Below, one piece after another: positions 1 through 64,000 of a stretch of 64,000 nt of DNA (position 1 is the first letter of the stretch; every line of letters begins with the position of its first letter). The notes under the pieces are model-generated. The model had not been told where the DNA came from. It did not search any database and saw nothing but the letters and a program-made list of their open reading frames with translations. A program made the translations under genes and the position numbers. This stretch comes from Bacteroidetes Order II. bacterium (GTDB lineage Bacteria > Bacteroidota > Rhodothermia > Rhodothermales > UBA2364): NCBI GenBank assembly GCA_016788705.1, contig JAEUSQ010000017.1:1-64000 (forward strand), in the 5' to 3' direction.

Positions 1-21
1 ATGCCCAAACAAGTTGGGCAT
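1..21. repeat. Short perfect hairpin at window edge
   Basis: An 8-bp perfect inverted repeat (ATGCCCAA / TTGGGCAT) with a 5-nt loop. No T tract follows on the plus strand. The rest of the stretch up to the first gene end at 225 holds no convincing gene. It could be a terminator or the edge of a repeat that continues outside the window. Confidence 0.35.
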
Positions 22-224
22 GGCGGGCTTCTAAGTGCCGAGTACGTCATGGTCGCGAAAACGGGAATCTATTTAGCCTACTTAACGTGTCTGGGTGCTG
101 CCGAGTCCTAAACGTTGGGTGGTGTTACCCTTTGGTGTAGCAGAGTTCCCCGAAGGCGTTATTTTGAAATTGTGGAAAACACCAAAATATACAACTTTAA
201 CCAGAAAACTAAAACGTTAAGATG

Positions 225-2075
225 TTAGTTCACAGTCACATTAATCGTCAGGGTATAAGTTCCTGGAGGCAGGTCGCCCAAGGTCCAAAGTCCAGTAGCG
301 TTGTTATAGGAGCCTGTGGCGGTGGTGGCGCTCACAAAAGTAAGACTGGGCGGAATCACATCTCGGACGACCACGCCATTGGCGGTTCCAGGTCCCTTGT
401 TCACCAAGGTAAGCGTAAAGGTAAGGGCCTCACCCGGACGGACAATTGGGCTGCTGGCGGTTTTGGTCAGTTCAAGATCGGCTTGTGGTGTTATGTTGGA
501 GCAGGTGGGTGGGGCCGTGACGGTGACGGGCGTGTTTGTGCAGGTTGCCGTTGTGTTGTCTGTTAATGTGAGCGTAAGATTCCCACCGGAGATCGGGAAG
601 GCAGGGCTTGCCGCGCTTGGTGTCGTCCCATAGGTCAAAGACGGGAAAAGTGTAGCGGTTGGGGCAGGGCTGATCTTGTCCACCTTGTAATTAGCCCCAA
701 CGCCGGTTCCTGCCGCCGAGATCGTGAAGGTAAAGGTGTCATCTGCCGGATCGCTCGGTGTGCCGTTGTCACTACAGGTGGGGGTAACGGTGGGCGTGTT
801 GATGGAACAACTGGTGCAATTCGAAGAAACGTCTGCGGTGTCTTCGTTGTTGCTGGCATCAGGATCTGTTGCACTGCTGGCAATAATGGTTGCCACGTTG
901 GTAATGGTGGTACAAGTGGGGCCACTTGAGCAATATCCGGGGTCATTAATCGTGGCGGTCGTTGTACAAGGAGAAGTGGCCGTATCTGTAAGGGTTAAGG
1001 TATAGGTATTTCCATTGCCTGCCGAGCCGTTTTGTAACCGAAAAGTGCTGGAACTACCAAAGTTACCGGAAGTGGGGGTCAGGGTGCCACCATTGCTCAC
1101 GGTCACTTGGAATGTTGGCGCAACACCCGTGCCTGTGGCTATTATCGAGAAGGTGCGATAATCGTCGCTTTGGTCGCCAATCGTTCCATTGTTGTTGCAA
1201 GTAGAAATAATGGTTGTAGTTGGTAAAACAATGTCACAAGAAGCCGAGACATTGGGGGGTAATGGTCGGTTATTTACTTCATTAATAAAGTCATTTAGCG
1301 TTGCTGGCATCGGATTTCCTGCAACATAAAACGTAAAATATTGCCAATCGGGGGTAACAAATTTGTGTCTTGGAATCCCAAGCGAGGTGATAAACTGCCC
1401 AGTGGAAGTGACCGTAGGGTAGGCATCAATGCCCGTTGCAGCCAGTACCTTCACGTTGGTCAGGTCAACACTATGGTTTACATTGTGAATAACCCTCACT
1501 TCTGCACGAGCGAAAACCGCAGTAGCCGTGAGAGGCATTTCGGCCCTTGGCCATCGGTCGTTCCACCAATGAAAGGTGTAATTCGGAATCATTTCAACAC
1601 TAATTCCACCTCCGTTCGCTGATTCATCGCGTATCCCTGTTGGACTGATATTCGCCGTAAAGTCTTCCAAAAAATAGGTTCCGCCGATATTATTGGGGGT
1701 AGATAGGATCAGTTCCCATTGGTTGTTACGGTAGGCATAATATGCGAGGTTTCGTATTTGGACCCGAAAGTCTGTTTCGGGAGAGCCTCCTTGCTGCACA
1801 TAAACCTGGCCCCACATGGTGGTTCCTAAATAAGTACCACTCTGCACGCCTGAAATCCATGCGCCAGGACGTGCCCCATCGGCCCAGTCATAAGAGAGTG
1901 GCACGCCATTCAAGGGGGCTTCATGTTTCCCCCAAGGTGCCCCAAACGCACCACTCCTGTATATAGGCCCAACCATGTCATAGAGTATGGTATTCAGGGA
2001 TTGTCCTAAAAGCGAGGGTGGGCCTATAAACAATATTAAATAAAATATCCTTTTAGAGATAACTAAATAAATCAT
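225..2075 (-). CDS. Secreted DUF11-repeat surface protein
   Basis: Encodes 616 aa. A short hydrophobic N-terminus (about residues 8-24, ending SLLGQ) looks like a signal peptide. Residues about 25-270 form a unique domain with no family I recognise. Two related Ig-like modules follow (about 270-380 and 430-525), each opening with Cys and a NNGT or DNGT motif. Between them lies what looks like the tail of a DUF11 domain (about 385-425). The C-terminus is a DUF11 domain ([16 protein letters not shown]) ending TLTINVTVN. No type IX secretion C-terminal domain is visible. Its last 200 residues closely match the end of the next gene, so the two are paralogues. Probable role is a structural or adhesive surface protein, inferred only from repeat type. 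ATG start; AT-rich upstream DNA. Confidence 0.8.
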   Translation of the reverse strand: MIYLVISKRIFYLILFIGPPSLLGQSLNTILYDMVGPIYRSGAFGAPWGKHEAPLNGVPLSYDWADGARPGAWISGVQSGTYLGTTMWGQVYVQQGGSPETDFRVQIRNLAYYAYRNNQWELILSTPNNIGGTYFLEDFTANISPTGIRDESANGGGISVEMIPNYTFHWWNDRWPRAEMPLTATAVFARAEVRVIHNVNHSVDLTNVKVLAATGIDAYPTVTSTGQFITSLGIPRHKFVTPDWQYFTFYVAGNPMPATLNDFINEVNNRPLPPNVSASCDIVLPTTTIISTCNNNGTIGDQSDDYRTFSIIATGTGVAPTFQVTVSNGGTLTPTSGNFGSSSTFRLQNGSAGNGNTYTLTLTDTATSPCTTTATINDPGYCSSGPTCTTITNVATIIASSATDPDASNNEDTADVSSNCTSCSINTPTVTPTCSDNGTPSDPADDTFTFTISAAGTGVGANYKVDKISPAPTATLFPSLTYGTTPSAASPAFPISGGNLTLTLTDNTTATCTNTPVTVTAPPTCSNITPQADLELTKTASSPIVRPGEALTFTLTLVNKGPGTANGVVVRDVIPPSLTFVSATTATGSYNNATGLWTLGDLPPGTYTLTINVTVN

Positions 2076-2222
2076 TTTAAAATATTTAATTAAAGTATTA
2101 TAGATAAGGATTTAAATTTAATAAAGTGTAGTGAAATGATTTTAAATTTTAAGTCATATTATTCAATAGCAAAATGATTAAAAATATTTTTATGAGATGA
2201 AATTTGATCTTTACTCCTCAGG

Positions 2223-2259
2223 AAAAGCACCCTGTAACGGAAGGTAACAAGGTGCTTTT
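2223..2259 (-). terminator. Hairpin terminator
   Basis: AAAAGCACC pairs perfectly with GGTGCTTTT across a 19-nt loop, just past the stop of the 1202-aa-class surface protein gene. It ends in four T on the minus strand, which fits a rho-independent terminator for that gene. Confidence 0.6.
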
Positions 2260-2282
2260 CGGAGGGATCAGCGGAAGGGTTT

Positions 2283-5200
2283 TTAGTTTACGGTCACGTT
2301 AATCGTGAGGGTATAGGTTCCTGGTGCGATATTACCAACCGTCCACAGCCCGGTGGTATTGTTGTATGTACCTGTGGAAGTGGTTGCACTTACAAACGTA
2401 AGTCCTGACGGCAATAGATCTCGGACGACCACGCCATTGGCAGTCCCCGGACCTTTATTGACTAATGTAAGGGTGTATGAGAACGCATCTCCTGGCCGAA
2501 CAACGGAACTACTAGAGGTTTTTCTCAACTCAAGATCGGCTTGCGGGACGACCCCTGAACAAGTAGGGGGCGCCGTGACGGTCACCGGTGTGCGGGTACA
2601 GGTGGAAGTGGTGTTGTCGGTTAGGGTGAGCGTTAGGTTCCCTCCCGAAATCGGGAAGGCCGTACTGGCGGCACTGGTGCTTCCATAGTTCACGCTGGCA
2701 AAAACAGTGGAGGTGGGTATTGGGGTGACTTTGTCAACTTTATAGCTGGCTCCGGTATTATTCCCGGTTGTACTAATGGTAAAGGTAAACGTGTCGTCTG
2801 CCGGATCGCTGGGGGTGCCATTGTCACTACAGGTGGGGGTGACAGTGGGCGCATTGATGGCACAAACAGGGCTGGCTGATAGTGGGTTGGTGACGGTCAC
2901 ACTCACGGTGGCGCCTGAAGTAATGGTTTGGACGCCGCTGGGCGAAATTGTAGGGGCACCATAGCTATACCCCGATGGTGGTGCAGGTTGTGTAGGCTCG
3001 GTCACGGTACAGGTTGTGCCAGTGGGAATATTCGCGATGGTTTGGCTGCCCCCGTTTACAAGGGTGAGGGTTTGGTCAAAGCTATTGTCGGAGCAATCCA
3101 CCAAAATCGAAAAGTTCGGACTGACAAAGCCGCCGGGTGCACCTGTCACGGTTTTTTGAACCGTAAGAGAACCTGTTCCTGGCGTGGAACAGGTTCCCGG
3201 ATCACTGACCGAAGCGGTTTGGTTACAACTGCTCGTTGTGGCATCGGTGAGGGTGAGGGTATAAGTGGTGCCATTGCCCGCCGAGCCATTTTGCAGACGG
3301 AAATTGGTGGCACTGCCATACGAACCGGAAGTGGGAGTGAGTGTTCCGCCGCTATTGACGCTTGCATTATAGGTTGTGGCCACACCAGTTCCAGATGCCG
3401 TCACCGAGAACGTGCGGTAGTCGTCGCTGGCATCCGCGGCAGTGCCATTGTTGTTACACACGGGCGTGACTGTGAAGGTGTTGATGCTACACGCAACAGC
3501 ACTATACCCCACATCAAAGCTATGGTTATTGGCGCCGGAAACCGGAATATCGGTCGCTAAAACGGTCACTTCTCCGTTGGCCGGGGCGTTGGAGTCAATG
3601 AGGCGGTTGCTGCCTGCGGCGGCAGTGGTGAGGTTATAAGTTGTTGCGGCAACAGTGGTGGTGGTCGGGAACCGCACCGTATAGGCCATATTGGGCATAA
3701 GTTGCGTAAGGCCATATTTGATGCTGGCGGTGTCGGTTCCGGTGGCGCTGGAAAAGTAATAGTTCCCGTTGGCATCGGTGGTGGCGGTAGAAATCACCGT
3801 ACCACTTTTCACCAGTTCCACCGTCACACCGGAAATGCCTGTCTCGCCTGCGTCTTGGATGCCGTCGTTGTCGGTGTCTAACCATACACGGTTGCCAATT
3901 TCGATGGGGGCGGGTAAGCTCATTAACTCCAAGTCTCCAAGCCCTCCTGCTTTGTCCATACAAGCCTCTGTACTCAGATTGCAACTATCCCACCAAAGCT
4001 CGTTGGCTCGTTCTTGTTGACCATTGGTGTTATTAAACGCCACATATCCATTAGAGGTAAAACTTACTGGATTCAAGGCCGTGGTGACAACCTCATCTCG
4101 ATCACCAAATCGGTGGCTTGTCACGCCGCCCAGTGTCATTTCGGCATGAGAATATGGGTTTCCCGTTAAAGGCGTGCCCCATCTTGATTGATCTTGATAC
4201 AAGTCGTTTTGAAAGTAGCTACCTGTCGCCATACTAAGTGAACAGGTAGCGTCTTTGGTAATCTTAAGGATATCTCCATTGGCATAATACTTGGTATGAG
4301 GCCCACTACCACTTAGGTTATATTGTCCGCCCCCTGTCTGAAAACCGTTTCGGTCTGTTAATCCAAGTAAAAAATTACCATTATTGTCGAATTCAATATC
4401 CGTAAACATGGGGTGGTTTTCGGTTGTTACAAACTCATTTTTCCAAGGCCGCCAACGGGCGCTATGCGTGACGGTGGGCGTTGCTCCTGTCCCTCGAATA
4501 GCATCATTATCTCTATACGCCATACTTTGAGTATATACCACGGTAGGAGTTGCTGGCGTATTGGTTGTTCCAAGATCAAAAGCCAATAGGTGCAAGCTCA
4601 TGGTTGCACTGGTACCAATTTCATTGTTGGTGGCATCTTGCCCACTACACATGACTCCCGTATAGAGTTTACCTTTAAAGACCTTGAGGCCAAATGGCCG
4701 GTATTCTCCTGCATTGGCAACGCCTGTGCAAGGATCGGGAATCGTGTAAGAAGAAATCTGCGCAGCAGTTGGGGGTTGGGGGGTAATGGGGTTTTGGAGG
4801 TCTATTCGGTACAACTTCCGATCGAACAAATTGGTGATAAATAAAAATTGCCCGTTTTCACTAATGTCCAAATCGCCTAAAGAAGTTTTACCGACTTGGT
4901 CGTAGGCATCGGCATCGGTACTGGGGCTAAAAAGCGGTTGAGCAACTAAATTGCGAGCGGTATTGCTTTTAATATTATATGCGCCCGAAGCGGCATGGGT
5001 TGAAAAGCCCAAAGCATCTAAGTCTGCAAATATCAAATTGCCGGTTAGATTTGGTGAGGCTGGGTTGATTATATAAATCGCGCCTGGCCCACCCGGCCCC
5101 ATTCCTGCATGACGACGAAGAAAAGCAGATACAAAAAGGCGCTCCGCATGTTTGCTATACGCATTGCCCCACAAGGTCCCCACTTGCCCAGCCAAGGCCA

Positions 5201-5849
5201 GCGTTGTATGTCCCACTTGTCGCTGCGGAATCGAGGCTGCCCCTCCTTGCGCAAAACTGGTAATGACCAATCCATTTTCAAAGTATCCAGTTGAGGTTAC
5301 AGCCGATTTGTTTGCCGTATAACTTGCATCTCCTGATGGCGCCGCTGGAGTAGGTGTTGGATTACCTGCGCGATGGATCACATTGTATAAATCAGGTACA
5401 AAGGTTGCCTCTCCGCCATACTCTCCTGGATAAAACAGCGCGAAGTTTGCCGTGCGTGTACCTGCCGATGTATTGGCCAAAAACTGCACCGATGTACCAT
5501 GTGCTCCACCACCGAGGGCCGCATAGTCTATGCCATCATCCGCAAAACAAGTCCCGGTGGGTATGGTAAATTCCACCCGCACGGCCCCTGTACAACCCGA
5601 AAGGCTGTAGTTGGGCGCACTCGCCGCCGTTGTCGTTTGGGTGGTGCCACATTGGCTGCCTGCGGTATCATAGGCTTTTACCTCAACCCCCGCCACCAAT
5701 GGCTCGGCGCTTTCTTTTGTGCCATTGCCGTTAAAATCACGAAACACCGTTCCCGTGATTTGTCCGAACGCAATCTCATTATATATAAACAAGAAGGCGA
5801 TGACAGCCCACAACTGTTTTTTTGAAACAATGTGTTTAATTCTTTTCAT
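2283..5849 (-). CDS. Large SdrD_B/DUF11 surface protein with propeller-like domain
   Basis: Encodes 1188 aa from the ATG at 5849. A longer reading starts at 5891, but its extra 14 residues precede a good signal peptide ([12 protein letters not shown]...AFGQ). Order of parts: an SdrD_B-like module ([16 protein letters not shown]); a region of about 500 aa resembling a beta-propeller ([28 protein letters not shown]); a second SdrD_B module ([17 protein letters not shown]) with Asp-rich calcium-binding-like loops; Ig-like Cys/NNGT modules; a SpaA/prealbumin-like insert ([12 protein letters not shown]); and a terminal DUF11. It shares its architecture with the gene running off the right window edge and its tail with the gene downstream. 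No T9SS sorting tail was seen. A cell-surface or matrix role is inferred from repeat types. Confidence 0.85.
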
Positions 5850-6110
5850 ACGTATTGCTGATTTTAACCAAAGACAAAACCAAAGCCACATAGGGCTTGA
5901 TATATAGTCCTGGAGACAACAAACAATATGCCTTACGGCGCGACGTATTTAACTGCTTCATCAATATTACCTTTATAACCTCTAAATATGACACCTGCAA
6001 AATATTTAGTTTAAAAATTTAAAATTTAATACTTTATGGAAATGATGCCTGAATTTGAATTTGCAATGTGTCATCTTATTTTACAAAAAAGTTATGGCTA
6101 ATACAGTTGT

Positions 6111-6695
6111 ATGAAATATCCCAATCCTGATCCCAATTTACAGGGAGATTTGACCCTGCTGCTAAAAGAGTTGAACCAAGGCAACCTCCAAGCCTGGGAG
6201 GAATTATTACGAAGAACCTACCCTCAATTGTGCTTATTGTCTTCCGACCTGCGATCTAAGTTTGAGAAAGGACCCAATGACACCCTCAATACCAAAGCAT
6301 TGGTACACGAGACGTTTCTAAGTTTGTTTTATAGCCAGCAAATTGAATGGAAAAATCGCCTCCATTTTTATATGACTGCTGCAAAAGCCATGCGATACGT
6401 TTTACTTAACCATCAACGAGGGAAAAATCGGTATAAACGTGGAGGCGACGCCGAGCATGTGCCCTTTGACGAAACAGACTTTACTCCGCAAATGGATGGC
6501 AGAACTGAAAAATTAATAGAAGCCTTGGAACTACTTTCAGAAACACATCCTCGCGGGTATCAAGTCGTTCATCTTCGCTTTTTTCTAAAAATGAAAGAAT
6601 CCGAGATCGCTGAACTATTAGGACTATCTTCCCGAACCATTATACGGGATTGGCTCCTTGCAAAAGCACTACTGGCCAAATATCTGACAGAATGA
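6111..6695 (+). CDS. ECF-type RNA polymerase sigma factor (kinase-linked group)
   Basis: Encodes 194 aa, the usual length for an ECF sigma factor. The sigma-2 region covers about residues 20-105 (ALVHETFLSLF, then FYMTAAKAMRYVLLNHQRGK). The sigma-4 helix-turn-helix lies at about 140-192 (LRFFLKMKESEIAELLGLSSRTI). The GTKALVHE-like motif and basic NHQRGKNRYKRGG segment are typical of Pfam Sigma70_ECF (PF07638), a group often encoded beside Ser/Thr kinases. The next gene, 34 bp downstream, is such a kinase, so regulation by phosphorylation rather than by an anti-sigma factor is likely. That link is inferred from the known ECF-kinase groups. The two divergent surface-protein genes upstream are possible targets but nothing in the sequence proves it. 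Confidence 0.88.
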   Translation: MKYPNPDPNLQGDLTLLLKELNQGNLQAWEELLRRTYPQLCLLSSDLRSKFEKGPNDTLNTKALVHETFLSLFYSQQIEWKNRLHFYMTAAKAMRYVLLNHQRGKNRYKRGGDAEHVPFDETDFTPQMDGRTEKLIEALELLSETHPRGYQVVHLRFFLKMKESEIAELLGLSSRTIIRDWLLAKALLAKYLTE

Positions 6696-6729
6696 AGATC
6701 CACCGTTGTACTGAATAGAAAAGATTCAT

Positions 6730-9459
6730 ATGATTTCCGTAACACAGACCTTAGGACAATTAGGGCCTTATTTAGAGCAGTTGGTAGCGGCTCCTCCCGA
6801 CGAACGTTCGCAAATATTGGTTAGATTTGGCCAAGAAAATCCGGAATTGAAAGACACGCTCTCCGCTCTTCTGGAAGCATTTTTGGCACATGGTGACAAG
6901 GTAGATGCACTATTTGCACATTTTGAAGACGGAAAGCCCGAAAAAGAAACCGCTACATCAGGCGGATCTTTAGCCAGAGGCACAATTATTGAAAAGTATG
7001 AAGTTATTTCCTTTTTGGGCGCTGGCGGTATGGGTGAGGTCTATAAAGCACAACGACATGGACATATTGAACAAGTTGTTGCGTTAAAGGTTTTTCGCCA
7101 GCAATTCGACTCCATCAACTTGGCAAAGCATTTTGAACAAGAACAAAAGTTCCTCGCACGGCTCAATCATCCACATATCGCTCACTTCATAGATGCCGGA
7201 CAAACACTGTTAGGACAACCCTATCTGGCTATGGAATTGGTACTAGGGATACCAATAACTGATTATTGCGATGCAAAACACCTAAATTTAACGCAACGAT
7301 TATTGCTTTTCTTACAAATTTGTGAAGCACTACAATATGCACACCAGCAACAAATTATTCATCGAGACATAAAGCCAGCCAATATTCTAGTAACCGAAGG
7401 CGGTCAGGTGAAAATATTAGACTTTGGCATCGCCCGTTCTTTAGAAGAAGAAAAACCCTCACAAACCCTTCAATGGCTATTTACCCCCGATTTTGCGAGC
7501 CCGGAGCAGTTTAAGCAAGAAACCCTTACGCCGGCATCGGATGTGTATAGCTTGGGGATTTTATTGTTTGTTTTGCTCGTAGGACAACGACCATATCGTT
7601 TAGAACAGGCCGCACCGTTCGTGTTGTGGCAAGTCTTTCAGCAAACTCCCTTCCCGAAACTGCACCAAGCCGTTTGGCAAACTTTTGGAGCCGTTTCCCA
7701 CGACCCCTTCAGGGTAGCCACCCAACGAAGTACCACACCAAGAAAATTGACCAAAGAAGTGAAGGGGGACTTAACACGAATTGTTGATAAAGCGGCATCA
7801 CGGGATGTAAACAACCGATACGCTTCGGTACAAGCCTTGGCCGATGACATCTCCCGCTTTATCGCTCAAAAGCCCATTCAAGCAAGACCTCCGGGAATTG
7901 GGTATCGGATCCACCGATTTGTAAACCGCCACTTTGCCCCTATCGCCGCAGTTTTGACCGTTCTGGTGCTTACCAGTCTGGGCTTTGCTTATTTTCTTTA
8001 TCAAGAGGCACAAAAGACACAAGCCAAATTCGCAGAAAACCAAGCCATTCAACAATTCATCACCTCATTTCTTTTTGATGACCAATTGGGCATCAATAGT
8101 GGTTTACAGCTCGATTCATTGCAGACCCAAAAATTTCTAAACCTTGCTACGTTTAGAATCGAGAAAGACCTTCAAAAGATACCCCGTGCCCAACTTAGCG
8201 TTTGGCGGTCGTTGATAGACTTCGCCCTGCAAAGACGACTCTTTGGGGAAGTAGAAAACATGATGGCGCGTCTTGAACCCCAAATGGCGCGTTATCCGGA
8301 TCTGATGGCCGGACTTTTAGGACAAAAAACAGTTTTATCTATTTACAAAGGCCATCCACCCCGGAAGTCACTGGCATATGTAGCGCAGGCCAAACAATTA
8401 TTGGCCCAATACCCAAATCCTGAAATTGCCACCGAAGTAATGATCGCCGAGGGGGTACTACGGGGTGAAAGTGGCGAATGGCAGAGCGCCCAACATCTAT
8501 TGGAACACGCATTACAAAATCGTCGAGCGGGGTGCGTAAGCGGGCCTTGCATCGGCACATTCAATGTATTGCAGCATTTGGGGGATTTGTGGAGCCATCA
8601 GAAACAGTATAACAAAGCATTGCCCTATTATCAGGAAGTCTTACAAGCCCTCAAAAATAGGTTAGGGGAAAATCATGTTTTGCTTGTGGTCCCAAATGCC
8701 AATATGGGGTCTTTGCTGACCCAATTAGGGCACTATGAACGTGCAAAAATACACTATAAAGAAGCATTGCGCATCAATGATTTGCATTTCCAATCCACAC
8801 ACGACGACCGCCAGATGATCCTTCTGGGGATGGCAAGCGTAGAAAGCAGGCAAGGGCATAAAGAACGTGCCCTCACGCACTTCCAACAAATTCTGATGAT
8901 TCAGAAGCAGGCTGCCGGAGAGGACTCCTTTCCTGTCGGGCTGACCTATAGAAAACTTGCCCAAACATATTTGGACCTTAACCGACCACAAGCAGCATTA
9001 GAACCAGCTACAAAATCCTTACATATTTTTGAAGAGAATTTTGGCCCCGTTCACCCCGAAACCCTTATCGCCAAATTGCTGGCAGCAGAAACCTATCTCT
9101 ACAACAACCAACCCAAACAATCCGAAAAAATAATCCAGCAAATGCTCGGTTCCGAAACAAAGTGGATGCAACAAGAGCCACTCACTTCTGCAAGGGCTAC
9201 ATTGCTATTGGGCTGGATAATGGTGGCCATGCAAAAACATCCTGAAGCCAAACAGATTGTGGAAACATTAAGGCCGTTTTTTGAAAGAAAAATGGTGTTT
9301 CCAGCTGAGTTAGAGGGCGATTGGGAGTGTTTCCAAGGCATTCTACTTCGCAACGAGAACCCATCTGCCGGTGGAGCACTTTTGGAAAAAGGCAGACAAA
9401 AATGGGTGCTTGTCCGCTGGAAGAATCATGCCTTTGGCCATTTTTTAGATCGTCTGTGA
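6730..9459 (+). CDS. Membrane Ser/Thr protein kinase with TPR sensor domain
   Basis: Encodes 909 aa. A Hanks-type kinase domain spans about residues 90-380: glycine loop GAGGMGEV near 97-104, the ATP lysine in VALKVF, the catalytic loop HRDIKPAN with Asp 213, DFG at 231-233, and an SPE version of the APE motif. A transmembrane helix follows at about 400-425, then roughly 480 residues of helical TPR-like repeats, likely extracytoplasmic. The first 85 residues form a helical region of the kind seen in other ECF-associated kinases. It lies just behind the ECF sigma gene, so the pair probably forms one signalling unit. The signal sensed by the TPR part is unknown. Confidence 0.9.
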   Translation: MISVTQTLGQLGPYLEQLVAAPPDERSQILVRFGQENPELKDTLSALLEAFLAHGDKVDALFAHFEDGKPEKETATSGGSLARGTIIEKYEVISFLGAGGMGEVYKAQRHGHIEQVVALKVFRQQFDSINLAKHFEQEQKFLARLNHPHIAHFIDAGQTLLGQPYLAMELVLGIPITDYCDAKHLNLTQRLLLFLQICEALQYAHQQQIIHRDIKPANILVTEGGQVKILDFGIARSLEEEKPSQTLQWLFTPDFASPEQFKQETLTPASDVYSLGILLFVLLVGQRPYRLEQAAPFVLWQVFQQTPFPKLHQAVWQTFGAVSHDPFRVATQRSTTPRKLTKEVKGDLTRIVDKAASRDVNNRYASVQALADDISRFIAQKPIQARPPGIGYRIHRFVNRHFAPIAAVLTVLVLTSLGFAYFLYQEAQKTQAKFAENQAIQQFITSFLFDDQLGINSGLQLDSLQTQKFLNLATFRIEKDLQKIPRAQLSVWRSLIDFALQRRLFGEVENMMARLEPQMARYPDLMAGLLGQKTVLSIYKGHPPRKSLAYVAQAKQLLAQYPNPEIATEVMIAEGVLRGESGEWQSAQHLLEHALQNRRAGCVSGPCIGTFNVLQHLGDLWSHQKQYNKALPYYQEVLQALKNRLGENHVLLVVPNANMGSLLTQLGHYERAKIHYKEALRINDLHFQSTHDDRQMILLGMASVESRQGHKERALTHFQQILMIQKQAAGEDSFPVGLTYRKLAQTYLDLNRPQAALEPATKSLHIFEENFGPVHPETLIAKLLAAETYLYNNQPKQSEKIIQQMLGSETKWMQQEPLTSARATLLLGWIMVAMQKHPEAKQIVETLRPFFERKMVFPAELEGDWECFQGILLRNENPSAGGALLEKGRQKWVLVRWKNHAFGHFLDRL

Positions 9460-9668
9460 AACAAACGAAAGCGGGAGTACCTCTATGGCACTGTCGTGCC
9501 TTGAACCCGTTTTCTATTGAAGTACCCATCTTACGTATTGCCCTTCTCTGTGCAAATCCCGTAAACACGGCGACCTTATAACGCTTTTACGTCATGTATA
9601 AAGGGGTGGGAAGCAGGTATTTTTTACCCGTCAACCCAAAACCTCAAATCAATTAATTACAACATCTT

Positions 9669-10738
9669 ATGAAACACATGACCAAATGCACCGCCGTACT
9701 ATATTTACTCCTTGTACTGGCATTTAGCCCGCTCTTCACACAGACCAATCAAATCGAATTTACCCCCACAAAGGGAAAAGCCTGTTATGATAACAATAGT
9801 GCGCTGGATGGATGTCAAACCCTGACGATTTTAAAACTTGGAGGAACGTTCGATCAAAAAAACGATGTACTCACCCTCTCGGCTTTCAACATGGATCCCG
9901 TAATGCTGGATGGCGGCAACGTTAAAATTGCCATGACCATGAGCGAGACCGGCACGCGTAGTTTTGATTCGGATACTGGTAAATACAACCTCGGAAAATC
10001 TTGCAAAATACCTGCAACGCTTAACCTGACAACCGAAACCAGCGGTAGTCTGACAGGAAAAAGGTTTCCTGCAAACCAACTTTCCAGCTCGTTGAAGTAT
10101 GTGGACAATACGTTTGTAATCCAATCGCCCGTATCGGGAAGCGATTGCGGCCTCTACACAACGCTCATCGGTGGGGCAACGCCTACCAAATCTGGTACTA
10201 TGTCTATTTTTTGGTTCGAGATGAATGGCGTTGTTACGCCACCCCCGCAGGAAGCCTTGTTGTAGAAGTAGAAAGCAATAATACGGCCAGCACAGCCACC
10301 AAATTTTCTTCGGTAACCAATACAATTGAAGGCACAACGAATACAGCGGATCCAGATTATTACTCCATCCTCTTGAATGCCGGACAAACCGTGACGGTGG
10401 AATACACCATTACCACGAAAAAAACTACCACATATAGCTGCAATCCCGAAAGCACAACCGATCCGAAAACTTCTACCAACTACAGTGGCGTAGCACTTAT
10501 GATTGGCGGCTCTACATCATACACCTCTTCGGTCAATACCCAAAAAGGTTCTTGCCTACCAGCCTACAAAGAAGGGGTGAATGTAAAGGCTACCGACGTT
10601 ACCACAACCACCTACACCCTGCGTAAATCATGGACGGCAAGTTCAAACAATCAAACCATAAACTTCTCGGTTCAAGGAACGATTTACAATGGATTTCCTA
10701 CTTCCGGTACATATAGCCTGGCAATTTCGGTAAAGTAA
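9669..10738 (+). pseudogene. Secreted PPC-like domain protein split by a frameshift
   Basis: The first frame (9669-10265) encodes 198 aa with a clear signal peptide (LYLLLVLAFSPLFTQ). The second frame carries the continuation up to 10738. Near its start is EVESNNTASTATKF, then DPDYYSILLNAGQTV, which resembles a bacterial pre-peptidase C-terminal (PPC) domain. The frames would join if the C5 tract at 10242-10246 held one more C, giving ...VVTPPPAGSLVVEVE... and a single protein of about 356 aa. The cause may be a real one-base deletion, homopolymer phase variation or a sequencing error. Function of the N-terminal domain is unknown. It stands alone after the kinase, with about 210 bp of non-coding DNA before it. 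Confidence 0.65.
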
Positions 10739-10779
10739 GAATAGGCCTCTTCTCTAACACAAACGTTTTTGAGGACAGT

Positions 10780-10827
10780 CATCCGGCAAAAGGATCGCAC
10801 TAAACGTGTCTTTTCCCAAGCCGGATG
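10780..10827. terminator. Long inverted repeat between convergent genes
   Basis: CATCCGGC at 10780-10787 pairs with GCCGGATG at 10820-10827. Inside, AAAAGG and a CTTTTCC stretch can extend the stem. It lies between two converging genes and could stop transcription from both sides, although neither flank has a strong T tract. Confidence 0.4.
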
Positions 10828-10857
10828 GCATTTTACGTAGTAAAAAACACCAACCAC

Positions 10858-11757
10858 CTATCCAAAAATAGACCGGGCCTCTTGGTAGCAGATGGCATGC
10901 ATACGCGCCGTTTCTTCAGCAGAAGCCGCATATCCGCCTGAGAGGGTGAGGCAAACGGGAATTTGTGCGGAATGCAGGGTTTCGAGAACAAAATGCTCTC
11001 GTTGGCGAAGACCCCAAGGCGATAGCTTTAAGCGCCCAATACGATCTCCTGCCAAAACATCTACTCCTGCCAGATAAAAGACCATATCTGGTTGAGCAAG
11101 TCTGATGGATTGAGGTAGAAACCGTCTTAAATAAACCATATATTCGTCATCGGTCAAACCATCCGGCAAGGCCACGTCTAAGTCCGACGTTTGTTTGTGG
11201 AACGGATAATTTTTTTCGCCATGCATCGAGAAGGTGAATACGACTGGATCATTCCGGAAAATATAGGCGCTTCCATTTCCCTGATGCACATCCAAATCTA
11301 CAATCAGCGCTCGACGAATCCACTTGGCTTGCTGTAAAACACGGATAGCGATGGCCACATCGTTGAAGACACAATACCCCTCGCCATGTCCCGGAAAAGC
11401 ATGATGCGTTCCACCTGCCAAATTCGCGGCCAAGCCGTCATGCAAAGCCATTAGAGCAGCATTGATGGTTCCTTGACAGGCCAATAAGGAGCGTCGTACC
11501 AAGCCCGCCGACCAAGGCAGGCCCAATTTACGTATTGCGGCCGGAGGTAGGGTTCCATGCATAAACCCATGTACATAATCGGCTGTATGGACCAATAATA
11601 GGTCTTGTATTTCTGTCTCGTTGGGCTGTACGACGTCGCTGGCCTTTACCAAGTTTTCGGAAACCAAGTAGTGGTACAATGCCGGATATTTCCCCATCGG
11701 AAACGGATGTTTTTCCGGCAAAGGTACATAATAGGCTTCATGATAAGAGACCCGCAT
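10858..11757 (-). CDS. Histone deacetylase-family (acetoin-utilisation-like) hydrolase
   Basis: Encodes 299 aa, the usual size for bacterial HDAC-like zinc amidohydrolases. The family motifs are intact: GGTHHAF with the His pair at 118-119, DLDVHQGNG with metal-binding Asp 156 and His 158, and a later AGVDVLAGDRIGRL segment supplying the other metal Asp. The terminal LTLSGGY motif normally carries the active-site Tyr. The reaction is removal of an acyl group from an amine. The real substrate (acetyl-lysine, acetylpolyamine or another) cannot be read from the sequence. The start lies 3 nt after the rsmD stop, so the two are co-transcribed. Confidence 0.9.
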   Translation of the reverse strand: MRVSYHEAYYVPLPEKHPFPMGKYPALYHYLVSENLVKASDVVQPNETEIQDLLLVHTADYVHGFMHGTLPPAAIRKLGLPWSAGLVRRSLLACQGTINAALMALHDGLAANLAGGTHHAFPGHGEGYCVFNDVAIAIRVLQQAKWIRRALIVDLDVHQGNGSAYIFRNDPVVFTFSMHGEKNYPFHKQTSDLDVALPDGLTDDEYMVYLRRFLPQSIRLAQPDMVFYLAGVDVLAGDRIGRLKLSPWGLRQREHFVLETLHSAQIPVCLTLSGGYAASAEETARMHAICYQEARSIFG

Positions 11758-11760
11758 ACA

Positions 11761-12321
11761 TCAGTCGTCGTCCAATTCATTTAGCAGAGCAGGTCGGAAA
11801 ACGGAGACGATGGTACGGCCATAAGCCCGGCTCGTATCCAACGCCGGGTGTTCGTCGAAGCTATGACGGGCATCATGCTCCAAAACAAACAAGCCTTCTG
11901 GCTTGAGCTGTGGAAAAACCCATTCCGGTAATTGAGGAATGGCTTCTAACTCATAAGGTGGATCTGCAAACACCACATCAAACTGTGGTCCTCGGTATTT
12001 TTGGATAAACCCTACCGCATCGCCTAATTGAAACCAGCATTGTTTTTCTATGCCAAATATGCTTGCATTTTGCTTTGTAAGTTCTAAAACAGTACGGTTC
12101 AACTCGATAAAGGTAGTACTTTCTGCCCCCCGGCTCATAGACTCTATCCCCAGTGCACCTGTTCCGGCAAACATGTCCAAGACACGCGCACCACGCATTT
12201 CCATCCGAGAATACAACAAGTTGAACACAGAAGTCCGCACGCGGTCGGTGGTAGGACGGGTAATTTCGCCCTTGGGCGATTTCAAGGAACGACCTTTAAA
12301 TTTTCCGGCAATAATGCGCAT
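11761..12321 (-). CDS. rsmD: 16S rRNA (guanine966-N2)-methyltransferase RsmD
   Basis: Encodes 186 aa from the ATG at 12321. A TTG two codons upstream is less likely, and MRIIAGKFKGR is the standard RsmD N-terminus. The SAM-binding motif VLDMFAGTGALGIES (about residues 49-63) and the catalytic DPPY motif are present, as expected for an N2-guanine methyltransferase acting on 16S rRNA in assembled 30S subunits. It leads a two-gene unit with the HDAC-like gene. Confidence 0.93.
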   Translation of the reverse strand: MRIIAGKFKGRSLKSPKGEITRPTTDRVRTSVFNLLYSRMEMRGARVLDMFAGTGALGIESMSRGAESTTFIELNRTVLELTKQNASIFGIEKQCWFQLGDAVGFIQKYRGPQFDVVFADPPYELEAIPQLPEWVFPQLKPEGLFVLEHDARHSFDEHPALDTSRAYGRTIVSVFRPALLNELDDD

Positions 12322-12411
12322 GTACAACGATACGGTTAGTCTAAAAGTGTCGTAAGATACGACAAGAAGACCAAGGTAGCGGTAAAGTTTCTTACTTCTT
12401 CTCCGGCCTAA

Positions 12412-12653
12412 TCACCTTGTATCGTCCTTCATGGTTAATTCGGTAGTGGGTCTTTTCACCAGCGCCGTCAAGAGTGCCTCAAAGGTATTTGCGATGGCTT
12501 GTATCGAAAGGCGGTAGGTTTTAAACTGGCCGGAATGACCAGTTTTGATGCTTTATCCAAAACATGAAGTACGACGGCAATTTCGTGAATGATTTTTGGT
12601 TTCGGATTGCTTTTGTGCAACCCTTTTGGCTTTTGCATAAGTGCATCAGCCAT
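12412..12653 (-). pseudogene. Possible small frameshifted gene remnant
   Basis: One frame begins MADALMQKPKGLHKSNPKPK and reads plausibly to about 12540. The +1 frame then continues as TGHSGQFKTYRLSIQAIANT and stops at 12412. Joined, they give a helical, basic protein of about 80 aa, but I do not recognise the family. The rest of the 540-bp gap between rsmD and the glycosidase (12322-12864) shows no other gene. This may be chance. Confidence 0.22.
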
Positions 12654-12864
12654 TTCAACAGAAAGTTACACTCCTGATAACATACTTAATTATGGAAAAA
12701 GCATATGCAACACGTCATAACGACTCAATGGTTCACAACAAATACATTTTAAATAGAACACATTATTCCCGTTGTGGGCGGTGGCTCGGACGATTTGAAG
12801 AATTTGGCATTCTCATGTTCAGGTTGTAATAATTACACAGGCCGTTCTTAATCCAATTACAAAG

Positions 12865-14022
12865 ATGAAAACAAAGGATTTAGTCATTATCCTCAAGCAT
12901 ATTCACCACAGGATTTTGTGGGTATGGGCGTTGTGGTTGCTTCCTTCGTGCGACAACCCGATGGAGGTAGATATTGATCCAGTCTCTCAAGTGCCTAAGA
13001 CCCGTCTTGAACGCATGAACCGTGGGGTTAACCTAAGCCATTGGTTTGCACAAACCACCATTACAACGGAACGGATGCGCACCTTTATGACGGAAGAAGA
13101 CTTCCAGACCCTTTCAGCACTCGGATTCCAACACGTCCGCTTTCCCGTAGATCCGACGTTGCTCTTGGACGAGGAGCAACCCGAACGCCTTGTGGCATCC
13201 AATTGGCACGAGGTTCGGCGGGCTTTGGAGATGATGATGGAGCAAGGCTTGGCGGTAACGCTGGAGATGCATGGCAATACCGCATTCAAAAAACGATTAG
13301 AGACCGAAGCGGCCTTTCGCGCGGTCTTTACGCGGTTTTGGCACGCTTTGGCGGGTAAAGTATCCGACACCAATCCTGAATTTCTGTTCTTAGAACCGCT
13401 CAATGAGCCAGTAATGAACAGTTCACGTGAATGGCAAGTGCTTCAAAATCAGTTACTTGTAGCCATTCGGTCGGGCGCACCCAAGCATACACTGGTGGCG
13501 GTTGGAGACATGTTTTCCAGTTTGGATCAATTGAATTTGTTGCAACCCGTGGAGGACCCCAATGTGGTCTATGCGTTTCATTTTTATGAACCGGGCACCT
13601 TTACCCATCAAGGCGCTACTTGGGCGGTGGCAGCATGGCCGTATTTGCGGGAAATTCCATATCCATACGATGCTAACAAAATGAACCAACTTTTGCCACA
13701 ACTTCCGGCAATTGCCCAGCCACTTGCCCGTGCATATGCCGCCGAAAAGTGGGATCGCTCGCGGGTACAAGCCCGTTTGGCCAAACCTTTTTTGTGGGGT
13801 CAACGGTTCCGGGTTCCTGTGATCTGTGCTGAGTTTGGAGTGTATCGCTTGGTTGCCCCGCCACAAGACCGCCTGAACTGGATTAGAGATGTACGCACCA
13901 TTTTAGAGCGCTATCAAATTCCTTGGACGATGTGGGACTACTCCGAGGGCTTTGGTGTGGCCATCCGTAAGAATGGAAAACGTGAAGTTGATATGGAGAC
14001 TGTGCGTGCATTGGGATTATAA
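12865..14022 (+). CDS. GH5-family glycoside hydrolase lipoprotein
   Basis: Encodes 385 aa. The N-terminus is a lipoprotein signal with lipobox LLPSC (Cys 29). The rest is a (beta/alpha)8 glycosidase of clan GH-A, most like GH5: RGVNLSHW near residue 53, HVRFPVD near 90, the acid/base Glu 181 in LNEP, HFYEP near 239, and the nucleophile Glu 323 in CAEFG. A WTMWDYSEGFG segment near the end forms the usual aromatic subsite. It probably hydrolyses a beta-glucan or related polymer from the outer membrane surface or periplasm. The exact substrate is not evident. No SusC/SusD pair adjoins it, so it is not part of an obvious polysaccharide utilisation locus. Confidence 0.88.
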   Translation: MKTKDLVIILKHIHHRILWVWALWLLPSCDNPMEVDIDPVSQVPKTRLERMNRGVNLSHWFAQTTITTERMRTFMTEEDFQTLSALGFQHVRFPVDPTLLLDEEQPERLVASNWHEVRRALEMMMEQGLAVTLEMHGNTAFKKRLETEAAFRAVFTRFWHALAGKVSDTNPEFLFLEPLNEPVMNSSREWQVLQNQLLVAIRSGAPKHTLVAVGDMFSSLDQLNLLQPVEDPNVVYAFHFYEPGTFTHQGATWAVAAWPYLREIPYPYDANKMNQLLPQLPAIAQPLARAYAAEKWDRSRVQARLAKPFLWGQRFRVPVICAEFGVYRLVAPPQDRLNWIRDVRTILERYQIPWTMWDYSEGFGVAIRKNGKREVDMETVRALGL

Positions 14023-14131
14023 GCAAATTAAACATCCTCTAAAACTTACACACATCTTGCACATGTGTCTATAAGTTCTTACTTTAGGGGCAAATTTTTG
14101 ACATAGTAACCCCATTTACTTAAAGAGACAC

Positions 14132-14644
14132 ATGGCACATTCTTCATTGGTGGTTCCCGCCGAAATCTTGCGGGCATTCAAAAAAGTTTTTCCAAAAGTG
14201 GACGTAAGCCGCGTTTCGTGGTCTTGGGAAGTTCCCCATAAAATTTATGAAGCCTCCTTCGAGCAAGACGGCTTTTCTTACGAAGTAGAAATTACGGTGA
14301 CGGGTCACCACTTGCTTTCCGAAATTTACATGCGTACCGAAGCCTTGCCAGAAGGTATCCGCAACCACATCGAGGCCGAGTTCCCAGGTGCGATTATTCA
14401 CTCAGTAGAGCGCGTCTTGTACTCCAATGGCGATGTACAATACGAAATTGACCTGATTACCGGAAAAGGCGAGCGCGAAATTTTGGTGCGGGAGGACGGT
14501 TATATCTTGGATTATGGCAAAGACCCCGCAAAAAAACATAAAAAGGTAAAAGAAAAAGAAGCGGACGAGGAGGAAGAGGAAGAAAAAGAAGAAACAACCC
14601 CAGAAAAAACAGAAACCGCCTTAGAGGACACTTCAGAGGTCTAA
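14132..14644 (+). CDS. PepSY-like protein with acidic tail
   Basis: Encodes 170 aa. Residues about 5-125 form two PepSY-like repeats (each helix then strands: AFKKVFPKVDVSRVSW and HIEAEFPGAIIHSVER), similar to the putative beta-lactamase-inhibitor-like PepSY family of Bacteroidota. The last 45 residues are a Lys/Glu-rich low-complexity tail with a run of Glu. There is no signal peptide from this ATG, which is unusual, because most relatives are exported. Function unknown. It is a single gene, closed by a strong terminator. Confidence 0.7.
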   Translation: MAHSSLVVPAEILRAFKKVFPKVDVSRVSWSWEVPHKIYEASFEQDGFSYEVEITVTGHHLLSEIYMRTEALPEGIRNHIEAEFPGAIIHSVERVLYSNGDVQYEIDLITGKGEREILVREDGYILDYGKDPAKKHKKVKEKEADEEEEEEKEETTPEKTETALEDTSEV

Positions 14645-14668
14645 AGTATCCGTTTGGCTATACAAAAG

Positions 14669-14700
14669 GCCACACTTTTTACAATGGGTGTGGCTTTTTT
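14669..14700 (+). terminator. Rho-independent terminator
   Basis: GCCACAC pairs with GTGTGGC across a 12-nt loop and is followed by six T. It sits 24 bp past the PepSY-like gene stop. Confidence 0.8.
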
Positions 14701-14769
14701 GGTCGCTAACGGAGTAATACACTAAAACGATTGTGTAACAGATGGAGTAACCATCTTTGGCTTCCTAAG

Positions 14770-15243
14770 CTATTGGCCTACGGTACGAACAGAGGCGCGG
14801 TCTAAGCGGTAGAACAGCAATAAATCTGAGTTTGGCAAGAGGCTAAACGTACCTTGCACCTCTACAGGCTGATCGGTATAGCGAATTTTACGATCCAAGT
14901 TCAATTCTACAATTTTTTCGGGTCCAACACCCACACAAAACTGACAGTCGGAAGGGTCGGGTGTAAGACCAAAATGATCGGTGGAAAAAGCCAATTCGAT
15001 CGGAACCAAATATCCCTGTAAGGTAATGGTTTTGTTTTCTAATTTCTGGTGTTCGGCAGAAAAGGTAGGACGGTAGGTTTCTCGGTCATATTGGGTTTTG
15101 AGCAACAGTTTCCAGACTTCGCTGTTGGTATGGCGGGTTTTTTGCAGATTGGTGACCATCACCAAAGAAGTAACTACAACCATCAACAATCCTGTGAGCA
15201 ACGATTTGACCCAAATGGGTATGGCATTCAGACCGATTTTCAT
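14770..15243 (-). CDS. DUF3299-family membrane-anchored protein
   Basis: Encodes 157 aa from the ATG at 15243. A longer frame overlaps the upstream gene and is rejected, because this ATG lies 7 nt past that gene's stop. One N-terminal transmembrane helix (SLLTGLLMVVVTSLVMV) precedes a DUF3299 domain: LQGYLVPIE, then the signature CQFC pair (CxxC, likely metal-binding), then VEVQGTFSL. DUF3299 proteins are exported and often found with metal-homeostasis genes. A COG0523 GTPase lies upstream in the same cluster, which agrees. Molecular function is unknown. Confidence 0.72.
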   Translation of the reverse strand: MKIGLNAIPIWVKSLLTGLLMVVVTSLVMVTNLQKTRHTNSEVWKLLLKTQYDRETYRPTFSAEHQKLENKTITLQGYLVPIELAFSTDHFGLTPDPSDCQFCVGVGPEKIVELNLDRKIRYTDQPVEVQGTFSLLPNSDLLLFYRLDRASVRTVGQ

Positions 15244-15250
15244 GGTCGTG

Positions 15251-16063
15251 CTATGGTTTTTTTTGCAAATTGCGAAGGAGTTTCTTGGCATCAATGGTTC
15301 CAGAGCGGAGTTGTTCTGCTCGGAGCAGGCGATACCGAGCGAGGATTTTCTGGGCAGCAACGTAGCGTGTAGAGTCGTCTAAGGCGGGTGTATGACCTTT
15401 GGGCATGGCATAGGTAAAATGGCCTTTTTCGGCGGCAAAAACTGGAATTTGAAAAAAGTCTCGTTTCACAAATTGTTTGGTACTGTCTTGCTCTTGCCCC
15501 GCTTGCACAAAAAAATCCACCGCATAATCGGGATAACCAAATAGATATCCAAAGCCGCGCCAACGATCATATTTAGCAGCGGACTCTACCAAAAGTGGAA
15601 TCAACTCGACAGGCGTGGCTTCCGTGATACCCAATTTTGCCCAAAACAATGGATGGCGGCGTATTTCTTTTTGAACACGATTAACATCTAAGGCCAATAA
15701 TTCCACATATTTCCGGCCATCAAATTCATTTTTAAAAGGTACAAGAACCACTTTTTTTCCGTTGCAAGATAGCTTTGCCCCAATGTTAGCCCACAGAGTC
15801 AGTTGTGGAATGGCCGCTTGGAGCGAATCGGTATGAAACGAAAAATCATCTATGGTACTCATCGGCTTGAGGTCTGCGGCCAAGGTATAAAGGGCTTCGT
15901 GGTCTAACCCATGCAGCAGAATATGTTGAGCCACCTTTTGTTCCGAAGGCAACCATCCAGAAAAATCATTACAGGTCTCTGCTGGATGAGTGGGTTTGAG
16001 GTGCCGACACCCACCAAGCGCTAAGGCAAGACCCGCAAGGAACCATAAAAAAGACTTACTCAT
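15251..16063 (-). CDS. Lipoprotein of unknown function
   Basis: Encodes 270 aa from ATG 16063, which places a lipobox (ALGGC) after a 20-residue hydrophobic segment. A further ATG 27 nt upstream would only lengthen the leader. The mature part begins with a CNDF segment and is mixed alpha/beta, with a central FGYLFGYPDYAVDFFV stretch and a basic C-terminus. I do not recognise a family. It is followed at 7 nt by the DUF3299 gene and preceded by two repeat elements and the COG0523 GTPase, so a role in a metal-related envelope system is an inference from context. Confidence 0.7.
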   Translation of the reverse strand: MSKSFLWFLAGLALALGGCRHLKPTHPAETCNDFSGWLPSEQKVAQHILLHGLDHEALYTLAADLKPMSTIDDFSFHTDSLQAAIPQLTLWANIGAKLSCNGKKVVLVPFKNEFDGRKYVELLALDVNRVQKEIRRHPLFWAKLGITEATPVELIPLLVESAAKYDRWRGFGYLFGYPDYAVDFFVQAGQEQDSTKQFVKRDFFQIPVFAAEKGHFTYAMPKGHTPALDDSTRYVAAQKILARYRLLRAEQLRSGTIDAKKLLRNLQKKP

Positions 16064-16099
16064 GTGTGATATAACTTCTTTTTTGCACATATTAGATTA

Positions 16100-16161
16100 T
16101 TTTCCCCTGCCCTCGTGCCGCACAATCCCAAAGCAACACGAGGACAGTTATGCGGGGAAAA
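16100..16161. repeat. Inverted-repeat element, copy 1
   Basis: A 62-bp unit closed by TTTTCCCC / GGGGAAAA. Inside, CCTCGTG pairs with CACGAGG, and CCGCA can pair with TGCGG lying outside that inner stem, giving a pseudoknot-like A-B-A'-B' order. A second copy lies about 60 bp away. It resembles REP/MITE-type extragenic repeats. Confidence 0.7.
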
Positions 16162-16222
16162 ACGGAAAACCCAGTTTGGGTTTAAATTTACCATTGACAT
16201 AGCGTCAGGTATGGTAGGTATA

Positions 16223-16284
16223 TTCCCCCTGCCCTCGTGCCGCATAATCCCAAGAAAGCAATACGAGGGCAACCATGCGGGGAA
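16223..16284. repeat. Inverted-repeat element, copy 2
   Basis: It matches copy 1 in most positions, including CTGCCCTCGTGCCGCA, but has a 3-nt insertion in the loop. The stems are kept: TTCCCC / GGGGAA, TGCCCTCGT / ACGAGGGCA, and CCGCAT / ATGCGG. It lies just past the stop of the COG0523 gene. Confidence 0.7.
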
Positions 16285-16294
16285 ACTTAAAAAA

Positions 16295-17485
16295 CTACTG
16301 AATGGGCCAAGGGTCATCCAATGGCTTTCCATTGGTAATGTGCTCAACCAGCTCTTTGTCCGTGATCAGGCAGGTATCCAACAGGGTCCGGAACCTTTTC
16401 TCATCCATTTTTTGGCCAATAAAAACTAATTCTTGTCGCCTATCTCCCACTTTTTCATCCCAAATCGTGCGCAAGTATTGTCTAAAATCTGATGTATTGG
16501 GTCGTCTTTCTTTAGGAACTGCCGCCCACCAATAACCAGCGGTTTCCCAATTTCGGATTCTGCCTGCCTGCGAGAGGGAAAGCACATCGGTATTGCGAGT
16601 TGCCAGCCAAAAAAAGCCCTTGGCCCGAATCACCCCCTTCCAACTTGCATTAAAGAAGTCGTAGAACCGTTTCGGGTGGAATGGGCGGCGGGATCGGTAA
16701 ACAAAACTCGAAATGCCGTACTCTTCGGTTTCCGGAATGTGTTCCCCTGCCAATTCTTTGGCCCATCCGGCAGCGTTCTCGGCCTCCTCCATATTGAATA
16801 AGTTCGTATTCAGCACCTCGTCCAAGTCAACTTTGCCATAAGTCGAAGTAATTATTTGGGCATCAGGATTTAAGGTTCGTAAAATACTATTCAGATAATG
16901 GATATTCATGGACGTTACAGTATCGGTTTTATTCAGTATAATAACGTTTGCAAACTCAATTTGGTCGGTTAGTAGATCCACTAAGGTGCGTTCATCGCCT
17001 TCGCCCACTTCTTGTCCCAGTTGTTTGAGGGTTTGCGCAGAATTGAAGTCTGACAAAAAGTTATGGGCATCCACCACCGTCACCATAGTATCCAATTGTG
17101 CAAAAGAAGACAGACTTTGGCCATTTTCATCCTCGAAGGCAAATGTTACCGCCACAGGCATCGGTTCGGAGATGCCAGAACTTTCAATTACGAGGTACTC
17201 GAACTTGTTTTGCAAGGCCAATTTGCGGATTTCCACCAATAAGTCTTCGCGAAGGGTACAACAAATACAGCCATTGGTCATTTCCACCAAACTGGCATCG
17301 GTGCGGGTAATGGCTTTTTCATCGTTCCGAACAAGCGCGGCATCAATATTTACCTCGCTCATGTCATTGACGATTACGGCAATCTTCTTATCCTGTGTGT
17401 TGTGCAGAATATGGTTTAACAAGGTTGTTTTTCCGGAACCAAGGTAGCCGGAGAGTACCGTTACAGGAAGTTTGCTTCTGGTCAT
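16295..17485 (-). CDS. COG0523 (CobW/ZigA-like) metal-chaperone GTPase
   Basis: Encodes 396 aa. Walker A GYLGSGKT at 13-20, the metal-binding CxCC motif (GCICCTLRE) at 73-76, the ESSGISEP segment, and the base-specificity motif NKTD are all present. A CobW C-terminal domain follows (RPFHPKRFYDF). The length and C-terminal domain match the zinc-responsive ZigA/YciC subgroup more than the cobalamin-synthesis CobW. Such proteins deliver Zn to client enzymes under metal shortage. It starts 3 nt after the truncated FAD-protein frame and lies in a minus-strand cluster with DUF2946-like and DUF3299 genes. No Zur box was identified by eye. Confidence 0.9.
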   Translation of the reverse strand: MTRSKLPVTVLSGYLGSGKTTLLNHILHNTQDKKIAVIVNDMSEVNIDAALVRNDEKAITRTDASLVEMTNGCICCTLREDLLVEIRKLALQNKFEYLVIESSGISEPMPVAVTFAFEDENGQSLSSFAQLDTMVTVVDAHNFLSDFNSAQTLKQLGQEVGEGDERTLVDLLTDQIEFANVIILNKTDTVTSMNIHYLNSILRTLNPDAQIITSTYGKVDLDEVLNTNLFNMEEAENAAGWAKELAGEHIPETEEYGISSFVYRSRRPFHPKRFYDFFNASWKGVIRAKGFFWLATRNTDVLSLSQAGRIRNWETAGYWWAAVPKERRPNTSDFRQYLRTIWDEKVGDRRQELVFIGQKMDEKRFRTLLDTCLITDKELVEHITNGKPLDDPWPIQ

Positions 17486-17488
17486 GGT

Positions 17489-17749
17489 TTATAATTGTTT
17501 TAAGTAAGTCGCTTTAAAGATGGCTTGTTGCTCCTGAAAACGCTGTGTTTGATGGGTAGGGTGAACAATGGTGGAGCGCAAGACCGACATTCCGACGTTC
17601 TTTGCACAATGCGTCCACATCGCCAAGGGCGCTTCGTGCGGGTCTATCACCCCGATCTCCGAAGGGGCTACCTGCGCGTGGTTCATTAAAGAATGCGACA
17701 AGAAGGTGCCATGCACACCGCCACCCACCACGAGCCATTGAAGGCCCAT
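17489..17749 (-). pseudogene. Truncated FAD/NAD(P)-binding oxidoreductase
   Basis: The 86 aa start like the N-terminus of a full-length FAD/NAD(P)-binding protein: VVGGGVHGTFLSHSL is the dinucleotide-binding loop, followed by GVIDPHEAPLAMW and a GMSVLRS segment. Family members of this kind are usually several hundred residues long. Here the frame stops after about 24 more residues, 3 nt before the COG0523 start. An internal deletion that kept the gene's start and perhaps its last codons would explain both the size and the preserved operon spacing. A functional short protein is possible but less likely. Confidence 0.55.
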
Positions 17750-17786
17750 TGGGGGAAACGATTCAGGTTGGAAAAAGAAAGGGTAA

Positions 17787-18113
17787 TTAACCTACCGGAG
17801 GAGCGCGAGAGGGCCGAGAATGGAATTCGGAACGAAAAGGCGGGGTTTCGGAGATAAAATAGCGTTCAACCGAAAATACCGCTATCTGCGGTGCGATCGT
17901 CAGACCGATACTTGGGAGCGCCGTCTGGTATTTGATCGCATCACACAGCGAACAATCATCTGCCTCACCCTCGTGGTTTTTGTGCTGAGGATGTTCATAG
18001 CAGAAAAAGTCTGAATGATGGTGTACGAGATGAACCCACGGCACCGCCACGCCACCGCCCAGAAAGAGCAATAACAAGACTACTACGCCGAATTTCAATT
18101 TGGTTCTTCTCAT
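17787..18113 (-). CDS. Small exported His/Cys-rich protein (DUF2946-like)
   Basis: Encodes 108 aa with an N-terminal membrane or signal segment (VVLLLLFLGGGVAVPWVH). Next come HLVHHHSDFFCYEH, a His-rich spacer and CSLC, a possible metal-binding set. The pattern (signal, HxxHH, then CxxC before a second hydrophobic stretch) resembles DUF2946-like small proteins found with metal transporters. It heads the cluster that includes the COG0523 GTPase. Metal binding is an inference from residues and context. Confidence 0.6.
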   Translation of the reverse strand: MRRTKLKFGVVVLLLLFLGGGVAVPWVHLVHHHSDFFCYEHPQHKNHEGEADDCSLCDAIKYQTALPSIGLTIAPQIAVFSVERYFISETPPFRSEFHSRPSRAPPVG

Positions 18114-18333
18114 AATCAGGTAATTTAAGCGCTGGAACTTAGGACACCAAATAAATTTTCATGCCAAAACCAAACCTTGAACTCGCCAAACTTAACAATT
18201 ACAAAGAGATAAAAACTGTAAAAGAATTTTTGAAATGCGAAGTAACGAATTTATCTTTCGGATTCACTCCCTCTTGCACTTCAACGGGGCGGGCATACTT
18301 AATTTTCATCTGTTTGATTTGTTTATCCGCATC

Positions 18334-18693
18334 ATGAATTTATTTGCAACTCTATACGATTATTTAGTTCAAAAAAATGGGGCTATCGAGACGTTTCCCT
18401 TCGGTGAGAATGTTTTGGTGATGAAGGTAAAGGGAAAGATTTTTGCCCTACTCCCCTTGGACGAGACACCCACACGCATCAACCTGAAGTGCGATCCATC
18501 ACGGGCAGTAGAACTTCGTACCCAATATGATGCAATTATGCCAGGCTACCATATGAGCAAGCAGCACTGGAATACCCTTACTGTAGATGGACGTTTGCCC
18601 CTTTCTCTGGTACTCGAATTGATAGATCATTCTTATGAATTGGTGGTCGCCTCTCTTAAAAAAACAGATCGCTTGGCTTTAGAATCCACATAA
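18334..18693 (+). CDS. MmcQ/YjbR-family protein
   Basis: Encodes 119 aa from ATG 18334. A start 99 nt earlier adds a low-quality N-terminus with no family match. The fold signature is clear: TFPFGENVLVMKVKGKIFALL, then INLKCDPSRAVELR, PGYHMSKQHWNTL and LIDHSYELV. Relatives are cytosolic DNA-binding-like proteins (CyaY-like fold) of uncertain function. The next gene starts 2 nt after its stop, so they probably share a transcript even though the products seem unrelated. Confidence 0.85.
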   Translation: MNLFATLYDYLVQKNGAIETFPFGENVLVMKVKGKIFALLPLDETPTRINLKCDPSRAVELRTQYDAIMPGYHMSKQHWNTLTVDGRLPLSLVLELIDHSYELVVASLKKTDRLALEST

Positions 18694-18695
18694 CC

Positions 18696-19517
18696 ATGAA
18701 AAAATTCCTTTTTCTTCATCGTGCATTATTCGTTTTTTCCATCTTGTTTGCTGACGTACTCCACACCTACGCGCAAGATCACTTGGCATATTTCTCAGTC
18801 CCGATTTTAGAGGCCAATACCCGTTGTACAAAACCCATACAAATAGTCGGGCGGGTTTGGAAAGATGCCAATTTTAACCGCATTCAAGACCCTGATGAAT
18901 CCGGCTTCCCGTCTCTCACCTTACAACTTTGGGACGACCAAAACCTATTGGACACCCAACGCACCGATGGGCGTGGCCAATATCGCTTTACGTTATCGGA
19001 CTTCCCGAAGTTCAATCTCTTAAAAGTTATCCTGAACGAAGTAGCAGACTTTAAAGGACCGCTGGCCAATGTCCGGCTGACCGAAGTTGAGGCAACCTCC
19101 CCAGACGTTAACTCGGATGCCGTGCCCCCCTTCAATAATGAGCAGGGGTTTCCGGAAATGCGCGTTTTCCTACCCGGATGCCCGCAGAAAGTGATTCGCT
19201 TAGACGCAGGATTCCGGCCCTTTGTAGCCCAGGTTGAAGTAAAACATACTGTACAAGTTTTTAAACCGGACGGAACAGAAACACAGGACATGCAACCAGG
19301 ATACACAGTTTGGACCAAAGTGGCGCTGGAAAACCAAGGCCCAGACGCTGCAAAAGAAGTCCGGCTAAACATCCCCATCACTCCAGAACAGGAATTTGAA
19401 TTTATCAAGGCCATTCCACTTAAAGGCCAGTATAATCCCATAAAATCCGTTTGGGAAATTCCCCTATTGGAGGTAAAAGAAGTAACACAGATCATCATTC
19501 AAACACGAATAAAATAA
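18696..19517 (+). CDS. Secreted SdrD_B/DUF11-like protein
   Basis: Encodes 273 aa. The signal peptide ends near TYAQ (residue 26). An SdrD_B module follows: GRVWKDANFNRIQDPDE (about 50-66), with the Asp-rich loop of calcium-binding repeats, then a TDGRGQYRF strand. The last 80 residues resemble a DUF11 domain (VALENQGPDAAKEVRLNIP). It is a small cousin of the large surface proteins at both window ends, but with one copy of each module. It has no anchoring or T9SS tail. Likely a secreted structural protein, inferred only from the modules. Confidence 0.8.
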   Translation: MKKFLFLHRALFVFSILFADVLHTYAQDHLAYFSVPILEANTRCTKPIQIVGRVWKDANFNRIQDPDESGFPSLTLQLWDDQNLLDTQRTDGRGQYRFTLSDFPKFNLLKVILNEVADFKGPLANVRLTEVEATSPDVNSDAVPPFNNEQGFPEMRVFLPGCPQKVIRLDAGFRPFVAQVEVKHTVQVFKPDGTETQDMQPGYTVWTKVALENQGPDAAKEVRLNIPITPEQEFEFIKAIPLKGQYNPIKSVWEIPLLEVKEVTQIIIQTRIK

Positions 19518-19545
19518 AAGCCACACCCTGGGAGAGCATGGCTTT
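19517..19545 (+). terminator. Weak hairpin terminator
   Basis: AAAGCCA pairs with TGGCTTT across a 15-nt loop, starting at the stop of the preceding gene. The T tract is only three bases, so this is a weak candidate. Confidence 0.4.
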
Positions 19546-19596
19546 GGGCAGGTAACATACAAAGAAATGTAGGTTAATAAGAAGTGTTTTTTATAC

Positions 19597-20598
19597 TTAG
19601 TGGATGGTTAATCCTGAAGTTTGCCGGAATCGGTCTATCTCCACCGGGAATGGTGTTGTAAATTGTGAAGGCGGGCGTTTGTACCCTGCAAGCCCAAAGG
19701 CCGTGTTGCCTTCCATCACATAGGCCGCAATCATTCTCTCGGGTTGGGTGAAGGATAGTGGATTTTGAGGATCAAGTACCAAATGAAAATCCAGTCGCAC
19801 ATGAGCATCTGCATTTTGTATGGACGTAGATTTGGACAAAGCCGCACTTCCACCACCAAAGCAATAATAATTGATTCCCCCACTGCCAATTGAAGCTGGC
19901 AGGCAAATCGGTGCGGCAGATATGGTCGCTCCCGAATGCCCTTTATTTTTGAGCGCCCTTGTGGCCGTTGTTTGTTCGCAACGCTGAACTTGTTCTGTAT
20001 TGCCGAGGCACTGTCCTAAGGGAGAGTTCGGTAGGTTGGTGATGCCATTGGCCAATTGTGCCCGATTGAATAACCTGAAGTATTGGGCTTCTTCCGTTAA
20101 GGCATTTTCGTCATAAAAGGCTACCAATACGTGTGTGGCGGTGTTGGCCTCGGGCAAATACGAATTATCGTAAAAAAGGGCTTGGGTAGTAAACCCATTT
20201 TCGTTCAGGGTAACGCTCACTTTAGAAACCTGTCGGGTAGGGCCATCGGCTTCGTAACTGCTCAACGTCTCCCCCTCCTGAATATTTTCCAATGGATCTA
20301 CCAATTCAAGATGCGGGTTGCTTATCGTACCATCCGAGACAAAAATCACCCCAAATGCAGGATCTGCTGCATTCGCTTGGTCTTTTGAGACCAGCATTGG
20401 GAACTGTAATGAAGTTTTTTTAGAAAGTTGCAAGGTGGTATTAAGCGGTAATACAGAGAAATTAGCAGGCAAATCGGTGTATAGCTTTGTTATAGATGTG
20501 GTTTCATCTCGCAAAGACATTAACGATGATTGGTCGCAACCCGCTATTGCAGCCAGTGCAACCCAGAGCAAGGTTTTGGGGTAAATAAATTTGTTCAT
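19597..20598 (-). CDS. Lipoprotein, third gene of a two-component operon
   Basis: Encodes 333 aa from ATG 20598. The frame extends upstream but overlaps the regulator gene, and this ATG gives a proper lipobox (IAGC, Cys 20). The mature protein is beta-rich with several hydrophobic strands and a paired-Cys region near the middle (QCLGNTEQVQRCEQ). No family is recognised. It starts 49 nt after a response regulator gene, with the kinase before that, so it could be the output or an accessory sensor of the pair. That is context inference. Confidence 0.65.
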   Translation of the reverse strand: MNKFIYPKTLLWVALAAIAGCDQSSLMSLRDETTSITKLYTDLPANFSVLPLNTTLQLSKKTSLQFPMLVSKDQANAADPAFGVIFVSDGTISNPHLELVDPLENIQEGETLSSYEADGPTRQVSKVSVTLNENGFTTQALFYDNSYLPEANTATHVLVAFYDENALTEEAQYFRLFNRAQLANGITNLPNSPLGQCLGNTEQVQRCEQTTATRALKNKGHSGATISAAPICLPASIGSGGINYYCFGGGSAALSKSTSIQNADAHVRLDFHLVLDPQNPLSFTQPERMIAAYVMEGNTAFGLAGYKRPPSQFTTPFPVEIDRFRQTSGLTIH

Positions 20599-20647
20599 AC
20601 TGGGCAAGGTTTTTTTAAGGATGTTATATGTGATTGACTTCGGGTTT

Positions 20648-21589
20648 TCATATATGGGATAGATCATAATACTTAGGTAAATCCCATTTTTGCGCCCAAA
20701 GCAAAGCTTCTATGGTAGATTCAATTTCCAATTCCGAAAATATTCTTGGCAGGATATCTCGTCTCACCCGGCCTTCTTCTCGTTTTAATAACAGGGTTAG
20801 CTGTTCCTCGAAAGGCAAATGATCACCTGTGGTTCTTTCATACCGCACTTTTCCATCGTCTTGCAAGACGGGTTTACGAATGGTACCCAGATCAAGTGCA
20901 AACTTCTGACTTCTACCTTCTTCCGATTGCACAAACTGCTTGATGTACTCGCTTACACTTTTGTCTTTTGCTTTGGAGGCAGGAACATCTTCCTGAAACA
21001 AATATTTGGTGCGTCGAATATTGGCCAATAAGTCATCATCTATCAACCCCATATGCTGTGTCGCAAAAAATCCGGCCAATCGGCTGGTATTCGTAAAACC
21101 CTTTGTTAAGAGATAAAGCACTTCTACTTCATCTTCGGAAAGCGAATAGAATTTGCGAAAATCCCTATTGACCAAAATATCTGCGCACTCAGGGGAATAA
21201 AAGCCAGTTTGGCCGGAAGCAATTCCCCTTACCGCTTTTCTAATGAGGGCCTTGTCTTCATTTTTATGTAGAATGCCTTCCACCAAACCTTTAAAGGGGA
21301 GTACGTATGCCACTTCATGTACCAAACCAGAAATAATTAATGTTTTAATGCGAATACTGCGTTTTCTTAGTTCGCGCAATACATCGGTGGCATAGCGGCC
21401 TACGCCCAAGTCCACGTCCAGAATCAAAATATCCGCCCGATACTGATGAACAATGGCTTGCATCACGGCTTCTTCCGCCGAAGTGGCTGTAGCAACCACC
21501 TGTATTTCCGTACCGTCGAAGTAGCGACTACAGGTTTCCAAGAAGGAACCGTCGTCGGCAATAATCACTTCAATGCGTTTTTTTTTCAT
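20648..21589 (-). CDS. Response regulator with atypical C-terminal output region
   Basis: Encodes 313 aa from ATG 21589, which overlaps the kinase stop (ATGA). A GTG 9 nt upstream is also possible. The receiver domain (1-125) has acidic Asp 12-Asp 13, phospho-acceptor Asp 58 (LILDVD) and Ser/Lys in LIISG and ILHK. Then comes YSLSEDEVEVLYLLTKGFTN, which starts like a LuxR/NarL helix-turn-helix. The recognition helix is followed by about 130 extra residues instead of ending, so the total is well over the roughly 210 aa of NarL regulators. Output is probably DNA binding but unproven. Confidence 0.75.
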   Translation of the reverse strand: MKKKRIEVIIADDGSFLETCSRYFDGTEIQVVATATSAEEAVMQAIVHQYRADILILDVDLGVGRYATDVLRELRKRSIRIKTLIISGLVHEVAYVLPFKGLVEGILHKNEDKALIRKAVRGIASGQTGFYSPECADILVNRDFRKFYSLSEDEVEVLYLLTKGFTNTSRLAGFFATQHMGLIDDDLLANIRRTKYLFQEDVPASKAKDKSVSEYIKQFVQSEEGRSQKFALDLGTIRKPVLQDDGKVRYERTTGDHLPFEEQLTLLLKREEGRVRRDILPRIFSELEIESTIEALLWAQKWDLPKYYDLSHI

Positions 21590-22674
21590 GGCAGCCACTT
21601 CTCTGTATTTCGAGGAGCTGGTAGCCGTATTTCGATACGGGTGCCTTCGTTAGGTCGAGACGTGACCAACAGCCGTGCACCAATCCCCTCGGCGCGGTAT
21701 TTCATATTGGCAAGTCCGGTGTGTTTGCTTCTAACCAGAGCATTAAAATCACTGGGCACATCAAAGCCGCAACCATTGTCTTGGACGGTCAGAAAAGCAT
21801 ACCCACCGTATTCCAATAGCTCTACCTGAATCTTAGAGGCTTTCCCGTGTAGCAGTGCATTACCGACTGCTTCCTGTACCATACGGAACAATTGGATACC
21901 AAGATTGCCTTCTAAATAAGGGGTTGCTTCCAATTCCGTTTGTATTGTCAACGTGGAATGATGCTTTTGGACTTCGCCGAGGTACGCTTGAATGGTGTTT
22001 TTTAGTCCAATCAGATGAATGGGGGGGGCTATATCCCGATAAATATCATGCGCCAGACCTGCCATCAAGTTTACCCGCTCCGACAGACCTTTGAGGGGTT
22101 CATGGAGTTGTACAGCTACTTCTAAGGCTTCGTCCTCATCCGGAATCACCCTTGTGATGTGTTTCATTAATGTATGAGGCAATTCCTCGGCAAATCGTTT
22201 CATAGGGTTGATAACCACATCGTGTAAGTTGCTCCCGCGTATCCTGAAGCGTTCTTCAAGTTCGTGCAGAAGAATCAGACGTAGTTGAAGTTCAGTTTTT
22301 GATTTTCGGCGATCGTAAGTGTATAAGACCAACAGACACACTATAATCAGATAGGGGACATATATACCCAAGATGATATTTCCACTCGGATCAATATTGA
22401 GGAACGTCTTCGTATCTGGCAGTTCGTACCGAATCAGTTGGCCCACTACCCGTGCTTCCTCTTCCGTTAAGGATATAATATTCTTTATATTTTCATCAAT
22501 TTTTTGGCCAATCACAACCTTCTCCGGAGCATTTTGGGGACGCTCCAGATACATATCTCCCAGTTTTCGGCTCTTCTGCGGATACATTTGAACGAGTGTA
22601 CTTAGCACCAGTGCGTAGGTCAGGAAGATGCCTAACACCCATTTAGATACAAGAAAAAGCCATTTATGAATCAT
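21586..22674 (-). CDS. NarL-partner type sensor histidine kinase
   Basis: Encodes 362 aa. Two transmembrane helices (about 5-28 and 101-119) bracket a periplasmic loop of about 70 residues. Next is a HisKA_3-like dimerisation helix with candidate phospho-acceptor His 151 (SNLHDVV). The C-terminal HATPase has an N-box (QEAVGNALLHGKA) and G-box (VQDNGCGFD, GLANMKYRAEGIGARL). It overlaps its response regulator by 4 nt. The ligand is unknown. Confidence 0.88.
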   Translation of the reverse strand: MIHKWLFLVSKWVLGIFLTYALVLSTLVQMYPQKSRKLGDMYLERPQNAPEKVVIGQKIDENIKNIISLTEEEARVVGQLIRYELPDTKTFLNIDPSGNIILGIYVPYLIIVCLLVLYTYDRRKSKTELQLRLILLHELEERFRIRGSNLHDVVINPMKRFAEELPHTLMKHITRVIPDEDEALEVAVQLHEPLKGLSERVNLMAGLAHDIYRDIAPPIHLIGLKNTIQAYLGEVQKHHSTLTIQTELEATPYLEGNLGIQLFRMVQEAVGNALLHGKASKIQVELLEYGGYAFLTVQDNGCGFDVPSDFNALVRSKHTGLANMKYRAEGIGARLLVTSRPNEGTRIEIRLPAPRNTEKWLP

Positions 22675-22948
22675 CGCTTCAAGGATTGATGTCTATTTTT
22701 TTCAAGATACAGAATGACCAAACAAAAAGAACGGAAAATATTCCCTCGTCGGAAGCACCTCATAAGCAGCAATACGCTTCAATAGCACGTTAAAAAAGAG
22801 ACCCCTCAAACGATCCAGATACCGGATATCTGTTTCCTTTTTCCCACAACAATCATGGGCCGAACTATTTGCAACAGCCAGATAAACAATTGACCAATAT
22901 TTTGTATCTTAAGAAACACTTCCAGCCCTCAAATAATAAAATACCACA

Positions 22949-24664
22949 ATGAACGAATTGGCCAATATGCTCGGTGCAAGTACCGAGGCGCAGACCCCTT
23001 TAGAAAGATATTTTATGCGCTTTCGCCGAAACATTGTTGGGATAGACCAGATGTTCGAGTCTCCATATGGGCGTAAAAAAATAGTTTATGCAGACTGGAT
23101 TGCCAGTGGCCGTCTATATGGCCCTATTGAGCGCAAAATGCTGGAACAATTCGGACCATACGTTGCCAACACCCATACGGAAACCAGTATTACAGGCTCC
23201 CTCATGACCATGGCTTACCATAAAGCCCAACACATCCTAAAAAAACATGTCAATGCTGGCCCCAATGATGCCCTAATCCTGAGTGGGACCGGGATGACGG
23301 GTGTTATCAACAAGTTTCAACGCATACTCGGACTACGTGTCCCCGACCCACTCAACCAAGCGATTCAGATCCATCCACAAGATCGGCCTGTGGTATTTAT
23401 TACCCACATGGAACACCATTCCAACCAAACTTCTTGGTTAGAATGCTTGGTGGATGTTGTATGCCTTGAGCCATGCGAACAGGGTCTGGTTAATCCGGAC
23501 CAATTGCGGTATGCGCTTACCAAGTTTAAAGACCGGAAACTCAAGATTGGCGCATTTTCGGCCTGTTCCAATGTCACTGGCATAGAAACACCCTATCACG
23601 AACTGGCGCGGATTATGCATGAGCATGGTGGCGTGTGTTTTGTGGATTTCGCCATGAGCGCCCCTTATGTGGACATTAACATGCACCCGGAAGACCCGAT
23701 GGAAGCCCTAGACGCCATCATGTTTTCGCCACATAAATTCCTCGGAGGGCCTGGAACACCTGGCGTTTTGGTATTTAATGGTCAACTTTATCGTTCTCAT
23801 GTACCAGATCAGCCCGGAGGAGGTACAGTGGCATGGACCAATCCTTGGGGCGAGCACCGCTATTTCGATGATATCGAAGCACGAGAAGACGGCGGAACTC
23901 CAGGCTTCCTACAGGCCATGCGTGCCGCCTTGGCTGTCTTGCTGAAAGAAGAAATGGGAACAGACCATATCCGAAACCGAGAACATGAACTCTTGGCGAT
24001 CGCTTTTGAAAGACTTCGTAAAATTCCCGGGGTATATCTTCTGGCAGATGCCCACACCACCCGACTCGGTGCGATGTCTTTTTTATTACAACCCATTCAC
24101 TACAACTTGGTGGTTCAACTCCTGAACGACCGTTTTGGCATTCAGGTGCGCGGAGGCTGCTCTTGTGCAGGAACTTATGGGCATTATCTGCTACATGTAG
24201 CCCCTGAAGTATCACATCAGATGACTTCCCGCATAGACCAAGGTGATCTTTCCGCCAAAATGGGCTGGGTTCGCCTTTCCTTACACCCTACGATGACCAA
24301 TGCCGAGATCCATTATGTGTGTGATGCCGTAGATGCCATTGCTAGAAACCACCATGAATGGGCACAAGACTATTTTTACAAAGCGACCACCAATGAATTT
24401 GTTCATAAAACCCAACCGGACTACCGACCCATGATAGAGCGCTGGTTTTCACCAGACCCGACAGGTAATCTCTTCCAGCCTATTCACCAAAACGGTGCCA
24501 TACAAATGGACCTCAAGGCCAAATCAGGTGAAAAACCGCTCTCGTCTCCAACCCCTAAACGACCACCTCAAGTCAAAGACGGTAACGCCACACGCTCCAT
24601 TTCCACTGGCCACGAAACGCCTGTAAAAAAAACCAATTTCCAAGTAGGGACGTTGTTTGAATAG
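22949..24664 (+). CDS. Class V aminotransferase-family PLP enzyme
   Basis: Encodes 571 aa, about 150 longer than simple cysteine desulfurases. Family signs: GTGMTGVIN near residue 112, THMEHHSN, VDFAMSAPY, and SPHKFLGGPGTPG with the PLP-binding Lys at 263. A conserved Cys-containing loop GGCSCAGTYGHYLL lies near 405. The last 90 residues form a low-complexity tail (KPLSSPTPKRPP) not expected in the catalytic core. It may be a cysteine desulfurase/selenocysteine lyase-like or kynureninase-like enzyme; the substrate is not readable. It is followed after 5 bp by a glycosyltransferase gene and preceded by a 270-bp AT-rich divergent region. Confidence 0.82.
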   Translation: MNELANMLGASTEAQTPLERYFMRFRRNIVGIDQMFESPYGRKKIVYADWIASGRLYGPIERKMLEQFGPYVANTHTETSITGSLMTMAYHKAQHILKKHVNAGPNDALILSGTGMTGVINKFQRILGLRVPDPLNQAIQIHPQDRPVVFITHMEHHSNQTSWLECLVDVVCLEPCEQGLVNPDQLRYALTKFKDRKLKIGAFSACSNVTGIETPYHELARIMHEHGGVCFVDFAMSAPYVDINMHPEDPMEALDAIMFSPHKFLGGPGTPGVLVFNGQLYRSHVPDQPGGGTVAWTNPWGEHRYFDDIEAREDGGTPGFLQAMRAALAVLLKEEMGTDHIRNREHELLAIAFERLRKIPGVYLLADAHTTRLGAMSFLLQPIHYNLVVQLLNDRFGIQVRGGCSCAGTYGHYLLHVAPEVSHQMTSRIDQGDLSAKMGWVRLSLHPTMTNAEIHYVCDAVDAIARNHHEWAQDYFYKATTNEFVHKTQPDYRPMIERWFSPDPTGNLFQPIHQNGAIQMDLKAKSGEKPLSSPTPKRPPQVKDGNATRSISTGHETPVKKTNFQVGTLFE

Positions 24665-24669
24665 CGTGC

Positions 24670-25971
24670 ATGAAACAGGTTCTTTTTATTGCGTATTATT
24701 TCCCGCCTTCTGGCGGCCCTGGTGTTCAGCGCAGCTTGAAATTTGTGCGATATCTGCCCACATATGGGTGGATGCCAACCGTGCTGACCGTTGATCCCGC
24801 TTATGCGGCCTTTCCCGCCATAGACCCCTCGCTCATAGCAGAAGTGCCTCCTGAAGTAGAAATACACCGAACACGCGCTTTTAATCCACTTGAGCTTTAT
24901 GCACGCTTCACCGGAAGAAAAGACCAAACCGTAACTGTAGGGACGCTTCACGAGGCAACAACCCCTAAAGAACGCCTAATGCAGTGGCTACGTGCCAATC
25001 TTTTTATCCCAGATGCCCGAATTGGGTGGAACAGACCAGCCCTGCAAAAAGCCTTAAACGTGATCCATTCCCGCCCTTTCGACGCCATCATTACCACTTC
25101 GCCGCCCCATTCTACGCACCTCATTGGGCTGAAATTACACCAAAAAACGGGCATTCCATGGCTGGCCGATTTTCGGGACCCGTGGACGGACATCAGCTAT
25201 TACCATACATTGCCCCATACCCGTTTAGCACATTGGTGGGACGCCAAACTCGAAAGTAAGGTACTAAATGGAGCGGATTTGGTGACCATGGTGTCTCCCT
25301 ATTACCTTCGACAAATGCAAGAGCGGATGCAACATCCTGAAAGGATGCACTTACTATCGAATGGATTTGATCCAAATGATTTCCCGCCGATGCCACATAT
25401 TCCCACGAAAAAAGAACAGTTCACTCTTGCTTATACAGGGAGTTTATTTGTGAACCCCAGTGGATTGTGGCAGGCCATCGCCGATATCCGAAGAGACTGG
25501 CCAACCATTCGGTTGCAGTTCACAGGCCGGACAGATGAACGGGTACTGGCCGATATGCACAAAAAGCACATAGATGATATATTGATACAACAACCCTATG
25601 TGGCCCACGAAGAGGCGTTGTTATGTATGCAAACCGCAGATGCCTTGCTTCTTGTTATTGAAGAAAAGGCTGGAACCGAGGGAATTTTAACAGGTAAATT
25701 GTTTGAATATTTGGCCACAGGAAAACCCATTCTGGCCATAGGGCCGCCAAACGGGGATGCGGCGAAGGTTTTAAGAGCGGCGGGTGCCGGAGAAATGATT
25801 TCTCACCAAGATGTTGCCGCTATTCGCAACCGCATAGAAACACTATTGTCTGACTCAGATAGATCGTCGGTCAGGCCATATCCGCAAAACTTCACCCGCC
25901 AGCGTCTCACCCAAAACCTGGCTTCGTTGCTGGATGGGCTACCCCTGACGGGAAGCAGAAACTCAGCGTAA
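24670..25971 (+). CDS. Family 4 glycosyltransferase
   Basis: Encodes 433 aa. The N-terminal half begins MKQVLFIAYYFPPSGGPGVQ, typical of GT4 enzymes (GPG loop), with TTSPPHSTHLIGL and a WLADFRDPWTD segment. The C-terminal half has LAYTGSLF and the nucleotide-sugar site GTEGILTGKLFEYLATGKPIL with the E-x7-E arrangement. A cytosolic retaining enzyme, probably in envelope glycan or lipid-linked sugar synthesis. No other polysaccharide genes surround it. It probably shares a transcript with the PLP enzyme. Confidence 0.9.
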   Translation: MKQVLFIAYYFPPSGGPGVQRSLKFVRYLPTYGWMPTVLTVDPAYAAFPAIDPSLIAEVPPEVEIHRTRAFNPLELYARFTGRKDQTVTVGTLHEATTPKERLMQWLRANLFIPDARIGWNRPALQKALNVIHSRPFDAIITTSPPHSTHLIGLKLHQKTGIPWLADFRDPWTDISYYHTLPHTRLAHWWDAKLESKVLNGADLVTMVSPYYLRQMQERMQHPERMHLLSNGFDPNDFPPMPHIPTKKEQFTLAYTGSLFVNPSGLWQAIADIRRDWPTIRLQFTGRTDERVLADMHKKHIDDILIQQPYVAHEEALLCMQTADALLLVIEEKAGTEGILTGKLFEYLATGKPILAIGPPNGDAAKVLRAAGAGEMISHQDVAAIRNRIETLLSDSDRSSVRPYPQNFTRQRLTQNLASLLDGLPLTGSRNSA

Positions 25972-26030
25972 TAGCGTAATTTTACCCGGATGCACTGCGA
26001 AGAGACAAACCGAGGTAGATTAATATCCCA

Positions 26031-26444
26031 TCAAAGCAGTTGGACGGTTACACGACAAGTTTCTGCTGGCGAAACTTCTTTTTCCCAACTTCGACGGTAT
26101 TCCACCACCACTTCACCCGATTTAACCACTTTAAAGGGAAGTGTTTGGGTTCCACCTGCGCCAACCACCATAGGATCCGTATTCGAAGACTTAAAAACGC
26201 CGTCGTTCACTTGAACAGCTATGGCTTTGCTCTCTTCGGTTGGATACCACGCATAACCAGTAGAAGGATTCGCATTCAGACTCAATGAAAACAGATCACC
26301 CGCTTTGCCCGTAAAGGTTTTTCCACAAGCAACCACCACACCAGCATCCTCAGGTTGAGTGGGCGTTTTTTTGGACATGCATCCCATAAACACGCCCAGA
26401 AGGACGGGAACGAGCATGAATTGTTTTTGGTTTAAGATTGCCAT
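26031..26444 (-). CDS. Chagasin-like (I42) protease-inhibitor lipoprotein
   Basis: Encodes 137 aa from ATG 26444. Lipobox FMGC follows a hydrophobic signal. The domain carries the chagasin signatures: LNANPSTGYAW (the NPTTGY loop), a VGAGGTQTLPFKV strand, and EYRRSWEK, close to the RPW loop. I42 proteins inhibit papain-like cysteine proteases. As a lipoprotein it would sit in the periplasm or outer membrane. It is convergent with the glycosyltransferase gene. Confidence 0.85.
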   Translation of the reverse strand: MAILNQKQFMLVPVLLGVFMGCMSKKTPTQPEDAGVVVACGKTFTGKAGDLFSLSLNANPSTGYAWYPTEESKAIAVQVNDGVFKSSNTDPMVVGAGGTQTLPFKVVKSGEVVVEYRRSWEKEVSPAETCRVTVQLL

Positions 26445-26654
26445 AAATAAAAAGTTGAGCATTGCTTTATTGCATTTATTTAAAGTACAAAAAGAAGGGG
26501 CTTACGTCAAACGATCTTGCCAAGCACTTTTGGCGTTACCCAGAAGCATACATACGACACAACCTTATTTCCTCAACTTGCCCAAAATTCCCAATCTGCT
26601 TCCTCAAACAAACTTAAATTAGGATCAATTTACCCCAAATCATCTACGTTAGAC

Positions 26655-27314
26655 ATGTTTGCAAAAGAAGGTTATGGCATTATTGCCGTTTCATGTGTCC
26701 TGGCACTGCTATTAACACTGGTCGGAATTGGACTCAGCGGTGTAGTGGGCGCTTTTTTTTATGGATTGGCCCTTTTTTCCGTTTTGTTCACCCTATATTT
26801 CTTCCGAGATCCGAAACGAGTCCCGCCAGAGGAAGCCAAAAACGGATACTTATTAATGGCCCCAGCCGATGGTAAAATTGTGGTGAACGAAATCGTTCAG
26901 GAACCGCTCTATCTTAAAGGCGAAGCCCGCCAAATATCTATTTTTCTGTCTCCCTTAGACGTTCACGTAAACCGCTCACCCGTAAAAGGGCTTGTTGAAT
27001 TTGATCAATACGTCCCCGGCGAGTATTTAGTGGCTTGGGAACCCAAAGCCAGTGAGCGCAACGAACGGTCCCAAATTGGGGTTTTACACCCAAGTGGACG
27101 CAAGTTCTTGTTTAAACAAATTGCTGGTTTTGTGGCACGCCGCATCGAGTACCACATCCGCCCAGGAGATCAGGTAGAAGCAGGCGAACGTTTTGGAATC
27201 GTTAAATTTGGTTCGAGAATGGACATTTTAATGCCAATAGATGTGCAGGTGGACGTCCAAATGGGCCAGCAGGTTTATGCTGGAATCACCATTCTGGGCC
27301 GCATCCCTCAATAA
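26655..27314 (+). CDS. psd: Phosphatidylserine decarboxylase proenzyme
   Basis: Encodes 219 aa from ATG 26655, matching the short-form Psd family of about 210-220 aa. A longer frame from 26517 has a non-homologous leader. Two N-terminal membrane helices precede PADGKIVVNE, the SPLDVHVNRSP segment and the self-cleavage motif KFGSRMD. Ser 187 would become the pyruvoyl cofactor. It makes phosphatidylethanolamine from phosphatidylserine. The next gene is the phosphatidylserine synthase, 12 bp downstream. Confidence 0.94.
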   Translation: MFAKEGYGIIAVSCVLALLLTLVGIGLSGVVGAFFYGLALFSVLFTLYFFRDPKRVPPEEAKNGYLLMAPADGKIVVNEIVQEPLYLKGEARQISIFLSPLDVHVNRSPVKGLVEFDQYVPGEYLVAWEPKASERNERSQIGVLHPSGRKFLFKQIAGFVARRIEYHIRPGDQVEAGERFGIVKFGSRMDILMPIDVQVDVQMGQQVYAGITILGRIPQ

Positions 27315-27326
27315 CCGGAGTACGTT

Positions 27327-28175
27327 ATGCCACAAAGCCGCTTTCGACGCCGTTTTCAAAAAGCGCGAAAAAAACCGCAGTTACGAGAACGGATTATAAT
27401 CTATCGAGAGAACCGCTCCGACCGACCACGGAAACAAATTCCACGCTCCGTGGCCCCTTCCTCCCTTACGCTTCTAAACCTCTTTTGTGGTTTTTTAGCC
27501 ATTGTGCAGGTACACGAAAACAACCTGTTGGCGGCTTGTTGGCTGATCATCATTGCTGGCTTGTTTGATTTATTTGACGGCATGGTGGCACGAATGGCCA
27601 ACGCCACCAGTGAATTTGGGATCGAGTTGGATTCACTGGCCGATGTGGTTTCTTTTGGCGCTGCTCCCGCATTTTTGGTATATGCCTTCGACTTGCACAC
27701 GCTGGGGGTTGTAGGTATGCTTGTTGCTGCGCTTCCGGCATTAGGTGGCGCCATCCGGCTCGCACGTTTTAACACCAATGCTTCCTCCGAGAAAAGTTTT
27801 TTCTTTTCAGGATTACCCATTCCTGCGCAAGCACTGGCAATTGTTGCTTTTATTTTGGCCTTTCACGATTTTAATTTTGCCGCACATTTCGAGTTTGGTA
27901 GCAAGTCTGTTCTGGTTCCTTTGGTCGTTACGCTTTCCCTTTTTATGGTCAGTACCATTCGGTTTGCTTCCATTCCCAAACCTACTGTTTCTTCAATTCG
28001 GACATATCCATGGCTATGGATTGGCTTCGGTATTTGTTTCATCCTTATTCTGATCCTACAAGATATAGGCATCTTTTTATCCATTGTATTGTACCTGATC
28101 GCGAACCTGATTTACGCACTCGTCACCCTTGTACGCACCCTTTGGGTCGAGACAGAACCGGAAACCACCCTTTAA
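27327..28175 (+). CDS. pssA: CDP-diacylglycerol-serine O-phosphatidyltransferase
   Basis: Encodes 282 aa with a basic N-terminal tail and about eight membrane helices. The CDP-alcohol phosphatidyltransferase signature is complete from DGMVAR through GIELDSLAD (D-G-x2-A-R-x8-G-x3-D-x3-D), followed by VVSFGAAPA, typical of PssA. It makes phosphatidylserine from CDP-diacylglycerol and serine, feeding the preceding decarboxylase. Confidence 0.94.
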   Translation: MPQSRFRRRFQKARKKPQLRERIIIYRENRSDRPRKQIPRSVAPSSLTLLNLFCGFLAIVQVHENNLLAACWLIIIAGLFDLFDGMVARMANATSEFGIELDSLADVVSFGAAPAFLVYAFDLHTLGVVGMLVAALPALGGAIRLARFNTNASSEKSFFFSGLPIPAQALAIVAFILAFHDFNFAAHFEFGSKSVLVPLVVTLSLFMVSTIRFASIPKPTVSSIRTYPWLWIGFGICFILILILQDIGIFLSIVLYLIANLIYALVTLVRTLWVETEPETTL

Positions 28176-28186
28176 AACCCAACACA

Positions 28187-28438
28187 ATGACCTTTAAGGC
28201 ACTTATTACCGTCATGTTGCGGCCCTCTATCTTAGACACACAGGGCAAAGCAGCAGAACATGCACTGGAGCAATTGGGATACCAACAACTCTCCCATGTC
28301 CGCATTGGAAAGCATATTGAATTGTTGGTGCAGGCAGACTCCGCTTTGGACGCCGAATTGATGGTGCGCAATGCTGCTGAAAAACTACTCTCGAACCCCG
28401 TGATGGAAAACTACACGGTTGCTTTACAGCCTGTTTAA
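28187..28438 (+). CDS. purS: Phosphoribosylformylglycinamidine synthase subunit PurS
   Basis: Encodes 83 aa from ATG 28187, inside a longer open frame that overlaps pssA and is rejected. The sequence MTFKALITVMLRPSILDTQG, then EHALEQLGY and LLSNPVMENYTV, is typical PurS. It bridges PurL and PurQ in purine synthesis. Neither of those genes is here, so purS sits apart from its partners, 11 bp after pssA and 5 bp before clpS. Confidence 0.92.
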   Translation: MTFKALITVMLRPSILDTQGKAAEHALEQLGYQQLSHVRIGKHIELLVQADSALDAELMVRNAAEKLLSNPVMENYTVALQPV

Positions 28439-28443
28439 ACACC

Positions 28444-28758
28444 ATGAAAAGCCTTTCTCCTGCATATATAGTGGCCTCTGGTATCAACGCTCCTTTAGAG
28501 GACATCTTAGAAGTCACCGATGTACAACTGGATCGCCCGTGGCGCGTAATCCTCTATAACGACAATGTGCATACCTTCGACGAGGTTATTTATCAACTTC
28601 AACTAGCAACGGGCTGTTCGATGGAACGTGGTGAACAACTGGCTTGGGAGGTGCATACCAAAGGAAAAGCCAATGTATATGAAGGAGAATTCGAGCAGTG
28701 CTTTCGGGTACAGATGATTCTGAAAGAAATCGAATTAGTCACCGAAATTCAAGGATAA
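28444..28758 (+). CDS. clpS: ClpS-family N-degron adaptor
   Basis: Encodes 104 aa. The core WRVILYNDNVHTFDEVI carries the NDN version of the substrate-pocket NDD motif, and EVHTKGKANVYEGEFEQCF matches the VHxxG region. It presents N-degron substrates to the Clp chaperone. The N-terminal extension of about 30 residues is normal. No clpA is adjacent. Its stop abuts the stop of the converging FHA gene, with no base between the two frames. Confidence 0.88.
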   Translation: MKSLSPAYIVASGINAPLEDILEVTDVQLDRPWRVILYNDNVHTFDEVIYQLQLATGCSMERGEQLAWEVHTKGKANVYEGEFEQCFRVQMILKEIELVTEIQG

Positions 28759-29772
28759 TCATCCGTCAAAACGGATACAGGCCGAGCCTAAATAGAGCAC
28801 ATCTCCCGGCTCCAAGGCCACCGACTGCCCTGTGGCTAATTTCTTGCTGGAAGTATATCCTGTCCGAAAAAAGCTGGTTGTTCCTTGCTCATTATAATAT
28901 ACAAACTTGTTCTTCTTGTTGTCGAACTGGATTTTGCCGTGCATTCGGGATACCGTATCATTAATCGAACGGTTTGCGTCGCCAAGAGGTAAAGCGTTCG
29001 GATCGGAGAAATAGATTTGGTTCTGGCGCACAAGATGTCCACGTGGATTCATGATTTCCTCTAGCCTACCAATATTATACGCCTGATTGGTTTGGAGTTT
29101 ATAGGCAGTCTGGCCAGAAAGACCCTTGATCACGGTCAACAAACCCACTAACGTGGCAGCGGTGCGTTTTGCCAACTCTACATAGACCCGGTTTTCGGTA
29201 AAAGCATCGGCAATTTTAGCGGGTACTTCCGGATAGATGAGTACATCCACCTGAAAATCTTCCGGAACATTAAACCGTCCGGAAATCAGTTTTTCAAGCA
29301 CGGCATCTTGGAGCGAAGGCGACAGGTCCGAGATGGCCGCCACATATTTTTGTTGTTCTTGCGGAGTTTCCGCCACAATATGTATCAGGGCCAAGTTATA
29401 TGGTAACACCACACCACGCCTGCGATGTGGCCGCAATGTCTGCTCCACCAATTCTACCATTTCGTACCGAATCTCAAGCGTAGATTTTTCTTGAGGAATT
29501 AAGTTCTCGATGGCTTCCACCACATCTTTTGGTTTGCTTAACTTCCCAAACAACCGTTTAAAAAGTGAACCACCTTCTTCTTGGCTTTTCGGCGTGAGAG
29601 GTATAGGCGGTTCCAATGGGTTCATCACAACGGCAGCAGGGACCTGCTCTGGCCTCTTTCCTTCGTCCGCCTTTATTTCGTCTGTCGGTGGCTCACTTGC
29701 CGGATTCAGAACCAAGGTCTCAGGCTCTTCGTCTAAGGATTCATCTTGATTAGATTTAGGCTCATTCATCAT
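28759..29772 (-). CDS. FHA-domain protein with DUF3662-like N-terminal region
   Basis: Encodes 337 aa. It opens with about 75 acidic, Pro-rich residues. A DUF3662-like alpha/beta region follows (about 80-200; KPKDVVEAIENLIPQE, then VVLPYNLALIHIVAE), as in actinobacterial FhaA. The C-terminal FHA domain covers about 240-337: YNIGRLEE, a SRMHGKIQFD motif (the S-R-x-H phosphopeptide site) and YYNEQGTTSFF. FHA domains bind phosphothreonine. It lies downstream of the FtsW-PBP fusion in the same orientation, so it likely reports kinase signalling to wall synthesis. That role is inference from the actinobacterial arrangement. Confidence 0.85.
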   Translation of the reverse strand: MMNEPKSNQDESLDEEPETLVLNPASEPPTDEIKADEGKRPEQVPAAVVMNPLEPPIPLTPKSQEEGGSLFKRLFGKLSKPKDVVEAIENLIPQEKSTLEIRYEMVELVEQTLRPHRRRGVVLPYNLALIHIVAETPQEQQKYVAAISDLSPSLQDAVLEKLISGRFNVPEDFQVDVLIYPEVPAKIADAFTENRVYVELAKRTAATLVGLLTVIKGLSGQTAYKLQTNQAYNIGRLEEIMNPRGHLVRQNQIYFSDPNALPLGDANRSINDTVSRMHGKIQFDNKKNKFVYYNEQGTTSFFRTGYTSSKKLATGQSVALEPGDVLYLGSACIRFDG

Positions 29773-29806
29773 GGCTCAGTACACGCTATTGGGTGGGATA
29801 ATAGGC

Positions 29807-32800
29807 TTATTTAATTAGGCCCAAATTACGGGCAGCATCTATGATGGCACCTGCGATGGGTGCAACATCCCCTCCATGTTTTCCGGAATCTTCGGCGAGC
29901 ACTGCCACCACCAGATGGCTTCCTTTGCCGTCGGGAACAAAGCCGACAAACCAAGCATGATCAAGATGTCCGGTTTGTTGGGCTGTTCCGGTTTTTCCAG
30001 AAATGGGCGAACGGTTTCCGGCAATGGACTTTGCCGTTCCCGTAGTTACCACCTTTCGCATCATGTTTTTAAGCAAAGCCGCCTGACCAGTTGTCAAAAT
30101 GGTCTTCGGCGCTCCTACAAACGTGGTCTCTTCAAGAAAAAATCGCGGTTCTACTGCTTTGCCTTCATTGGCAACAGCCGCCGCCATCCGCGCCACATTA
30201 ATAGGTGCCCCCACAACTTCCCCTTGTCCAAATCCAGCCTGTGCCAAGTTATGAAGGCTGTTTGCATACAGTCGTTCTAATTTTTGTTGTTTTTCAAATG
30301 CGCTGTTTCGAACCACAAAACCAAACGCATCCAAAACATATAACATTCCTTCAGGTCCCACACGATCGGCTGCCAAACTTGCAAAATAGACATTTCCGGA
30401 ATATACAACCGCTTTTTCCATATCCACCACACCACTTGGCTCTCCTGACCTAAAATATCGTCCCCAACGGTTCCGTTGATCTACCAACACCGTCCAATTC
30501 GCAGCACCATCACCTCCTCTTCGGAAGGCCGCCATGGCTGTCGCCACTTTGAGGGTAGAGCCTGGAGGCTTAGACGCATAGAGTGCATGATCGAAGAGTG
30601 ACACCTTAGACTGGGCCAGACTGGGGGAAATAAAGACTTCGTGGGGCAATGGGTACGATACCGAAGCCAGCAAGTCGCCCTTTTTGGCATCCAACACCAC
30701 GGCCGAAACAATCTGATTTTTCTTCTGCAACCCCATTTGAGCAGTTTTAAGCCGCAAGACTTCCGCCACTTTTTGCTGAAGCCGTACATCAATGGTCAGC
30801 TTTAGGTCACGCTTTGTATTCAGAATTTTATCTGCATTTTTCGGATCCGCTCCCCGCAAGAAAGGTAATAACGGCGAATAATCGAACTTAACCACCGTAT
30901 AGGTCGTATCGGTGCCATCTGCCAGCCGATGGGTGATCCTCCGGGCCACGGGCTTGTTATCATACCCTCTCAAGGTAGAAAGGTATCTATTTTCGGCATA
31001 CAGGCCATTCGGAGCATTCCACTTTACCCGATTATTGAGGTCCCCCAGTAAATAAAAGGTGAGTGCCTCAAAAGGATAATGACGCTTAGGTGAAAGCAAC
31101 TCATTTTTACTTAGTGGAAATCCAAGTTCCCGATATATTTTTTTAAAAGAAGTAAAAGCACTCGTATCCGAGGCAGCAAGCGGGATCCCATTCCGGTCAT
31201 ATATATTCCCTAAAGGCAGGGCGTCGCGAATGCGCAGCATACGTGGGTTATACGTATAACTTTTAAGGCCATCGGATTGTATGACGAGTGCTTGCTTAAG
31301 CGAAACCTCATCTGCTTGAATTAATTGAAGATACCCAACACGTCCCAAGACCAGCAACCCCAGCACCAAGAACGCATACCGTAAAGTTTGTATCGGTTTT
31401 CCGAAATCCTTTTCCTGAATTTGCCGAAATTGCTCCGACGGGTTTTGATTGGAAAGGCTCATCAACAATCCCGCAAAAACCAAGTGCATGATCACAGCCA
31501 CCTTTCCATAACTGAGAAAGGGTGACACAACACCTGTTAGGGGCAACAATCCAAAAACCCCTCCCGCAATCAACACCAATTGGATCATCGTTGAAGCCAC
31601 AATACCCAATCCTAGAAAAAGACTAAAGCGGGCATCGGTCCTTAAAGCAATCGCTAAACCACGATGAAAATATATGGCATAAAGCAAAACCACCGCCACC
31701 AAACCAAAGTACCCCAATTCCTCGCCAATCGCAGAAAGGATCATATCTGTATGGGCAGCGGGTGTATCTGCTGGAGAGCCATCCCCTAAACCCTGCCCCA
31801 ACCAGCCACCCGCAGCCAGTGACCAGAATGAATATGCCAAATGATCTCCGCCGTCTGCTTCGTTATCCCAAGGAGAAAGCCACATCTCAATTCGCGAACC
31901 CACCGTTGGATTTAACTGATACATCACCCAAAATCCGGCGATAAGCAAAACTAAACCAAGCCCTAATGCCGCCCAATGATGCCGAGTAAAAGCATAGAGT
32001 ACCAAGAAGGTGGTACAAATAACCAGGGCCGGACCAAGGTCTTTTTGTAAATAGAAAAACAAAAGGGCAAACGCTACACCAAACAAGATGGGCAACATCG
32101 CCTTTAGATTGGGCAAGCGGATGCCGGCCCACTCCACCCATATCGGTAGGTGCGCATCTAATTGGCGGATAAACTGCCATTTTCTGGCCAAATACCCCGC
32201 AAAAAAGATTAACAAGAACAATTTAATGATTTCGACAGGCTGGATCTCTGGCCCAAAAAACAGGAACAACCGCAAATTCACTTTGGCCGTACTCCCTTCT
32301 GGCCCAAAACCAATGGTGAGTAGCAGAAGAGAAATCAGCGCAGCCCCCCCTAACCACCAAAAACTCCGATTCCCCGTTTCGCTATAATCATACCCCCAAT
32401 GCTGGATATCTATTAGGGACAAGGCCGTAAAGAAAACCAACCCTGCCCCGATGGCCAGAACAGTATCCCACCCCCTCAACAAATCCCGCAGAGGATCCGG
32501 AATGGCAAACATCATCAACAACCCCAGCCCTGTTAACATCATTAAAACGGACAATATATAAGGATCCCCATTAAACTGCCGAAAACGCCATACCACATGC
32601 ACAAGCCAGAACAAGGCCAGAAACAAGCCTCCAAATAGAAAAAGGGCATAGGTAAAATCGTTAGGGTGTCGGACAACAACTTGGGGCTTAAGCCTTGAAA
32701 AAACAGCAGCTTCAATCAATCTTATGGTATGGGGTTGGGCCGTAAAATGTGCTTCTTCATGGTCTCGAAGGGTTAGATGACGGACACGGCGAAACTCCAT

Positions 32801-33472
32801 ATCCGGCTTCATGGCCAGCACGTAGTAGTCGCGATTGGCACCTAAGCCCTCGAAAACGAATTCGCCTGATGCATCGGTCCGGACGGTATCACGACGCACT
32901 TCGGAATCCAAGGTAACCAATGTCCCTGAAAGTGGATTGCCCGTCGCATCGCGAACAGAGCCGGAAATACGAAAGGGGCCTCCTCGGTGTCGGACAACGG
33001 ATGGATATGATTTGGGGCGTCCCCGTTCCTGTGCAACCAATTTGGCGGAGAGACCTATTTGTTTCCAAGAATTTTCTAACCGCGCTTTTAGGCTTTCACC
33101 TCCTTTCTGTTCAATTTCGCGTGCAGGCACTTTTAACTTGTTCAGCGTTCCTACATTCGGGATTTCACCTGTCTGTGCGCGGTTAAAGATGGCATCTGCA
33201 ACAAAACGCTGGTCTTTTGCATCCGGATACAGGCTTCGCATTACATCTCGCAATTCAGCCGGATTGTTCATCGCATTTAGGTTAATCACCTTTTTTTGGA
33301 CCATTAGCTGTTCTGTCTCGCCAAATGCTTCTGTTTTGGTAAAAAACAAGGCGGCAAAACCAAAAACCATGGCCAGGGTTGCAAAAGCCAGCCAAAGAGC
33401 CTCTTGGCTCCGCAGTTCATGACGAAAGGGCATTTTTGCGTTCGTAACCGTGCGCTCTGTAAAGGTTGACAT
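29807..33472 (-). CDS. FtsW/RodA-transpeptidase (PBP) fusion with regulatory-like domain
   Basis: Encodes 1221 aa. After one N-terminal helix (about 25-48) and a soluble stretch, a carboxypeptidase-regulatory-like beta domain lies at about 165-237 (SGSVRDATGNPLSG). Then come about ten membrane helices of a SEDS/FtsW-RodA polymerase (about 270-680, with LFFYLQKDLGPALV and FLSYGKVAVIMH). A further helix and a class B PBP module finish the protein: Ser 972 in the GSTLK motif, SGN at 1025-1027 and KTG at 1160-1162 (SGKTGTAQQTG). It therefore joins glycan polymerase and crosslinking transpeptidase in one chain, while most bacteria encode them separately. It lies between two FHA genes. Confidence 0.92.
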   Translation of the reverse strand: MSTFTERTVTNAKMPFRHELRSQEALWLAFATLAMVFGFAALFFTKTEAFGETEQLMVQKKVINLNAMNNPAELRDVMRSLYPDAKDQRFVADAIFNRAQTGEIPNVGTLNKLKVPAREIEQKGGESLKARLENSWKQIGLSAKLVAQERGRPKSYPSVVRHRGGPFRISGSVRDATGNPLSGTLVTLDSEVRRDTVRTDASGEFVFEGLGANRDYYVLAMKPDMEFRRVRHLTLRDHEEAHFTAQPHTIRLIEAAVFSRLKPQVVVRHPNDFTYALFLFGGLFLALFWLVHVVWRFRQFNGDPYILSVLMMLTGLGLLMMFAIPDPLRDLLRGWDTVLAIGAGLVFFTALSLIDIQHWGYDYSETGNRSFWWLGGAALISLLLLTIGFGPEGSTAKVNLRLFLFFGPEIQPVEIIKLFLLIFFAGYLARKWQFIRQLDAHLPIWVEWAGIRLPNLKAMLPILFGVAFALLFFYLQKDLGPALVICTTFLVLYAFTRHHWAALGLGLVLLIAGFWVMYQLNPTVGSRIEMWLSPWDNEADGGDHLAYSFWSLAAGGWLGQGLGDGSPADTPAAHTDMILSAIGEELGYFGLVAVVLLYAIYFHRGLAIALRTDARFSLFLGLGIVASTMIQLVLIAGGVFGLLPLTGVVSPFLSYGKVAVIMHLVFAGLLMSLSNQNPSEQFRQIQEKDFGKPIQTLRYAFLVLGLLVLGRVGYLQLIQADEVSLKQALVIQSDGLKSYTYNPRMLRIRDALPLGNIYDRNGIPLAASDTSAFTSFKKIYRELGFPLSKNELLSPKRHYPFEALTFYLLGDLNNRVKWNAPNGLYAENRYLSTLRGYDNKPVARRITHRLADGTDTTYTVVKFDYSPLLPFLRGADPKNADKILNTKRDLKLTIDVRLQQKVAEVLRLKTAQMGLQKKNQIVSAVVLDAKKGDLLASVSYPLPHEVFISPSLAQSKVSLFDHALYASKPPGSTLKVATAMAAFRRGGDGAANWTVLVDQRNRWGRYFRSGEPSGVVDMEKAVVYSGNVYFASLAADRVGPEGMLYVLDAFGFVVRNSAFEKQQKLERLYANSLHNLAQAGFGQGEVVGAPINVARMAAAVANEGKAVEPRFFLEETTFVGAPKTILTTGQAALLKNMMRKVVTTGTAKSIAGNRSPISGKTGTAQQTGHLDHAWFVGFVPDGKGSHLVVAVLAEDSGKHGGDVAPIAGAIIDAARNLGLIK

Positions 33473-33475
33473 GGG

Positions 33476-33559
33476 CTATGCGTTCGAGTCCCGGATTTGC
33501 TGGATAAACAACCAAACCGCAAACAAAACAAAAAAGAATAAAAATAACAACTTAAACAT
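33476..33559 (-). CDS. Putative 27-aa membrane microprotein
   Basis: The frame MFKLLFLFFFVLFAVWLFIQ... ends QQIRDSNA. It starts 18 nt after the upstream FHA gene stop and ends 3 nt before the FtsW-PBP start. A single hydrophobic helix of about 17 residues is followed by a short polar tail. Tight, non-overlapping placement inside the operon is what supports it. It could instead be a translational coupling leader. No family is recognised. Confidence 0.5.
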   Translation of the reverse strand: MFKLLFLFFFVLFAVWLFIQQIRDSNA

Positions 33560-33577
33560 AAGACCTAAAGGATAAAA

Positions 33578-34447
33578 CTACATCCGAAAGATGAGTTGTA
33601 CCTGACCTGCAAGAGATAATTCATCGCCAGATTGGAGGGGGTGCCAATGCCCCGGTTCCATGCGATGATGGTTAAGATACGTGCCAAAACGGCTCGTATC
33701 TTTAACGTAAAACGTATTGGTCTCGGGCGTAAAGTGAACCCGTATATGCTCTCGAGAGACCTCTCCATTCGTTTGAAGGGCCAAATCTACTCGACGGCTT
33801 CCGGGATCTAAACGACCAATAATAAAATCTTGTTTTACAATTTGGTAGGTTTGCCTTCCTGCAAGATCGGCATACTCTAAAAATGCAGAGGGGATGGCAG
33901 GTGAAGCAAGCATAGCTTGTGCGGAGGGCGTTGTATTGCCCGAAGAACGGGCTGGTGCCATTAAAGGAGCTACAATATTACGGGTAGGTTGATGGGCCAT
34001 CTCTCCCAAACGTTCCTCTGCTTTGTCTCGATGAAGGCTCGCTTTTACGCCAATATAGCCCAATGGGGTATCCGCATCGTACACCGGATGAATATCCAAG
34101 TACCATGCTGCCACCGTGCGCTGATACACCTCCTTGACGTTCCCAATGGTTGCAGGTTCGGGCTTTCCCCAGAAGCGACTAATCCATCGTGCCATCCTCA
34201 AAAGAGGTGTTTTGTTTTGGCGCAGGTTCATGGCCCGCAGTTCTTTGTCTAACCGCGCCCGAATACGCTCATTCAAATACGAAAAAGTGGGCGCAATTTC
34301 TTTATACGCCGTAGGATGCAGCAATACTTGAAAGTGAATGGGAACCAAATAAGCCTCCTTATCAAAAGGTTCTGCACCATTTTTCATGGCTTCGGCAACC
34401 GTATCCACAATTTCTTGGGCACTGGGGCGACGGGATGTATCTTGCAT
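33578..34447 (-). CDS. FhaA-like DUF3662/FHA protein
   Basis: Encodes 289 aa. The N-terminal 130 residues match the DUF3662 pattern (EAYLVPIHFQVLLHPTAYKE, then LNERIRARLDKELRAMN). A linker of about 60 residues follows, then a C-terminal FHA domain (about 200-289): FIIGRLDPGS, VSREHIRVHF (S-R-x-H) and FYVKDTSRFGTYLN. It is the first gene of the operon with the 27-aa frame and the FtsW-PBP fusion. In Actinobacteria FhaA binds phosphorylated kinase or MviN-type partners and controls wall synthesis; a similar role here is inference. Confidence 0.85.
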   Translation of the reverse strand: MQDTSRRPSAQEIVDTVAEAMKNGAEPFDKEAYLVPIHFQVLLHPTAYKEIAPTFSYLNERIRARLDKELRAMNLRQNKTPLLRMARWISRFWGKPEPATIGNVKEVYQRTVAAWYLDIHPVYDADTPLGYIGVKASLHRDKAEERLGEMAHQPTRNIVAPLMAPARSSGNTTPSAQAMLASPAIPSAFLEYADLAGRQTYQIVKQDFIIGRLDPGSRRVDLALQTNGEVSREHIRVHFTPETNTFYVKDTSRFGTYLNHHRMEPGHWHPLQSGDELSLAGQVQLIFRM

Positions 34448-35075
34448 AATGAATTGAAGTTTACGTGCATCTAATCCGAATGATACTTATTTATCGGTGG
34501 CTGTTCAATAGAAAAATCGTAAACAAACAATATTTCGTCACCGAGAGACGAAAAGTTTCAAAGGATAAACAAGTCGGTTTTTTACGGGATAAATATAACA
34601 TGTCGGGCCTGCTGTTACCCAAATTAAACAATCCATCCCAAGTCTCCATCCAAAAATACGACAATCACATCCTTAAGGGTGTGTGTATGCCCCAAACAAG
34701 GCCGAAATGGGTAATAAAATCAGCTACTTGCGGTACCACAGATTATTTGATATATTCTCTATACCCACCCTGTTGCTCCGCCAGCCCTCCTGACTTTCCA
34801 CCCAAAACGCATTGCACTTGCGCCTAAAATGAATTTTTATCGCAAGAACTATCAAGAGTCTGCACATTTTCCTTCGTCTGCAAAGAAACCATGTGGTCTG
34901 CTTGAAGACTACAACAAGAATCAGATGAAACAATATTCCTATGTGTAGTTTTTTTGATCTGGGGCACTTCCTATGCAAACAAAGAATGGGCCAACCACCC
35001 TTTCGGGCGTGCGCATCTATGTCCCACACCAAGGGCACCTACTGGGGTCCCCTATGTTCAACCAACCCTTTATAT
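34448..35075. other. Non-coding divergent region
   Basis: 628 bp between the FHA operon and the divergent RlpA-like gene. Open frames exist on both strands but none has a plausible composition, signal peptide or family match. The region is AT-rich near 34470-34600 and probably holds promoters for both sides. Confidence 0.6.
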
Positions 35076-36125
35076 ATGAGCTTATTCAACATATTTATCC
35101 TCCAAGCCCTCCTCACTTTCCTCCATCCTGCACCTGTTGCAACTGCCCAGTCCGCATCTAAACAATATGCTGTTATTGAAAAAGGACGGGCCATTGTTTA
35201 TCCAGACTCCGTAAACGGAAAGTCCACCGCCAGCGGCATTGCTTATAACCCCAATGCTTTTACTGTTGCCCATCGCATATATCCCTTTCAGACCAAACTG
35301 CGATTGGTAAACCCAGCAACCAAAGATACGTTACAGGTCGTGGTAAATGACCGAGTGTCTTCACAATCCGAACTTGACTATTGGGTTACCCCGGCTGTTT
35401 CGGAAAGACTAAGGGTAAAAAAAACAACTATTCTACATGTTATAGCCGAAGACATATATAAGCCAATCGAAACAGACAAATTGGTTTCCGCCCCCCGACG
35501 AAAAACCTACGAAGCCGTTGGAAAAACGGCCGGAAAGGCGTTTCAGACGGGCGGTGCCAGTTTTTATGGCAACAAATTTAATGGCAGGCGTACCGCCAGT
35601 GGTCAACGATTCAATAACACAGCCTTCACTGCTGCACATCGTTCCCTGCCTTTCGGAACGATGGTCCGTGTGGTTAACCCCCGAAATGGCCGATCGGTTG
35701 TGGTTCGCATCAATGACCGCGGTCCTTTTGTCCGCGGACGGGTCATAGACCTCTCTGCCGCTGCAGCCCGCAAACTAGGTATTGGCGGTGTAGGGACAGT
35801 ACACTTGTATCGCTTAGACCGAAAAGAGGTGGTCGAGGTGGAAGAAACCTTCGATGGCCATCCGGTTATTGAGCCTCCACACAAACCCGACGGGGTTTAC
35901 ACGATACAAGTTTTTAACCTGAAAGACCCCCAATTGGCGCAACGGGCCCTTACCTTTCAAGAAGGTTTTTGGCTAGAAACCGCGATTGTGGGGAGCAGCA
36001 CCATGAATCGGGTGAACTACAATCGCTACGAATCAGAAAAAGAAGCCAAGATCGCCCTAGCATTTTTACAACTGAAAGGCTTCGATGGCTTCGTTAAAGC
36101 AATGCCAACCGAGGCGGCAAAGTAA
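35076..36125 (+). CDS. RlpA-like protein with two DPBB domains and SPOR
   Basis: Encodes 349 aa from ATG 35076, which gives a signal peptide ending VATAQ (residue 24). Two double-psi beta-barrels follow. The first (about 30-105; KSTASGIAYNPNAFTVAHR) is diverged. The second (about 150-240; GGASFYGNKFNGRRTASGQR, VRINDRGPFVRGRVIDLS) keeps the RlpA catalytic signature. The C-terminal SPOR domain is at about 275-345. RlpA enzymes are lytic transglycosylases acting on denuded septal peptidoglycan. It is divergent from the FtsW-PBP operon, fitting a wall-related locus. Confidence 0.85.
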   Translation: MSLFNIFILQALLTFLHPAPVATAQSASKQYAVIEKGRAIVYPDSVNGKSTASGIAYNPNAFTVAHRIYPFQTKLRLVNPATKDTLQVVVNDRVSSQSELDYWVTPAVSERLRVKKTTILHVIAEDIYKPIETDKLVSAPRRKTYEAVGKTAGKAFQTGGASFYGNKFNGRRTASGQRFNNTAFTAAHRSLPFGTMVRVVNPRNGRSVVVRINDRGPFVRGRVIDLSAAAARKLGIGGVGTVHLYRLDRKEVVEVEETFDGHPVIEPPHKPDGVYTIQVFNLKDPQLAQRALTFQEGFWLETAIVGSSTMNRVNYNRYESEKEAKIALAFLQLKGFDGFVKAMPTEAAK

Positions 36126-36151
36126 AGAGGCTTACTCTGTTCCGGATTCAA

Positions 36152-36183
36152 AAGCCTACTTCATGCGAAGTGGGCTTTTTTCT
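36152..36183 (+). terminator. Rho-independent terminator
   Basis: AGCCTACTTC pairs with GAAGTGGGCT (one G-T) with a 4-nt loop and a run of T. It follows the RlpA-like stop by about 25 bp. Confidence 0.75.
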
Positions 36184-36249
36184 TTGTCAGATTTGGGATT
36201 GACACTTATTCTAAGAAGTTTTATCCCTCAATGCTCTATCGAAACACAA

Positions 36250-36284
36250 AAAACCGAGTAAAAAATAGCATTTACTCGGTTTTT
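36250..36284 (-). terminator. Terminator of tRNA-Leu, T tracts on both strands
   Basis: AACCGAGTAAA and TTTACTCGGTT form a strong stem flanked by A/T tracts on both sides. It lies directly downstream of the tRNA on the minus strand. Confidence 0.8.
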
Positions 36285-36291
36285 ATTATTG

Positions 36292-36375
36292 TGCCCGAAG
36301 AGGGACTCGAACCCCCACGACATCGCTGCCAACGGATTTTGAGTCCGTCGCGTCTACCAATTCCGCCATTCGGGC
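36292..36375 (-). tRNA. tRNA-Leu (anticodon CAA)
   Basis: 84 nt with a 7-bp acceptor stem (GCCCGAA / TTCGGGC), discriminator A, a T-loop GGTTCGAGTCC, and a long variable arm, as class II tRNAs have. The anticodon stem ACGGA / TCCGT encloses CTCAAAA, giving anticodon CAA, which reads the Leu codon TTG. CCA is not encoded. The strong terminator follows immediately. Confidence 0.95.
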
Positions 36376-36458
36376 TTAAATGGATTCATAATATACAGTT
36401 GTATTGGGCATATCGCAAGTCTATAGCTACAAAAAAAGTATCGGAACTTTTTCTTCAT

Positions 36459-37106
36459 TCAAGTTTCCATCAGTTTGATCTTCCAAGCCCACGCCACAGC
36501 TTCGGATCTATCCGAAACGCCAATTTTTTCATAAATATTAGACAAGTGTTTGCGAATGGTATGAACAGAGATGCAGAGTGCATCGGCCATCGCTTCTATA
36601 GACAAGCCTTTGGCTGCGGCAATCAGAACATCGCGCTCACGGCCTGTTAATACATTATACGAATTTTCTGGCGTTGTATAGTTATTTCGGATTTGGCTTG
36701 CCGGATGTTGGGCAATATCGGGACGAGACCACCCGTTATTGTCTGATGCCACGCCCCGTACCGCTTCAACAATCGTATCAAGGGATTCCCGTTTACTTAG
36801 ATAGCCTGTTACCCCAAAAGTAAGTACCCGCTTCACATAATGGGGACTTATATAAGCGCTTAAGATCAAAATTCTGGTTTTGAACCGCAGCTGAAACAAT
36901 TTTTCGAGTACTTCCATACCATTAGCTTCCGGCATGTCCAAATCAAGCAACAAAACATCCGGTTCATGCTCCATAACGAGTTGGATGGTTTCTATACCAT
37001 CTTTTGCCTCTGCCACCACCTCAATGTCTTTTTCCTCGGCCATTCGGTTACGAATTCCATGCCGCATCAAAGGATGATCATCTGCTATCAAGAGGCGAAT
37101 GGGCAT
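36459..37106 (-). CDS. NarL/FixJ-family response regulator
   Basis: Encodes 215 aa, standard for this family. The receiver has Asp 9-Asp 10, phospho-acceptor Asp 55 (LLLDLDMPE) and a Lys in YLSKRES. The C-terminal LuxR helix-turn-helix is at about 150-205 (LTGRERDVLIAAAKGLS, then ALCISVHTIRKHLSNIYEKI). No kinase is adjacent. The gene before it, 11 nt upstream, is a small lipoprotein, so the pair likely forms an operon. Confidence 0.93.
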   Translation of the reverse strand: MPIRLLIADDHPLMRHGIRNRMAEEKDIEVVAEAKDGIETIQLVMEHEPDVLLLDLDMPEANGMEVLEKLFQLRFKTRILILSAYISPHYVKRVLTFGVTGYLSKRESLDTIVEAVRGVASDNNGWSRPDIAQHPASQIRNNYTTPENSYNVLTGRERDVLIAAAKGLSIEAMADALCISVHTIRKHLSNIYEKIGVSDRSEAVAWAWKIKLMET

Positions 37107-37117
37107 GGCAAACGGTA

Positions 37118-37594
37118 TTATTTTACCCGAAACGAGTACACTTGGTTGTTTAAGGCCAATTGGTAGGCGCCGGAAGTCAGTCGGTCATTCAATTTAAGAT
37201 AGAACCTATACGGACGAACGGCCATGGTACACATGACTTGGGTTTTGCGGCGTACAAGCAAGTCCACCCGGATGGTTGCGGAATCTCGTGTCTGTGCAAC
37301 CTCATGGAGTTCGGTACAGCCGTCTGCCAGATACCCTTTGACCAACACTTCTACGGCGGCTCCTTGGCTGCTGGCATCTTCGGCCCGCACTTGAACTGTA
37401 TCTACGGGTGCGGGTCCTATCCGATAGGCAGAGGCTGCATCTGGAGAAATCGGCTTGATAGTGGCGATTTGGGAAGCCTCTTCCGCCGGACGCCCTGAAG
37501 CGGGTATTAATGCGGTGGGCTGAAGTCCACTACAAGCGGCAATCAAGACCGCCATAAAGCCCATACTCAACCAACTGATAAAACGGAGAAACAT
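37118..37594 (-). CDS. Small lipoprotein of unknown function
   Basis: Encodes 158 aa with lipobox IAAC (Cys 21) after a hydrophobic signal. The mature part looks like a beta-sandwich: EVLVKGYLADGCTELHEVAQ and ATIRVDLLVRRKTQVMC share a strand-loop pattern, with two Cys that could pair. No family is recognised. It is co-oriented with the response regulator and may be its upstream sensor accessory or simply a co-transcribed gene. Confidence 0.7.
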   Translation of the reverse strand: MFLRFISWLSMGFMAVLIAACSGLQPTALIPASGRPAEEASQIATIKPISPDAASAYRIGPAPVDTVQVRAEDASSQGAAVEVLVKGYLADGCTELHEVAQTRDSATIRVDLLVRRKTQVMCTMAVRPYRFYLKLNDRLTSGAYQLALNNQVYSFRVK

Positions 37595-37723
37595 GACGCA
37601 AACGTGTTAAGGTTATATTTTAAAGGAACCTAACAAATAGCGCGTTAAAGAGGCACGACGATCGGGCGAATGGCTTCTTTTCCCTCTTGAACAGGCAAAA
37701 AATATGGCTGTACGGAAGTACCC

Positions 37724-38155
37724 TTAACTCAGGAGAGCAATATGCGTTGTCCCATCCTGCACTGCTTCTTTGGGCGCATCTCCCCACAAGCGTTCCAACC
37801 CAAAATAGGTCCGTTTTTCCTCATTAAAGACATGTACGACCACATCAACGTAATCGAGCAATATCCACTCCTGCTGTTTGTATCCTTCACTACGCCAAGG
37901 CCTTTCATCCAGTACTTCCCGTACTTCTTCACGGATACCATCGGCAATGGCCTTGATCTGGCGCGGTGAATCGCCTGTACAGACCACAAAATAATCCGCA
38001 ATGCCACTTACCTCACGAATGTCCATGACCACGACATCGGTTGCTTTTTTTCCGAAGGCCGCAAAAATCGCCTCTCGTGCAATATCTTTTGCCGGGGCTG
38101 CATTTTCCATTTTTTTACGCTCCGGTTGCCCGGATAAATCATTCAATGTTTCCAT
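37724..38155 (-). CDS. rsfS: Ribosomal silencing factor RsfS
   Basis: Encodes 143 aa. Signature segments are complete: DVVVMDIREVSGIADYFVVC (about 40-59), SPRQIKAIADGI and RSEGYKQQEWILLDYVDVVV, followed by FNEEKRTYFGLERLWGDA. RsfS binds uL14 on the 50S subunit and blocks subunit joining in starved cells. A start at codon 16 is also possible. Confidence 0.93.
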   Translation of the reverse strand: METLNDLSGQPERKKMENAAPAKDIAREAIFAAFGKKATDVVVMDIREVSGIADYFVVCTGDSPRQIKAIADGIREEVREVLDERPWRSEGYKQQEWILLDYVDVVVHVFNEEKRTYFGLERLWGDAPKEAVQDGTTHIALLS

Positions 38156-38258
38156 TCAGTTATCGTCAGTTCTAACTTCGTAAAAATTATGCCTGTGTAT
38201 GAATCGTTTCCATTCCCTTGTGGGGCAACTTATTTCAAGCATTGGATGCCTTATTCTT

Positions 38259-38726
38259 CTATTTCGGTTGGAAGGGTTTTAGGTTTCGGTAGTCGTCGCC
38301 AAGCACGACCGTTACATCTAAAAAGGCATCCGGCACCACTTCTTGCCGAATACGATTAGTGGGGACGCCCAATAAATAGGCAATGCGTTCGGCATGTTCC
38401 TTCACCCCAGACCGATCTATGACCACTGTATAGGCTTCGCCTTTTTTTTCTGCGTTCCCGCTTTCTACCACATCAAAACCATAGTTTTCCAGATAAGTCC
38501 GAACATTTGCAGCCACATCTTTTACTTGTGTAGCATTCCGTATTTCCAATTGAATACGTTGCCCCATCAGATTTAGCGGATTGGCAACACGTTCGGGGCT
38601 GGTACTGGGCGTGATTAGCCGTGAAAGCAATGCCCATATCAAGACGAGCATCAAAAGAATGGCCAATACCAGACCGATATTTAATTTTTGGTCTCGCCAA
38701 AACGACTGTAAAGCGGAAGGTTCCAT
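38259..38726 (-). CDS. LytR C-terminal-domain membrane protein
   Basis: Encodes 155 aa from ATG 38726 (an upstream TTG is less likely). One N-terminal transmembrane helix (about 18-38; LVLAILLMLVLIWALL) is followed by a LytR_C domain: IQLEIRNATQVKDVAANVRTY (the ARxxxxxLxxxGF-like pattern) and DVTVVLGDDY. LytR_C domains are often found in wall-linking proteins, but this one lacks the LCP catalytic part. It precedes rsfS in the same orientation, an arrangement common in this group of bacteria. Confidence 0.8.
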   Translation of the reverse strand: MEPSALQSFWRDQKLNIGLVLAILLMLVLIWALLSRLITPSTSPERVANPLNLMGQRIQLEIRNATQVKDVAANVRTYLENYGFDVVESGNAEKKGEAYTVVIDRSGVKEHAERIAYLLGVPTNRIRQEVVPDAFLDVTVVLGDDYRNLKPFQPK

Positions 38727-38862
38727 TCCCAAGTCAGAAAGGTGGCTGGTTAAGTAATGTTTCGAGTCAAATCAATTTCGGACGAGCCTGATGTCCGTGG
38801 GCGCATTTTTTGTCGGAAGATAGTTTATTTTGCAGGTCTATTGACAAGTTTAAAACAAAATA

Positions 38863-38889
38863 GGCGCAAGTTCCAGTTGTCCCTGCGCC
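38863..38889 (-). terminator. Weak hairpin terminator candidate
   Basis: GGCGCA pairs with TGCGCC, and on the minus strand the stem is followed by ATTTT. It lies just downstream of the outer-membrane-like gene that ends at 38913. Confidence 0.4.
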
Positions 38890-38912
38890 CACATAGAGAA
38901 TTACCAGTGTAA

Positions 38913-39464
38913 TCACCAATTTCCATCCCCTAAAGAACCTGTTCCAACGCGTAGTCCCACACGATTTCCAAAGGGCGGGGTGTATCCAAATCGCGAAGCA
39001 TCTTCATAGCCATATCCATAATAACCATAAGGTGCATACGGGTTTTGTTGAAAGGAGAGATTTAGCATTAGGTTTTTAGCGGGACGATACGACAAGGAGG
39101 CATTCCGTACAAAGACTTTAACATTGTCTTGCCCCATTAATTGCTGGGCGAGTGTGGTTTTTCCAAAAGGCGCGTGCAAGGCGCTTACATCCACATTCGC
39201 ATCTAATTTTTGCCCCAAATTCCAGTTCATACTGGCAGTGTACATACCAGTCGTTAACCCCAAGCCTCCATAAGCGCCCGTACTGAGTTCGTAGCTATGA
39301 GAAAGCCGAAACTTATCTGGCGCAAAGACTTTAGACAAAAGACCCTGCGAATTAAAAACGGAACTGGTGGGGCGTAACTTGGCGGTATCTTTGCGCAATT
39401 GCGCCTGAGCAGCACCTACAAAGGTACCCAAAAAAACCAGTAGCAGCAGAATTATTTTACGCAT
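38913..39464 (-). CDS. Small exported outer-membrane-like beta protein
   Basis: Encodes 183 aa from ATG 39464 with a clear signal peptide (IILLLLVFLGTFVGAAQAQ). Alternating hydrophobic strands (TTGMYTASMNWNLGQKLDAN, then NLMLNLSFQQNPY) and an aromatic/Gly-rich end (YGYYGYGYEDASRFGY) suggest a small beta-barrel or surface protein. No family is recognised. It follows the 341-aa gene after an 88-bp gap. Confidence 0.65.
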   Translation of the reverse strand: MRKIILLLLVFLGTFVGAAQAQLRKDTAKLRPTSSVFNSQGLLSKVFAPDKFRLSHSYELSTGAYGGLGLTTGMYTASMNWNLGQKLDANVDVSALHAPFGKTTLAQQLMGQDNVKVFVRNASLSYRPAKNLMLNLSFQQNPYAPYGYYGYGYEDASRFGYTPPFGNRVGLRVGTGSLGDGNW

Positions 39465-39552
39465 AGCCCAAAGGTCTGAATGAATATGAACGGAATGGAT
39501 TAAAGTATATATTAACCCTCTTAATCGCCCAAACAGCAAATGGTTCCCGATT

Positions 39553-40578
39553 TTACCGATTGTTGGTGCGGGCCGCTGGTTTTTTGCTGTTCTGGTTTTG
39601 AACATTAGAAGGTTTGTTTTTGGGATTAGAGAGGGTGTTTCCGGAAGACGAACGTGTGCTTTTTGGGGTCTGTGGCTTTTTTCGTTCATTCATCTGTGTT
39701 TTGGTAGAGGAAGTGCTTCTGGGCCTCGTCCGGTTTGTATTTCGTGGAGTAGCTTTCGTATTGATTTTGAGTTCATTTGCCAATTGCGCCATTCGCTCCG
39801 CCCAGAGGCTAAGGTCAAAGCGTTGGGGGGCATCATGGGCTTCGCTCAAACCTGCATCCACCGATGCACGAAAAGCAGGAACCAGCCAATAGCCCTTCCG
39901 CACACTTGCAGCTATATAGACCAGTGCCAAACGATCATATTGTGCCAAGGTAAACCCTTCTTCTGGCGCAAGGGCATCCAAGCCTGTTTCATCGCGCATC
40001 CGAGGTTGTATCAAAGAGACACTTAAAAAAAGCCCCACGCGATCTTCTTTTTCCTTTTCATATTGGGTCGTGGCCAGTGGTATATCAAAGGTCGCTTTTG
40101 TGGCTGATGCCCCTACTCGGTTAATGATAACATGTGCAAGAGTCGGATAAAATCCAAAATCATTGTAAGACCATCCGGCTTCATTCATATCCACAGGAAA
40201 AGAACTGTCTTTCTCTAAAGTAGGCGTGCCTGTATCGTGGATAACAAAATAGCGTGCTGGGATTTTTTGGTCGTTTTGCGAAACCTTTGCAAAGACAGAG
40301 CCGCCCAGATCTGCTTCATCCATTTTCTGCTTGGCGAGATAAGCCCGCAATTCACGCGCAGTAAGCCCAACCCGTTTTCCGACAAGATTTTCCAGTGGAT
40401 CGGGCAAGGCAATGCGGGTGGGTCCGAGCAAGCCATATTTGCCCACAGGACGCAAGAGACACCGGGCTTGTTCCGTAGGTGTTCCCGGCTTACATGGAAC
40501 GTTTGGAGATGACTGCTGTGCAAAGGCCCATAGTGGCAAGAAAAGGGCCAGCAGCACCGAATGGTGGTAGGTTTTCAT
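39553..40578 (-). CDS. Secreted protein with basic low-complexity tail, unknown
   Basis: Encodes 341 aa. The signal peptide is clear (VLLALFLPLWAFAQ). Residues about 25-265 form a folded domain with no family I recognise; KVGLTARELRAYLAKQKMDE-like helices are followed by a VIHDTGTP segment that resembles an amidase-like core only loosely. The last 70 residues are Asn/Lys/Arg/Ser-rich and disordered. It is co-oriented with the next exported gene. Confidence 0.55.
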   Translation of the reverse strand: MKTYHHSVLLALFLPLWAFAQQSSPNVPCKPGTPTEQARCLLRPVGKYGLLGPTRIALPDPLENLVGKRVGLTARELRAYLAKQKMDEADLGGSVFAKVSQNDQKIPARYFVIHDTGTPTLEKDSSFPVDMNEAGWSYNDFGFYPTLAHVIINRVGASATKATFDIPLATTQYEKEKEDRVGLFLSVSLIQPRMRDETGLDALAPEEGFTLAQYDRLALVYIAASVRKGYWLVPAFRASVDAGLSEAHDAPQRFDLSLWAERMAQLANELKINTKATPRNTNRTRPRSTSSTKTQMNERKKPQTPKSTRSSSGNTLSNPKNKPSNVQNQNSKKPAARTNNR

Positions 40579-40822
40579 GGTGATGCAGGTTTAAGTAGAA
40601 CAAGAAAAAATGAATTTGCATAATAGTAAAAAATACATTCCTCCCCTTCATAAACCATCCTGTTTTTATTAAAGAGATGGTAAGAATATTGTATGAGCAA
40701 AACCTTTTCACCCAATATTTTCTGGATACTTCATGGCATGTTCAGAAACAACCAGAGAAGCGGATACGTTTAACAAGACATCTTAGGCCAATGCAGCGGC
40801 CCTGTCATCAACCCCTTCTTGT

Positions 40823-43102
40823 ATGCTACATCGTTTTTTGGGTTTTGTTATCCTCCTATTCCTTTGTTCCTTGGCGCCAACATACGCCCAAAATGCTTCT
40901 CTAAGCGGATATGTGCGAGACGCCTCATCGGGCGAAACATTGATTCAAGCTACCGTTCTGATACAAGGCACAACCACTGGCACGGTTACCAATACCAGTG
41001 GATACTATACCCTTAGCCGACTCAAAGCAGGCACTTATACCGTTTCCTGCTCCTATATAGGTTACAAAACGAACCGCTTTTCTGTGATTTTATCTGAAGG
41101 GCAAGCCCTTACTTTAGACATTCGTCTAGAACCGGAAGATACCTCGGTGGAAGTAACCGTAACCTCAGACCGCGAAGAGGCGGAACAACGCAATGTGGGA
41201 GTTACCCAAATGTCGGTCTCTACGATCACCCGTTTGCCATCGGTTTTGCAGGCAGATGTTTTCCGGTCTTTGCAATTATTACCGGGGATTAAGAGTTCTT
41301 CGGATTTCTCCAGCGGTTTGTACATTCGGGGTGGCAGTCCCGATCAAACCTTGATTATGTTAGACCGAACAACGGTCTATAACCCCACCCATATCTTCGG
41401 GTTTTTCTCCACCTTCAACCCCGACGCCATTAAGGATGTAAAACTCTACAAAGGCGGCTATCCGGCAGAGTATGGCGGGCGTCTGGGCTCGGTGGTGGAT
41501 ATCTACAATAAAGAGGGGAACCGCAAGCAGGTGCAAGGCGTCGCGAGTTTGGGTTTATTATCCTCCCGCATTGCGTTAGAGGGGCCCCTTCAACAAGAGA
41601 AGAGCAGTTGGATGCTGGCTGCGCGGCGCTCTACAACCGAGCCTGTTTTGGCCGTCTTGCGCAACCTGAAAGATGAAGACGGCAAGCCACGGTTCCAAGG
41701 CATTCCGGACAATTTTTATTTCTACGACTTTAATGGGAAGTTTACCTATGACTCTACACCCAAAGACAAGGTGAGCTTAGGTTTTTATGCCGGACAAGAT
41801 AATGTGAGCATTCCGGTTGGCGAGCAAACGGCGTTTAGGGTACGGTACGGGAACGTAACGGGCAATACGAATTGGACGCATATTTTCTCCCCCCAACTTT
41901 TTTCCAACTTTACGTTTACTGGATCCCGCTACTTTAGTAGTCCGAGTGGAAAAATTGCCTCCACCGAATTCAAACGCCGGAATGAGGTGACGGAATGGTC
42001 TGCCAAAGGAGATTTTGAATATATTCCTAATCCGGCACATCAAGTGCAAGTGGGGTTTTGGGCCGGGCGTATGACCATTTTCCTGCAAGACTCGTTTAAT
42101 GAGATCACAAATGAGGTGCTAGACATCCAAACGCCTTATGTATCGGGCTACGCACAAGAAACATGGCGTCCTAATATCCAGTGGTCTTTAAAGGCTGGAC
42201 TACGGGCCAATTATTTTGGCGATGGGAATTATTTACGCCTCGAACCACGCCTTTCTGCCGATTTTACATATAGCGAATGGCTTCGCATCCAAGCCGCCTA
42301 TGGACGTTATTACCAATTTTTATCGCTTATCACCAACGAAGCCTTCTCTGGGTTTGATGTTTGGGTAACGGCAGACGACGGCGTTAAGCCTGCATGGGGC
42401 GACCAGTTTTTATTGGGAATTAAAACCAAACCTTTCAAGGGATGGAATTTGGATGTAGAAGGGTATTATCGCAATATGAACGACCTCTTCGACTTAGACC
42501 CCTTTTTGAGTGACACCGCCGGATTGCCCTATAACAAACTCTTCCGATTTGGACAAGGATATGCGTGGGGAACCGAGTTCTTCTTGGAAAAATATGCGGG
42601 TCGGTTGAATGGTTTTGTAGGCTATACCTTTGGACGAACTTGGCGAAAGTTTCCCAATATCAACAATGGCGCGTATTACCCACCCAAGTACGACCGAACA
42701 CACGACCTAAATGTGACCGCCAACTACGACTTGTCTTCCAAATGGACGGCAACGGCTGTTTTTTCTTATGCCACTGGTCAAGCCTATACCGAGCCTTTGG
42801 GACGAACCTATATCAATAGCCCATTTGGGGAAGGCTCTGCCAATATCGGCGGGGATGTGCTGACGGTAGGTAAACTCAATGCAAGCCGTTTACCTGCCTA
42901 CCATCGTCTGGATGTGGGTTTTACCCGTAAAGGCAACGTAGGTAGCTGGGGGAAATCGGAGTTACAGCTACAATTGATCAATGCATATTCGCACCGAAAC
43001 ATCTGGTTTTATCAATATGACTTCGAGGCGAACCCAGTCAAGCGTATAGACACCCTTCAACTACCGATCCTTCCTAATATAGCCTACACCATCCGGTTCT
43101 AA
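40823..43102 (+). CDS. TonB-dependent receptor with carboxypeptidase-like plug extension
   Basis: Encodes 759 aa. Signal peptide ends TYAQ. The N-terminal CarboxypepD_reg-like domain (about 25-110; LSGYVRDASSGETLIQATVL) precedes the plug (about 120-230; SGLYIRGGSPDQTLIMLDRT) and a barrel of about 500 residues ending in a final Phe (IAYTIRF), the usual outer-membrane signal. It probably imports a peptide, siderophore or other ligand using TonB energy. The DUF4249 lipoprotein gene follows 13 bp later. A similar pair lies on the other strand at 57-60 kb, and the two receptors share sequence along their length. Confidence 0.93.
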   Translation: MLHRFLGFVILLFLCSLAPTYAQNASLSGYVRDASSGETLIQATVLIQGTTTGTVTNTSGYYTLSRLKAGTYTVSCSYIGYKTNRFSVILSEGQALTLDIRLEPEDTSVEVTVTSDREEAEQRNVGVTQMSVSTITRLPSVLQADVFRSLQLLPGIKSSSDFSSGLYIRGGSPDQTLIMLDRTTVYNPTHIFGFFSTFNPDAIKDVKLYKGGYPAEYGGRLGSVVDIYNKEGNRKQVQGVASLGLLSSRIALEGPLQQEKSSWMLAARRSTTEPVLAVLRNLKDEDGKPRFQGIPDNFYFYDFNGKFTYDSTPKDKVSLGFYAGQDNVSIPVGEQTAFRVRYGNVTGNTNWTHIFSPQLFSNFTFTGSRYFSSPSGKIASTEFKRRNEVTEWSAKGDFEYIPNPAHQVQVGFWAGRMTIFLQDSFNEITNEVLDIQTPYVSGYAQETWRPNIQWSLKAGLRANYFGDGNYLRLEPRLSADFTYSEWLRIQAAYGRYYQFLSLITNEAFSGFDVWVTADDGVKPAWGDQFLLGIKTKPFKGWNLDVEGYYRNMNDLFDLDPFLSDTAGLPYNKLFRFGQGYAWGTEFFLEKYAGRLNGFVGYTFGRTWRKFPNINNGAYYPPKYDRTHDLNVTANYDLSSKWTATAVFSYATGQAYTEPLGRTYINSPFGEGSANIGGDVLTVGKLNASRLPAYHRLDVGFTRKGNVGSWGKSELQLQLINAYSHRNIWFYQYDFEANPVKRIDTLQLPILPNIAYTIRF

Positions 43103-43115
43103 ATCATTTTTTCTT

Positions 43116-44015
43116 ATGAATACCTTTTTTCGTCCAGTAAAAATCATATCTCTCCTCTTGCTCATCGGTTTGGTGAACGGATGCGACACCTACCAGCAAG
43201 ACGCCTATAAAAAACAATATGTGGTACAGGGGTATCTCATCGCGCTTGAGCCGTTGAGTCCTATCTCGGTCTCTGCTACCGTACCGCTCAATGAAGTATA
43301 TAGTTTAGAAGCGACAGCGGTAAAAAATGCAACAGTGGAGGTGCAGCTATTAAATACACAGGGCCAGCCGGAAAAAACGTTTATTTATGTGGCCGATCCA
43401 GACTCGGTGAGTATGTTCAAGCCTTTAGATACCACATCCTTGGTAATGCCCAATCGCACCTATTCACTACGTATTACCTTTCCAGACCACCCTGAAGTGA
43501 TCAGTGCAAAAACTTTGGTTCCTGATACCATGCGTGTAATCCGAACCAATGGAGACACGTTTAAGTATCAGCAGCAGCCCCAATTTGAGCAACTGATTAG
43601 TCCCAGCTTAAACCCCAATCGTCAGGCATATTTTATCTTCTCGGTAGAGGGTCTAACCCCCTCTACGGCCAATCTGGTACCTTTCTGGGATCCGGAGAAT
43701 GGTTTTGGCGGAGACCGCAAGCCCCCTAAGGTGTATGCTTCGCCCATTTTGAATGAAGCCAACTACCGCACGCCCGAAGGCAATCTACTGGTACAACTGC
43801 CTTGGTTAACGGTGGTGTATTTTGGGAGAAACCGCGTTACAACCACCGTATTAGACGATGCGACCTACAACTTCTTCCGCACACAATCGGTTCAATTAGG
43901 CGGTTCCACCCTCTCACCCGGCGAAATTCCAAATGCCGTCACCAATGTTGTGGGTGGAACAGGTGTTTTTGGCAGTTTGGCACAGGCTACTTCACTGATG
44001 ACCGTCACACGATAA
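43116..44015 (+). CDS. DUF4249-family lipoprotein
   Basis: Encodes 299 aa with lipobox VNGC (Cys 23). The DUF4249 pattern is clear: QYVVQGYLIALEPLSPISVS at the start of the mature part, LVMPNRTYSLRITFP in the middle, and a C-terminal VTNVVGGTGVFGSLAQA. DUF4249 proteins pair with TonB receptors in Bacteroidota and probably act as surface-exposed partners of the receptor. Its stop overlaps, on the other strand, the end of a decayed frame. Confidence 0.88.
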   Translation: MNTFFRPVKIISLLLLIGLVNGCDTYQQDAYKKQYVVQGYLIALEPLSPISVSATVPLNEVYSLEATAVKNATVEVQLLNTQGQPEKTFIYVADPDSVSMFKPLDTTSLVMPNRTYSLRITFPDHPEVISAKTLVPDTMRVIRTNGDTFKYQQQPQFEQLISPSLNPNRQAYFIFSVEGLTPSTANLVPFWDPENGFGGDRKPPKVYASPILNEANYRTPEGNLLVQLPWLTVVYFGRNRVTTTVLDDATYNFFRTQSVQLGGSTLSPGEIPNAVTNVVGGTGVFGSLAQATSLMTVTR

Positions 44016-44376
44016 CGGGTTCTTGCAAGGGTTGGATAGAAGTGCCGGGAATGGTGTAAATACGCGCCGTTCCCTTATTTTTTGCCTGAAAGTTGATACC
44101 CCACGTCTGGAGTAAGCCGGCCACTCCATGCCAATCCAAGCCCAAATGGGTACTCCAAGCCGTTCTTTGGTCTCGAAAAACAGCAATTGACTAGCCAGAC
44201 AACAACTGGCGCATGTATCTACTCCAAGAAACAGCCGGCAACTCGTCCAACGAGTCGCGATAGACCAATGTTTTTAAAAGGAACTTTATCAGACCAATCA
44301 CCCCAATTTCGATGGGGACTGACAGAAGCGCCACGCCACTTGGCGCGACATGCAAAAGTACAATTGCGGAGGGCAT
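44005..44376 (-). pseudogene. Decayed gene fragment with an in-frame TAG
   Basis: The frame reads LDELPAVSWSRYMRQLLSG, then TAG at 44191-44193, then continues in the same frame as SIAVFRDQRTAWSTHLGLDW... through GINFQAKNKGTARIYTIP to a TGA at 44005. The part after the TAG has normal coding composition (Trp, Gly and aromatic residues spaced as in a beta-rich protein). A CAG to TAG change would explain the break. Upstream of about 44300 no frame looks coding, so the 5' part is lost or shifted. No family is recognised. The rest of the region to 44520 shows nothing else. Confidence 0.35.
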
Positions 44377-44520
44377 TTTCCAGATTGCCCGTGTGCCCTA
44401 AAGTTTCGAGACAACAAACCCACGAAGCCTGTCCTAGCGACTCCGATGACCCAAGTTCCGAAAGCGCAAGGTGCGGTACGTCAGCGAATGATCAACAGCC
44501 ATCTTGTTTCAGCAACAGTT

Positions 44521-45672
44521 TCAAAACAGGGCTGGGCGGGGCAACTCGAACCAGAATACCGAGCCGCCGCCCTCGCGTGGCAGATATCCAATCTTCCCGC
44601 CCCAATGTTCTACGGTTATCTTACAGAAATACAGCCCTAAACCCAACTTTCCACGACGTTCTTTGCCTTGCTGGAATTTTTGAAAGACCACCTCTACCAA
44701 ATCCGGACGAATACCCGGCCCTTCATCTTCTATCTGAACGCGAATGTTTTTTCCCACGTCGGTCATGCGTACCAGAACTGTTCCGCCTTCACTACTATGC
44801 CACAAGGCATTTCCAATTAGGTTAAACATTACCCGTTCCAACCGCAATTTATCTGCATTTACCTTCCAGTTGATTTCTTGGTCTGTTTCAGGATCCAACA
44901 GTAAGTTTACTTTGTTAAGTAGGGCTGTGGATAAAACAGACTTAATAACATCCAACGTGATAACCAGCATATCTGGCGCTTCATTGGGCGTCGGTGCAGC
45001 AAAATCTCCGGAATCCAGTTCCGCAGAAAATGAGTCTAAAATCTCCAACACCAATTTATCAAGACGTGCCGCTTGTCTCTGACAGATTTCAATAAACTCG
45101 CGGCCATTTGCACTCAGACTTTCTTTCCCCAACAGATCCAGATAACCTTTTAGGCCCGCAAGAGGCCCAGACATATCATGTACGATGGTATGTAATAATA
45201 CATCTTTCTGCTCCATTTCATCGCGCACCCGACGATATTCCAGCGTGTGTTCGCGTGCTTTTTGGAGCAACATTTGGCGTTCGGCAAAGGTACTCCCCAT
45301 AGACCTCAACAGTAGGATACGTCGGTTTTGTACAAATAGGGCCGTTGCTTCCAAAAAATAGTCGTCGTCTTGCCCATCTGTTTCTTCCCAAACGCCAGAT
45401 TGCAGTTGTTGGTGGGTATGGGTTTGCCACAGCCGCTCCGCATCAATCAGGAAGTTGTCCAAAACCGGAGAAAGTTGTCCGAGCTGGTGATTCTGCAAAT
45501 ATTGTTCGAAGTTGGGGTACAACCGAGGAAACCATTCAGGGACCTCGCTTACAACCACAAAATTTCCCAACTTTCTTCGTTCAAAAACTACCGTATCCAT
45601 CGCTTTTAGCAAGGCTGGCAGCAAGGTTTGGTCTATCGGGGGTGCTTTATGGGCAGTTATTTCTTGTTTCAT
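44521..45672 (-). CDS. Cytosolic sensor histidine kinase
   Basis: Encodes 383 aa from ATG 45672. No membrane helix or signal. About 130 N-terminal residues form an uncharacterised sensor region, then a coiled linker (MLLQKAREHTLEYRRVRDEM). The HisKA box has phospho-acceptor His 165 (HDMSGPLAGLKGYLDLL). The HATPase has an N-box (NLIGNALWHSS), G1 (IEDEGPGIRPD) and a terminal GKLGLGLYFC. It is the last gene of an operon with a Ras-like GTPase and a PAS/cyclase-like protein. No receiver domain is encoded nearby. Confidence 0.88.
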   Translation of the reverse strand: MKQEITAHKAPPIDQTLLPALLKAMDTVVFERRKLGNFVVVSEVPEWFPRLYPNFEQYLQNHQLGQLSPVLDNFLIDAERLWQTHTHQQLQSGVWEETDGQDDDYFLEATALFVQNRRILLLRSMGSTFAERQMLLQKAREHTLEYRRVRDEMEQKDVLLHTIVHDMSGPLAGLKGYLDLLGKESLSANGREFIEICQRQAARLDKLVLEILDSFSAELDSGDFAAPTPNEAPDMLVITLDVIKSVLSTALLNKVNLLLDPETDQEINWKVNADKLRLERVMFNLIGNALWHSSEGGTVLVRMTDVGKNIRVQIEDEGPGIRPDLVEVVFQKFQQGKERRGKLGLGLYFCKITVEHWGGKIGYLPREGGGSVFWFELPRPALF

Positions 45673-45750
45673 GGCGGATAGTGATTTGGAACTGGTTGCG
45701 TGAAGGCACACGTAACAGGATAGCACTGAAAAATAAGCCCACAAGAGGGA

Positions 45751-46674
45751 TTAATGTACTAAGAATTCGCTTAAAATTTGACCTGGTTTGGCTTTTGAAG
45801 TTAATTCACGTGCTTTGTCTATTGCTTCCCCCAGAATCATAAGTCGGTTTTGGCCATAAATGGATACATTGGCAATCCATGCGCCCCCTCGTGAGATTCC
45901 ACCACGCAAAAATATGACGGGGCGTAGGCCACTTTTTGCATCAAAATAGGTAGGGGCCAAGGGCATCAAAGCGAGCAGTTTTTCGGTAAGTTCCCCCGTC
46001 ACTTCTTGCAAGTCTTTATCGGTAGGAATGATCCCTAATACGGCCTGAAATCCGGCAGCAGCAACAAAAACAGGCCATGCCAAGGCTTCGCCGAGGAGTT
46101 TCTCGATCTGTTGAAGCAACACCCCTATGCCTCCCAAAGCCACTTGTATGGTTTGTGGATCTTTTACCGCAGTATCAACATCGAACACCACCTCTAATAC
46201 CACCACTTGCGCTTGGGCACCCTCTCGGTAGCGATGAATCAACTCCTGTTGTAGGGCACTGGCCATCCGTCCATGACCATTTATTCGGAGTTTTCCAAGA
46301 TTTTGCTTGATCAACTGGAGTTCATTTGCCTGTTGAAACAATTGTTGCTTCTCGATGTGTTGCAGGGTGACATCCACAAACACTACCCAATCTCCATCTG
46401 GCTCATGAAAAAAGTGTGCATCTGCAATGCGACCATTATTCATGTGTACATCTGAAATCAGAAAAGACTCCCCATTCAGCGGCAACAATCCCACCAAGAG
46501 GGGCACCATCTCAAGAATGGTGTTTGGCAAAGGTTCAGGGATACCCAGGTTGAACCAATCTCCGCCAACCAAAACGATATTTCCGGCAGGATCGGCCTGA
46601 ACAAACGCTGGTCGGAACCGTTCGATGGAAATGGATTCCAGATAAGTTTTAACGGAGACAGGCAATAGGTTCAT
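45751..46674 (-). CDS. PAS plus degenerate class III cyclase-like protein
   Basis: Encodes 307 aa. Residues about 15-105 look like a PAS domain. A coil linker of about 25 residues (LFQQANELQLIKQNLGKLR) follows. The C-terminal 180 residues resemble a class III nucleotidyl cyclase: GISRGGAWIANVSIYGQNRL, then LGEAIDKARELTSKAKPGQIL, matching the late cyclase segment. The metal-binding Asp pair and substrate Lys/Asp of active enzymes are not evident by eye, so it may be a pseudoenzyme or regulator. Its ATG overlaps the GTPase stop (ATGA). Confidence 0.65.
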   Translation of the reverse strand: MNLLPVSVKTYLESISIERFRPAFVQADPAGNIVLVGGDWFNLGIPEPLPNTILEMVPLLVGLLPLNGESFLISDVHMNNGRIADAHFFHEPDGDWVVFVDVTLQHIEKQQLFQQANELQLIKQNLGKLRINGHGRMASALQQELIHRYREGAQAQVVVLEVVFDVDTAVKDPQTIQVALGGIGVLLQQIEKLLGEALAWPVFVAAAGFQAVLGIIPTDKDLQEVTGELTEKLLALMPLAPTYFDAKSGLRPVIFLRGGISRGGAWIANVSIYGQNRLMILGEAIDKARELTSKAKPGQILSEFLVH

Positions 46675-47174
46675 GAGGTCTCTTGGAGCATGCGTTCGGT
46701 CAATAGTTCAAAGATCTCGACCACTGCTTCGCCAGTGAGCGCACTGGTTTTTTTGATTAACCACCCCTGAGACAAAAGGCCTTCTATCTGTTCTTCGGAA
46801 AGTTGCCACTCGCCCGCAAGGTCGGCTTTATTAAGGACCAAAATAAAAGGGACCGGACCAAACGTTGCTTCGGTATTTCGTTGCAAGGCAAGGGCACGGT
46901 CTAATGTAATCTTTCGTGTACCATCCACAACCAAAATATATCCAGACATCCCCCTTAGATAAGAGAGACGCAATTTTTGGAATTCGTCTTCCCCATGTAA
47001 GTCCCAGAGCATCAGATTGACCTCGGTTTCATTCAGTTTCACAAGACGCTTATCCACTTTTACCCCAACCGTTGTCAAGTATTCTTCCGAGAAGATGCTG
47101 TTCACAAACCTCTTAACAAGACTGGTTTTACCGACGGCAAATGAACCGAGCATGCAAACCTTTTTTTGGATCAT
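46671..47174 (-). CDS. Ras/Rab-like small GTPase
   Basis: Encodes 167 aa from ATG 47174, which starts the P-loop domain directly; a 32-residue extension is not conserved-looking. Motifs: GSFAVGKTS at 10-18, a switch I Thr (YLTTVGV), DLHGED at 58-63 and NKAD at 115-118, then a TSALTGE segment. The usual Gln after DxxG is Glu here, so intrinsic hydrolysis may be slow or depend on a partner. Bacterial relatives include MglA/Rup-type GTPases in polarity and signalling. It begins a translationally coupled operon with the cyclase-like protein and kinase. Confidence 0.88.
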   Translation of the reverse strand: MIQKKVCMLGSFAVGKTSLVKRFVNSIFSEEYLTTVGVKVDKRLVKLNETEVNLMLWDLHGEDEFQKLRLSYLRGMSGYILVVDGTRKITLDRALALQRNTEATFGPVPFILVLNKADLAGEWQLSEEQIEGLLSQGWLIKKTSALTGEAVVEIFELLTERMLQETS

Positions 47175-47415
47175 ATTACTTTTCGAGCTAAAGATGAATG
47201 GGTAATTCAATACCCCCATATAAGCCGTTGCAAGAAAGACCTGCTCCGCTTTATGGGAATATAGGGGCATGTAAGATGGTTTGCAAATCCGAAACGCACC
47301 TTAGAAGACCCTGTTAATGCAAGAAAGTTCACGCGCCCTTGATTGGAAATTTGGAAGCATGACCCTAACTTTTCATTTTTAACCTAAGCTTGTTTCATTT
47401 CAACGATTTAACCTT

Positions 47416-48849
47416 ATGGCTCAGAACAAATACGACGTCGTGGTCATCGGATCGGGTCCGGGCGGCTACGAATGTGCCATCCGGGCTTCTCAATTAGGAC
47501 TTAAAACCGCCATTATCGAAAAGAACAAACTTGGCGGTGTTTGTCTGAATGTGGGCTGTATTCCCACCAAAGCCCTTTTAAAATCTGCCGAAGTATTGGA
47601 TTATACCAAACACATGGCTGATTTTGGCATTGAATTTTCGGGAACGATTGGGATTAACTTCCCGAAAGTGATTGCACGTAGCCGAGGAGTGGCAGACAAG
47701 ATGAACAAAGGCGTCGAGTTTCTGATGAAAAAGAACAAGATTGACGTTTTATATGGCCACGGAACCATCGAGGCTGTGGGAAAAGTATCTATTGCGCCCG
47801 CTGTCAACATGGATGGTAAAGAGCAAGGCACTGTTCAAGCCATAGAAGCAGCACACATCATCATTGCCACGGGTGCAAGAACCCGCATCCTGCCTAACCT
47901 TCCGATAGATGGGAAGAAAATTATCGGTTCCACGGAGGCCCTTATTCAAACCGAGCAACCCAAAAAATTGCTGATTGTGGGTGCAGGCGCCATTGGAGTG
48001 GAGTTTGCCTATTTTTACAACCAAATGGGAACCGAAGTTACCATTGTAGAAATGATGGATCGCCTTGTGCCCATTGAAGATGCCGAAGTGTCTAAAGAAC
48101 TAGAACGTAATTTCAAGAAGCAAGGAATTGGAATTCTAACCGGATCGGTGGTGGAGTCGGTGGATACCACCAGTGGTGCGGGCTGTAAAGTACACGTTAA
48201 AACGAAAAAAGGCGTAGAAGTTTTAGAGGTGGATCAGGTGCTTTCAGCGGTTGGGGTACAACCCAATACCGAAAATTTGGGCTTAGAAAAATTAGGCATT
48301 CAAATGGATCGAGGCTGGATTGTTGCCCGCCGCGACGACGCATCTTATGCCACAAATGTACCTGGTATTTATGCGATTGGCGACATCAATGGCCCGCCCT
48401 GGCTGGCACATGCGGCCTCGCACGAAGGGGTTTTGTGCGTAGAAAAGATTGCTGGCCATCATCCGGAAGCGTTTGATTACGGCAATGTTCCCGGCTGTAC
48501 CTATTGCCAGCCCCAAATCGCATCGGTTGGATTCACCGAAGCAAAGGCCAAAGAGGCCGGATACGAGGTAAAAGTAGGTAAATTCCCCTTTACCGCTTCT
48601 GGAAAAGCATCCGCCATTGGCCATAACGAAGGCTTTGTCAAAATTATTTTTGATGCCAAATACGGTGAAATCTTAGGCTGTCATATCATTGGGGTGGACG
48701 CTACCGAGATGATTGCCGAGATTGTTACCGCCCGCAAAGCAGAAGCGACCTATCATGAGGTTCAGGAAGCCGTTCATCCACATCCCACGCTTTCCGAAGC
48801 CATTATGGAAGCCGCACGCGCTGCATATGGCCACGCCATCAATATGTAA
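47416..48849 (+). CDS. lpdA: Dihydrolipoyl dehydrogenase
   Basis: Encodes 477 aa, standard for E3. FAD site GSGPGGYECA (12-21), redox-active disulfide Cys 43 and Cys 48 in GGVCLNVGCIPT, NAD site GAGAIGVEFA, FAD contact YAIGDINGPPWLAHAA, and C-terminal HPHPTLSE with the catalytic His-Glu pair. It reoxidises dihydrolipoamide in 2-oxoacid dehydrogenase and glycine cleavage complexes. It stands alone, closed by a strong terminator. Confidence 0.97.
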   Translation: MAQNKYDVVVIGSGPGGYECAIRASQLGLKTAIIEKNKLGGVCLNVGCIPTKALLKSAEVLDYTKHMADFGIEFSGTIGINFPKVIARSRGVADKMNKGVEFLMKKNKIDVLYGHGTIEAVGKVSIAPAVNMDGKEQGTVQAIEAAHIIIATGARTRILPNLPIDGKKIIGSTEALIQTEQPKKLLIVGAGAIGVEFAYFYNQMGTEVTIVEMMDRLVPIEDAEVSKELERNFKKQGIGILTGSVVESVDTTSGAGCKVHVKTKKGVEVLEVDQVLSAVGVQPNTENLGLEKLGIQMDRGWIVARRDDASYATNVPGIYAIGDINGPPWLAHAASHEGVLCVEKIAGHHPEAFDYGNVPGCTYCQPQIASVGFTEAKAKEAGYEVKVGKFPFTASGKASAIGHNEGFVKIIFDAKYGEILGCHIIGVDATEMIAEIVTARKAEATYHEVQEAVHPHPTLSEAIMEAARAAYGHAINM

Positions 48850-48866
48850 TGTAAAACAGCACAGCA

Positions 48867-48900
48867 AAAGCGTCATCTAACCTCTGATGACGCTTTTTTT
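48867..48900 (+). terminator. Rho-independent terminator of lpdA
   Basis: AAAGCGTCATC pairs with GATGACGCTTT across an 8-nt loop and is followed by a run of seven or more T. Confidence 0.85.
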
Positions 48901-49063
48901 CTCATGCAAACACAAGAATCGGGCAAAGTTCTCAAAAGGTGTTTGGTTTTTCGTACCTTTAAAATCTATGCCTCGCAATGGCTTGTGACTGCCCAAATCC
49001 CTCCGTTGCTCAGCCTCTCAACAGCCCACACACAAAGGAGTCCATCCATAATTTTACAACATC

Positions 49064-49375
49064 ATGCAACGAACCATCCGAATCCTGCTTTTATCGCTTC
49101 TACCGCTGCTCTTCCTTCAAGGATGCAAAACCACGCAGTATGTTGGGATGTTGGAAGTGGTTGGAAATGAACCGTTTTCTGAATGGATTTTACGGACCGA
49201 AGAAGGCAATCTGATTCAACTATTGGTGGATGAAACCGCACGCCCAACCGTACAAATGTATCACGGTCAATTGGTGCGTGTTCGGGGTCAAAAAGGGAAA
49301 GGTATTTTGTTTCAGAAGCCCGTCACCACCCTACGGCTGAAATGTGGCAAAAAAGATCGGAGCACTCCAGAATAA
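49064..49375 (+). CDS. Small lipoprotein
   Basis: Encodes 103 aa with lipobox LQGC (Cys 21). The mature part (YVGMLEVVGNEPFSEWILR, then LVRVRGQKGKGILF) looks like a small OB-like or beta-barrel fold. No family is recognised. It is followed after 65 bp by the nucleoside transporter gene. Confidence 0.7.
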   Translation: MQRTIRILLLSLLPLLFLQGCKTTQYVGMLEVVGNEPFSEWILRTEEGNLIQLLVDETARPTVQMYHGQLVRVRGQKGKGILFQKPVTTLRLKCGKKDRSTPE

Positions 49376-49440
49376 ATCCCGTGGTTCCTTTGTATATTGC
49401 GCCTCCACCGTTTTTCCATTAACCTGAACCCTGCAATTTT

Positions 49441-50751
49441 ATGGATTTTGCAATGCACCTTTTGCGCGGGCTGCTTGGTGTGGCCACCATTCTCGCGATT
49501 GGATACACCTTTTCCTCGAACCGCAAAGCCATTAATTGGCGCTTGGTGGGAATTGGCATAGGGTTACAATTGGCCTTGGCCATTCTGATCATCAAAAGAA
49601 CACCCGTCTATTATTTCTTTGAATTAGTCGGACAAATGTTCACGCGGTTGTTGTCTTATACGGCGTCTGGTGCCGAATTTGTCTTCGGACCACTCTCAAA
49701 AGCGGATGGTATCGGGTTTATTTTTGCCTTTCAAATCTTACCAACCATCATCTTTATTGCTTCGCTAATGGCCGTTCTATATTACTTGGGTCTTATGCAA
49801 CCTGTGGTAAAAGGGATCGGATGGTTTATGGCCAAAGTGATGCGAATATCCGGCGCAGAGTCACTCGCAACGGCCTCGAACATCTTTGTAGGACAGACCG
49901 AGGCCCCGTTGATTATCCGTCCGTATGTGGCGGGCATGACACGTTCCGAGTTACTAACTTTGATGACGGGTGGAATGGCTACCCTTGCTGGTGGCGTATT
50001 GGCGGCTTATGTGGGCATGTTGGGCGGTGATACCCCTGCCGAGCAAACCAAATTTGCGGTCCACCTGCTCTCGGCTTCTATGATGAATGCCCCAGCAGCC
50101 ATTCTTTTCTCCAAAATGCTCATTCCAGAAACAGAGACCCCACTAACAGGTGCAAATTTTAAGCCAGAAATGGCCAAAAATGCCGAGAGCGTGATCGAAG
50201 CAGCGGCTGGTGGGGCTGCAGATGGTCTCAAATTGGCCGCAAATGTGGCAGGGATGCTACTGGCATTTATTGCTCTTATTGCTATGGCCAATGAACTGCT
50301 TGGCTGGTTGGGTGCTCCTACTTTTGGAACCTTTCAATTGTACAACCTAAATGCTTGGATCAAGAACGTTTCTTGGGGTAGTTTTGATGCTCTTTCCATG
50401 CAGTCTGTACTGGGATTCCTCTTTGCGCCTTTCGCTTGGTTGATGGGCGTGGAGTCAAGGGATATTTTACAGTTTGGTCGGCTACTGGGCGAGAAGATTA
50501 TCCTTAATGAGTTCGTGGCCTATTCTTCTTTGGTCGGGATTAAGGCCCAAATGACCGAACGATCAATCCTTATGGCTACCTATGCCCTCTGTGGTTTTGC
50601 CAACATCTCTTCCATTGCCATTCAGATTGGCGGGATTGGTGGACTTGCCCCCGAACGCCGTTCCGAGATTGCGAATCTGGGGTTCCGGGCCGTCTTGGCG
50701 GGTGCAATGGCCACGTGTCTTTCGGCAACCGTCGCTGGAATTCTGTTCTAA
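49441..50751 (+). CDS. Concentrative nucleoside transporter (NupC family)
   Basis: Encodes 436 aa. The CNT signature is clear: gate N FAFQILPTIIFIASLMAVL, ASNIFVGQTEAPLIIRPY (substrate and Na+/H+ binding QTEAP), a central repeat VIEAAAGGAADGLKLA, and GEKIILNEFVAYSSL near the second half. About eight membrane helices. It imports nucleosides by ion symport. Which nucleoside and ion cannot be read from the sequence. Confidence 0.95.
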   Translation: MDFAMHLLRGLLGVATILAIGYTFSSNRKAINWRLVGIGIGLQLALAILIIKRTPVYYFFELVGQMFTRLLSYTASGAEFVFGPLSKADGIGFIFAFQILPTIIFIASLMAVLYYLGLMQPVVKGIGWFMAKVMRISGAESLATASNIFVGQTEAPLIIRPYVAGMTRSELLTLMTGGMATLAGGVLAAYVGMLGGDTPAEQTKFAVHLLSASMMNAPAAILFSKMLIPETETPLTGANFKPEMAKNAESVIEAAAGGAADGLKLAANVAGMLLAFIALIAMANELLGWLGAPTFGTFQLYNLNAWIKNVSWGSFDALSMQSVLGFLFAPFAWLMGVESRDILQFGRLLGEKIILNEFVAYSSLVGIKAQMTERSILMATYALCGFANISSIAIQIGGIGGLAPERRSEIANLGFRAVLAGAMATCLSATVAGILF

Positions 50752-50819
50752 TGCATGATTTTTGAAGGGGCGGTACTGCATATATAAGGATCGCCTCTTT
50801 TAATGAAACACTTTTAAAA

Positions 50820-51815
50820 ATGGGTGCAGAAAAAGTCTTGGTGACCGGTGCGACGGGTTTTCTTGGCTCAGAATTGGTACGCCAATTACTCGCACAAGGG
50901 CAATCGGTCCGGGTTTTGGCACGTAAATCTGCTAAATTTGATCTCTTGAACGAGGTTGCTGGGCAATTTGAGATTGCAACCGGAGACGTTACTGATCCAC
51001 TCTCGGTGCGGGATGCCTTGAAGGACATCCAAACTGTGTATCATGCAGCCGCTTTTGTGAGTTTTGGAGGGCAAAAAGATGCCGAAAAACTCCGTGAGGT
51101 GAATGTGCTAGGAACCGCCAATGTGGTTAATAGTGCCCTCGACCAGCGGGTAAAACGTTTGGTACTTACATCCAGCATGGCGGCTTTTGGCCGCCCGGCT
51201 AATCAAAGCGAGGAAATAACGGAAGACCTGCTATGGATGCCTTCCAAGCTTAACACCCGATATGCCCTTTCTAAATACGACGCAGAATTGGAGGTCTATC
51301 GGGGAATTGCCGAAGGCTTGGACGCTGTTATCGTAAATCCAGCCCTTATTTTTGGGATTGGGCGCCTAGGCGAGGGAACCATGAAAATTGTGCATCAGGT
51401 TAAAAGTGGCAAATTGCCCGCTGTTCCTTGGGGTGCAACGAATGTGGTGGATGTACGTGACGTGGCTGCCGGACACCTTTTGGCCCGTCAACACGGCAAA
51501 ACTGGCGAGCGCTATTTCTTGGGCGGCGAAAACCTGATGTGGAACGAAATTGTGGCCCACCTAGCAACAGCTTTTGGCGTTAAAGCCCCCACACGTAGGC
51601 TTCACCCTACCCTTTCTCTGATTGCCGCCACCATCACCGAGACCATTGGAACCCTAACAGGCACACAGCCCTTACTCACACGCGAAAGTGCCCGCGCCTC
51701 TATTGGCACATACCGATACAGCACCCAGAAAGCAGAAACCGCCTTGGGGTATCTTGCACGGCCTTTTGCCGAAACCGCTGCCTTTCTCGCCGAAAATTGG
51801 CCACCAAAACCTTAG
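50820..51815 (+). CDS. NAD-dependent epimerase/dehydratase (extended SDR)
   Basis: Encodes 331 aa. Rossmann motif TGATGFLGSELVRQLLAQG (7-25), the acidic residue downstream for NAD(P) selection is unclear, active-site SSMAAFG and YALSKYDAE (the YxxxK pair). The C-terminal substrate domain includes RLHPTLSLIAATITETIGT. Likely a dihydroflavonol reductase-like or sugar/hydroxysteroid-type enzyme; the substrate is unknown. It ends 9 bp before the converging rof stop. Confidence 0.88.
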   Translation: MGAEKVLVTGATGFLGSELVRQLLAQGQSVRVLARKSAKFDLLNEVAGQFEIATGDVTDPLSVRDALKDIQTVYHAAAFVSFGGQKDAEKLREVNVLGTANVVNSALDQRVKRLVLTSSMAAFGRPANQSEEITEDLLWMPSKLNTRYALSKYDAELEVYRGIAEGLDAVIVNPALIFGIGRLGEGTMKIVHQVKSGKLPAVPWGATNVVDVRDVAAGHLLARQHGKTGERYFLGGENLMWNEIVAHLATAFGVKAPTRRLHPTLSLIAATITETIGTLTGTQPLLTRESARASIGTYRYSTQKAETALGYLARPFAETAAFLAENWPPKP

Positions 51816-51817
51816 TG

Positions 51818-51837
51818 ACCCCTTTCATCGAAAGGGT
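51818..51837. terminator. Small hairpin at convergent gene ends
   Basis: ACCCCTTT can pair with AAAGGGT across a short loop; it overlaps the last codons of rof. No T tract is seen, so its role is uncertain. Confidence 0.3.
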
Positions 51838-52061
51838 ATTGCGTCCACCATGTACAAGGCATCCAGCCGAATTACCTCTCCGGTATCGGTACCTAAGTAC
51901 TCGGCCTCGGCCTCCGAGAACAGGTCGGTGATGCAGGCATGAAGGACTACAGGCGATTCGTTTTCGAGGAAAACCAGATCTACGCTCTTACCCCGCACTG
52001 CCAAATGTTCTAATTGATCGTATAGCCCACAAGCAAGGGGCTGATATGGATTATCGTTCAC
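51825..52061 (-). CDS. rof: Rho-binding antiterminator (Rof)
   Basis: Encodes 78 aa from a GTG at 52061. Longer readings overlap recX, and this GTG gives the standard Rof opening, YQPLACGLYDQLEHLAVRG. The rest matches too (VLHACITDLFSEAEAEYL, then EVIRLDALYMV). Rof binds the Rho hexamer and inhibits Rho-dependent termination. It lies 31 bp after recX in the same orientation. Confidence 0.85.
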   Translation of the reverse strand: MNDNPYQPLACGLYDQLEHLAVRGKSVDLVFLENESPVVLHACITDLFSEAEAEYLGTDTGEVIRLDALYMVDAIPFR

Positions 52062-52092
52062 AGGTTTGCCGACTACGTGTTTGGTTTGTATG

Positions 52093-52746
52093 CTATATGT
52101 TTGGTTCTTCGTCTTCCGGAGGCCCTTCTCGGAGAATTTTTCCCGCAATATGGGCATCGTACCCACGGCGGATCAAAAAATCAAACAAGCGTTTACGACG
52201 TTTTTGCTTATCGGGTTCGCGCATCGTTTTTTTCCACTGCTTGCGCGCCAATGCGCACGCGGCCTCCAGCGACTCGTCTGGTTGGAGCATTTTTTGAAGG
52301 GCCTCTTCAATCACCTCCCGACGAACCCCTTTTTTCAGTAAGTCCATCCGGATTCGGGCTGCGCCATGCTTTTTGAGGCGGCTTCTCTCTGTCACAAATT
52401 GTTGGGCATAAGTGGCGTCATTGAGAAACCCCCGTTCCTCCAACTGAGCAACAATCTGATTTGCGGCGTCTTCCGGAAACCCTTTTCCCAAGATTTTTTT
52501 TCGTAAGCCAGCAGTGGTTTGTGCCCGCATGTTTAACAATCGGAAGGCATATGCGCGGGCCGCCAAAAAACCATCTTCATCCTGTAACTGTGCTATTTCT
52601 GCACCAGAAAGCACTTTTCCTTTCCGTAGCCCATGTTTCAATACGGTCTCTTTGTAAAGACCTAATGCAAATTCACCCTCAATAAACACCGAAACACGTT
52701 CTGTATTCTTCTTTTGCAAAACCAAGCGGGTGATTTCTCCAGGCAT
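52093..52746 (-). CDS. recX: Regulatory protein RecX
   Basis: Encodes 217 aa, in the upper part of the family size range. Three-helix repeats are clear: YAFRLLNMRAQTTAGLRKKI (about 50-70), GFLNDATYAQQFVTERSRLK (about 108-127) and the end FDFLIRRGYD. RecX modulates RecA filament assembly. No recA is in the window. Confidence 0.93.
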   Translation of the reverse strand: MPGEITRLVLQKKNTERVSVFIEGEFALGLYKETVLKHGLRKGKVLSGAEIAQLQDEDGFLAARAYAFRLLNMRAQTTAGLRKKILGKGFPEDAANQIVAQLEERGFLNDATYAQQFVTERSRLKKHGAARIRMDLLKKGVRREVIEEALQKMLQPDESLEAACALARKQWKKTMREPDKQKRRKRLFDFLIRRGYDAHIAGKILREGPPEDEEPNI

Positions 52747-53311
52747 AGGACCGTTTGTATGAGCGTTTTCTCGTTCAAGGGGTAATAGACCTCCATAAGA
52801 TAAGCCATTTTACTTCCGACGTATAGCTTCAATGCTCCTTTTTGCGGCTATGTACGTTCTTGGATAGGTACAAACACCCCGTGCATAAGGCACTATACAA
52901 CTAACACAGCAATAGTATTTCAACTGCATCAAGCAGCTGAAATATAAGCCCTACGCTACCCATTTTTCCCATCGCCTCCGAGCAGGGACTGTTCCCCACA
53001 ATATCCGAGAAAAATCTATGGATGGAATAAAATGGTTCAAAAACACATTCTGTATTGAGCAATTCATTTTGCATCCGTTCCATGCAAACAGCCTCGTTTA
53101 GCGCACCAAATCTACAACATAGATCACCAAAGAGCACACCTCCTAAACACGCTCAATGACTTAGGAGCTATAAAAACCAAATAAGTTCTTATGGTTAAAC
53201 AAACTTCGATACGAAAAACGGCATTATTGTCGCCCCAATGCGTGTACGACCTGTTTTTCCCGACAAAGAATATGTATTTTTCAAACTTCTTTTCACCCAA
53301 ATCCTAAATCA
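52747..53311. other. Non-coding intergenic region
   Basis: 565 bp between recX and the S9 peptidase. A minus-strand frame of 78 codons (52901-53137) exists but shows no signal peptide, family motif or coding-like composition, so it is not called. It likely holds the promoter of the peptidase gene. Confidence 0.55.
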
Positions 53312-55258
53312 ATGAAATCCAGAATATTACTGCTTTGGAGTTTGTTTTGGGTTGCGTCTTTCTTACAGGCACAACCTTCAAGCATCATACGTCCTGGAGA
53401 CAACCTTATTGTAGAAGGTGTTCCCGAAATCCCTGCCTCGCTCGCCACCGAAGTTCGGCGTTATACCGAAAGCCGCTCTGCCGGATTTTCGGCTTGGCAT
53501 CCCACTAAAAAGGAAATGCTGATCAGTACCCGATTTGGCAATACCAACCAATTGCACCGCATTGCTACGCCTTTAGGGGCACGGACACAAATCACGTTTT
53601 TTGATGAACCCGTGGGGGGTGCAAGCTATGAACCCAAAACGGGAAAGTATTTTCTTTTCACCAAAGATGTCGGCGGGAATGAATTTGGACAAATTTATCG
53701 CTACGATGTCGCCGATGGTCGGGTGACGATGCTCACAGACGGTGGAAGGTCGCAAAACGGCGGCATGGTGTGGAGTCCGACGGGAGACAAAATTGTGTAT
53801 GGTTCCACCCGTCGGAATGGGGGCGACCGCGATGTATATATGATGGATCCGATGAATCCGGCCTCCGACAAACGGATTTTGGAAGTTACCGGTGGTGGGT
53901 GGGGCGTGGCCGATTGGAGTCCGGACGGCAAATCCTTATTACTGAGTGAGTATATCTCGGTCAATGAAAGCCATTTATGGTTGGTGGATGTGGCTACTGG
54001 GCAAAAACGCGAACTCACACCACGTTCGGAAAAGGGCATTTCGTATGGCGGAGTGGCTTTTAGTAAAGATGGAAAAGGGGTTTTTCTGACTACCGACAAG
54101 GATTACGACTTTCAGCGTCTGGCATATATGGACTTGACCACCAAAGAAATAACGTATCTCACCAAAGGATTAAAATGGGATGTATCAGGGTTCGATCTCT
54201 CGCACGATGGCAAAAAGCTGGCTTTTGTAACCAACGAAGCGGGGGTTTTTAAGCTTTACCTTCTGCAAACCGCAAACCGTTCCTACAAACCCATTACTGG
54301 TATTCCTGTGGGCATTATTGGCGGCTTGAGTTGGCATCGAAACAATACCGATTTGGCCATAAGCCTGAATTCTGCACGCTCTACCTCGGATGTCTATTCC
54401 TTGAATACCACAACCAGCAAGCTCACACGCTGGACCGAAAGTGAGCTGGGTGGCCTGGTGGCTACCGATCTTTCCGAGCCGTCCCTGATCAAATGGAAAA
54501 GTTTTGACGGCTTAGAAATTTCCGGTTTTTATTACAAACCATCCGCCCGCTTTACCGGAAAACGACCCGTAATTATCAATATTCATGGCGGGCCGGAAGG
54601 CCAATCTTTTCCTTCATTTTTAGGGAGGAATAATTATTTCCTGAATGAAATGGGCATCACCATTATTTATCCAAACGTAAGAGGATCAACAGGTTATGGC
54701 AAGAACTTTGTCCAACTGGATAATGGACTAAAACGGAAAGACTCGGTGAAAGACATTGGGGCGCTTTTGGATTGGATCGCCACTCAGCCGGACTTAGACA
54801 AAGACCGTGTTATGGTGACAGGCGGAAGTTATGGCGGATATATGACGCTCGCTGTTGCCGTAGATTATAACGACCGAATCCGTTGTGCGCTCGATGTGGT
54901 GGGGATTTCGCACTTCAGAACCTTCCTCCAAAACACCGAAAGCTACCGCCGAGACCTCCGACGCGCCGAGTATGGCGATGAACGAGACCCTGCCATTGCC
55001 GCGTTTTTCGAGGAAATGGCCCCGCTGAACAACGCCGGAAAAATCACCAAGCCGCTTTTTGTGGTACAAGGTGGAAACGACCCACGCGTGCCACGCACCG
55101 AAGCGACACAAATGGTACAAACCGTCCGCAAAAATAATAGCCCCGTTTGGTACCTCGAAGCCAAAGATGAAGGACATGGCTTCCGAAAAAAGAACAATGT
55201 GGACTTTCAGTTCTATTCCACCATCCAGTTTATTCGACAGTATTTAACAAATGAATGA
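53312..55258 (+). CDS. S9-family serine peptidase (prolyl-oligopeptidase-like)
   Basis: Encodes 648 aa. Signal peptide ends FLQAQ (residue 21), so the enzyme is exported. A beta-propeller of WD40/PD40-like repeats (about 45-380; SPTGDKIVYGSTRRNGGDRD, SPDGKSLLLS, SKDGKGVFL) precedes the alpha/beta-hydrolase domain. Catalytic triad: Ser 506 in GGSYGGYM, Asp 590 in GGNDPRVP and His 622 in EGHGF. It probably degrades peptides outside the cytoplasm. It is convergent with the LytTR operon. Confidence 0.94.
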   Translation: MKSRILLLWSLFWVASFLQAQPSSIIRPGDNLIVEGVPEIPASLATEVRRYTESRSAGFSAWHPTKKEMLISTRFGNTNQLHRIATPLGARTQITFFDEPVGGASYEPKTGKYFLFTKDVGGNEFGQIYRYDVADGRVTMLTDGGRSQNGGMVWSPTGDKIVYGSTRRNGGDRDVYMMDPMNPASDKRILEVTGGGWGVADWSPDGKSLLLSEYISVNESHLWLVDVATGQKRELTPRSEKGISYGGVAFSKDGKGVFLTTDKDYDFQRLAYMDLTTKEITYLTKGLKWDVSGFDLSHDGKKLAFVTNEAGVFKLYLLQTANRSYKPITGIPVGIIGGLSWHRNNTDLAISLNSARSTSDVYSLNTTTSKLTRWTESELGGLVATDLSEPSLIKWKSFDGLEISGFYYKPSARFTGKRPVIINIHGGPEGQSFPSFLGRNNYFLNEMGITIIYPNVRGSTGYGKNFVQLDNGLKRKDSVKDIGALLDWIATQPDLDKDRVMVTGGSYGGYMTLAVAVDYNDRIRCALDVVGISHFRTFLQNTESYRRDLRRAEYGDERDPAIAAFFEEMAPLNNAGKITKPLFVVQGGNDPRVPRTEATQMVQTVRKNNSPVWYLEAKDEGHGFRKKNNVDFQFYSTIQFIRQYLTNE

Positions 55259-55284
55259 ATAAATATAATAATTAAATAAGCTGT

Positions 55285-55320
55285 AAAAGCGAAATCTACT
55301 TATGTAGATTTCGCTTTTTT
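55285..55320. terminator. Strong bidirectional terminator
   Basis: AAAAGCGAAATCTAC pairs perfectly with GTAGATTTCGCTTTT across a 4-nt loop, with T tracts on both strands. It serves the S9 peptidase gene on the plus strand and the LytTR operon on the minus strand. Confidence 0.85.
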
Positions 55321-55369
55321 ATAACTGTTTCCGCAATTTAACTTCATTTTAAAAAAGCATTTTAAAAAG

Positions 55370-56074
55370 TTATTTATTATCCCTAATAACTTTTGTTAAG
55401 TTATCGCGATATGTACTCCCTACCGGCAGGCTTTTCATACCAATTTTTAACATTTTTTTTTCAACCATAGATATCTTCTTTACATTAACCAAATATGATT
55501 TATGAATTCGAATGAAATGTCTTTCTGCTAATAATTCTTCAAGGGATTTCAGGGCGTTTAAGGAAATAACTTGTTCTCCATTTTCAAGGTGATACATTAC
55601 ATATTCCCTTAAACCCTCTATGTAAAGAATATCATTATATTTAATCTTAACAGTTTTATAACCAGATTTTACCCAAAACAAATCATCTTCTACTGGTACA
55701 CGTCCATTGACCTTATTACCCATACGTTCCTTTGCTCTAGTTATAGCCATCAAGAAACGGTCGTAGCTAAAGGGTTTCAACAAATAATCAACAACCCCTA
55801 AATCAAACCCCTCTATCGCAAATTGGTTATATGCAGTTGTTAAAATTGTGTAAGGTTTTATATTTAAATTTCTATACAAATCTAAGCCACTCATTTCAGG
55901 AAGATTAATATCCAGAAACACGATATCTGGTTGATTCTTTTGCAAATATGTCAATGCTAAATCGGCATTTGAGAACATAGATAGCAAGGTTAAACCTTGC
56001 GTTATTTCAATATATTTAATCAAAAGTTGTGTAGCAGGGAATTCATCTTCAATGATGACACAAGTTGCATTCAT
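55370..56074 (-). CDS. LytTR response regulator (AlgR/AgrA-type), second of two
   Basis: Encodes 234 aa. The receiver has phospho-acceptor Asp 55 (FLDINLPE) and Lys in LLKPFSY. The C-terminal LytTR DNA-binding domain is at about 130-234 (DILYIEGLREYVMYHLENGE, then LLAERHFIRIHKSYLVN). Its ATG overlaps the LytS-type kinase stop by 4 nt, so they are a pair. It closes the peptide-receptor operon. Likely target: the direct repeats upstream of the peptide genes, an inference. Confidence 0.93.
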   Translation of the reverse strand: MNATCVIIEDEFPATQLLIKYIEITQGLTLLSMFSNADLALTYLQKNQPDIVFLDINLPEMSGLDLYRNLNIKPYTILTTAYNQFAIEGFDLGVVDYLLKPFSYDRFLMAITRAKERMGNKVNGRVPVEDDLFWVKSGYKTVKIKYNDILYIEGLREYVMYHLENGEQVISLNALKSLEELLAERHFIRIHKSYLVNVKKISMVEKKMLKIGMKSLPVGSTYRDNLTKVIRDNK

Positions 56075-57159
56075 ATATTTATAGAGAATGAAAGTTTTGC
56101 ATGAAACAAGGCGTTATTGTTATTATCTAACGAGAGAACATATCTACCTGGGAATAACAATTCAAGTCGTTTTCGTAAATTATCCAGGCCTACTCCTGAA
56201 GAATTGGTACTCTTTGATCGCCCTATAAAATTTTCAGTTGTTACCTCAACTTGTCCATTCTGTTCTTTTATCTCTATTTTAAAAAAAGGGCTCTTAACAC
56301 CAGCCGTCCCGTGTATAAACATATTTTCGATGAGCGGTAGTATAAGCAATGGTGGAACCATCAAACCTGCTGAAGTTGTATTTACAGTAAAATCAAAATT
56401 TGAATAATCATATTTAACAAGCTGCAATGCACAAAATTTTTTCAGAAAATCAATATCTTTTTCCAAAGTTATCAAACTAGTATTCGATTCATATAATATA
56501 TAACGCATTAAATCAGATAGTTGAAGAATTAATTGAGGTGCACGAGAATCTCCAACAAAAGAGAACGAATATATATTGTTTAGAGCATTAAAGAAGAAAT
56601 GTGGATTTAATTGTGTTCTTAACAAAGACAATGATTGTATATTCTGTTCATTTGATACAAGCACTTTATTGATAAAAACTGCCATCATATCATAAAAAAA
56701 AGTTATCAAAACAGTAATCAATATTGTAATAAATCTTAACAAGATATAACGATTAGAATAAAAATAATCAACAATATCTAATGAAAATTTTTTTGCAATA
56801 TAACTATTTATACTAACTAATAAAGACAGTGAAACACATAATAGAATAATTACCCCAAGAACATACAATATTAATGACTTATGTTTATAATAATATTTAG
56901 AAAACAATACTAGACTATTAACAACTCCTGCTAAAATAGCAATTGTGTATGTCACAAATGACAATAAAATAACTGCATAAATAGAAATATTTAATAAACT
57001 ATAATCTATAATTGTAATAACCACAAGCATACATGTTGTAGAAATTATTACATTTTTCAACAAAACAAAATTATTATCTTTAGGGAATATTATTTTCCCC
57101 CATAATGCCATACAATCTTTTTCAAACAAAAGATTTATTAATCTTTTTTTAAGATTCAT
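56071..57159 (-). CDS. LytS/YehU-type sensor histidine kinase
   Basis: Encodes 362 aa. Four membrane helices fill about residues 33-162. The His_kinase (PF06580) box follows: LRTQLNPHFFFNALNNIYSF, with His 187 the phospho-acceptor. The HATPase has an N-box and SGVGLDNLRKRLELLF. The DNA for the membrane part (56700-57150) is far richer in A/T than the neighbours, partly from Ile/Phe/Asn codons. It lies 11 nt after the DUF4249 gene, in line with a receptor-linked sensing role. Confidence 0.9.
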   Translation of the reverse strand: MNLKKRLINLLFEKDCMALWGKIIFPKDNNFVLLKNVIISTTCMLVVITIIDYSLLNISIYAVILLSFVTYTIAILAGVVNSLVLFSKYYYKHKSLILYVLGVIILLCVSLSLLVSINSYIAKKFSLDIVDYFYSNRYILLRFITILITVLITFFYDMMAVFINKVLVSNEQNIQSLSLLRTQLNPHFFFNALNNIYSFSFVGDSRAPQLILQLSDLMRYILYESNTSLITLEKDIDFLKKFCALQLVKYDYSNFDFTVNTTSAGLMVPPLLILPLIENMFIHGTAGVKSPFFKIEIKEQNGQVEVTTENFIGRSKSTNSSGVGLDNLRKRLELLFPGRYVLSLDNNNNALFHAKLSFSINI

Positions 57160-57170
57160 AATCTGATTTA

Positions 57171-58073
57171 TTATGGATGAACTTCAATGACATTGGTCAG
57201 GGTGCTATAACTTCCAAATATCCCTACACCACCCGCCAGATGCGTAATAGCATTGGGCATTTCTCCTGGCCCAAAACGCCCAAATTGCTGCTGCTGTTGG
57301 GATTGCGAGCGATAAAAATCCACCATGTTTTGATCTATGTTGTGTAGATTGACCCTTGTTCTACCAAAATGGGTAATAGAAATCCATAGCATGTTAATGA
57401 CAATGTTACCAGTGATATCTTTCTCATAATTGTCTTCATTAAAGAGCGGAGAAGAATAGACATGTGGTGTTTCATCCAGATTGAAGGGGTTGTTTCCGGG
57501 CTTCCAAAAGGGAACAACCCTATCCTCTTGCGCATCTAAACTTTCTGCCGAAAAAATATAATGGCACTTGGCCTCGTGTTCTTTTTTACATGGGCTAATA
57601 GTGGCTTGATAGGAAGGCGATTGTTCGTACCGAAACGTTTTCCCATTTGTATTAACCAATCTCAAAACATCCGGCACGACGGTTTCTCCTGTGATCATTT
57701 TGTTTTGTTCCAATAGCGTTACTTCAATGCGGTACTGTCTATTTGGTAGTACGGTCTTAAGGCTGCTTGTGGGAAGATACGAACCCGACACCTCGGATGA
57801 CAGGGCATAAAAAATGGTTTCCTCAATCTGACCGTTTTTATCTATCAAGTGGATCTTGACTTGGGCTTTGGGAGGAACATATGTATCGGGAAAAACGGCC
57901 TCGTGTACAAACAAGGTCTCCCTCACGGATACAGGCGGGAAAGGCGCTTCTGCCTGAAGATAGGCTTCAACAAGGGGCAGGCGTGTTTCAGATGGAGCAG
58001 CGGAATCACATCCCGAAAGGACTGCGATGGTTAGGGTCAAACACCAACGAAAAATGAAATCAAAAAATCGCAT
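57171..58073 (-). CDS. DUF4249-family lipoprotein, second copy
   Basis: Encodes 300 aa with lipobox LSGC (Cys 22). Same pattern as the copy at 43 kb: RLPLVEAYLQAEAPFPPVSV, VLPNRQYRIEVTLLEQNK, NGKTFRYEQSPSYQATISPC and a final PNAITHLAGGVGIFGS. A paired Cys (CKKEHEAKCHY) is unique to this copy. It overlaps the TonB receptor stop by 14 nt. Probably the receptor's lipoprotein partner. Confidence 0.86.
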   Translation of the reverse strand: MRFFDFIFRWCLTLTIAVLSGCDSAAPSETRLPLVEAYLQAEAPFPPVSVRETLFVHEAVFPDTYVPPKAQVKIHLIDKNGQIEETIFYALSSEVSGSYLPTSSLKTVLPNRQYRIEVTLLEQNKMITGETVVPDVLRLVNTNGKTFRYEQSPSYQATISPCKKEHEAKCHYIFSAESLDAQEDRVVPFWKPGNNPFNLDETPHVYSSPLFNEDNYEKDITGNIVINMLWISITHFGRTRVNLHNIDQNMVDFYRSQSQQQQQFGRFGPGEMPNAITHLAGGVGIFGSYSTLTNVIEVHP

Positions 58074-60258
58074 GGAACGACAGGTTAGGAATAAAAGGAA
58101 GTTGACGGACAGCTACTCTTCCGGGTTCCGTTTTTTGGATATTATAAGTGTAATACCATACATTTCGGTGGTTGTACACATTAAACAAACTACAGGTCCA
58201 TTTTTTTAAAAACCCCCACCTCGATAGGCTGCTTTTGGAGACATTAAAGTCTAACCGATGATAAGCTGGTAGGGTGCTATTGTTAAGCGCAGGAGAAAAC
58301 CAGACAGTCCCACCGATATTATTAAAGGTAGTCCCAAACGGATTGGGCAATTGGGCATAACCCGTTGGTCGGGTATAGGGCTGGCCGCTGGCCCAGGTAA
58401 AGAAGGTTCCAATTTGCCATTTCTTATTCAGGTCAAAAGCAGCATTTAGGGTAAGGTCATGTAATCGGTTATACCGTGGTTGAAAGTACCTACCGTTATT
58501 CAGGGCATCAAACCGACGAGTCGTTTGGCTTAAGACATAAGTCGCATTCCATTGTAGTCGTTCATTGGTTTTGGCGCGTATCTGAATCTCCAAACCTCTG
58601 GCTTTTCCTTCGCCCCAAACCAATAATTCGGCATAGGGTTTATTGCCTAAATCGGCCAAGAACGGATCTAAGGTAAATATCCGAGACATCTTTCGATAAT
58701 AAGCATCGAACTGAATCTCCACCTGTTTGTCGGGTCGGTATTTGGTGCCGATGGAAAATTGTTGGGTGGTAGAGGGAGATTTATCTTCGGGAAGTAACAA
58801 CCAAGCATCAAAGCCAGAGAATGCCTCATTCGACACCAAGGAGAGCCATTGGTGAGAACGGTTATACGCCACTTCGTGCTGCCATGCTCCTTGTGCTTTT
58901 TGGATGACCACACGTGGTTCTGGATAGAAATGGCCATCGGCTGTTCGGGTTGTTCGGATTCCCCATTGCACCCCGAAGCCATGTGGAAAATTTCTGTTTC
59001 GTTGGAGGTATCCCAAGAGTTGTCTTCCAGAGTGATTCGGCAGTTCAACATATATTCCGGCAAACCAATCTTGCCAAATCATATCGGTTTGGGTTGTTTT
59101 AAGACCTGCTTCCCAAGCGGCATTTGGCTGCTCCCACATCCAACTGAGTTCTGCCCCTGTTTCGTGTACGCGACTATCCCGCTTTGCACCCGTATCTCCC
59201 AATGTACCCACTGGCTTGCCATGATACCTCGATTGCGTAAGTCGGAGGCGAATCAGTTTCCCTTTTTGATATACAGTCCGGGCTTCGGCCACCTGAAGTG
59301 CATTTTTGTACCAAAGATCCAACCCTAAGCCATTTAGCAGTGACATTTTCAAGGCATCTTCGCTGGAAAAATGCGTGACGTGTACCGAGGTTTTGCGACC
59401 AATGGCTATTTTTAAGCGCAAATTCAGGTCTCTAAAGCCCAGTTTTTCCGGTATATCAGTGTTAGAATCGTTCAACAGGTTTAAAACCGGATTGAGGGTA
59501 GAGACCCTCCCGCCAAGCATCCAATGCAAACGGTTATATTTTCCTGTCGTACTTCCTTTGAAACTGAGCAGCCCCAAAGAAACCGAGGTTTCGGGTTTTC
59601 CGCCCTCTTTACTCTCTAAGGATAAGACGCTTCCCATGCGTCCCCCCAGAGAGGCAGGAGCACCACCTTTATGCAGCGTCACGGTTGAAATGGCTTCGGG
59701 ATTGAAAGCGGAAAAAAATCCAAAAAAATGACTGGGATTAAACACCGTTGCTCCATCTAAGAGGATGAGTGTTTGGTCTGGGCTTCCACCCCGGATGTAG
59801 AGACCACTCGAGAAGTCGGACGATTGCTTGACACCGGGTATCATACGCAGTGATCGGAAGATATCCGCCTCCAAAACAGTGGGCGCACCCGCCAGGTCGC
59901 TCACCTGAAGAGAATTTGTAGATAAAGGAGGGGCGAATTTATGCTTTTCCCCTGTAATGTCCACCGACCAAATGGTACTTCTTAATGCACAACGAAGGCT
60001 TTTTTCGGTATCCGACACCTTCAGAATCGTAGGTTCAAAACCAGGAAAGCTGCACACAATCTGCGTGGGTGTACCTGCAAAGAAAAATCGCCCTAAAGAG
60101 TCGGCTTGTGTAATGAACCGACCAGATGTTAGACTTATATTCGCGAAGGGGATGCTCTGGCCAGTTTCACCGTCTAAGACCACGCCATGTACATTTTGTG
60201 CTAAAAGGGTTATTGAGGAACCCCAAAGAAAAAGCACCGTGAACCGAAAAGATTTCAT
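58060..60258 (-). CDS. TonB-dependent receptor, second copy
   Basis: Encodes 732 aa. Signal peptide ends TLLAQ. A CarboxypepD_reg-like domain (about 22-90; VHGVVLDGETGQSIPFANIS) precedes the plug (SGLYIRGGSPDQTLILLDGA, nearly the same as in the 41-kb receptor) and a barrel ending in Phe (LSFHAIF). The start follows the second peptide gene by 19 nt. Because it shares a transcript with two leader peptides, a LytS kinase and a LytTR regulator, its ligand may be one of those peptides. That is inference. Confidence 0.92.
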   Translation of the reverse strand: MKSFRFTVLFLWGSSITLLAQNVHGVVLDGETGQSIPFANISLTSGRFITQADSLGRFFFAGTPTQIVCSFPGFEPTILKVSDTEKSLRCALRSTIWSVDITGEKHKFAPPLSTNSLQVSDLAGAPTVLEADIFRSLRMIPGVKQSSDFSSGLYIRGGSPDQTLILLDGATVFNPSHFFGFFSAFNPEAISTVTLHKGGAPASLGGRMGSVLSLESKEGGKPETSVSLGLLSFKGSTTGKYNRLHWMLGGRVSTLNPVLNLLNDSNTDIPEKLGFRDLNLRLKIAIGRKTSVHVTHFSSEDALKMSLLNGLGLDLWYKNALQVAEARTVYQKGKLIRLRLTQSRYHGKPVGTLGDTGAKRDSRVHETGAELSWMWEQPNAAWEAGLKTTQTDMIWQDWFAGIYVELPNHSGRQLLGYLQRNRNFPHGFGVQWGIRTTRTADGHFYPEPRVVIQKAQGAWQHEVAYNRSHQWLSLVSNEAFSGFDAWLLLPEDKSPSTTQQFSIGTKYRPDKQVEIQFDAYYRKMSRIFTLDPFLADLGNKPYAELLVWGEGKARGLEIQIRAKTNERLQWNATYVLSQTTRRFDALNNGRYFQPRYNRLHDLTLNAAFDLNKKWQIGTFFTWASGQPYTRPTGYAQLPNPFGTTFNNIGGTVWFSPALNNSTLPAYHRLDFNVSKSSLSRWGFLKKWTCSLFNVYNHRNVWYYTYNIQKTEPGRVAVRQLPFIPNLSFHAIF

Positions 60259-60277
60259 TTCAGGAGAGGGTTAAATA

Positions 60278-60592
60278 TCAGGAAGTTGGATTGAATAAGT
60301 TGCCCAATACCGATCCTAAATTGATTTCGCCTTTATACGAACGAAACAGTTTAAAGGGATTTGGGAACAACTCCTTCAACATGACCCCGCTAATGGCTTT
60401 CACATGTGGTCTAAGCGCACCCCAGTTTCGGATAAAAAACCCAATAGGGGGCTTCACGCGGTAGGTAAATTTTGAAGGGTCACTTAGGTTTAAGTGAATG
60501 CCTTTCCGGTCTAGTTGAAAGTGAATGCCACCCTTGATCTCGCTCGCTTCTATTTCGGTAAGGGCATTTTGCTGAAAAGAGTTAATTTTCAT
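60278..60592 (-). CDS. Double-glycine-leader peptide precursor B
   Basis: Encodes 104 aa from ATG 60592; a longer frame from 60667 lacks a leader-like start. Leader: MKINSFQQNALTEIEASEIKGG, with GG at 21-22, of the type cut by C39-peptidase transporters. The predicted mature part (82 aa) begins IHFQLDRKGIHLNL and is basic with Phe/Pro-rich segments. It lines up with precursor A over its whole length (G-G-x-x-x-Q-x-x-x-K-G-[IV]-x-L). No Cys. Bacteriocin-like or signalling peptide; no known family recognised. Confidence 0.72.
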   Translation of the reverse strand: MKINSFQQNALTEIEASEIKGGIHFQLDRKGIHLNLSDPSKFTYRVKPPIGFFIRNWGALRPHVKAISGVMLKELFPNPFKLFRSYKGEINLGSVLGNLFNPTS

Positions 60593-60676
60593 GACTTTGT
60601 TGTTTGAGATACTAAAGCCCTCTATCCTTAGGGGACAAAGGGCTGTCACACCGTGCAGATTAACCATGTAAAATGC

Positions 60677-60940
60677 TTATTTTTTGAACAGTGAGAACAA
60701 GTTTTTGAAGATGCTATTGGTTCCAAAGAGTCCGGTTGAGTTCAGCGTATTCCGGAAATTGCGGATATCTTGAATAGAAAACCGGATGGCATCCCCAATG
60801 CCAAATTGCAAACTACCAGTTTGATTCCAGTCCAACTGCACCCCTTTTCCAGTAAACTGAACCAAAAGACCACCTTTTACATCGTGGGCTTGTTCATCGG
60901 AAATGGCAAACTCTTGAAGGTTGTGGGTATTGTTTTTCAT
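60677..60940 (-). CDS. Double-glycine-leader peptide precursor A
   Basis: Encodes 87 aa. Leader MKNNTHNLQEFAISDEQAHD ends VKGG at 21-24. Mature part (63 aa) begins LLVQFTGKGVQLDW and ends with a hydrophobic/basic SIFKNLFSLFKK, which looks amphipathic. Homologous to precursor B, 84 bp downstream. It is the first gene of a minus-strand operon and has LytTR-type repeats upstream. No ABC peptidase transporter is found in the window, so export would rely on one elsewhere. Confidence 0.72.
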   Translation of the reverse strand: MKNNTHNLQEFAISDEQAHDVKGGLLVQFTGKGVQLDWNQTGSLQFGIGDAIRFSIQDIRNFRNTLNSTGLFGTNSIFKNLFSLFKK

Positions 60941-61012
60941 GTTTCTAATTGGTTATTAATCGTGCCTACTCTTGCGGATTTTCGGCTATCTCCTGTATTT
61001 GCCTCCTATGAT

Positions 61013-61065
61013 ACCTACCTGAGGCCAAGAGATTACCCCCGAAAGAAGGCTTTCAATCAGTAGGT
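61013..61065. repeat. Inverted repeat in the peptide-operon leader
   Basis: ACCTACCTGA at 61013-61022 can pair with TCAGTAGGT at 61057-61065, with one bulged C. On the plus strand it is followed by T7. On the minus strand it lies in the presumed 5' leader of the peptide mRNA and could fold there. Confidence 0.4.
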
Positions 61066-61072
61066 CTTTTTT

Positions 61073-61101
61073 TGCAACGAAGAAAGGAAAAAGTGCAACG
61101 A
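61073..61101 (-). promoter_or_regulatory. Candidate LytTR binding direct repeats
   Basis: TCGTTGCA occurs twice on the minus strand (61101-61094 and 61080-61073), starts exactly 21 bp apart, separated by 13 bp. LytTR regulators are known to bind paired direct repeats of about 9 bp spaced 12-13 bp, with a GTT core. Here the GTT core is kept but the outer bases fit the published consensus only partly. They are 133 bp upstream of precursor A. Confidence 0.5.
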
Positions 61102-61117
61102 GAACCAGAATTTTCGG

Positions 61118-61155
61118 CAATACCCATTTTAAGAAACAATACCCATTTTAAGAAA
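61118..61155. repeat. Perfect 19-bp tandem duplication
   Basis: CAATACCCATTTTAAGAAA occurs twice in a row. The second copy spans the stop codon of the upstream LytTR gene, so it looks like a recent local duplication at the gene's 3' end. Confidence 0.8.
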
Positions 61156-61879
61156 GTTGCCCTTCGGGTTCTATTTTTAGCTGTTCTAGAAAGCGCGTTC
61201 TGAACTTTTGCCCAACGGGTAGGGTCTTTTTGGAGATTACTACTTCCGTCTTACTAAAGGATTTGATCTTTTCTATTGAAATCGCGTAAGACTTATGAAT
61301 CTGTATAAATCTATTTTCAGGAAGTAACTTAAACAACTGATTAAATGATAAACGAATAATCAACTTACTCTTAGTTAAATGTACGATTAAGAATTCCTTT
61401 GACGACTCAATATATTCAATGTCATTCAAGTATATTTTATGTAGCTTTCTATCACTCCTTAGCCAAAAAAAATCATTTTCTATCATTACTTCATTATTAA
61501 TATTACTTTGCCACTGTATCATTTCAACGGCTTTATTTACCGCTTGTGCAAATCTTTCAAAAGATGCTGGCTTAAGGATATAATCTACCAAATTAAACGT
61601 ATAGCCTTTCAGAGCATATTCATCATAGGCCGTTATGACAATCACTTGTGGCCGTTTATGCATAAAATTTAACAATTCAAAGCCATCATATCCGGGCATC
61701 CTAATATCTAAGAAGAGCAATTCAACCTCCTTAAAAATACGTTCTTTTTGAAATGCTTCAGGGTTTTCAAATGAACCAATCAGTTCTAATTGATGCGGAA
61801 GCATAGCAATGTATTGACACAACAAATGGCGTGCAGGCGCTTCGTCATCTAAGACAGCGCAAGTTACAGGGCGGTTCAT
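61148..61879 (-). CDS. LytTR response regulator, first of two
   Basis: Encodes 243 aa. Receiver with Asp 11-Asp 12, phospho-acceptor Asp 58 (LLFLDIRMPG) and Lys in YILKPASF. LytTR domain at about 135-235 (DIEYIESSKEFLIVHLTKSK, then LLPENRFIQIHKSYAIS). It lies just upstream of the peptide operon in the same orientation, with the 21-bp-spaced repeats between them. No kinase is directly beside it, so the LytS kinase at 56-57 kb may phosphorylate both regulators. That is inference. Confidence 0.92.
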   Translation of the reverse strand: MNRPVTCAVLDDEAPARHLLCQYIAMLPHQLELIGSFENPEAFQKERIFKEVELLFLDIRMPGYDGFELLNFMHKRPQVIVITAYDEYALKGYTFNLVDYILKPASFERFAQAVNKAVEMIQWQSNINNEVMIENDFFWLRSDRKLHKIYLNDIEYIESSKEFLIVHLTKSKLIIRLSFNQLFKLLPENRFIQIHKSYAISIEKIKSFSKTEVVISKKTLPVGQKFRTRFLEQLKIEPEGQLS

Positions 61880-62127
61880 ACAAGCAGACTTTTATCAAAA
61901 AAATGGCGGTGATTCAATAAACCTCTACTCAAACATTTTGTTTCTCTGGACAACTTTAGGTTGCTTTTTTAAAACGGATTATTTTTCAATTTTAAATTGT
62001 TTTTCCAAGACAAATATGCACTTCGTTTAATAAAAACACCACTTCATTGAATATCGCCCCCTTGAGTGACAGTAGGGTATGCCGTTTGTACATGATCACC
62101 AACATGTTTAACCATACCCAATGTATT

Positions 62128-64000
62128 ATGTATTTACTTACCCCCAGTCGAGTCCGCAAAGTCCAAATTAGATCGCCTTTTCAGATTTCAACCTTGCCTA
62201 TTCTATTTTTTTTCATTGGTTTAGGCCAGGTTTATGGACAGGTGACGGGAGCAGTTTTCCGGGACTTTGACGGCAATGGAACCCGTGGTACCAATGAACC
62301 GTTGGTCTCGGGCGTAACCGTAACGGCCTATGGCACCTCTGGCACTTCATGTGGTACAGCCACAACGTCTGGAAATACTGCACCCAACTACACCTTAACA
62401 GGATGTGGCACAGGTGCGGTTCGGGTAGAGTTTGTATTGCCAAGCACTGGAAGATGCGTCAACTCTGGTGTTGATTATGCTTCTCTGAGTGGCACCACCT
62501 ACGGAACATCCATTCAGTTTGTCAATGGGAACAGCACCAATGTCAACTTTGGGGTATATAATCCCGCTAATTACAATACGGGGGCTGCAAATACCAACGT
62601 TGTGATTCCAGTGCACACCAACGGTAACCCCTTGCTTAGTGGGACTTCCCAGAGTGACGATTGGATTGTCGGCTTTCCCTACAACAATACGGGCACCACT
62701 ACCCCCGCACAGCGCCTGAATGGGGCAACCGTGGGCGCCACTTGGGGCACAGCCTATAGCAAGCAGGCAGAAAAAATATTTACTTCTGCCTTTATCAAAA
62801 GGCATGTAGGATTAGGGGTTTTGGGCAGTGGTGGTATTTATGCCCTTTCTCCCACAGCATCTTCTTTTACCCCGTCCAACTTTTTTGACTTCGATAGCCC
62901 CACGAATGCATTATTGTCCACACCTTCAACGGTTTCGGCTGCCCCCACACGATGCGCTTCTGGCTGCCCTGCATATGGAGCCGGCACTTCGTTCAATATT
63001 GTCTCCAATGCCGAAGCCACGTATCTCGGATCAACGGACCCGTTAACTGGGCAACCCCTTGGCTTGGGAGTAGTCGGAACGAATGCCCAGCGGGGTTTAT
63101 TGGCAGATAAAACCCAGCCCAGCCGCGATCCCGCAGCCATGGATCAAGTGGGTAAAGTAGGGTTGGGTGATTTAGACATCAGCGATGACGGACGTTTTCT
63201 TTTTGCAGCCAACTTGTATGACCGAAAAATCTATCGCCTGACCTTAAACGATCCACAAAACCCCACACATGTCACAGACATTGCCAGCTACGCGCTACCC
63301 AGTGTAACCGTAACCAATGGTGTATTGAGGCCCTTTGCACTCAAATTTTATCGGGATAAACTTTATGTGGGCGCTGTTGCCACTGGCGAGAACGTAACCG
63401 ACGATAGCAACAGTAATTTATTTGCTTATGTATTTCAATTAGATACCCCCACGGCAAGTGCGACATTCCAATCCACACCAATCATTACCCATCAACTAAA
63501 TTATAACCGAGGTACACCCAATAGTGGGGCCAGCTATACGGGGCAGGATCGTTGGTATCCATGGTCTAAGAATGCCTATGACTTTTTTGGTATTGCACGT
63601 CCCTCACCAATGCTTACTGGCCTTGACTTTACCGATAGGGGTGATATGATGTTAGCCTTTACCGACCGCTTTGGCCACCAATATGGTCATCAGAATTATC
63701 GTTTTTTGGGTAATCCTGGATATAGCGACTTAGTAACGTCGCAAATAGCGGGAGATCTAATTATTGCCGGAATTAATTGCTCGACGAATACCTTCACAAT
63801 GGAAAGCAATGGAAGTTTTACGTCCAATGGGCAATCATTATCCGGTGGAACAGCGAATGGCCAAGGTCCTGGTAACGGTGAGTTTTTCAATGGAGAGAAC
63901 CAAAACACAACCCATACCGAGACCTCCCAAGGCGCTATTGGTGTTTTGTTTGGACAAGCCCAAGTTATGCTCACCAACATGAACCCAACTACCAGTATTT
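62128..64000 (+). CDS. SdrD_B/propeller surface protein, 3' end outside window
   Basis: At least 624 aa, open at the window end. ATGs at 62092 and 62104 are also in frame; 62128 gives a signal peptide closest to the mature start (LPILFFFIGLGQVYGQ). The SdrD_B module VFRDFDGNGTRGTNEPLVSG opens the mature part, then the same propeller-like region as the 1188-aa protein at the left edge (VGLGDLDISDDGRFLFAANL, RPFALKFYRDKLYVG). The two are paralogues, so this gene probably continues with repeat modules and a DUF11 end. It is divergent from the LytTR gene; the 250-bp AT-rich gap would hold both promoters. Confidence 0.85.
   Translation, partial: MYLLTPSRVRKVQIRSPFQISTLPILFFFIGLGQVYGQVTGAVFRDFDGNGTRGTNEPLVSGVTVTAYGTSGTSCGTATTSGNTAPNYTLTGCGTGAVRVEFVLPSTGRCVNSGVDYASLSGTTYGTSIQFVNGNSTNVNFGVYNPANYNTGAANTNVVIPVHTNGNPLLSGTSQSDDWIVGFPYNNTGTTTPAQRLNGATVGATWGTAYSKQAEKIFTSAFIKRHVGLGVLGSGGIYALSPTASSFTPSNFFDFDSPTNALLSTPSTVSAAPTRCASGCPAYGAGTSFNIVSNAEATYLGSTDPLTGQPLGLGVVGTNAQRGLLADKTQPSRDPAAMDQVGKVGLGDLDISDDGRFLFAANLYDRKIYRLTLNDPQNPTHVTDIASYALPSVTVTNGVLRPFALKFYRDKLYVGAVATGENVTDDSNSNLFAYVFQLDTPTASATFQSTPIITHQLNYNRGTPNSGASYTGQDRWYPWSKNAYDFFGIARPSPMLTGLDFTDRGDMMLAFTDRFGHQYGHQNYRFLGNPGYSDLVTSQIAGDLIIAGINCSTNTFTMESNGSFTSNGQSLSGGTANGQGPGNGEFFNGENQNTTHTETSQGAIGVLFGQAQVMLTNMNPTTSI

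Follow-up and report, generated by a model that had tools for sequence, protein, structure and literature searches.

Peptides that a bacterium with an outer membrane has itself exported are too big for porins, and little is known of how it senses or recaptures them. This question is raised by a locus in a 64-kb stretch of DNA from the genus UBA2364 (the window, meaning the whole stretch analysed), in which two GG-leader peptides are packaged with a TonB-dependent receptor, a probable lid and a sensor kinase, giving a concrete and testable model. An initial annotation had listed seven open reading frames here, and all seven were confirmed at the same place, in the same order and on a single strand, the minus strand, between positions 55370 and 61879 (Table 1). 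The receiver, LytTR, His_kinase, TonB plug and DUF4249 assignments all exceed Pfam gathering scores, and the N-terminus of the receptor carries a CarboxypepD_reg-like domain that scores under the cut-off. Hydropathy analysis of the kinase gives four clear hydrophobic segments and no periplasmic domain. The further claim that these genes form one operon was borne out by their spacing and by a terminator. Intervals are 84 bp between pepA and pepB, 19 bp between pepB and the receptor gene, and 11 bp between the DUF4249 and kinase genes; the receptor and DUF4249 genes overlap by 14 bp, and the kinase and LytTR1 genes by 4 bp. An intrinsic hairpin closes the operon and is common to the convergent S9 peptidase gene. 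LytTR2, which lies 207 bp upstream of pepA, may be transcribed separately.

Table 1 Positions of the features of the peptide locus within the window
Feature	Position	Strand	Observation
LytTR response regulator 2 (LytTR2), 243 aa	61148..61879	-	First gene; receiver 52 bits and LytTR 55 bits (Pfam)
Conserved leader / 5' region of peptide operon	60941..61078	-	129/138 positions the same in G001
DUF805b-like cis-regulatory RNA (RF02914)	60963..60995	-	33.7 bits; identical in G001
GG-leader peptide A (pepA), 87 aa	60677..60940	-	Leader ..HDVKGG; dN/dS below 0.01
GG-leader peptide B (pepB), 104 aa	60278..60592	-	Leader ..SEIKGG; start kept in G001
TonB-dependent receptor, 732 aa	58060..60258	-	TonB plug (Pfam); 87% identical in G001
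DUF4249 lipoprotein (probable transporter lid), 300 aa	57171..58073	-	52.4 bits versus cut-off 28.5; lipobox LSGC
LytS-type histidine kinase, 362 aa	56071..57159	-	His_kinase (PF06580) 72 bits
LytTR response regulator 1 (LytTR1), 234 aa	55370..56074	-	Receiver 65 bits and LytTR 62 bits
Intrinsic terminator hairpin	55285..55318		15-bp stem, TTAT loop, T run; read from sequence

Both small genes encode precursors with a leader that ends in KGG. Peptide A has a 24-aa leader and a Cys-free core of 63 aa with a net charge of +4, and peptide B has a 22-aa leader (MKINSFQQNALTEIEASEIKGG) and a Cys-free core of 82 aa with a net charge of +8. The reading frame of peptide B required a corrected start: the ATG at 60667 is absent from the related genome G001 described below, and the conserved ATG at 60592 is the real start. 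The two cores are homologous, with a local alignment score of 44 that was matched or beaten by 3 of 5,000 shuffles, and their similarity spans about 60 residues, reaching past the KG[IV]xL motif. This shuffle test, together with retention of the GG-leader pattern of both peptides in G001, upheld the initial description of KGG leaders followed by homologous Cys-free cores that share the motif. From the leaders, we infer that both peptides are probably cleaved after KGG and exported. Searches with the peptides returned no Pfam family, no NCBIfam model above cut-off and nothing credible in the PDB, and no relative of peptide A was found among viral contigs. AlphaFold gave no usable model of either peptide (mean pLDDT 43 and 34), too poor for fold searches. 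A third peptide-like match in the same genome (contig C56, E 0.9) was weak and had unrelated surroundings, and we discarded it. For the larger proteins, no usable relative of the receptor or the DUF4249 protein was found in the PDB, and no close homologue of the kinase was found outside the genus, with identities of other kinases not exceeding about 41%, over part of the length.

We compared the window genome (G000) with two congeners, G001 and G002. In G001 (Bacteroidetes bacterium UBA2364) the whole operon is present in the same order and is divided between two contigs. One contig (C126) runs from a divergent SdrD-like gene through LytTR2, peptide A, peptide B, the receptor and DUF4249 into the kinase, and the other (C90) carries the remainder of the kinase, LytTR1 and the S9 peptidase, as in the window. 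Examination of gene order in related genomes, a check proposed at the outset, thus found synteny kept in a second species. Between G000 and G001, peptide A differs by 1 amino-acid change (dN 0.005, dS 0.66), compared with dN 0.073 and dS 0.80 for peptide B, dN 0.064 and dS 0.73 for the receptor, and dN 0.083 and dS 0.55 for LytTR2 (84% amino-acid identity). At the receptor's rate about 13 changes would be expected in peptide A against the 1 observed (Poisson P 4e-5), and purifying selection on this peptide is extreme. Because the syntenic G001 locus retains both peptides with dN far below dS, both are real beyond chance. In G002, the third congener, neither peptide has a match, and other genes come after the S9 peptidase, indicating that gain, loss or relocation of the locus has taken place within the genus.

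Beyond the genus, a peptide profile searched against 394 genomes of the phylum found nothing credible; three weak matches (E 0.005-0.01) contain internal stop codons and were taken as chance. A scan of the 84,980-species GTDB collection, which used short exact seeds and so could detect close relatives only, found the operon's receptor type in UBA2364 and otherwise only remote receptors (25-34%). If the initial annotation is read as describing a widespread system, it is not supported, as peptides and receptor type were found in this genus only and a further 60 receptors with DUF4249 genes nearby have no upstream GG peptide. These 60 come from 63 receptors checked upstream, among which the two operon copies were positive and one further GG match, lying inside a longer reading frame, was read as chance.

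The transporter pair itself is old. Receptors of about 33-37% identity are present in 21 of 21 genomes searched across genus and order, usually with DUF4249 next, and similar DUF4249 proteins occur throughout the class. The window also carries an ordinary receptor/DUF4249 copy at 40823-44015. Judged by sequence, the operon's receptor and DUF4249 protein are a second, diverged copy of this class-wide pair; in the receptor tree, the two operon copies lie on a long branch inside the class group, and the tree does not fix where that branch attaches. LytTR genes lie near DUF4249 at 2 of about 36 Bacteroidia-class loci (L172-L208), namely L172 and L205. The latter, in genome G416, has receptor, DUF4249, LytS and LytTR in the order of the window, with a kinase of 1000 aa, and no GG peptide was found upstream of its receptor. 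LytS/LytTR pairs without peptides are very common in the phylum. Among the loci examined, receptor, DUF4249, kinase and regulator occur together with GG peptides in this genus only. A search of open-licence papers found no description of such a system, in keeping with the initial remark that no described Bacteroidota system with this exact set was known. The operon is a new combination of known parts, in one genus so far.

Base composition separates these parts. The kinase gene has a GC content of 27% (GC3 19%) and the regulators 32% and 35% (LytTR2 35%), compared with 41-43% for the peptides, 44-47% for DUF4249 and the receptor, and about 48% for the rest of the window. The LytS and LytTR genes look as if they came from a donor richer in AT and were combined with a transporter pair of native appearance, and with its signalling genes compositionally foreign the gene set looks assembled. 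A C39 transporter in the same genome, which the initial annotation had suggested looking for, was found: the genome's only C39 peptidase ABC transporter is encoded on contig C10 (E 3e-34) with an HlyD partner, unlinked to the operon, and is 95% identical in G001 and 87% in G002. As G002 keeps this exporter without the peptides, it is not dedicated to them and has other substrates, at least in G002.

We tentatively propose, at somewhat less than an even chance, that the operon encodes a peptide circuit, specific to the genus and regulating itself, with a transporter-lid pair at its base. Precursors A and B would be cut after KGG and exported through the genome's sole C39 ABC transporter and HlyD partner. 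At least one core, most likely the near-invariant A, would then be bound outside the cell by the operon's DUF4249-capped TonB receptor and carried inward through it. In the periplasm, the LytS kinase, itself embedded in the membrane, would perceive this core and drive the LytTR regulators, turning up the operon in positive feedback. Gene order suggests the re-uptake and sensing steps. The specific idea that a secreted GG peptide is a pheromone, returning to the periplasm by way of its own TonB receptor and DUF4249 lid and being sensed there by LytS, with the diverged pair acting as a signal-uptake port, is possible and on balance doubtful; if true, it would supply a biological ligand for a DUF4249 transporter, a family with substrates largely unknown. 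The tight, terminated operon, its synteny in G001, the union of receptor, DUF4249, kinase and regulator with GG peptides in this genus only, the foreign composition of the LytS/LytTR part and the single C39 exporter in the genome argue for the circuit, and the near-invariance of peptide A fits a receptor-matched ligand rather than a fast-evolving bacteriocin. Against it, with only two carrier genomes the co-occurrence of the genes is one observation phylogenetically, the exporter is unlinked and also present in G002, where the peptides have no match, and LytS/LytTR pairs so often stand without peptides. The gene order in G416, without an upstream GG peptide, suggests that the usual cargo of the receptor may be what the kinase senses. 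As pheromones, the mature peptides would be large (63 and 82 aa), and the lack of a usable AlphaFold model also counts against the circuit.

The chief rival to the circuit model is a ligand-induced uptake operon, in which the receptor/DUF4249 pair imports an unrelated nutrient, LytS/LytTR senses that nutrient, and the GG peptides, rather than being signals, serve after export as accessory proteins that, for example, capture ligand or act at the surface. We consider this a real possibility, if not a probable one. DUF4249 is proposed in PMC11003636, citing Price et al. 2023, as a lid working with a TonB-dependent transporter, and the same source gives BT2172/BT2173 as a TonB-dependent transporter-DUF4249 pair. 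The operon resembles such pairs, which have a DUF4249 lipoprotein directly after the receptor phylum-wide, and its own pair is a diverged copy of the class-wide one. G416 moreover shows the receptor-DUF4249-LytS-LytTR arrangement with no upstream GG peptide, and strong constraint on peptide A would suit a folded accessory protein equally well. By contrast, the kinase in the window has no large sensory domain, unlike the 1000-aa kinase of G416, and no other examined receptor-DUF4249 pair has such peptides; TonB-DUF4249 pairs elsewhere lack GG peptides and almost never have LytS/LytTR genes.

Plantaricin/Blp-type three-component systems of Lactobacillales comprise a GG pheromone, an HPK10 kinase and LytTR regulators. 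The operon is like them in uniting GG peptides, a membrane-embedded kinase and LytTR regulators, and like plantaricin in having two such regulators, one kinase with two LytTR regulators also being the plnBCD regulatory set. It differs in its kinase, which is of the LytS type (PF06580) and not HPK10, and in its outer-membrane host, TonB receptor and DUF4249 protein, unlinked exporter and mature peptides of 63-82 aa. It is unlikely that A and B are a two-peptide, plantaricin-style bacteriocin-like pair that inhibits rivals under the control of LytS and two LytTR regulators, with the receptor and lipoprotein used for self-recognition or recapture. Two adjacent cationic Cys-free GG peptides beside one kinase and two LytTR regulators agree with such a role. 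The operon, however, has no exporter or accessory gene and no obvious immunity candidate (within the block, all genes are otherwise assigned; an immunity gene may be unlinked or have a dual function), the cores exceed the usual length, and the peptides were not found outside one genus. Peptide A is near-invariant between species, unlike most bacteriocins, and this, together with the absence of an evident immunity gene, makes a bacteriocin less likely. Least probable, and in our view very unlikely, is a chance assembly of unrelated small proteins beside a transporter and a two-component system, with coincidental GG motifs. Only two genomes carry the set, which favours chance, but synteny is kept at dS 0.55-0.80, both peptides are under selection, the two precursors are homologous and each has a GG leader, and the leader RNA before them is conserved.

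This leader RNA offers a further view of how the peptide operon may be controlled. Over the 138 bp that precede peptide A, identity to G001 is 93%, compared with 62% at four-fold sites of the operon (P ~1e-17), and the sequence just past this leader is not conserved. No Bacteroidota consensus promoter (TANNTTTG) was found in the pepA leader, even allowing one mismatch, and sigma-70-like sites there are not above the shuffled-sequence level. As a candidate LytTR site we weighed a 19-bp tandem repeat where LytTR2 ends (~61118-61155), and rejected it since G001 lacks it. Within the leader lies a match to RF02914 (DUF805b; E 1e-5 over the 64-kb window), which at 1.9 bits under the gathering score of 35.6 is named DUF805b-like. 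The element has a GGA/UCC stem, of the GGN/NCC form, and a GCC/GGC pairing, so that the XCC...GGY pattern is present, and 24 nt separate the end of its AGTAGG from the pepA ATG. It therefore resembles RF02914 in sequence, stem and distance to the start codon, and differs in its score and in having a peptide operon as target.

Matches to RF02914 occur in 57 of 198 genomes across the phylum, and other copies in the genus precede an aquaporin gene. At about 30 inspected loci the element is mostly placed 16-31 nt upstream of the start codons of diverse genes, including those for a rhodopsin, a subtilase, DUF6520 proteins and, read by eye, a small peptide followed by an ATP-grasp-like protein (L083). 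At a further locus (L091) the target is a GG peptide with a C39 transporter after it. Bacteroidetocins are likewise Bacteroidota GG-leader peptides with C39 exporters. The UBA2364 peptides share with both a GG-type leader and a C39 exporter in the genome, and with L091 also a DUF805b RNA before the peptide gene; they differ in that no sequence similarity was found, the exporter is unlinked, and receptor and two-component genes are linked. The position of the element near the start codon suggests translational control. Across 36 RF02914 matches, which include a few duplicate entries of one site, the bases that flank CCGAAAA on its 5' side and AGTAGG on its 3' side pair with each other in 35, compared with 18.6 predicted from column composition. 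The pairs comprise G-C, U-A, A-U and G-U, and this covariation points to a pseudoknot that is absent from the consensus line printed by cmscan.

Across the DUF805b RNAs (RF02914) matched at the fetched loci L056-L100, together with the element in the peptide-operon leader (window 60963-60995), the base 5′ of CCGAAAA can pair with the base 3′ of AGTAGG in 35 of 36 rows, covarying over four pair types. Because these flanking bases covary, the alignment suggests that the RNA folds into a pseudoknot. In the peptide operon, AGTAGG could possibly also pair alternatively, as the conserved leader (window 60941-61067) contains its exact complement, CCTACT. Start codons of widely differing genes mostly lie 16-31 nt downstream of the same set of elements, and a second DUF805b-like element precedes an aquaporin gene in all three genus genomes.

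Positions of features in the window and at fetched loci
Feature	Location	Remark
DUF805b-like element 5′ of aquaporin gene	L063 (G000, C7); L062 (G001, C40); L058 (G002, C1)	
TonB receptor-DUF4249 pair	window 40823-44015	ordinary, class-wide
Receptor-DUF4249-LytS (1000 aa)-LytTR	L205 1326-8677 (G416)	
Perfect tandem repeat, CAATACCCATTTTAAGAAA x2	window 61118-61155	spans LytTR2 end
Large secreted protein gene, SdrD-like GAVFRDFDGNG repeat start	window 62047-64000	divergent from LytTR2

The operon's receptor-DUF4249 copy shares 35-36% identity with the ordinary pair. The Bacteroidia-class locus L205 has the operon's order of receptor, DUF4249, LytS and LytTR, and no GG peptide lies upstream of its receptor.

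The tandem repeat is not present in the congener G001, which retains the SdrD-like gene. This gene, separated from LytTR2 by 167 bp, is a candidate target of that regulator. An ORF resembling it also occurs at window 2283-5891.
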